From positions 1-23,819 of the IMG/VR virus record IMGVR_UViG_3300020347_000035: a stretch of DNA of 23,819 nt; one strand, given 5' to 3'. This DNA is from a virus. The notes beneath the pieces are model-generated. The model ran no database searches. It was given only the letters and a program-made list of their open reading frames with translations, and had not been told where the DNA came from. The position numbers and the translations under genes were made by a program. Of the stretch, positions 1 through 23,819 are shown piece by piece (the stretch's first letter is position 1; every line of letters begins with the position of its first letter).

Positions 1-305
1 TTAGGTATTTTTAAAATTTGGGACATGTTTAACCCTTTGCTTTAGTTTGTGTAAAATAAAAAAAGGGGCAAAGGGGCAAAGAATACGCCTAAAAATTGGG
101 GGCGTTTGGGGTGCGTGGGTGCGTGGGCGTGGGTGGTGGTGTGGTGTGGGCGTGTGGGTGTGTGGCAAAAAGCCAAAAAAATTAGAGAAAAAAAACGAGC
201 TTTTAAAGTACCCCCCCTATAAAAAAATGATCGACTTCCCACGAGCGGTGATCAGTGTATATTATATTATTACCCAGAGCCTATGTATATCTAATAAATA
301 TTTTG
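1..305. other. Non-coding left end of window
   Basis: I find no credible gene in this stretch. It holds the G-rich tract (96-165), a short GGC-AAAAA-GCC hairpin at 164-174, a C7 run (211-217) and AT-rich DNA leading into the promoter at 306. No tRNA or other structured RNA was recognised. Confidence 0.5.
96..165 (+). repeat. G/T-only low-complexity tract with G-quadruplex motif
   Basis: This stretch contains no A and only five C on the + strand, in a window that is otherwise AT-rich. G runs of three or more lie at 98-102, 108-111, 117-119, 125-127, 131-133, 148-150 and 156-158. The first five are separated by loops of 3-5 nt, so 98-133 satisfies the canonical intramolecular G-quadruplex pattern. 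Two further GGGG runs at 65-68 and 73-76 precede it, and a run of seven C lies at 211-217. Both strands are open through the tract only because it lacks stop codons, and the predicted proteins are low-complexity, so I treat it as non-coding. Function unknown; a replication, packaging or transcription-pausing role is possible. Confidence 0.75.
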
Positions 306-313
306 TATATTTG
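306..313 (+). promoter_or_regulatory. Bacteroidota-type -7 promoter element (TATATTTG)
   Basis: TATATTTG matches the Bacteroidota sigma-factor -7 consensus TAnnTTTG. The next ATG of an open frame is at 318, only four bases after the element. Transcription would therefore start at or beside the start codon, implying a leaderless message. No clear -33 TTTG is seen upstream. Confidence 0.6.
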
Positions 314-317
314 GTAA

Positions 318-464
318 ATGGAAGCATGGGAATTAGAAGTAGAAAACAGGATACCTGTTGGTATTGCATTTGGCTGGAGTTACTTTGGTATAGATGATGA
401 ATACGATCATGGTGAATTAAAAATTTATTTAGGCTTAATTAGTTTAAATTTTAAATGGCAATAA
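318..464 (+). CDS. Small hypothetical protein (48 aa)
   Basis: The frame starts at the ATG four bases after the -7 element at 306-313 and encodes 48 residues ending in FKWQ, followed by TAA. The protein is acidic in its first half (MEAWELEVEN) and aromatic/Gly-rich in the middle (GIAFGWSYFGIDDEYDHG), with a beta-strand-like end (KIYLGLISLNFKW). I do not recognise it. Support for being real comes from the adjacent promoter and from the next gene starting one base after its stop (TAA-T-ATG), which suggests a two-gene unit closed by the terminator at 706-740. A different reading of the DNA (a long frame from 47) runs through the G-rich tract and is not credible. Confidence 0.55.
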   Translation: MEAWELEVENRIPVGIAFGWSYFGIDDEYDHGELKIYLGLISLNFKWQ

Positions 465-465
465 T

Positions 466-672
466 ATGATTAGTAAAAAACCAATAATGAAAGAGTATAT
501 GTCCTCAAGAAACAAACATGAGCTAGACGGTCATGGTCAGTATTATGAAATGGGCATTAAAAAATTAGCTAGCTTTAAAAAAGCTAAGGATCGTGCTAAA
601 AAAATTAGCATGGTTGCAGAAGGAATAGAATTAGCAGAAGCTAAAAAAGATTTCTTCAGTATTTATAAGTAA
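466..672 (+). CDS. Small basic hypothetical protein (68 aa)
   Basis: This 68-residue protein is Lys/Ala-rich and probably helical over its second half (KLASFKKAKDRAKKISMVAEG followed by IELAEAKKDFFSIYK). It follows the 48-aa gene by one base and ends 33 bases before a strong terminator hairpin, so the two form a short unit. No membrane segment or known motif is visible. Function unknown. Confidence 0.6.
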   Translation: MISKKPIMKEYMSSRNKHELDGHGQYYEMGIKKLASFKKAKDRAKKISMVAEGIELAEAKKDFFSIYK

Positions 673-705
673 CTTTCTTCCCAACAATTAGATTGTGTTT
701 CTCAG

Positions 706-740
706 AAAAGGGGGTTTGATATACATCAGCCCCTTTTTTT
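706..740 (+). terminator. Rho-independent terminator
   Basis: AAAAGGGG (706-713) pairs with CCCCTTTT (730-737). TGAT (717-720) can pair with ATCA (725-728) inside the loop, and the hairpin is followed by a T run ending at 740. It closes the two-gene unit 318-672 and insulates it from the chaperonin operon. Confidence 0.8.
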
Positions 741-930
741 ATGTCGCAATATGTCGAGCTATGTCGAGTTGGTGTCGGTTTATTTTTGTATAACTTACTG
801 ATTTTCAGTTTAAATCTATATTTTATGTCGATTATGTTAGTTTTTATTCTAATTATATAGGGAAATAAAAAAGTATAGTACTATAAAAGTATATATATAT
901 ATAGAGAAACAAGAAATCGACATTCGACAT
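741..930. repeat. ATGTCG hexamer array upstream of groEL
   Basis: ATGTCG occurs at 741-746, 751-756, 761-766 and 825-830, with a near copy GTGTCG at 772-777. The first three are spaced exactly 10 nt and the fourth 11 nt, about one helical turn. The inverted form CGACAT occurs twice, at 918-923 and 925-930, the second overlapping the palindrome GACATGTC (926-933). The inverted copies lie where a -33 box would sit for the promoter at 946-953. This looks like an operator or an iteron array bound by a phage or host protein; which one cannot be told from sequence. Confidence 0.65.
874..885. promoter_or_regulatory. Perfect 12-bp palindrome TATAGTACTATA in AT-rich DNA
   Basis: TATAGTACTATA equals its own reverse complement and lies between the ATGTCG repeats, next to an alternating TA stretch (about 890-902). 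Together with the hexamer array it gives the layout of a regulatory region or origin (repeats plus easily melted DNA). No direct evidence of function. Confidence 0.4.
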
Positions 931-945
931 GTCTTATTTTTTTTG

Positions 946-953
946 TATATTTG
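946..953 (+). promoter_or_regulatory. -7 promoter element for groEL-groES (TATATTTG)
   Basis: TATATTTG fits the Bacteroidota -7 consensus and lies 23 bases before the groEL ATG, giving a predicted leader of about 18 nt. The expected -33 position is occupied by the inverted CGACAT repeats rather than TTTG, which suggests control by a protein bound there. Confidence 0.65.
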
Positions 954-976
954 CATTAAATCTAATTAATTAAAAT

Positions 977-2548
977 ATGAATCCAAAAGAGTTGTCTTTC
1001 GACCAGGAAGGAAGAGATAAGTTATTAAGCGGTATAACTAAAATATCCAAAGCAGTTAAAAGTACATTAGGGCCACTCGGTAAAACAGTACTTATTGAAT
1101 CACAAAACCATACATCAGGAATTACAGTAACGAAAGACGGAGTTACAGTTGCAAAATCTATTGACCTTGAGGACTCAGTAGAGAACCTAGCTATTCGTAT
1201 GATGAAAGAAGCTGCTGATAGGACAGCAACTTCAGCAGGTGACGGAACAACTACAGCTATTGTACTTACCGAAGCTATTGTTAAGGAGGGTATGCGATTG
1301 ATTCAAAGAAATCCTGAGGTTAATACCACACAATTAGTTCGTGACATTAATAGTCTAGCTAATGATGTAATTAAAAGTTTAAGCAAGTCTTCTAAAAAGG
1401 TTACAGGTAAAACATTGCGTGATGTAGCGACTATATCTGCCAACAACGATCCTGTGTTAGGTAGAATGATTGCCAATGCTTACAAAGAGCTTGGTAATGA
1501 TGGAATACTCACAGTAGAGAATAGTAAAACAGAAAAGACATACTACGAGGTAACTAAAGGAATTAAGATTGATAGAGGGTACAGTTCTAAGTTGTTTATT
1601 AATAACCATAGAAATGACGAATGTATTTTAGATGACGTGTATGTTTTGATGACAGACATGGAGATTACAAATATTCTGCAGATTGAAAATATTTTAAAAC
1701 CAATTATTAATCAAAACAAAAAACTTTTGATTATTGGTAACTGCTCTAACAATGTAACAAATACTTTGGCAGCAAATGTTGTGCAGAATAATTTAAAGCT
1801 TTGTAATATTATACCACCATCTTTTGGATATAAGACTAACGAGCTAATGTCTGATATAGCATTAGCTATAGGTGCTAAATATTTCAGCGAGTCGCAAGGC
1901 GACAACATAGGGATATTGAAAATGGAAGATTTAGGGCATGCTGAAAAAATTATAGTAGGAAGAGATACTACTGTAATTATGAATAATGAGCAAAGCAGTA
2001 AGGACGCTAAAGCTAGAATAGAAGAACTTAAAGTTCAGAAGGAAAACAATAAAGATAAAAAGGATAGAGATTTTATTTCAGAAAGAATTGCCTTGCTATC
2101 TGGAGCTGTAGGTGTAATTTATGTTGGGGCTAACTCAGATATTGAGCAGAAAGAAAAGTATGACCGTGTAGAAGATGCGGTGTGTGCAGTAAAGTCAGCA
2201 ATTGAAGAAGGCATACTTCCAGGCGGAGGTGTAGCGCTACTTAGATGCGGTGAGCAACTTGACGATGGAGATGCAGCCGATATATTGTATGGAGCTTTAT
2301 GTGCGCCACTAGAACAAATACTAACCAACGCAGGCGATAACATAAAAGAGATCAGAGATAAAATATGTCAATGTGCAAATGTTCCTTACACAGAAGGATA
2401 TGATGTTAAGAACAAAAAATTTGGCAATATGTATAAAATGGGTGTAATTGACCCTGCGAAGGTTACGAAAAATGCATTAAAGAATGCAGTAAGTGTAGCA
2501 ACAACAATCTTAAGTACCAATGCAATCGTAACAATGAAAAGAAAATGA
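977..2548 (+). CDS. groEL: Phage-encoded chaperonin GroEL (Hsp60), 523 aa
   Basis: Type I chaperonin: a double-ring ATPase that encloses unfolded proteins in the cytoplasm with a GroES lid. The N-terminal equatorial part shows TLGP (30-33), TKDGVTVAK (52-60) and GDGTTT (88-93, Asp89 matching the ATP-site Asp87 of E. coli). The C-terminal equatorial part shows Asp400 in VEDAVCAVKSAIEEG (catalytic Asp398 of E. coli), LPGGG (414-418) and VIDPAKVTKNAL (Asp492 at the nucleotide pocket). All key ATPase residues are present, so it is probably active. The apical domain diverges most. The protein is slightly shorter than the usual ~545 aa and ends in KRK without a Gly-Met tail. It overlaps groES by four bases. 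It is likely used for folding capsid or fibre proteins (inference). Confidence 0.96.
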   Translation: MNPKELSFDQEGRDKLLSGITKISKAVKSTLGPLGKTVLIESQNHTSGITVTKDGVTVAKSIDLEDSVENLAIRMMKEAADRTATSAGDGTTTAIVLTEAIVKEGMRLIQRNPEVNTTQLVRDINSLANDVIKSLSKSSKKVTGKTLRDVATISANNDPVLGRMIANAYKELGNDGILTVENSKTEKTYYEVTKGIKIDRGYSSKLFINNHRNDECILDDVYVLMTDMEITNILQIENILKPIINQNKKLLIIGNCSNNVTNTLAANVVQNNLKLCNIIPPSFGYKTNELMSDIALAIGAKYFSESQGDNIGILKMEDLGHAEKIIVGRDTTVIMNNEQSSKDAKARIEELKVQKENNKDKKDRDFISERIALLSGAVGVIYVGANSDIEQKEKYDRVEDAVCAVKSAIEEGILPGGGVALLRCGEQLDDGDAADILYGALCAPLEQILTNAGDNIKEIRDKICQCANVPYTEGYDVKNKKFGNMYKMGVIDPAKVTKNALKNAVSVATTILSTNAIVTMKRK

Positions 2549-2850
2549 ATCATTGGTTAGCAGAAGGTCTAGAAATTTTAAAAAAAAGAAGAATGAAAGC
2601 AGTAGGTAAGTACATTGTAATTACAGAAATTAAAGAACAGCAGAAAACTGAGTCAGGTATTTTACTAACGTCAGACGATAGCAATCTACTAAGATACAAA
2701 AAAGGTTTGATAAAAATTCCAGGGACTGAAGTTAGCGTTGTGAAAGAAGGAGATATAATTTATTACGATAAAAATTCAGGACATAGAATGATGCTAGAAG
2801 AAGATGTAGTTACAATTATTTCAGAAAGAGATATTGTAGTAGTTCTTTAA
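2545..2850 (+). CDS. groES: Co-chaperonin GroES (Cpn10), 101 aa
   Basis: Lid of the GroEL chamber. The core matches Cpn10: a first strand (GKYIVITEIK, 21-30), the mobile loop (QKTESGILLT, 33-42, with the hydrophobic ILL at 39-41 that docks onto GroEL), the turn KEGD (67-70) leading to IIYY, and the closing strand VVTIISERDIVVVL. The start chosen overlaps the groEL stop in an ATGA, which would couple translation. It adds 16 residues (MNHWLAEGLEILKKRR) before Met17, where a normal-length Cpn10 would begin at 2593; either start is possible. In bacteria groES normally precedes groEL; here the order is reversed. A terminator follows 21 bases after the stop. Confidence 0.9.
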   Translation: MNHWLAEGLEILKKRRMKAVGKYIVITEIKEQQKTESGILLTSDDSNLLRYKKGLIKIPGTEVSVVKEGDIIYYDKNSGHRMMLEEDVVTIISERDIVVVL

Positions 2851-2871
2851 TATTCTATACATAAACTAATT

Positions 2872-2913
2872 AATGTGTAAAGAAAATTAAAAAATCTTTA
2901 CATATTTTTTTTT
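2872..2913 (+). terminator. Terminator of the groEL-groES unit
   Basis: TGTAAAGA (2876-2883) pairs with TCTTTACA (2895-2902). The stem extends outward through a G-T wobble and further A-T pairs, and runs into nine T (2905-2913). The right arm overlaps the last codons of the convergent minus-strand gene, so this hairpin separates two converging units. Confidence 0.75.
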
Positions 2914-3365
2914 ATCTCTTGATTCATTTTCTTAATTATCTTACGATATACTTTGTGAGAGTAAGTTGCGTTTGGATCGAATATGGGATTTCGTCTTCTA
3001 TCTTCTGAGACAGTTTCCTCCATGTTTAATTTTTTATAAATCGAAGCGCATAAGCGCTTACCTCTAAAGCCTAGTTCGTACAACGTACCCTCACGGCCTT
3101 TTCTTTTACGCCATACTATAATCCATTTATCTTTTAATAAATTATGAAATCGGTTTTTATCCCAAGACATTATTTCATTATATTCTTCAAATTGTTTTTG
3201 AGTAAACAATCCTTCGCTATATAGGAACAACATCATTTCAATATCAGCCGTGCCTACATCGTACTTAATTTTAGCCCATTGCTTAACGACTTTCCAATAT
3301 TTTAAATAATCATTTTTTGGTTGGTATCGTTCGTATACTCTGCGAATCTTTCTTCGAATTTTCAT
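2898..3365 (-). CDS. Probable winged-helix DNA-binding regulator (155 aa)
   Basis: The only minus-strand gene in the window. Residues 40-80 look like the helix core of a MarR-type winged helix (TADIEMMLFLYSEG, then FTQKQFEEYNEI, then WDKNRFHNLLKDKW), followed by a beta-hairpin wing at 81-97 (WIIVWRKRKGREGTLYEL). N- and C-terminal ends are strongly basic. The call rests on pattern, not on a family match. It is transcribed from the palindrome at 3379-3394, whose other half drives the rightward late genes, so it may repress or switch that promoter and itself. Its ATG lies 21 bases from its -7 element. The function as regulator of the late genes is inference. Confidence 0.6.
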   Translation of the reverse strand: MKIRRKIRRVYERYQPKNDYLKYWKVVKQWAKIKYDVGTADIEMMLFLYSEGLFTQKQFEEYNEIMSWDKNRFHNLLKDKWIIVWRKRKGREGTLYELGFRGKRLCASIYKKLNMEETVSEDRRRNPIFDPNATYSHKVYRKIIKKMNQEIKKNM

Positions 3366-3378
3366 TTAATTAAATTTG

Positions 3379-3394
3379 TATCTTTGCAAAGATA
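3379..3394. promoter_or_regulatory. Palindromic bidirectional promoter (TATCTTTGCAAAGATA)
   Basis: This 16-bp sequence is a perfect palindrome made of two back-to-back Bacteroidota -7 elements: TATCTTTG on the + strand (3379-3386) and TATCTTTG on the - strand (3394-3387). The + copy is 19 bases from the ATG at 3406, and the - copy 21 bases from the ATG at 3365. Both spacings give leaders of about 14-16 nt. No strong -33 TTTG is visible on either side. Polymerase could occupy only one orientation at a time, and the same symmetry could serve a dimeric repressor. Confidence 0.7.
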
Positions 3395-3405
3395 ACTTTT
3401 TTATT

Positions 3406-3717
3406 ATGGCCCTCGGAAGAACAGCAAAATATTATAGAGATAACCCTGAAGCTAGGAAAAAGCACAGAGATTATCAAAAAAAGTATAATAAAAAGAAGTC
3501 ATCGATTCGACAAAGGGTAGCAGATAATCGTGAAAATAGAAGATTTGGTACATATGGTAATTATGATGGCCTTGATGTTTCTCGTAGAAAAGGTGGAAAA
3601 TACGTCTTGGAGTCTGCAAAAAAGAACAGAGGTAGTAAAACTAATACACCTGGAGACAAAAGAGCTAGAGGCAAAAAAGGAAAAGGTAGAAAAAATAAAG
3701 GTAACACTAAAAAATAA
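3406..3717 (+). CDS. Very basic small protein, MALGRTAKYYRDNPEARKK family (103 aa)
   Basis: A Lys/Arg-rich protein with almost no hydrophobic core. The opening (TAKYYRDNPEARKKHRDYQKKYN), the central NRRFGTYGNYDGLDVSRRKGGKYV and the tail NRGSKTNTPGDKRARG resemble a family of small basic proteins I recall from many aquatic viruses; its function is not known to me. An in-frame TTG at 3376 would extend it, but that lies inside the -7 promoter element, so the ATG at 3406 is the right start. It is the first gene of the rightward late unit. A DNA- or RNA-binding, possibly virion-packaged, role would fit the charge but is speculative. Confidence 0.75.
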   Translation: MALGRTAKYYRDNPEARKKHRDYQKKYNKKKSSIRQRVADNRENRRFGTYGNYDGLDVSRRKGGKYVLESAKKNRGSKTNTPGDKRARGKKGKGRKNKGNTKK

Positions 3718-3724
3718 TAATATT

Positions 3725-3925
3725 ATGGGATGTGAATCAGTAAAGGATCCAAAGAAAAGAAAGCAATGTGAAGAAGCCAACAAACAACTAGCACGCTTTC
3801 AAAAAACACAATCAGCGAGCAAAGCAAATGAATCTACACCGATGAAGAATAGAGCAATTGAAACTATTGCTGATAAAATGGTTAGACAAGCTAAAGGAGC
3901 AATGAAACCAAAATACAATAAATAA
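3725..3925 (+). CDS. Small basic hypothetical protein (66 aa)
   Basis: Begins MGCESVKDPKKRKQCEEANK, with Cys3 and Cys15 in a charged stretch, continues as a polar Lys-rich protein (ETIADKMVRQAKGAMKPKYNK) and has no membrane segment. The open frame extends upstream to 3530, but that part overlaps the preceding gene out of frame; the ATG at 3725, seven bases after the previous stop, is preferred. Its stop overlaps the next start as TAATG. Function unknown. Confidence 0.6.
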   Translation: MGCESVKDPKKRKQCEEANKQLARFQKTQSASKANESTPMKNRAIETIADKMVRQAKGAMKPKYNK

Positions 3926-4089
3926 TGGGATTGGGGGCAGCTATAGGAAACGGAATACCTTTTCAAGATAAAAGAAACGAAAACATTCCTGAAATCTGTT
4001 TTATTATAACAGAGTTAGATGATTTTTGTGAGCAAGAAACAGTAATTGGAGATAGCAGAATGATTCCAGAACTATGCGTAACTCCTTAA
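3925..4089 (+). CDS. Small acidic hypothetical protein (54 aa)
   Basis: Starts within the TAATG of the previous stop and encodes MGLGAAIGNGIPFQDKRNEN followed by an acidic part (ICFIITELDDFCEQETV), ending in ELCVTP. Three cysteines (25, 35, 51). It is one of the few acidic members in this run of small basic genes. The tight junction on the left and the next gene eleven bases after the stop support it as a gene. Function unknown. Confidence 0.55.
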   Translation: MGLGAAIGNGIPFQDKRNENIPEICFIITELDDFCEQETVIGDSRMIPELCVTP

Positions 4090-4100
4090 AATAATTAAAA

Positions 4101-4856
4101 ATGGCAAATAAGAAATTTTCACAATTTGAATTAAAAACAGATCAAGCAGATGTAGACTACTTGGTAGGATACACAGGAACAGAAAATGTTCAGATAGCAT
4201 CTGAAAAAGTAGGATTACGATACGATTTAATAGGAGGCGTAAGTGCCACATCTGATTATGCACTTTCATTAATAGATAATGATGGTGGTGCAAATAAAGT
4301 AACACTTATTGCAGGAGACAATATTGTTTTAACAGACTTATCACCTGGAACACCTAACGCAGTTCAAATTGATACAAAAAGAGGTTCTGTGTATATGGTT
4401 ACAGGAACATTCCAAAATGTTTTTGGTGGTGACCCTGGTATTTTTGGAGACACACTAGAGTTTGGAATTAGTTCAGTTCCTGCAGCAGACCATTCTTCAG
4501 TATTAGTTATTCCTATAGATGCAAAGTTAATCGGTGTAAGTTATAAATGGATATCAGATGATTCCGTAACAGGTATTCCAGTTGGTGGAGTTTATGATAT
4601 TCAAATAAGAACAATGTCAAATACAAGTGGAGCAACTACAGATGCCGCTAATTATACAGCGCCTCAAACTGTAAACACACTTGATTTAACAGACGCTGAT
4701 AATGGAACTTATCCATTTAAAAGCACAGTAACAAATGTTAGTTATACAGCAGGAACTATTCTTAATGTATCAGGAGTACAGACAGCAGGGACAACAATCC
4801 CTACTTCAAATTCAGAAATAGAAGTAACTTTAGTTTTCGAAACAACAACATTTTAA
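4101..4856 (+). CDS. Fibre-like virion protein (251 aa)
   Basis: The first 30 residues (KFSQFELKTDQADVDYLVGY, then GTENVQI) carry a DYLVG element at 19-23 that matches DYLIG at 20-24 of the giant fibre encoded at 7661. Both look like an N-terminal attachment module shared by fibres of this virion. The remainder is Thr/Ser/Val-rich and predicted beta: a GDNIVLTDLSPGTPNAVQI stretch, then PAADHSSVLVIPIDAKLIGV and a final TSNSEIEVTLVFETTTF. No catalytic motif is visible. It is likely a capsid or tail fibre/spike. Surrounded by small basic genes and separate from the main fibre block. Confidence 0.65.
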   Translation: MANKKFSQFELKTDQADVDYLVGYTGTENVQIASEKVGLRYDLIGGVSATSDYALSLIDNDGGANKVTLIAGDNIVLTDLSPGTPNAVQIDTKRGSVYMVTGTFQNVFGGDPGIFGDTLEFGISSVPAADHSSVLVIPIDAKLIGVSYKWISDDSVTGIPVGGVYDIQIRTMSNTSGATTDAANYTAPQTVNTLDLTDADNGTYPFKSTVTNVSYTAGTILNVSGVQTAGTTIPTSNSEIEVTLVFETTTF

Positions 4857-4858
4857 TT

Positions 4859-5005
4859 ATGGCAAAACTAAAAACAAAGAAAAAAGGAAATAAAATTTGC
4901 GCTGCAGGAATTGCATGGGCGAAAAAAAAATTTGATACATACCCTTCTGCATATGCAAATATGGCAGCAAGCAAGTATTGTAAAGACCCTAAATATGGTA
5001 AATAA
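4859..5005 (+). CDS. Small basic Cys-containing protein (48 aa)
   Basis: Encodes a Lys-rich start (MAKLKTKKKGNKICAAGIAW) and the conserved-looking AKKKFDTYPSAYANMAASKY, then CKDPKYGK. Cys14 and Cys41 flank the helix. The YPSAYAN-AASKYCKDP pattern recalls a small family I have seen in environmental phages; the function is unknown to me. The stop overlaps the next start (TAATG at 5003-5007). Too short for default gene callers but well supported by context. Confidence 0.65.
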   Translation: MAKLKTKKKGNKICAAGIAWAKKKFDTYPSAYANMAASKYCKDPKYGK

Positions 5006-5256
5006 TGGGTGAATTAGCTAAATGGAGAGCAGAAAAGTGGGTACGCATTGGAACTGATGGTTCTATTAAAGGAGAGTGCGGCACTAGTAAAAACAAAAAA
5101 AATCCAGATAGATGTTTACCCTTAGCAAAAGCAAAAAGTATGAGTAAAGCAGCACGAGCAAAAACTGCACGAAAGAAAAAAGCAGCAGGTAGAAAAGGAA
5201 AAACCGTTGTAGCAAATACTAAAGCCGCTAAAGTAACTAAAAAATACACTAAATGA
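5005..5256 (+). CDS. Small basic protein, possibly DUF5872-like (83 aa)
   Basis: The N-terminal part reads WRAEKWVRIGTDGSIKGECG (residues 7-26) then TSKNKKNPDRCLPLAKA, with Cys25 and Cys37 able to form a metal- or disulfide-linked pair. The C-terminal half is almost entirely Lys/Ala/Arg. The W-EKWV-I...CG...CLP layout resembles a domain of unknown function I recall as DUF5872; the family number needs checking with a profile search. It is translationally coupled to the genes on both sides. Confidence 0.65.
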   Translation: MGELAKWRAEKWVRIGTDGSIKGECGTSKNKKNPDRCLPLAKAKSMSKAARAKTARKKKAAGRKGKTVVANTKAAKVTKKYTK

Positions 5257-5257
5257 T

Positions 5258-5548
5258 ATGGCCGATAAAAGTAAAATGTCTTGCAACAAGCCTACTCGCT
5301 CTGACAGAGCAGGTAAAAAGAAAATGGTTAAAGCCTGTGAGGGAGGAAAAGAAAAACTTATTCACTTTGGAGCAAAAGGATATGGACATAATTATTCAGC
5401 AGCTGCAAGAAAGAGCTTCAAGGCACGTCACAAATGTGGAACAGCTAAATCAAAACTAACCGCACGTTATTGGGCATGTAAAAATTTATGGGCAGGAAAA
5501 GGCGGTTCAACAAAGTCAAGTCCTTCAAATAGAAGAGGAAAATATTAG
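5258..5548 (+). CDS. Small basic Cys/His protein, possibly DUF5754-like (96 aa)
   Basis: The pattern KMSCNKPTRSDRAGKKKMV, KACEGGKEKLIHFGAKGYGH, RKSFKARHKCG, LTARYWACKNLW matches a small family recalled from phages and other viruses (I believe DUF5754). Cys9, Cys27, Cys60, Cys74 and His36, His44, His58 could bind zinc. Net charge strongly positive. Function unknown. It begins two bases after the previous stop, and its stop codon overlaps the next promoter region. Confidence 0.7.
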   Translation: MADKSKMSCNKPTRSDRAGKKKMVKACEGGKEKLIHFGAKGYGHNYSAAARKSFKARHKCGTAKSKLTARYWACKNLWAGKGGSTKSSPSNRRGKY

Positions 5549-5556
5549 TATATTTG
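5549..5556 (+). promoter_or_regulatory. -7 promoter element (TATATTTG)
   Basis: TATATTTG immediately follows the stop of the preceding gene and is 21 bases before the ATG at 5578. TTTGTA (5553-5558) and TACAAA (5562-5567) form a short inverted repeat around the predicted start site, a possible operator. Confidence 0.55.
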
Positions 5557-5577
5557 TAGAATACAAAAAAATAAATT

Positions 5578-5796
5578 ATGGCACAAGGGTATAACGCTCG
5601 ATTAGATGAATCAATCGGAGCTAGAAACGGAAAAAAGAAACAATCTTTAAAAGACCGAAGAGATGAGTCTAAAGCAATGTCTAAAAAAGACTATGGACAC
5701 TCTTATGGAGCTGATAAAGGAATGTCTTACAGACATGCTCATAAAGATTGCGTTCATTATGTAAAAAAACATTTAGGAGGATTAATCAAAAAATAA
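5578..5796 (+). CDS. Small basic phage protein, MAQGYNARLDESIG family (72 aa)
   Basis: The N-terminal half (GYNARLDESIGARNGKKKQS, LKDRRDESKAM) has a look I recall from small conserved proteins of phages; function unknown to me. The C-terminal half is His-rich (DYGHSYGADKGMSYRHAHKD, then CVHYVKKHLGG). First gene after the promoter at 5549; its stop overlaps the next start (TAATG). Confidence 0.65.
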   Translation: MAQGYNARLDESIGARNGKKKQSLKDRRDESKAMSKKDYGHSYGADKGMSYRHAHKDCVHYVKKHLGGLIKK

Positions 5797-5939
5797 TGGG
5801 AAAAGCTTTAGTTAAATTAGGACTTTGGATTCAAGGCTTATGGTGTAAGTTTCAATGCAAGTGGAATTCTTGGATGATGGCAATTAGTTTTAAAAACATT
5901 GACAAGTGTCCATATAAACTTTGTACTTGTAAAAAATAA
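5796..5939 (+). CDS. Small Cys-rich protein (47 aa)
   Basis: Starts in the TAATG overlap and reads MGKALVKLGLWIQGLWCKFQ, then CKWNSWMMAISFKNIDKCPY, then KLCTCKK. Five cysteines at 17, 21, 38, 43 and 45 suggest a zinc-binding or disulfide-rich fold. Four Trp in 47 residues is unusual. An upstream ATG at 5748 lies inside the preceding gene and is rejected. Function unknown. Confidence 0.55.
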   Translation: MGKALVKLGLWIQGLWCKFQCKWNSWMMAISFKNIDKCPYKLCTCKK

Positions 5940-5944
5940 TTAAG

Positions 5945-6100
5945 ATGAAATCAAAGGGATTAGGAGATAGCGTTGAAAAATTTACAAAAGCAACAGGAAT
6001 AAAGAAAGTTGTAGATACGGTTAGTAAGGCAACAGGGAAGCCTTGCGGATGCAGTCAAAGACGTGATAGTTTAAATAGAATGTTCCCTTATAATAAATAA
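5945..6100 (+). CDS. Small protein with CGC-RRD-LN-FPY tail (51 aa)
   Basis: Encodes a helical first half (GLGDSVEKFTKATGIKKVVD, TVSKATG) and a C-terminal signature CGCSQRRDSLNRMFPYNK. This signature looks familiar from small proteins of Bacteroidota phages, but its function is not known to me. Cys34 and Cys36 are close-set. It starts five bases after the previous stop and ends four bases before the next start, consistent with one transcript. Confidence 0.65.
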   Translation: MKSKGLGDSVEKFTKATGIKKVVDTVSKATGKPCGCSQRRDSLNRMFPYNK

Positions 6101-6103
6101 GAT

Positions 6104-6361
6104 ATGGCTTATCAAAAATTACAAGCAAGAAGAGCAGATTTAGTAACGCCTAGCGATACTGATCAAATTCCTAGCGTAACAGGGGGTACAAACAATGGCT
6201 GCGCCCTTTATATTGGATTACCAGGAAACGTTAGGGTTAAAACAGTTGGAGGTGATGATGTTATTTTTGTAGGATGTTATGCAGGTCAATTTTTTCCTGT
6301 TAATGTTTTGCAAGTTTATGACACAGGGACTACAGCAGGAGAAATTATAGCGCTATGGTAG
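6104..6361 (+). CDS. Small beta-rich virion protein, spike-base-like (85 aa)
   Basis: The pattern R-ADLVTPSDTDQIPSVTGG, then CALYIGLPGNVRVKTVGGDD, then VIFVGCYAGQFFPVNVLQVY, then TGTTAGEIIALW is that of a common small phage beta-sandwich protein. It recalls the spike-base family named after the RcGTA protein Rcc01079, which sits at the base of head spikes; the assignment is from memory and should be checked. It is near full length for that type, ending in the usual ALW. A tiny overlapping frame follows. Confidence 0.6.
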   Translation: MAYQKLQARRADLVTPSDTDQIPSVTGGTNNGCALYIGLPGNVRVKTVGGDDVIFVGCYAGQFFPVNVLQVYDTGTTAGEIIALW

Positions 6362-6426
6362 AGTATACACAAAATAACAGTTGGCTATTAGACCTTGAGA
6401 TAGAATATACACTTATAAAAGAATAA
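6355..6426 (+). CDS. Possible 23-aa peptide between spike and lysis genes
   Basis: An ATG overlapping the end of the previous gene opens a 23-codon frame (MVEYTQNNSWLLDLEIEYTL, then IKE) whose stop overlaps the start of the membrane protein at 6426 as TAATG. Its only support is that it exactly bridges the two genes with the overlaps typical of this genome. It may be a leader that couples translation of the lysis genes rather than a functional protein. Confidence 0.3.
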   Translation: MVEYTQNNSWLLDLEIEYTLIKE

Positions 6427-6587
6427 TGACTGTGCAAGACTTTAAAATATATGCATTCAATTCACTTAGCCTTGCTATTTCATTTACCCATATCGAAATG
6501 GTCTTAAAATTAATTCTATTATCAGCGTCTATAATATATACGGCTCAAAGAATATGGATTAATTACAATGAAAAGAAAAATAAATAA
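6426..6587 (+). CDS. Small single-span membrane protein, holin/lysis candidate (53 aa)
   Basis: Encodes 53 residues with one hydrophobic segment at about 24-41 (EMVLKLILLSASIIYTAQ) and a basic C-terminal tail (NYNEKKNK), as in small phage lysis proteins. It overlaps the start of the amidase by 20 bases, so the two are surely co-translated. It could be a pinholin, an antiholin, or a membrane partner of the 3TM-type holin at 6993. No family recognised. Confidence 0.6.
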   Translation: MTVQDFKIYAFNSLSLAISFTHIEMVLKLILLSASIIYTAQRIWINYNEKKNK

Positions 6588-6996
6588 AATTATAGTTCAT
6601 TGCTCTGCTACCAGACCTTCTCACGATATAGATGCGGAAGAAGTAGACAGATGGCACAAAAAAAGAGGGTGGTCAGGAATTGGCTACCATTTTTTTATTA
6701 AAAGAGAAGGTCAAATACAATTAGGTAGGCCTTTAGAAAAATCAGGCGCCCATACAAAAGGTTTGAATAAAAATTCAATAGGAATTTGTTACGCAGGAGG
6801 AGTTAAAGAAGAAAGAGGAGAAGACGGAAAGTGGGAAGCCGATGACAACAGAACAAATCAACAAAAAGATAGTCTTTTATCTTTATTAAAATTACTTAAA
6901 AATATGTTTCCAGAGGCAACAATACATGGACATAACGAATTCGCAAGAAAAAGTTGTCCGTGTTTTGATGCTTATAACGAATACTGTCACTTATGA
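6568..6996 (+). CDS. Endolysin: T7-lysozyme-type N-acetylmuramoyl-L-alanine amidase (142 aa)
   Basis: Zinc amidase that cuts the bond between muramic acid and L-Ala of peptidoglycan at lysis. It aligns with T7 lysozyme: IVHCSAT (first Zn ligand His11, T7 His17), WHKKRGWSGIGYHFFIKREG (Tyr40, T7 Tyr46), GAHTKGLNKNSIGICYAGG, and HGHNEFARKSCPCFD (His122, Lys128, Cys130, matching the T7 Zn ligands and catalytic Lys). All catalytic residues are present and length is normal for a single-domain amidase. There is no signal peptide, so it needs a holin; candidates lie on either side. T7 lysozyme also inhibits T7 RNA polymerase, but nothing here shows this. The stop overlaps the next gene as ATGA. Confidence 0.93.
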   Translation: MKRKINKIIVHCSATRPSHDIDAEEVDRWHKKRGWSGIGYHFFIKREGQIQLGRPLEKSGAHTKGLNKNSIGICYAGGVKEERGEDGKWEADDNRTNQQKDSLLSLLKLLKNMFPEATIHGHNEFARKSCPCFDAYNEYCHL

Positions 6997-7388
6997 AAAA
7001 AATTATACAATGGCTAACAGGAGGAATTGTAAAAGAAGTCGGAAAAGTTATTGATGACTTGGTTACAACAGACGAAGAAAGATTGGCCGCAAAGGAAAAA
7101 ATTCAAAAAATACTTGAACAAGCAGATAAAGAAGCTCAAGAGCAAGTTAGTGAGCGTTGGAAGTACGATATGCAAAGCGATAGCTTTTTATCTAAAAATA
7201 TACGTCCATTTGTTTTAATATATCTTACTATTATATTTACTGCTTTATGTTTTACTGACGGTAACATTGGTCAGTTTAAAATAGCTGAAGCTTACATCCC
7301 TATATTTCAAACCCTACTGGTGACTGTTTATGGCGCTTATTTTGTTGGTAGAAGTTGGGAGAAAGCATCAAAAAAAAATAAAGAATAA
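6993..7388 (+). CDS. Probable holin of the 3TM / gene-transfer-agent type (131 aa)
   Basis: The N-terminal half is amphipathic and charged (GGIVKEVGKVIDDLVTTDEE, RLAAKEKIQKILEQADKEAQ). It is followed by the SDSFLSKNIRPF motif and two hydrophobic spans, about 72-88 (PFVLIYLTIIFTALCF) and 100-118 (AYIPIFQTLLVTVYGAYFV), ending GRSWEKASKKNKE. This layout fits the holin family known as GTA_holin_3TM, which opens the inner membrane for the amidase. It starts in an ATGA overlap with the amidase. It is the last gene before the next promoter. Confidence 0.75.
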   Translation: MKKIIQWLTGGIVKEVGKVIDDLVTTDEERLAAKEKIQKILEQADKEAQEQVSERWKYDMQSDSFLSKNIRPFVLIYLTIIFTALCFTDGNIGQFKIAEAYIPIFQTLLVTVYGAYFVGRSWEKASKKNKE

Positions 7389-7393
7389 TTCTT

Positions 7394-7401
7394 TACCTTT
7401 G
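7394..7401 (+). promoter_or_regulatory. -7 promoter element for the fibre/packaging unit (TACCTTTG)
   Basis: TACCTTTG fits TAnnTTTG and lies 24 bases before the ATG at 7426. No other such element was noticed until 21350, so this may drive about 14 kb of fibre, terminase and portal genes. Confidence 0.6.
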
Positions 7402-7425
7402 CATTATAAACCTTAATTAAATAAA

Positions 7426-7659
7426 ATGAAAAATTTAGAAAAACAAGAATTGGAAAAATTACAAACTTTGAATTCAGATTTTGTAAACTTTAAAACTCAG
7501 TTAGGTGATTTAGAATTACAAAAACACTTAGTAATTGAGCAAGTCCAAAGTGTTAGAGCGGAATTCGCAACTATCGAAAAACAATTAGTTGATAAGTATG
7601 GCGAAAACACAGTTATTAATTTACAAACTGGAGAACTAAAAGAAAAAGAAAAAGAATAA
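7426..7659 (+). CDS. Small coiled-coil protein (77 aa)
   Basis: Almost wholly helical with heptad-like spacing (LEKQELEKLQTLNSDFVNFK, QLGDLELQKHLVIEQVQSVR, EFATIEKQLVDKYG), ending in the NTVINLQTGELKEKEKE tail. The YG-NTVINLQTGEL ending resembles small proteins I recall from phages of flavobacteria. No TM segment. It directly precedes the giant fibre by one base, so a role in fibre folding or tail assembly is possible, but this is inference. Confidence 0.65.
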   Translation: MKNLEKQELEKLQTLNSDFVNFKTQLGDLELQKHLVIEQVQSVRAEFATIEKQLVDKYGENTVINLQTGELKEKEKE

Positions 7660-7660
7660 C

Positions 7661-10600
7661 ATGGCAAAAATTAGCAATACTACATCGTATCCAAATCAAT
7701 CACCGATTGAAGGTGCGGATTATTTAATTGGAACAGCAGCAAACTCAAATCCAATTAATAAACAAACCAAAACATTTACAATACAAGGTATTGCTGATTT
7801 CGTTATTGATGCGGCATTTAGTGGAGTATCATACAGACTACCTGTCTTTACAGCTGCAACGGCAGGACAAGAATCATTTTTATTAGTTGATTCATTATTA
7901 TATCAAGATACAGCTTCTCTAGGTGGTAAACCTGGAGAAGTTCTTGGTTCAACCGTATATATTAATAATGGCTCAGGCGTTGGGTCATTAGAGGTTGCTC
8001 AAAATGTTTTAGTTGGAGCTAATCTTACAGTAAACAATAACGCAAACATATTAAATGATTTTTATGTAGCAGGAGATTCAGTATTTGATGATTCAGTTAC
8101 AATGAATCAAGAAATAAGATTAATTGGAGATGTTTACGATTCTACAAACACTCAAGGTAATCAAGAACAAGTTTTAGTTTCAGATGGAAGCGGAAAAGTA
8201 ACTTGGCAAAACTTCCAAGGTTCAGGATTGGAATATCAATCAGCTTGGGATGCTTCAACAAATGTACCTGATTTACAGGCTTATCCATTAACTGCTGATA
8301 ATACAGGTAAGTATTGGGTAGTGTCAGTTGCAGGAACAACTCCTTTAACAGATGCAGCAGGTGGAACAATTACAGATTGGGAGCCAGGTGATTGGGCAAT
8401 TATCTCTGAAGATATTGCAGGAAATGTGTTTTGGGATAAAATTGATAACTCTTCTGTATTAACAGGACAAGGTACAACAGGAAATATAGCAATATGGACA
8501 GCGCCAAGAGAGCTTGGTGATGCGCCAATAAAACTTGGAGCAGGAAATTCATCTCTAATCTTTAATAAAGCATTTTCTTCAGATGGAGATAGTGCTAATT
8601 CTTTTGGAGATGGTTCGGACGCAACAGGCCCACAATCTTTTAGTGCAGGTTATGCAACATCAGCTCAAGGAGGAGCTTCACAAGCTTTTGGAAAAGAAAG
8701 TACAGCAAGTAATGATTTTGCATTAGCTGCAGGTTTTGAAACACAAGCAAAAGGAAAAGCTTCTTTTTCAATGGGAGATAGTTCTATTGCAGACGGAGAT
8801 TACTCTGTTGCATTTGGGGAACAAAGTAATTCAATAGGTACTACGTCATTTGCATTTGGTAAAACAACAAGAGCAGACGGAGATTACTCTATTGCTTTAG
8901 GTGATTCATCTGAATCATTAGGACAACATTCTTTTGCAGCAGGTAAAGATTCTATAGCTTCAGGTATAGCTTCTTTAGCATTTGGAGAAAATGCACTTGC
9001 TGATGCACAATCTTCAACAGCTATAGGTACAGATGTTAGAGCAAAAGGTAATGGTTCTATAGCTCTAGGTAAAGACAGTGATGCAGCATCAGATTTCTCT
9101 ATAGTAATAGGTGCAACTAATGTTGCAGGTTCAGTAGGTAATGGAGGAGGAGTTGCAATAGGTGAAAATAATAATGCATTAGGAGCTAAATCAGTAGCTA
9201 TAGGTGAATCAAATTCTATAGCTGTAACTGCAAATAACTCAGTTACATTAGGTGGTGGAAATACTGCAATTGGAGAATTTTCTTTTTCTGCAGGTAAAGG
9301 TAATAACAATGATGGTAATAGCGGTACAGCAATAGGTCGTGATAATGTAGTGAAACAAACTGCAACAAATGGAGTTGCTTTAGGATATGATAATAATGTT
9401 GAAGCACAAAGTGCAGCTGCAATAGGTGAAGATAATGATGCTGTAGGAGCTTTTTCAATGGCATTAGGTTATAATAATATTATTACAGCCAATTACGGTG
9501 TTGGATTAGGACAAGAAAATGTAGTATCAGGATTAAATGGTACTGCAATTGGTAAATCAAACACAGCATCTTCAGGAGCTGCTGTAGCTTTAGGTTTAGA
9601 AACTACAGCTTCAGGTAGTGCTTCGGTAGCATTAAACAATTCGACAGTTGCTTCAGGAGGTGATTCATTTGCTTCAGGATTTGAATCAACTGCAACAGGA
9701 TCTGCAGGAACAGCAATGGGATATAGAACTTCTGCATTAGGAAATTATGCTTTTGCATCAGGTTATTTATCTAATACAAATGGAGATTCAGCTATTGCAA
9801 TGGGTGACAACGCAAAAGCAGATAATAATAATACTGTAGCAATTGGTTCTGATATAGTAGTTGATTTAAAAAGAACTGTTGCTATAGGAAACAACTTATT
9901 AGCTAAGGGAGATTCTCAAATAGTAATTGGAAATGGATTAGAGGGAGGTTCTTATAGAGAAACAATATTAGGTTCATACAATAATCCACCAAATAGTCCA
10001 AGTGTAGATACTTGGGTTGCTACTGACGCTATACTTACTGTTGGTAACGGACAAGACATTAATAATAGAAGTAATGCTTTTATTATATATAAAAATGGTG
10101 AATTACAATTAGAACAATATGGAACAGGAACAATAACAGGAACTGCCACATATAACTTAGGTGTTGATGCAAACGGTAATGTAATTGAAGTAGCCACAGG
10201 AGGTGGAGGTGGAGGAACAGTCACAGGTACTGGAACTCAAGATTACATAACAAAATGGAATAGTAATACGGCTGTTGGAGATAGCATAATGTTTGAAGGA
10301 GGTCAAGGAATTGGTCTTGGAACAGTTACTCCATCATACTCTTTTGATACTTTCTATGGTTCAGGAAGGTATGCTTCATTTGGTGTTGCATTTGCTGAAG
10401 CAGTACCAGCTAACGGTATAATCAATATTGGAGATGTAGATGGTAATGGAGCGGCACTAGGTCTTTATGACGATACTTCTTCTCGAACAGTTATTGTAAA
10501 AGGCGGAGCAGTAAGAATAGGTTCAGGTGGAGCAGCAGTTGAAAAACTACAAGTAGAAGGAAATATAGTATTAAGTGGAAGTGGTAATCAAGACGATGTT

Positions 10601-10915
10601 TATACTACTAATGATGCATTGTTTTTATCGGCAGGAGGTAATACTGTAAGTGCCACTCATATTTTAATTCAAGATGCTAATTCAGTTATTTCGACAGATT
10701 CAAATTCAGTTATGGGTGTGGGGGTTGCAAATCCTCAAGCTAAACTAGATGTAGATGGCGGTATTAAAATGGGAGACACTAGTGTAGTCCCAAGCGCTTC
10801 GAATGTCGGTACAATGAGATATAGAGTAAGTGGTAATAATAGTTATGTAGATATGGTTATGCAAGATGGCCCTACTTCATATACATGGGTAAATATAGTA
10901 CAAAAGAACTGGTAA
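7661..10915 (+). CDS. Giant tail fibre with YadA-like head repeats (1084 aa)
   Basis: Residues 1-55 form an attachment-like module (DYLIG at 20-24, then FTIQGIADFVID) shared in outline with the protein at 4101. About 193-270 is a module beginning YQSAWDASTNVPDLQAYPLT that recurs in the fibre at 11560. Residues ~304-757 are tandem ~14-residue repeats of the type AIG-x-S/A-x-A-G-S-SFAFG, the left-handed beta-roll of YadA/Hep_Hag adhesin heads. A Gly-rich hinge (TGGGGGGTVTGTGTQDYITK) follows, then a stalk and a tip ending WVNIVQKNW. Such proteins trimerise and bind host surface receptors. No Peptidase_S74 chaperone is seen at its C-terminus, although a smaller YadA-type fibre downstream has one. 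Largest gene in the window. Confidence 0.88.
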   Translation: MAKISNTTSYPNQSPIEGADYLIGTAANSNPINKQTKTFTIQGIADFVIDAAFSGVSYRLPVFTAATAGQESFLLVDSLLYQDTASLGGKPGEVLGSTVYINNGSGVGSLEVAQNVLVGANLTVNNNANILNDFYVAGDSVFDDSVTMNQEIRLIGDVYDSTNTQGNQEQVLVSDGSGKVTWQNFQGSGLEYQSAWDASTNVPDLQAYPLTADNTGKYWVVSVAGTTPLTDAAGGTITDWEPGDWAIISEDIAGNVFWDKIDNSSVLTGQGTTGNIAIWTAPRELGDAPIKLGAGNSSLIFNKAFSSDGDSANSFGDGSDATGPQSFSAGYATSAQGGASQAFGKESTASNDFALAAGFETQAKGKASFSMGDSSIADGDYSVAFGEQSNSIGTTSFAFGKTTRADGDYSIALGDSSESLGQHSFAAGKDSIASGIASLAFGENALADAQSSTAIGTDVRAKGNGSIALGKDSDAASDFSIVIGATNVAGSVGNGGGVAIGENNNALGAKSVAIGESNSIAVTANNSVTLGGGNTAIGEFSFSAGKGNNNDGNSGTAIGRDNVVKQTATNGVALGYDNNVEAQSAAAIGEDNDAVGAFSMALGYNNIITANYGVGLGQENVVSGLNGTAIGKSNTASSGAAVALGLETTASGSASVALNNSTVASGGDSFASGFESTATGSAGTAMGYRTSALGNYAFASGYLSNTNGDSAIAMGDNAKADNNNTVAIGSDIVVDLKRTVAIGNNLLAKGDSQIVIGNGLEGGSYRETILGSYNNPPNSPSVDTWVATDAILTVGNGQDINNRSNAFIIYKNGELQLEQYGTGTITGTATYNLGVDANGNVIEVATGGGGGGTVTGTGTQDYITKWNSNTAVGDSIMFEGGQGIGLGTVTPSYSFDTFYGSGRYASFGVAFAEAVPANGIINIGDVDGNGAALGLYDDTSSRTVIVKGGAVRIGSGGAAVEKLQVEGNIVLSGSGNQDDVYTTNDALFLSAGGNTVSATHILIQDANSVISTDSNSVMGVGVANPQAKLDVDGGIKMGDTSVVPSASNVGTMRYRVSGNNSYVDMVMQDGPTSYTWVNIVQKNW
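8570..9935 (+). repeat. Tandem YadA-type head repeats (about 42-nt unit)
   Basis: Within the giant fibre, codons for S-A-x-G and A-I-G recur about every 14 residues (for example GCAATAGGT, TTTGCATTTGG and TCAGCAGG variants) over roughly 450 residues. The repeats are diverged rather than identical, so recent slippage is not evident, but the array could change length by recombination. Confidence 0.75.
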
Positions 10916-10918
10916 TAA

Positions 10919-11554
10919 ATGGCTGTAATTAAAAAGTACATTTCAAATGAGTTTGTAATTATAGGTGGTAATGCATCTCAGTTTTTAAAAGCCGATGGAT
11001 CGTTAGATAATAGCATCTATGTTACAGGAGGCCCTTATTTACCTGTTGCAGGTGGAATAATGAATGGCCCTACTTATCATGGCAATAATGTAAAGTCATT
11101 GTGGGGGTCAGGAAACGAGCTTAGTATTTTTCATGATGGAACAGATGCATATATTGAAAACATAACAGGACGTGTAAAGTTTACGTCTGATATTGAAACT
11201 AGTGGTGATGTATATGCTTCAGGAGGAAATTCTACTGAATGGAATACAGCTTACAACGATACTGTAGTATCAGCAGCTGTAGCAGGTACAACTACTAAAA
11301 TACTAACATTAACACAGCAAGACGGTGGAACATTAACAACGTCTTGGCAAGATAATACTGATTCTACTTTTGTTTTTACACAAGGAGTGTCATCAACAAC
11401 CTGGAACATACAACATAATTTAGGAAAATTTCCGTCTGTTTCAGTTGTAAATACAAACGATTTTGTCATACATGGCGAAGTTGAATATATAGATAGCAAT
11501 AACGTAACATTAACATTTTCCGCAGGATTTACAGGAAAAGCATTTTTAAACTAA
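10919..11554 (+). CDS. Tail fibre with conserved tip domain (211 aa)
   Basis: Features in order: FLKADGSLDNSIYVTGG (22-38), a fibre linker like the FLRGDG motifs of the next gene; NELSIFHDGTDAYIENITG (66-84), the HDG stretch common in marine phage fibres; a Thr-rich linker (TKILTLTQQDGGTLTTSWQD); and the tip WNIQHNLGKFPSVSVV...GFTGKAFLN (162-211). The HNL-P-V...F--GKA layout is familiar from distal fibre tips. It likely forms a trimeric tip or a short side fibre. It starts three bases after the giant fibre's stop, so the two may assemble together. No chaperone domain. Confidence 0.8.
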   Translation: MAVIKKYISNEFVIIGGNASQFLKADGSLDNSIYVTGGPYLPVAGGIMNGPTYHGNNVKSLWGSGNELSIFHDGTDAYIENITGRVKFTSDIETSGDVYASGGNSTEWNTAYNDTVVSAAVAGTTTKILTLTQQDGGTLTTSWQDNTDSTFVFTQGVSSTTWNIQHNLGKFPSVSVVNTNDFVIHGEVEYIDSNNVTLTFSAGFTGKAFLN

Positions 11555-11559
11555 AAAAC

Positions 11560-13698
11560 ATGGCAATTAATTTTTTAAACAGCGTTGATTTCAACAAGAA
11601 TGAAATCTTCAACCCTCAACTTCAAAATGAAATAAATGATGCGGCTGCAGGAACTCCTGTAGATGGTCAGTTATATTACAACACCACCGACAATGTTGTA
11701 AAATATGGAGAAGGAGGAGTTTGGGTAGCTCTTTCAACAGCAACAGACACAAACACAACATATGACTTAACAGCAACAGGTACAGGTAATGGAACTGCAA
11801 CAGTTAATCTTGTAGCATCAAACCCATCTAGTACAGATAGTATTTTGTTTACAGGAGGAGGAACAACCTCTGTTACTCGTTCAGGTTCTACTATTACTAT
11901 TACTTCAAATGATCAATTTGATGGAACAGTAACATCTGTTGGAGCTACACACGCAGGTAGTGCATTTACAGCTGCAATCGGAGGAACTGCTTCAATTAAC
12001 CCATCTGTTGATATAACAATGAATGGAACATCTGCTCAATATATTAATGGTTTAGGTAATTTAGTAACATTCCCATCTATTCCTCAAGGAGATATTACAG
12101 CAGTTACCGTTTCATCTCCAATTACAGGAGGAGGAACATCAGGTAGTGTAAATATTGGTCACGCCACTCAAGCTGACACAGAGACTACAGATACTGCCAC
12201 TTTATCATTTGGAGGAACTTTTGATGCGTATACAGACGTAACTACTAACGCAACAGGACACGTTACAGGCCATGAAGTAACAACCTTTACGTTACCTTCA
12301 AATCCAAATACAAATACAACTTATGAAGTATTAGTTGGATCAGGTGGCGCAAATACTTCTAAAATAGAATTAGATGCTAGTTCAGGAACTGATTCAAGCA
12401 TTACTGTTAGTGGTACAAGCAATGAAATACAGGTTACGGAAACTGCAGGAACAGGAGGAACAATATTTATTGGATTACCAGATAGTGTTACTATAGCAGA
12501 CAGCTTAACTGTTACACAAGATGCTCAAGTAAACAATGACTTAAATGTTTTAGGCGCAGGTTCTTTTACAGGGCAAGTAACAATTCCTGTGACTCCAACT
12601 GCGGCAGCTTCGGCAGCTTCTAAAAGTTATGTAGACTCTACGTTGGCAGGCTCAGGAGCTTTAATATTCCAAGGAGGATATAACGCAGCAACCAATGTAC
12701 CTGACTTAGATTCAAGTCCAAGTGCTTCAATAAAACAAGGTTGGACATATGCAGTAACAAATGCAGGTAATTTCTTTGGAGAGGCAGTAGAAGATGGTGA
12801 TTTACTTATTGCAGAATCAGATGCTCCAACAGCACTATCTGATTGGACAGTTGTTCAAGATAACATTGGAGTTGCTACAGCAGGAAGTACAGATGGTAAT
12901 ACTACTAAAGGTATTGCAGGATTTAACTCTGCGCATTTTAATGTAACATCAAATGGATGGGTTTCTTCTGACATATATGGAGGAGGCTCTACACTAGGTA
13001 TTGTGCCTTCAGGAGGTGGAAGTACTACTTTTTTACGAGGTGACGGTTCTTGGGTTACTCCAACGGACAATAACACACAGAGAGCAGCAGGGACAGGTTT
13101 AAGTTTATCAGGTAACACTATAAATGCTAACGTAGATGGAACTCAATCAGTAGCAGCTAATAGTTCATCATCAAATCCAAATAGAACATATAAGGTTCAA
13201 GTTGATTCAGGAGATAACTTAGTAGTTAACGTGCCTTGGTCAGATACAAATACTCAAACAGTAACTAGTGTAGATGAAGTTTCTCCTGGTACTTCAACAG
13301 GAACGCCAATTGTAGTTAATCCAACTACAGGAGCCGTTAAAGTTCAATCAATGGCTTATGATGGAGGTAGTGATGTAGGTCATGTGCCTTCAGGAGGTTC
13401 TTCAAGCACGTTCTTAAGAGGTGATGGTACATGGGCAACCCCTGTAGATACAGGAGCCTTAGGAGATAGAGTATCCTTGACAGGCGGTAGCACATCAGGA
13501 GGTATAACTACTTTTACATACAATGTAACTAATTCATTTAGTGGAGCAGTTGCTTTAGACGTAAAATGTGAAATTATAAGCGCTGCAGGAGAAACTGTTT
13601 ATGCTGAAGTAACTAGAAGTAGTGCAAATCTTGTAGTTAAGTTCAAAGGAACAGTTGCAAACAACGCTTACCAAGTGTTGCTTACCTATGTAGGGTAA
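11560..13698 (+). CDS. Long beta-rich tail fibre (712 aa)
   Basis: The N-terminus (FLNSVDFNKNEIFNPQLQNE, then TPVDGQLYYNTTDNVVKYGE) is a typical fibre attachment start. A Thr/Gly-rich shaft follows (DTNTTYDLTATGTGNGTATV; TSVTRSGSTITITSND). The module at about 369-450 (GGYNAATNVPDLDSSPSASI) is shared with residues 193-270 of the giant fibre. Two near-identical linkers, PSGGGSTTFLRGDGSWVTP and PSGGSSSTFLRGDGTWATP, have FLRGDG at 491-496 and 618-623. The C-terminal domain (GDRVSLTGGSTSGGITTFTY to NAYQVLLTYVG) is probably the receptor-binding tip. No enzyme motif seen. Function as host-recognition fibre is inferred from composition and neighbours. Confidence 0.8.
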   Translation: MAINFLNSVDFNKNEIFNPQLQNEINDAAAGTPVDGQLYYNTTDNVVKYGEGGVWVALSTATDTNTTYDLTATGTGNGTATVNLVASNPSSTDSILFTGGGTTSVTRSGSTITITSNDQFDGTVTSVGATHAGSAFTAAIGGTASINPSVDITMNGTSAQYINGLGNLVTFPSIPQGDITAVTVSSPITGGGTSGSVNIGHATQADTETTDTATLSFGGTFDAYTDVTTNATGHVTGHEVTTFTLPSNPNTNTTYEVLVGSGGANTSKIELDASSGTDSSITVSGTSNEIQVTETAGTGGTIFIGLPDSVTIADSLTVTQDAQVNNDLNVLGAGSFTGQVTIPVTPTAAASAASKSYVDSTLAGSGALIFQGGYNAATNVPDLDSSPSASIKQGWTYAVTNAGNFFGEAVEDGDLLIAESDAPTALSDWTVVQDNIGVATAGSTDGNTTKGIAGFNSAHFNVTSNGWVSSDIYGGGSTLGIVPSGGGSTTFLRGDGSWVTPTDNNTQRAAGTGLSLSGNTINANVDGTQSVAANSSSSNPNRTYKVQVDSGDNLVVNVPWSDTNTQTVTSVDEVSPGTSTGTPIVVNPTTGAVKVQSMAYDGGSDVGHVPSGGSSSTFLRGDGTWATPVDTGALGDRVSLTGGSTSGGITTFTYNVTNSFSGAVALDVKCEIISAAGETVYAEVTRSSANLVVKFKGTVANNAYQVLLTYVG

Positions 13699-13715
13699 TA
13701 AATAAAAATAATTAA

Positions 13716-14753
13716 ATGGCAATAAGGAATTTAAACGACTTAATAGTTATTGGTGCGTCTAGCCTGGGAGATTTACATACAAATTACCCAGGTGCGTCTT
13801 TTAACTGTAATATAGGTTTTCAAAACTACAATAATGGATTTGCAGCATTAGCTACAGGTCAGAGTACTTTAGCCGATGGAAATCTATCGACTTCAATGGG
13901 CTATCAATGTAAGGCAACAGGGGTAGCTTCTTTGGCAGGAGGAAACACGGATGCTGCAACACCAACAATTTTTACTGAAGCAAAAGGAGAAGCGTCCTTA
14001 GCATTTGGACAAACATGTATAACAAATTCTAATTACTCTCAAGCTTTTGGAAGAGCAACCGCTACAGGTGGAGGAATAACTACTGCCAATCAAGCAATGG
14101 CGATGGGATTTCAATCTACCGCTTGGAATGATAATTCTTTTTCAGGAGGAGAAAACTCAAACTCATTTGGTCGAGCTGCTTTAGCTTTTGGTCAAGGAGC
14201 TACAGCAAGTAACGGTATTGCTAATATATCTTTAGGACTAGGAACAACAACTTCTGTTACCGCTGGTTTTGGAGCTAACGGACAGGGTCAGACTGCTGTA
14301 GGTAAGTATAATGAATACGCTTTAGCAATAGGACACGCATTTGCTGTTGGAACAGGAACTTCAGATACAAGTAGGTCAACGGCTTTATGTGTTACATATG
14401 CAAACAGAATAGGTATAAACAATACAAACCCAGGGTATAACTTAGATGTAACAGGAAATGGTAGGTATACTTCAACTGTAACTGCAACTAACTTTATATT
14501 ATCTTCAGACGAAAGAAAGAAAAAAGATATTAAAGATTTAGAGCCATTGGCTATAAATGCAAATTGGAAGTCGTTTAAACTAAAAACATTTCCTAATCAA
14601 TATAGAACAGGTGTTGTCGCTCAAGAATTAGAAAAGCAGCATCCTGAATTTGTAAGAACAGATAGTGATGGATATAAATCTGTTGCTTATGTAGATTTAT
14701 TAATAGCTAAAGTTGCAGAACTAGAGGCTCGATTAGCTAAACTTGAAAAATAA
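13716..14753 (+). CDS. YadA-like fibre with Peptidase_S74 autochaperone (345 aa)
   Basis: Residues about 45-200 carry YadA-type repeats (ALATGQSTLADGNLSTSMGY, EAKGEASLAFGQ, QAMAMGFQSTAWNDNSFSGG). Residues 261-345 are a Peptidase_S74 intramolecular chaperone: SDERKKKDI with the nucleophile Ser264 and Lys269 (the Ser-Asp-x-Arg-x-Lys catalytic pattern), RTGVVAQELEKQHPEFV, KSVAYVDLLIAKVAELEARL and a C-terminal helix. These domains drive trimerisation and then cut themselves off. This is the only fibre here with that domain. Its stop overlaps the next start (TAATG). Confidence 0.88.
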   Translation: MAIRNLNDLIVIGASSLGDLHTNYPGASFNCNIGFQNYNNGFAALATGQSTLADGNLSTSMGYQCKATGVASLAGGNTDAATPTIFTEAKGEASLAFGQTCITNSNYSQAFGRATATGGGITTANQAMAMGFQSTAWNDNSFSGGENSNSFGRAALAFGQGATASNGIANISLGLGTTTSVTAGFGANGQGQTAVGKYNEYALAIGHAFAVGTGTSDTSRSTALCVTYANRIGINNTNPGYNLDVTGNGRYTSTVTATNFILSSDERKKKDIKDLEPLAINANWKSFKLKTFPNQYRTGVVAQELEKQHPEFVRTDSDGYKSVAYVDLLIAKVAELEARLAKLEK

Positions 14754-15202
14754 TGCCAAGTGTACCTGATACAACTACATTTAATATGGATGATGTAAAG
14801 ACTGCTGTAGGCAACTACAACAATCTATACGATCTTTTTAAATTTGCGGACTCAGCTCAGTTTGATCCTGCATATGCAGGAAATAAAGATAATTTATTAA
14901 ATTTTAGAAATTATGGAAATCAACGAGTGTGGAGGCTAGCTAATGCTTATGGAGTTGTAAGCACCCCAAGCTTCAAGTTTTGTAATCAAACACCTAATAC
15001 AACGATATATTGGTTTGGGGTAAATAGTACTTGTATTAATATTGGTGATTTAATTTGCAGCAACAACACAGGGACTCGTTGTAGAATAGGAAAAGGGTAT
15101 TATTATACTCCTATTTGTTATGGAGAGTGGATTCTAGTAGATTATGATAGTTCAATATCTAGTTTTTTTGTAAAAGATAGAGGATTTTGTACACCACCTT
15201 AA
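14753..15202 (+). CDS. Fibre-associated protein with FRNYG motif (149 aa)
   Basis: The N-terminal part (TTTFNMDDVKTAVGNYNNLY, DLFKFADSAQFDPAYAGNKD, NLLNFRNYG) resembles a module I have seen in tail-fibre regions of flavobacterial phages. The C-terminal part is Cys-rich (Cys at 77, 94, 102, 109, 121 and 146) with short beta strands (TTIYWFGVNSTCINIGDLIC). The cysteines suggest disulfides or metal binding in a small receptor-binding tip. It is coupled to the S74 fibre by TAATG. Family and function are not established. Confidence 0.65.
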   Translation: MPSVPDTTTFNMDDVKTAVGNYNNLYDLFKFADSAQFDPAYAGNKDNLLNFRNYGNQRVWRLANAYGVVSTPSFKFCNQTPNTTIYWFGVNSTCINIGDLICSNNTGTRCRIGKGYYYTPICYGEWILVDYDSSISSFFVKDRGFCTPP

Positions 15203-15214
15203 AAATAAAATATT

Positions 15215-15553
15215 ATGATAGAATATAATTGGGATTGTAGAAATGTAGATGTTTATAAAAAATTTTCAGAAAAAGAAAATGTAATCTACAGAATAAATTG
15301 GAGACTAACAGCTTTGTCAACTCTAAAAGACTTTAAGGGTACTTTTTATAATGCTACCGTTACAGGAGATATTTTGTTAAGTTTAGAGGATATAGATGAT
15401 TTTATAGAATTGACTGAACTAAATAATCAAGTTTTGACGGTTTGGACTAAAGACTTTTTAGGAGAAGAGCTTGTAAAAGAAATAGAAGAAAGCGCAAAAA
15501 ATGAATTAGATAAAATAATAACACCAGAGGTAGTGTCTGTTGTTGTGGAATAA
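15215..15553 (+). CDS. Small tail-associated protein (112 aa)
   Basis: Sequence layout: VIYRINWRLTALSTLKDFKG near the start, IDDFIELTELNNQVLTVWTK in the middle, DFLGEELVKEIEESAKNELD near the end. This resembles small proteins found after fibre genes in many phages (an inner strand V--I-WR, then VL-W-K--LGEE-V--IE), for which I know no proven function. Its place after the fibres suggests fibre assembly. No membrane or catalytic signature. Confidence 0.6.
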   Translation: MIEYNWDCRNVDVYKKFSEKENVIYRINWRLTALSTLKDFKGTFYNATVTGDILLSLEDIDDFIELTELNNQVLTVWTKDFLGEELVKEIEESAKNELDKIITPEVVSVVVE

Positions 15554-15565
15554 AAATTAAATATA

Positions 15566-15796
15566 ATGGATATAAGAAAAATATCAATAGGAGCAGACTA
15601 TAAGTCTAGTGCTATGCACTACATAGTTAATCAAGCGATTTTAAATGGAAATTATTATATTCACTTAATAAAGCATGTGTTAGAGAACGACTCTATAAAA
15701 ATATGGATTGAAAATGACAAAGGAGAAATATTTCTTTGGAAAGAGTTTAATTCAAATATGCCAGTATCAATTGAATATAATATTAATTTTGAATGA
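15566..15796 (+). CDS. Small conserved phage protein, MDIRKISIGADYK family (76 aa)
   Basis: Reads MDIRKISIGADYKSSAMHYI, then SIKIWIENDKGEIFLWKEFN, then MPVSIEYNINF. I recall this family from phages of Flavobacteriia, without known function. Compact and probably alpha/beta. Its stop overlaps the next start (ATGA at 15793-15796). Confidence 0.65.
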   Translation: MDIRKISIGADYKSSAMHYIVNQAILNGNYYIHLIKHVLENDSIKIWIENDKGEIFLWKEFNSNMPVSIEYNINFE

Positions 15797-16356
15797 AATC
15801 ACCTTTTTACTTCATTGTAAAACCATGCAATGACAAAAGGTATGACAACACTAAAAAGATTGGAAACGTTGATTTTATAACAAGTACATCTAAAGAAGAT
15901 CATACCTCATCAAATCGATATGCAGAAGTTATTTCTGTACCTATAAACTATTCAGGAGAAGTTTCTCCAGGAGACACGCTTTTAGTTCATCATAATGTTT
16001 TTAAATATTATAATGATATGAAAGGAAAAGAAAGAAGTGGTAAAAGTTTTTTTAAAGACAATTTATTTTTTATTGATTATGATCAGTTTTTTATGTATCA
16101 CAACGGTACTAAATGGTCATGTCATTCTAAATATTGCATGATAAAGCCTATACCTAAAAAGGAAAAATATTTAAAAACACATCAAGATGAAGAACCATTA
16201 GTAGGTGTGGTTAAGTACTCGAATAAAAATCTAATACAAAACGGTATTATTGAAGGAACAAAAGTTTCTTTTCAACCAGATAGTGAATATGAATTTACTG
16301 TTGATGGAGAAAAATTATATAGAATGTTTACTAGTAATATAACTTTAATGCTATGA
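15793..16356 (+). CDS. Protein resembling a duplicated GroES/Cpn10 fold (187 aa)
   Basis: The first half (about 1-105) has the order of a co-chaperonin: an opening strand (SPFYFIVKP), a flexible polar loop (KKIGNVDFITSTSKEDHTSS), RYAEVISVP, and SPGDTLLVHHNVF (Gly60-Asp61 like the conserved GD of Cpn10). It ends FFIDYDQFFMY. The second half repeats the theme: YCMIKPI, PLVGVVKYS, IIEGTKVSFQPDSEYEFTVD, GEKLYRMFTSNITLML. It looks like two Cpn10-like barrels in tandem. The mobile-loop tripeptide is not clearly present, so it may not bind GroEL. Coupled by ATGA overlaps on both sides. Call is pattern-based; a structure prediction would settle it. Confidence 0.5.
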   Translation: MKSPFYFIVKPCNDKRYDNTKKIGNVDFITSTSKEDHTSSNRYAEVISVPINYSGEVSPGDTLLVHHNVFKYYNDMKGKERSGKSFFKDNLFFIDYDQFFMYHNGTKWSCHSKYCMIKPIPKKEKYLKTHQDEEPLVGVVKYSNKNLIQNGIIEGTKVSFQPDSEYEFTVDGEKLYRMFTSNITLML

Positions 16357-16640
16357 ATAATACTGAATTAAAGTTAGAAATTATAAAAGCAGGAAAAAAA
16401 GCTGTTAAAGAATTAATTAAAGTTGCAAATGAGGGTATATTAAAAAAAGACCTAGATGGACTAGCCCCTGACATTGCAGCAGATAGACTAAAAAATGCGG
16501 CAGCTTCAAAAAAGCTAGCTATATTCGATGCTTTTGAAATCTTATCTAAGATTGAAGAAGAAAACAATATGATTGCAAGTAATAAAAATGAAAGTAAAGC
16601 CTCTTCCTTTAAGGGGTTTGCTGAAGGTAGGTCAAAATAA
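16353..16640 (+). CDS. Small helical protein before terL; possible small terminase subunit (95 aa)
   Basis: Helical protein: ELKLEIIKAGKKAVKELIKV, then DLDGLAPDIAADRLKNAAAS, then KKLAIFDAFEILSKIEEENN. It ends in a polar tail (KASSFKGFAEGRSK). It lies directly upstream of terL and overlaps its start (TAATG), the classic position of terS, and its size is in the low range for such proteins. No clear helix-turn-helix is seen, so the TerS role is positional inference. Confidence 0.55.
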   Translation: MNNTELKLEIIKAGKKAVKELIKVANEGILKKDLDGLAPDIAADRLKNAAASKKLAIFDAFEILSKIEEENNMIASNKNESKASSFKGFAEGRSK

Positions 16641-18865
16641 TGTACGAGCAGAGTTTATATAAAATACTAGAAGACGTTGTGCCTGAAAAGGTGATAAGTT
16701 CTAATAACAAAAAAAGGTTATGGAACTACGGATATAATGCAGAATATGACATAGTTATTATATCTAAAGATGGCACAATTGGTGAGATATATGAAATACA
16801 AAATTTAAAAATTGCTTTACCTAAAGAAAAAGATGTATATCGTTTTAAAAAAAATTATTGGGAGGAAATAGAATACCCAAAAGAGTTAAGCAAAATAAAA
16901 AGTGTATTTGATTGGGATAAATATCCTGATAATTTTAAAGAAAAATGGTATGACTATATTGACAAAGAGTTTGAAAGAAGAGAACAAGGTTTTTGGTTTT
17001 TTAATAAAGACAAGCCTTCTTATATTACTGGCTCTCATTACATGTACTTGCGCTGGACCAAAATTGACGTTGGGCAGCCAAACTTTAGGGAATCAAACCG
17101 ATTATTCTTTATATTCTGGGAGGCTTGTAAATCAGACTCAAGATCGTACGGAATGTGCTATCTTAAAAACAGGCGCTCTGGGTTTAGCTTCATGTCCTCA
17201 TCGGAACTCGTGCATTTGGCAACAACCTCACGAGATTCACGTTATGGTATATTGTCAAAGACTGGGTCGGATGCTAAAAAGATGTTTACCGACAAAGTCG
17301 TACCGATATCACTCAACTACCCCTTCTTTTTCAAACCCATCCAGGACGGTATGGACAGGCCCAAGACAGAACTTGCCTATAGAGTACCTGCCTCCAAACT
17401 TACAAGAAAAAAATTGGATGCGAACGAAGCAGTCAAGGAGCTTGAAGGTCTCGATACCACAATCGACTGGAAGAACACAGGGGACAACTCATACGATGGG
17501 GAAAAATTAAAACTACTAGCTCACGATGAAAGTGGCAAGTGGGAAAAGCCTGATAACATATTAAACAACTGGAGAGTTACAAAAACCTGTTTAAGATTGG
17601 GTGCTAGAGTTATAGGAAAATGCATGATGGGTTCAACATCTAATTCTTTAGAAAAAGGAGGTGGAAATTTTAAAAAACTTTACAACGATTCAGATGTTAG
17701 AAAGCGAAATAAGAATGGACAAACTAAGTCAGGATTATATTCTTTGTTCATTCCTATGGAATGGAATTACGAGGGATTCATTGATTCTTATGGAATGCCT
17801 GTATTCGAAACCCCACAGGAAGATTGCATTGGCCCTTACGCAGAAGTTATTGATACAGGAGTTATAGACCATTGGAATAACGAAGTAGAAGGGTTGAAAT
17901 CAGATCCTGACGGATTGAACGAATATTATAGACAATTTCCAAGAACTGAGTCTCATGCTTTTAGAGATGAGAGCAAGCAATCTTTGTTTAATCTACAAAA
18001 AATTTATCAGCAAATAGATTATAACGATTCCTTAATAAAAGATAGATTTATTACTAGGGGGTCTTTTTCTTGGAAAAATGGAATAAAAGATACAGAAGTT
18101 ATTTTTTCTCCAAACGATAGGGGCAGGTTTTATGTTTCTTGGACTCCAAACAAACATTTGCAAAACAAATATTATATAAAGGGAGGGATAAAATATCCAA
18201 AGAACGAACACATGGGGGCATTTGGTTGTGATAGTTACGATATATCAGGAACAGTTGGTGGAGGAGGTTCAAATGGAGCGTTGCACGGAATGACTAAATT
18301 TCATATGGATGAAGGGCCTACTAATGAGTTTTTTTTAGAGTACATAGCAAGACCTCAAACAGCTGAAATATTTTTTGAAGATGTTTTAATGGCTTGTGTG
18401 TTTTATGGAATGCCAATATTAATAGAAAATAATAAACCTCGTCTTTTGTATCATTTTAAAAACAGAGGGTACAGAGGATTTTCTATGAACAGACCAGATA
18501 AAATATATACTAAATTATCTAAAACCGAAAGAGAGTTAGGAGGTATTCCCAATAGTTCTGAAGACATAAAACAAGCTCATGCAGCAGCAATAGAATCTTA
18601 TATAGAAAAGCACGTTGGATTAGATTTAGATAGTGTATTTAGAGATTCTGACTCAATGGGTTCTATGTATTTTAGCAGAACTCTTGAAGATTGGGCTAGG
18701 TTTAATATTAACAATAGAACCAAGTTTGATGCATCTATTAGCTCAGGTTTAGCTATTATGGCGACACAAAAGGGACTTTACCAACCCATTAAAAAGAAAT
18801 CAAAAATAAAACTTAACTTTGCAAGATACGACAATAAGGGAAGTTATAGCCAAATTATACAATAA
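16640..18865 (+). CDS. terL: Terminase large subunit (741 aa)
   Basis: ATP-driven motor and nuclease that packages DNA through the portal. ATPase part: Walker A-like KNRRSGFS (176-183), Walker B KLLAHDE (291-297, catalytic Glu297), coupling motif GSTSN (331-335). Nuclease part: GAFGCDSYD (Asp531), PILIENN (Glu596) and FDASI (Asp697), the expected three acidic positions. The N-terminal ~170 residues form an extra domain, making it larger than the usual 450-600 aa; large TerLs of this kind occur in crAss-like phages of Bacteroidota. The stretch coding for residues ~134-289 has higher GC and C-ending codons than the rest (see findings). Portal follows without a gap. Confidence 0.9.
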   Translation: MYEQSLYKILEDVVPEKVISSNNKKRLWNYGYNAEYDIVIISKDGTIGEIYEIQNLKIALPKEKDVYRFKKNYWEEIEYPKELSKIKSVFDWDKYPDNFKEKWYDYIDKEFERREQGFWFFNKDKPSYITGSHYMYLRWTKIDVGQPNFRESNRLFFIFWEACKSDSRSYGMCYLKNRRSGFSFMSSSELVHLATTSRDSRYGILSKTGSDAKKMFTDKVVPISLNYPFFFKPIQDGMDRPKTELAYRVPASKLTRKKLDANEAVKELEGLDTTIDWKNTGDNSYDGEKLKLLAHDESGKWEKPDNILNNWRVTKTCLRLGARVIGKCMMGSTSNSLEKGGGNFKKLYNDSDVRKRNKNGQTKSGLYSLFIPMEWNYEGFIDSYGMPVFETPQEDCIGPYAEVIDTGVIDHWNNEVEGLKSDPDGLNEYYRQFPRTESHAFRDESKQSLFNLQKIYQQIDYNDSLIKDRFITRGSFSWKNGIKDTEVIFSPNDRGRFYVSWTPNKHLQNKYYIKGGIKYPKNEHMGAFGCDSYDISGTVGGGGSNGALHGMTKFHMDEGPTNEFFLEYIARPQTAEIFFEDVLMACVFYGMPILIENNKPRLLYHFKNRGYRGFSMNRPDKIYTKLSKTERELGGIPNSSEDIKQAHAAAIESYIEKHVGLDLDSVFRDSDSMGSMYFSRTLEDWARFNINNRTKFDASISSGLAIMATQKGLYQPIKKKSKIKLNFARYDNKGSYSQIIQ

Positions 18866-21322
18866 ATGGAGGATGTAAAAATCACGATAAACCCAACAGG
18901 ATTTCCTAGTCAATTTGTTTCAGACAAACAAAAGGAATCTTTTGAGTTTGGGTTACAAATAGGGCAGGCTATTCAGTATGAATGGTTCAGAAAAGATGGA
19001 GGCCAAAGTAGGTTCTATAATCAATGGGCAGATTTCCATAGATTAAGATTGTACGCTCGTGGAGAGCAGTCAATTCAAAAATATAAAAACGAAATGGCTA
19101 TTGATGGAGATTTAAGTTATTTAAACTTAGACTGGACTCCTGTGCCTATCATTCCAAAATTTGTAGATATTGTTGTTAATGGAATGGCTGATAGAGTATT
19201 TAAGATAAATGCTTTTGCTCAAGACGGAATGTCTTTAGAAAAAAGAAGCGAATATCAAGTTCAGCTAGAAAAAGATATGCTAGCAAAACCTGTGATGAAA
19301 CAGGTTCAACAGTCACTAGGTATAAATACATTTGCAACTTCAGAAGAAGATGTGCCAAACACTTCAGAGGAGTTGGCATTGCATATGCAATTAAAGTATA
19401 AACCATCTATAGAAATTGCTGAAGAAGAAGCGATTAATACAGTTTTAGCAGAAAACAGATATTACGAAATACAAAAACAACTATACTATGATCAAACAGT
19501 ATTAGGTGTTGCAATGTGTAAGAATACATTTAAGCCAGGTTCAGGTGTATCTGTGGAATATGTAGACCCTGCAAATGTTGTTCATAGTTACACAGAAGAC
19601 CCTCACTTTGAAGATTGCTTTTATTGGGGCGAAATAAAAACTATGCCTATTGTCGAGCTTAAAAAAATAGACACAAGTCTAACTAGGCAAGACATGGAGG
19701 AGATATCTAAATATAGTCAAAGTTGGTACGATTACAACAATACAGCTCAATATTACAATAATAGTTTATTTAGTAGAGATAGTGCTACCTTATTGTTTTT
19801 CAATTACAAAACAACCCACACATTTACATATAAGAAAAAAGTAAATGCAGCAGGAGCTGAAAAAGTAATAGAAAAAGACGACACATTTAATCCTACTCCT
19901 GAAATGCAGGAAGAGGGTAAGTTTGAAAAAGTGTCTAAAACAATTGACGTTTGGTATGAAGGAGTTATGGTAATGGGTACTAACATTCTTTTAAAATGGC
20001 AAATGGCCGAAAACATGGCTAGACCTCAATCCGCTTCTCAAGAAGTTTATCCTGAATATGTGGCGTGTGCGCCTCGAATGTACAAAGGGGTTTACGAGTC
20101 TTTAGTGAGACGAATGATTACCTTTGCTGATTTGATACAAATAACTCACTTAAAACTACAACAAGTAATATCTAGAGTAGTTCCTGATGGAGTATTTATA
20201 GACGCAGATGGATTAAATGAAGTTGATTTAGGTACTGGACAAGCATATAACCCTGAAGACGCATTAAGGATGTTTTTTCAAACAGGTAGTGTTATTGGTA
20301 GGAGTTATACTCAAGATGGAGACTTCAATCAAGCAAAAGTTCCAATACAGCAGTTAAATAGCAATTCAGGTCAAGGAAAAATTCAAAGTTTGGTAGGATC
20401 GTACAATCATTATCTTCAAATGATGAGAGATGTAACAGGTCTTAATGAAGCTAGAGATGGTTCAACCCCTGATTCTTATTCTTTAGTGGGACTTCAAAAA
20501 CTAGCTGCCTTAAGTAGTAATACAGCGACAAGACATATTTTAGATGCAGGACTTCAAATGAGTCAAAGACTTTGTACTGCTTTATCTAGTAGAATTGCTG
20601 ATGTTTTAGAGTATTCAGAATTTAGAGAAGAATTTGTTAATCAAATTGGAAAATTTAACGTTGGAATACTAGATGAAATAAGCAAACTATATCTTAGTGA
20701 TTTTGGCATATTCATTGAAATAGAGCCAGATGAAGAGGAGAGAAAAATGCTTGAGCAAAATATACAAATGGCACTTCAAAGAGATTCTATAAATTTAGAA
20801 GATGCTATAGATATTAGAGAAATAAGAAATTTAAAATTAGCCAATCAAGTATTAAAGTTAAAGCGTAAAGCTAAACAGGATATGGAGCAGCAGCAAAAAG
20901 CACAAGCAGCTCAGCAGCAAGCTCAGATAAATCAGCAGTCACAACAAATGGCAGCACAAGCTAAGATGCAGCAATTCCAAATGGAAAATCAGGCAGCTGT
21001 ACAGTTAGAACAAGCTAAAGCTGAATTCTCTGTTCAAAAAATGAAAGGTGAAGCTTCGATAAAAGCAGAACTTATGCAGTTAGAATTTAACCTTCAAATG
21101 AAACTCAAAGGTGTAGACCTTAACATGAAGAAGATGGAGCAAGATGGATTACAAAAAAGAGAGACTGAAAGAGAGAATGCTAAATCTGATAGAATATCTC
21201 AAGCAAATACTGAACAATCAAAGCTTATAGAGCAAAGAAAAAACAACCTTCCATCGGTGAGTTTTGAATCAAATGAAGACAGTTTAGATGGCTTTGACCT
21301 AGCAGAGTTTGAGCCAAGATAA
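18866..21322 (+). CDS. Portal protein (818 aa)
   Basis: Ring at the capsid vertex through which DNA passes. It starts at the base after the terL stop. The N-terminal part (QAIQYEWFRKDGGQSRFYNQ, RLRLYARGEQSIQKYKN, DWTPVPIIPKFVDIVVNGMA) has the look of portal proteins, continuing with a central domain (YVDPANVVHSYTEDPHFEDC, FYWGEI) and the SLVGSYNHYLQMMRDVTGLN segment, as in many portals. The C-terminal ~150 residues are a Gln-rich coiled coil (EQQQKAQAAQQQAQINQQ; AKMQQFQMENQ), reminiscent of the barrel of P22-type portals. Length is at the high end. Assignment rests on size, position after terL and these segments. Confidence 0.82.
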   Translation: MEDVKITINPTGFPSQFVSDKQKESFEFGLQIGQAIQYEWFRKDGGQSRFYNQWADFHRLRLYARGEQSIQKYKNEMAIDGDLSYLNLDWTPVPIIPKFVDIVVNGMADRVFKINAFAQDGMSLEKRSEYQVQLEKDMLAKPVMKQVQQSLGINTFATSEEDVPNTSEELALHMQLKYKPSIEIAEEEAINTVLAENRYYEIQKQLYYDQTVLGVAMCKNTFKPGSGVSVEYVDPANVVHSYTEDPHFEDCFYWGEIKTMPIVELKKIDTSLTRQDMEEISKYSQSWYDYNNTAQYYNNSLFSRDSATLLFFNYKTTHTFTYKKKVNAAGAEKVIEKDDTFNPTPEMQEEGKFEKVSKTIDVWYEGVMVMGTNILLKWQMAENMARPQSASQEVYPEYVACAPRMYKGVYESLVRRMITFADLIQITHLKLQQVISRVVPDGVFIDADGLNEVDLGTGQAYNPEDALRMFFQTGSVIGRSYTQDGDFNQAKVPIQQLNSNSGQGKIQSLVGSYNHYLQMMRDVTGLNEARDGSTPDSYSLVGLQKLAALSSNTATRHILDAGLQMSQRLCTALSSRIADVLEYSEFREEFVNQIGKFNVGILDEISKLYLSDFGIFIEIEPDEEERKMLEQNIQMALQRDSINLEDAIDIREIRNLKLANQVLKLKRKAKQDMEQQQKAQAAQQQAQINQQSQQMAAQAKMQQFQMENQAAVQLEQAKAEFSVQKMKGEASIKAELMQLEFNLQMKLKGVDLNMKKMEQDGLQKRETERENAKSDRISQANTEQSKLIEQRKNNLPSVSFESNEDSLDGFDLAEFEPR

Positions 21323-21349
21323 GCTTGAAAATCAATTATAATTATATAT

Positions 21350-21357
21350 TAACTTTG
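21350..21357 (+). promoter_or_regulatory. -7 promoter element for the scaffold/capsid unit (TAACTTTG)
   Basis: TAACTTTG matches the consensus and lies 16 bases before the ATG at 21374. A TTG at 21325-21327 is near the expected -33 position, though the 22-nt spacing is slightly long. It would give extra transcription of the most abundant virion proteins. Confidence 0.65.
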
Positions 21358-21373
21358 TAAAAAATTAAATCAA

Positions 21374-22492
21374 ATGGAAATTAAAGTAAAATCATTAGAT
21401 CCTGTTCCAGAAAAATCTGTTCAGGAAGTAGAAGAAACTCTACTACAAAAACACGAAAAAGAAACAGCAGTAAATACTGCTGATGAAAATACCGCTGCAG
21501 AAGTTGTTGAAAATCAACCTGTAGAACAAAATACCGAGAATAGCTCGGAAGTTGAAAGTCCAACTATAAAAGACGAAGACGTTCTTTCATATATTAAAAA
21601 CAGATATGATAAAGACATATCATCTGTTGATGATTTGTTTGCTGAAAAAGAGCAGGCAGGTGAATTACCTGAAGATGTGTCTAAGTATTTAGATTTTAAA
21701 AAAGAAACTGGACGTGGATTTGAAGATTTCGTAAAAGCAAATAAAAATTACGATGAATTAAATGACGACCAAGTATTAGCAGAATATTACTCTTTAACAG
21801 AAACTGATTTAGATAGTGAAGATATTCATTATTTAATGGATGAAAAATTTTCTTACGATCAAGAACTTGATGATGAGAAAGATATTAAAAAGAAAAATAT
21901 AGCTAAAAAACGAGAGCTTTCAAAAGCTAAGAAATATCTTAATGAGTTTAAGGAAAAATACAGAGTTCCTCTTGAGTCAAGTGGGAGCGCTATTTCTGAA
22001 AAACAAAATAAAGAAATCGAAGCTTATAGAAGTTATATAGAAGAATCTAAATCTGCATTAGAGGCTAACCAAAGGAAAAATGAGTTTTTCTTAAAGAAGA
22101 CAAATGAAGTTTTTAATCCTGAGTTCAAAGGTTTTGAGTTCGAAGTAGGAGACAAAAAAGTAAAGTATTCTTATGGTGATGTTAATGAAATGAAATCTAA
22201 GCAAAGCGACTTAAACAATTTCGTCAAAAAATATGTAGGCGAAGATGGTTTGATAAGTGATGCTAAGGGATGGCATACTGCATTAAGTGCAGCTATGAAC
22301 CCTCAAAGATTTGCAAATTATTTCTACGAGCAGGGTAAAGCAGATGCAATTGGAGATGTTACTAAAAAAAGTAAAAACGTCAACATGAACATTAGGCAAA
22401 CACCTCAATCAATTGGAGATACAGGTTTCAAAGCAAGACAAGTTTCGGACTCTAGCGGACGAGGATTAAGGATTAAAAGTAAAAAAAAGTAA
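21374..22492 (+). CDS. Probable scaffold protein (372 aa)
   Basis: Lies between portal and capsid genes, the usual place for the internal scaffold. The N-terminal ~65 residues are acidic and disordered (PEKSVQEVEETLLQKHEKET, AAEVVENQPVEQ). The middle is charged and helical (EKDIKKKNIAKKRELSKAKK, SYIEESKSALEANQRKNEF) and the C-terminus is basic (DSSGRGLRIKSKKK), as in scaffolds whose basic tail touches the capsid protein. No protease motif seen. Has its own promoter. The role is inferred from position and composition. Confidence 0.7.
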   Translation: MEIKVKSLDPVPEKSVQEVEETLLQKHEKETAVNTADENTAAEVVENQPVEQNTENSSEVESPTIKDEDVLSYIKNRYDKDISSVDDLFAEKEQAGELPEDVSKYLDFKKETGRGFEDFVKANKNYDELNDDQVLAEYYSLTETDLDSEDIHYLMDEKFSYDQELDDEKDIKKKNIAKKRELSKAKKYLNEFKEKYRVPLESSGSAISEKQNKEIEAYRSYIEESKSALEANQRKNEFFLKKTNEVFNPEFKGFEFEVGDKKVKYSYGDVNEMKSKQSDLNNFVKKYVGEDGLISDAKGWHTALSAAMNPQRFANYFYEQGKADAIGDVTKKSKNVNMNIRQTPQSIGDTGFKARQVSDSSGRGLRIKSKKK

Positions 22493-22512
22493 AAACTTAA
22501 AAATTAAAAATT

Positions 22513-23819
22513 ATGGCAGTAGATGCAGTACCTGGGTTTGACTTACAACCAAGTTCAGAACAGGTTTTATTACAGACAAACTACATTACCAACTTTGATT
22601 TCTTAAATCAGTATCTTCCTGATACTTACGAGAAAGAATTCGAGCGTTATGGTAATCGTACAGTAGCATCATTCTTAAGAATGGTAGGCGCTGAAATGCC
22701 TTCTAACTCTGACCTTATCAAATGGGCAGAGCAAGGAAGATTACACACGAAGTACTCAGACGTTACTTCTCAAGCGGCAGCAGGTCAATTAGTTGCTACT
22801 TTTGATATTAACGATGTTTTAGTTCCTGGAGCAGGAGCTATTGCAATTCGTATAGGACAAACAGTTATGATTTCTGATAGTACAGCAAATTCAACTCTTA
22901 GTAACAAAGCAATCGTTACTGATGTTGATACAGCTAACGGTACAATTGACGTAGCTTTTTATGAAGCAGCAGGTCAAGCAATGGGCTTAGGTGTAAAATG
23001 TTCTTTGTTTATTTATGGTTCAGAGTTCCAAAAAGGAACTAGCGGAATGCAAGGACAATTAGAAGCTGATGACTTCATTTTTGAAAATTCACCAATTATC
23101 ATTAAAGACCACTATGCAGTTAGCGGATCTGACATGGCTCAGATTGGATGGATTGAAGTTACAACTGAAAACGGAGCTACAGGATACTTATGGTATTTAA
23201 AATCAGAGCATGAAACTAGACTTCGTTTTGAAGATTATCTAGAGACAGCTATGGTTGAGGCAGTACCTGCAGAAGCAGGGTCTGGTGTAGCGGCTATCCA
23301 ATCAGGTGTACAAGGTTATGCAGCTGGTGTAGGTAACAAAGGTTCAGAAGGACTTTTCTATGTTATCGAAGACCGTGGAAATGTATGGAGCGGTGGTAAC
23401 CCAACAGCTCTTGCAGACTTTGACGGTATCATTCAGAGACTAGACAAGCAAGGTTCTATTGAAGAAAACGTAATTTTCTTAAATCGTGAGTTTGGATTTG
23501 ACATTGACGATATGTTATCAGAACAAAACTCTTATGGAAACCCAGGTGGTACTTCATATGGTCTTTTTGACAATGACGAGGAAATGGCTCTAAATTTAGG
23601 ATTCTCAGGATTCCGTAGAGGATATGATTTCTACAAAACAGACTGGAAATATCTTAACGACCCAACAATGCGTGGTGATATCGTTGGTGGAGCTATCAAT
23701 GGGGTACTAGTACCTGCAGGTTCTACAACTGTATACGACCAAGTATTAGGAAAGAATGCTAAGCGTCCTTTCTTACACGTTCGTTACAGAGCTTCAGAAA
23801 CTGAAGACAGACGTTACAA
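22513..23819 (+). CDS. Probable major capsid protein, 3' end outside window (first 435 aa)
   Basis: The frame opens at ATG 22513 (MAVDAVPGFDLQPSSEQVLL) and stays open to the window edge. Features: TNYITNFDFLNQYLPDTYEK, a long N-terminal arm; beta-rich stretches (FDINDVLVPGAGAIAIRIGQ); YLWYLKSEHETRLRFEDYLE, a spine-helix-like segment; and GFSGFRRGYDFYKTDWKYLN. Position after portal and scaffold and the expected size support the capsid role. Arginine codons are shifted toward CGT (about 11 of 18 by my reading), unlike the AGA-rich neighbours, as expected for a highly expressed gene. Partial: at least 435 residues. Confidence 0.8.
   Translation, partial: MAVDAVPGFDLQPSSEQVLLQTNYITNFDFLNQYLPDTYEKEFERYGNRTVASFLRMVGAEMPSNSDLIKWAEQGRLHTKYSDVTSQAAAGQLVATFDINDVLVPGAGAIAIRIGQTVMISDSTANSTLSNKAIVTDVDTANGTIDVAFYEAAGQAMGLGVKCSLFIYGSEFQKGTSGMQGQLEADDFIFENSPIIIKDHYAVSGSDMAQIGWIEVTTENGATGYLWYLKSEHETRLRFEDYLETAMVEAVPAEAGSGVAAIQSGVQGYAAGVGNKGSEGLFYVIEDRGNVWSGGNPTALADFDGIIQRLDKQGSIEENVIFLNREFGFDIDDMLSEQNSYGNPGGTSYGLFDNDEEMALNLGFSGFRRGYDFYKTDWKYLNDPTMRGDIVGGAINGVLVPAGSTTVYDQVLGKNAKRPFLHVRYRASETEDRRY

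Follow-up and report, generated by a model that had tools for sequence, protein, structure and literature searches.

What does a perfect 16-bp palindrome do in the only gap between divergent genes of a phage genome fragment: does it serve as a promoter in both directions, as the operator of the neighbouring regulator, or is it a chance product of base composition? The window that we analysed, 23.8 kb in length, is a fragment of a virus record, and its nearest named relatives are the metagenomic podovirus MW202828 and several Flavobacterium, Cellulophaga, Tenacibaculum and Maribacter phages. We consider it quite probable that the gap at positions 3366-3405 acts as a bidirectional promoter for the housekeeping RNA polymerase of the host, with two abutting boxes that would serve the regulator gene on one side and the virion block on the other.

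The divergent gap and its palindrome

The window contains a single plausible leftward gene, a 155-aa open reading frame (2898..3365, minus strand; ATG at 3365-3363) assigned to phrog_17028, which encodes a predicted MarR-like winged-helix protein and putative DNA-binding regulator. The 40 bp at 3366-3405, the sole divergent gap in the window, separate it from the rightward virion block, whose first gene encodes a 103-aa basic protein (phrog_6437; 3406..3717, plus strand). This protein family is listed without a function, and in relatives unrelated genes take its place. The rightward block encodes an amidase, a terminase large subunit, a portal protein and a capsid-like protein, and the label "late" for this block would follow from the function of those genes. 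The window also encodes a 1084-aa protein (7661-10915) with many short repeats of the AxAxGxxSxAxGxxSxAxG type, similar to YadA-like adhesin heads; judging from these repeats, the protein is likely a tail fibre. On the other side of the regulator gene we found the genes of GroEL (977-2548, plus strand) and GroES (2545-2850, plus strand), followed by a hairpin and a run of nine T (2872..2914, plus strand; z -2.7), which is likely the terminator of the GroEL-GroES unit. We rejected this terminator as a family-wide feature, since its stem was kept in the window and in some close relatives only. Near the start of the fragment, positions 61-220 are G+T-rich and of low complexity, carry a short tandem repeat and differ from the remainder of the window; this could be either a genuine non-coding region or an assembly problem.

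The perfect palindrome TATCTTTGCAAAGATA occupies positions 3379..3394 and is the only match to this sequence in the window, even when up to three mismatches are allowed. It is made of two facing, abutting Bacteroidota sigma-A -7 boxes, so that a single short sequence carries elements of the -10 type on both strands. The rightward box, TATCTTTG (3379..3386, plus strand), lies on the virion-gene side, 19 nt from the ATG at 3406, while the leftward box, again TATCTTTG (3387..3394, minus strand), lies on the regulator side, 21 nt from the regulator ATG. Both halves match the TAnnTTTG consensus at all six fixed bases (6/6). A sequence-only reading of this stretch had reported the palindrome with these distances to the two start codons, and our coordinates and distances agree with it. 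It had also described two -7 elements fused back to back, one facing the winged-helix gene and the other the virion genes, an arrangement that proved to be shared by most relatives. An additional TAnnTTTG, TAAATTTG (3371..3378, plus strand), is located immediately upstream of the rightward box and occurs in close relatives only; it is possibly a second -7 box. On neither side of 3379-3394 did we recognise a -33 TTTG element at the proper distance, and on the leftward side there is a G+C-rich region near -28. The missing -33 element is no bar to a sigma-A promoter, since it is hardly visible in F. johnsoniae promoters (PMC6847099).

The palindrome alone means little, because 0.6 perfect 16-bp palindromes are expected by chance per window (shuffled windows) and a second one, TCCTGCATATGCAGGA, is found at 14866-14881 inside a rightward gene, as chance would predict. 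The idea that the palindrome is in itself rarer than chance was thus discarded. An abutting, facing pair of TAnnTTTG boxes was expected 0.02 times per window, and single boxes showed no excess (28 in the window versus 36 by chance).

Conservation in related phages and in Bacteroidota

We recovered exact matches to the 16-mer in 114 stretches among 2.9 million viral contigs (IMG/VR). Most of them (80 out of 114) sit 20-23 nt upstream of a homologue of the 155-aa gene, and 22 of the remaining 34 are located inside long open frames. The gene on the other side varied in length and identity within this set. Since the 114 stretches had been selected by the palindrome, we built an unbiased set from protein searches alone, which comprised 76 clusters under 90% identity. 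A divergent open reading frame was present in 71 of the 76 clusters, and 64 showed facing boxes at a spacing of 0-12 nt (spacing 0 in 32 clusters and 1-12 in 32, including 11 with spacing 6). Spacing 6 was the second commonest after 0, and spacings above 0 are exemplified by L101, L281 and L345. The virion-side box was a perfect TAnnTTTG in 73/76 clusters and the regulator-side box in 46/76, being weaker in the rest; in 27 clusters only the virion-side box was perfect, and in none was the regulator-side box the only perfect one. The perfect palindrome was found in 17 of the 76 clusters.

The protein tree requires a minimum of 26 changes in spacing class and a minimum of 6 in palindrome state. 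Between lineages, the bases and the spacing that the promoter does not fix were variable, and the six consensus bases were constant. The head-to-head arrangement of boxes is shared by related phages from many environments. In several family members the two promoters are separate and do not overlap, and phages with the regulator gene in tandem (the Elemovirus L037, and L034) lack the arrangement. From these comparisons, the feature conserved across the family is the pair of putative colliding sigma-A promoters and not the symmetry itself. Conservation of the full palindrome in relatives, which the sequence-only reading had put forward for checking, was therefore found in part: the facing boxes are widespread, the palindrome is limited to a minority of clusters and its spacing has often changed. 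Loss of symmetry with one -7 half retained, which that reading had set against its own proposal, describes the 27 clusters with a perfect virion-side box only; on the other side, exact symmetry is kept in several deep lineages, with that of the window among them.

Some lineages showed particular variants on the regulator side. In L014-L016, the leftward box, which lies about 30 nt upstream of the regulator ATG, lacks one T (TATATTGC) and matches the F. psychrophilum SM5 box TAnnTTGY; this possibly reflects either another sigma class or plain decay. In L023 and L029 a stretch of 5-7 nt separates the boxes from the regulator ATG, a position that suggests leaderless or nearly leaderless regulator mRNAs.

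Most of the listed matches to the exact palindrome in bacterial genomes came from Bacteroidota. Among these same listed matches, 37 of the 50 intergenic palindromes of Bacteroidota lie between divergent genes, compared to 59 of 199 random intergenic positions, and this was the case for 1 of 13 palindromes outside Bacteroidota. The general form TAnnTTTGCAAAnnTA favours divergent gaps as well (14 of 25 intergenic occurrences), with nn bases that are mostly asymmetric. A reversed-pattern control in 198 Bacteroidia genomes was biased by its central CpG, and we relied on gene context instead. Facing -7 pairs are probably a device common to Bacteroidota in general, which these phages employ at a single fixed position.

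Predicted promoter geometry and proposed transcription

In Flavobacterium and Bacteroides, the -7 box of sigma-A (ABfr) promoters, TAnnTTTG, is located at -12 to -5 (PMC9723704, PMC6847099, PMC7366714), and in F. psychrophilum and F. johnsoniae its six fixed bases scarcely vary and a -33 element is barely visible (PMC9723704, PMC6847099). Each half of the palindrome resembles such a promoter, with a full -7 box and a short leader to the ATG, and the phage site differs from them in having two facing copies. In the window and six relatives, the density of TAnnTTTG was about five times higher 5-40 nt before gene starts (3.3/kb) than inside genes (0.68/kb), and the gaps from the promoter-like boxes to the gene start were mostly 16-29 nt, a range into which the 19 and 21 nt of the two halves fall. 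Based on the position of the box in F. psychrophilum (-12 to -5; PMC9723704), we infer start sites at about 3391 (rightward) and about 3382 (leftward). The predicted distance between them is about 9 bp at spacing 0, and it would be 3 bp at spacing 6.

We propose that a host polymerase of the sigma-A/ABfr type would read the gap in both directions, with each abutting -7 box covering the start site of the opposite promoter. Since the boxes abut, the two orientations would be mutually exclusive: polymerase would open the same few base pairs either way, and never both at once. The leftward start would yield the mRNA of the predicted winged-helix protein and the rightward start that of the virion/lysis block, with a virion-side promoter that is the better conserved one and a regulator-side promoter usually equal or weaker. 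The perfect palindrome would arise when both boxes take the form of the common octamer TATCTTTG at zero spacing. With regard to the polymerase, no Sigma70_r2 domain was found in 11 near-complete relatives by a search that detected its positive control, and a phage-encoded sigma factor was thus rejected for these relatives. A phage polymerase may still take part, since the search for T7-type polymerases ran without a working positive control.

Two other explanations would do without a promoter pair. A chance palindrome in A+T-rich DNA agrees with the number expected in this window, but the vast majority of relatives have facing boxes at this position, and the palindrome is retained exactly between proteins that are less than half identical; this conservation refutes chance, to which we give practically no weight. 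It is also possible to suppose that only the rightward promoter matters, and that the leftward box arises as a side effect of near-symmetry, with the regulator gene transcribed weakly or from elsewhere. The 27 clusters in which the virion-side box alone is perfect, with no case of the reverse, point in that direction, as does the observation that many bidirectional promoters yield non-coding RNA in one direction (PMC10268837). We nevertheless regard this explanation as improbable, considering that the regulator-side box stays mostly 21-28 nt from the ATG even as it shifts relative to the other box, that it is perfect in 46 clusters and that no other promoter box was consistently found before the regulator gene.

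The preferred reading, a promoter pair used in both directions, places the site among the known bidirectional promoters, as their Bacteroidota version. In E. coli, bidirectional promoters have by definition start sites 7-25 bp apart, with distances of 18, 10 and 23 bp being common, and polymerase takes up either orientation but never both simultaneously (PMC10268837, PMC12825309). The phage site shares with the bacterial examples (Warman, Grainger et al.; PMC12825309, PMC10268837) the elements of the -10 type on both strands. Its predicted start-site distance at zero spacing is shorter than the usual 18 bp, but lies within the 7-25 bp range (PMC10268837) and close to the 10-bp class of E. coli (PMC12825309). 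In contrast to the bacterial examples, the phage site uses the Bacteroidota sigma-A box TAnnTTTG, which is not self-symmetric, so that the two boxes must abut head to head; moreover, a phage family retains the pair at a single site, beside a regulator gene. Among the papers that our literature search covered, none was found to describe a facing TAnnTTTG pair.

The putative regulator, the operator question and their meaning

The AlphaFold2 model of the 155-aa protein, built with 23 relatives, had a pLDDT of 87, and all its top Foldseek matches were MarR-type proteins (E 5e-3, prob 1.0). VIA-align gave Z scores of 9.6 to the Thermotoga MarR-like regulator (2a61) and 9.4 to MepR. The protein of the window had no match in Pfam, none of 23 members had a MarR match, and a search of solved structures by sequence returned no significant relative. 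In PHROGs, phrog_17028 is listed as of unknown function, and a GenBank record labels one homologue "repressor protein", which is an annotation only. According to the structural models, the protein belongs to a genuine MarR-like winged-helix family and is a good candidate for controlling the shared promoter; the winged-helix character that the sequence-only reading had seen in the leftward protein is thus borne out by the predicted fold (AlphaFold2, Foldseek, VIA).

Many MarR-type proteins repress their own gene and divergent targets by binding between them. The phage locus resembles divergently encoded MarR-type regulators in the predicted winged-helix fold, the divergent gene order and the presence of a palindrome over the promoters, whereas it differs from them in that the 155-aa protein is without a Pfam match, the palindrome is explained by promoter boxes and the spacing varies in relatives. 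That the palindrome is the operator of the 155-aa protein, where a bound dimer would block both promoters and, until relieved, keep the regulator gene and the virion genes repressed, is a possibility that we take seriously while leaning against it. Along with fold and gene order, it is favoured by the 80 of 114 exact viral palindromes that precede this gene family, by the occurrence of the exact palindrome once per near-complete phage genome and by the absence of TATC on both sides in host sites (0/30 among the matches listed). A dimer operator needs a fixed spacing, and here the halves are 0 to 12 nt apart, with the changes counted on the protein tree; moreover, no second copy of the site was found in the genomes checked.

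The nn bases of the boxes bear on the same question. Among the unique zero-spacing sequences with a TTTGCAAA core, 51 out of 55 were exact palindromes, and the pairwise difference of their nn bases was 0.05 on the regulator side and 0.00 on the virion side, compared to 0.37-0.39 in the flanks. In the set with a TTTACAAA core the corresponding values were 0.41 and 0.44. Such near invariance at zero spacing in the TTTGCAAA set, unlike the TTTACAAA set, would be expected of an operator, but the ordinary one-way promoter of GroEL, which we used as a control, was nearly as conserved. Its -7 box TATATTTG (946..953, plus strand) lies 23 nt upstream of GroEL and is conserved in many relatives; in the palindrome-bearing phages the GroEL promoter reads TATATTTG in 36 of the 41 that have a box there, with an nn difference of 0.14. 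Conserved nn bases hence need no symmetric binder, since a one-way promoter keeps them too, and the case for an operator from invariant nn bases is weakened. The leader of the regulator gene, with its conserved AAATTTAATnnAATG, was another operator candidate; we rejected it, as the same A/T-rich leader stands before many other genes in these phages and is more likely a translation signal.

For the lineages with a perfect palindrome, we suggest only tentatively that one 16-bp sequence combines two sigma-A -7 boxes with a MarR-like operator, through which a single dimer could shut both sides. The "toggle" of the sequence-only reading is not supported, given that only one regulator-like gene flanks the site and that a shared palindrome does not amount to two mutually repressing regulators.

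With this promoter pair, the known bidirectional promoters come to include those of the divergent sigma factor of Bacteroidota, in a geometry set by a non-symmetric box; evolution has retained the pair at a single control point across a large group of aquatic phages. The analysis distinguishes the conserved promoter pair from the palindrome that is formed when both boxes are the same octamer. It also names a likely regulator for the virion genes of these phages, and its sites are testable in Flavobacterium johnsoniae. If the operator reading were true, one bound dimer would silence both the regulator and the virion genes in a widespread group of Bacteroidota phages.
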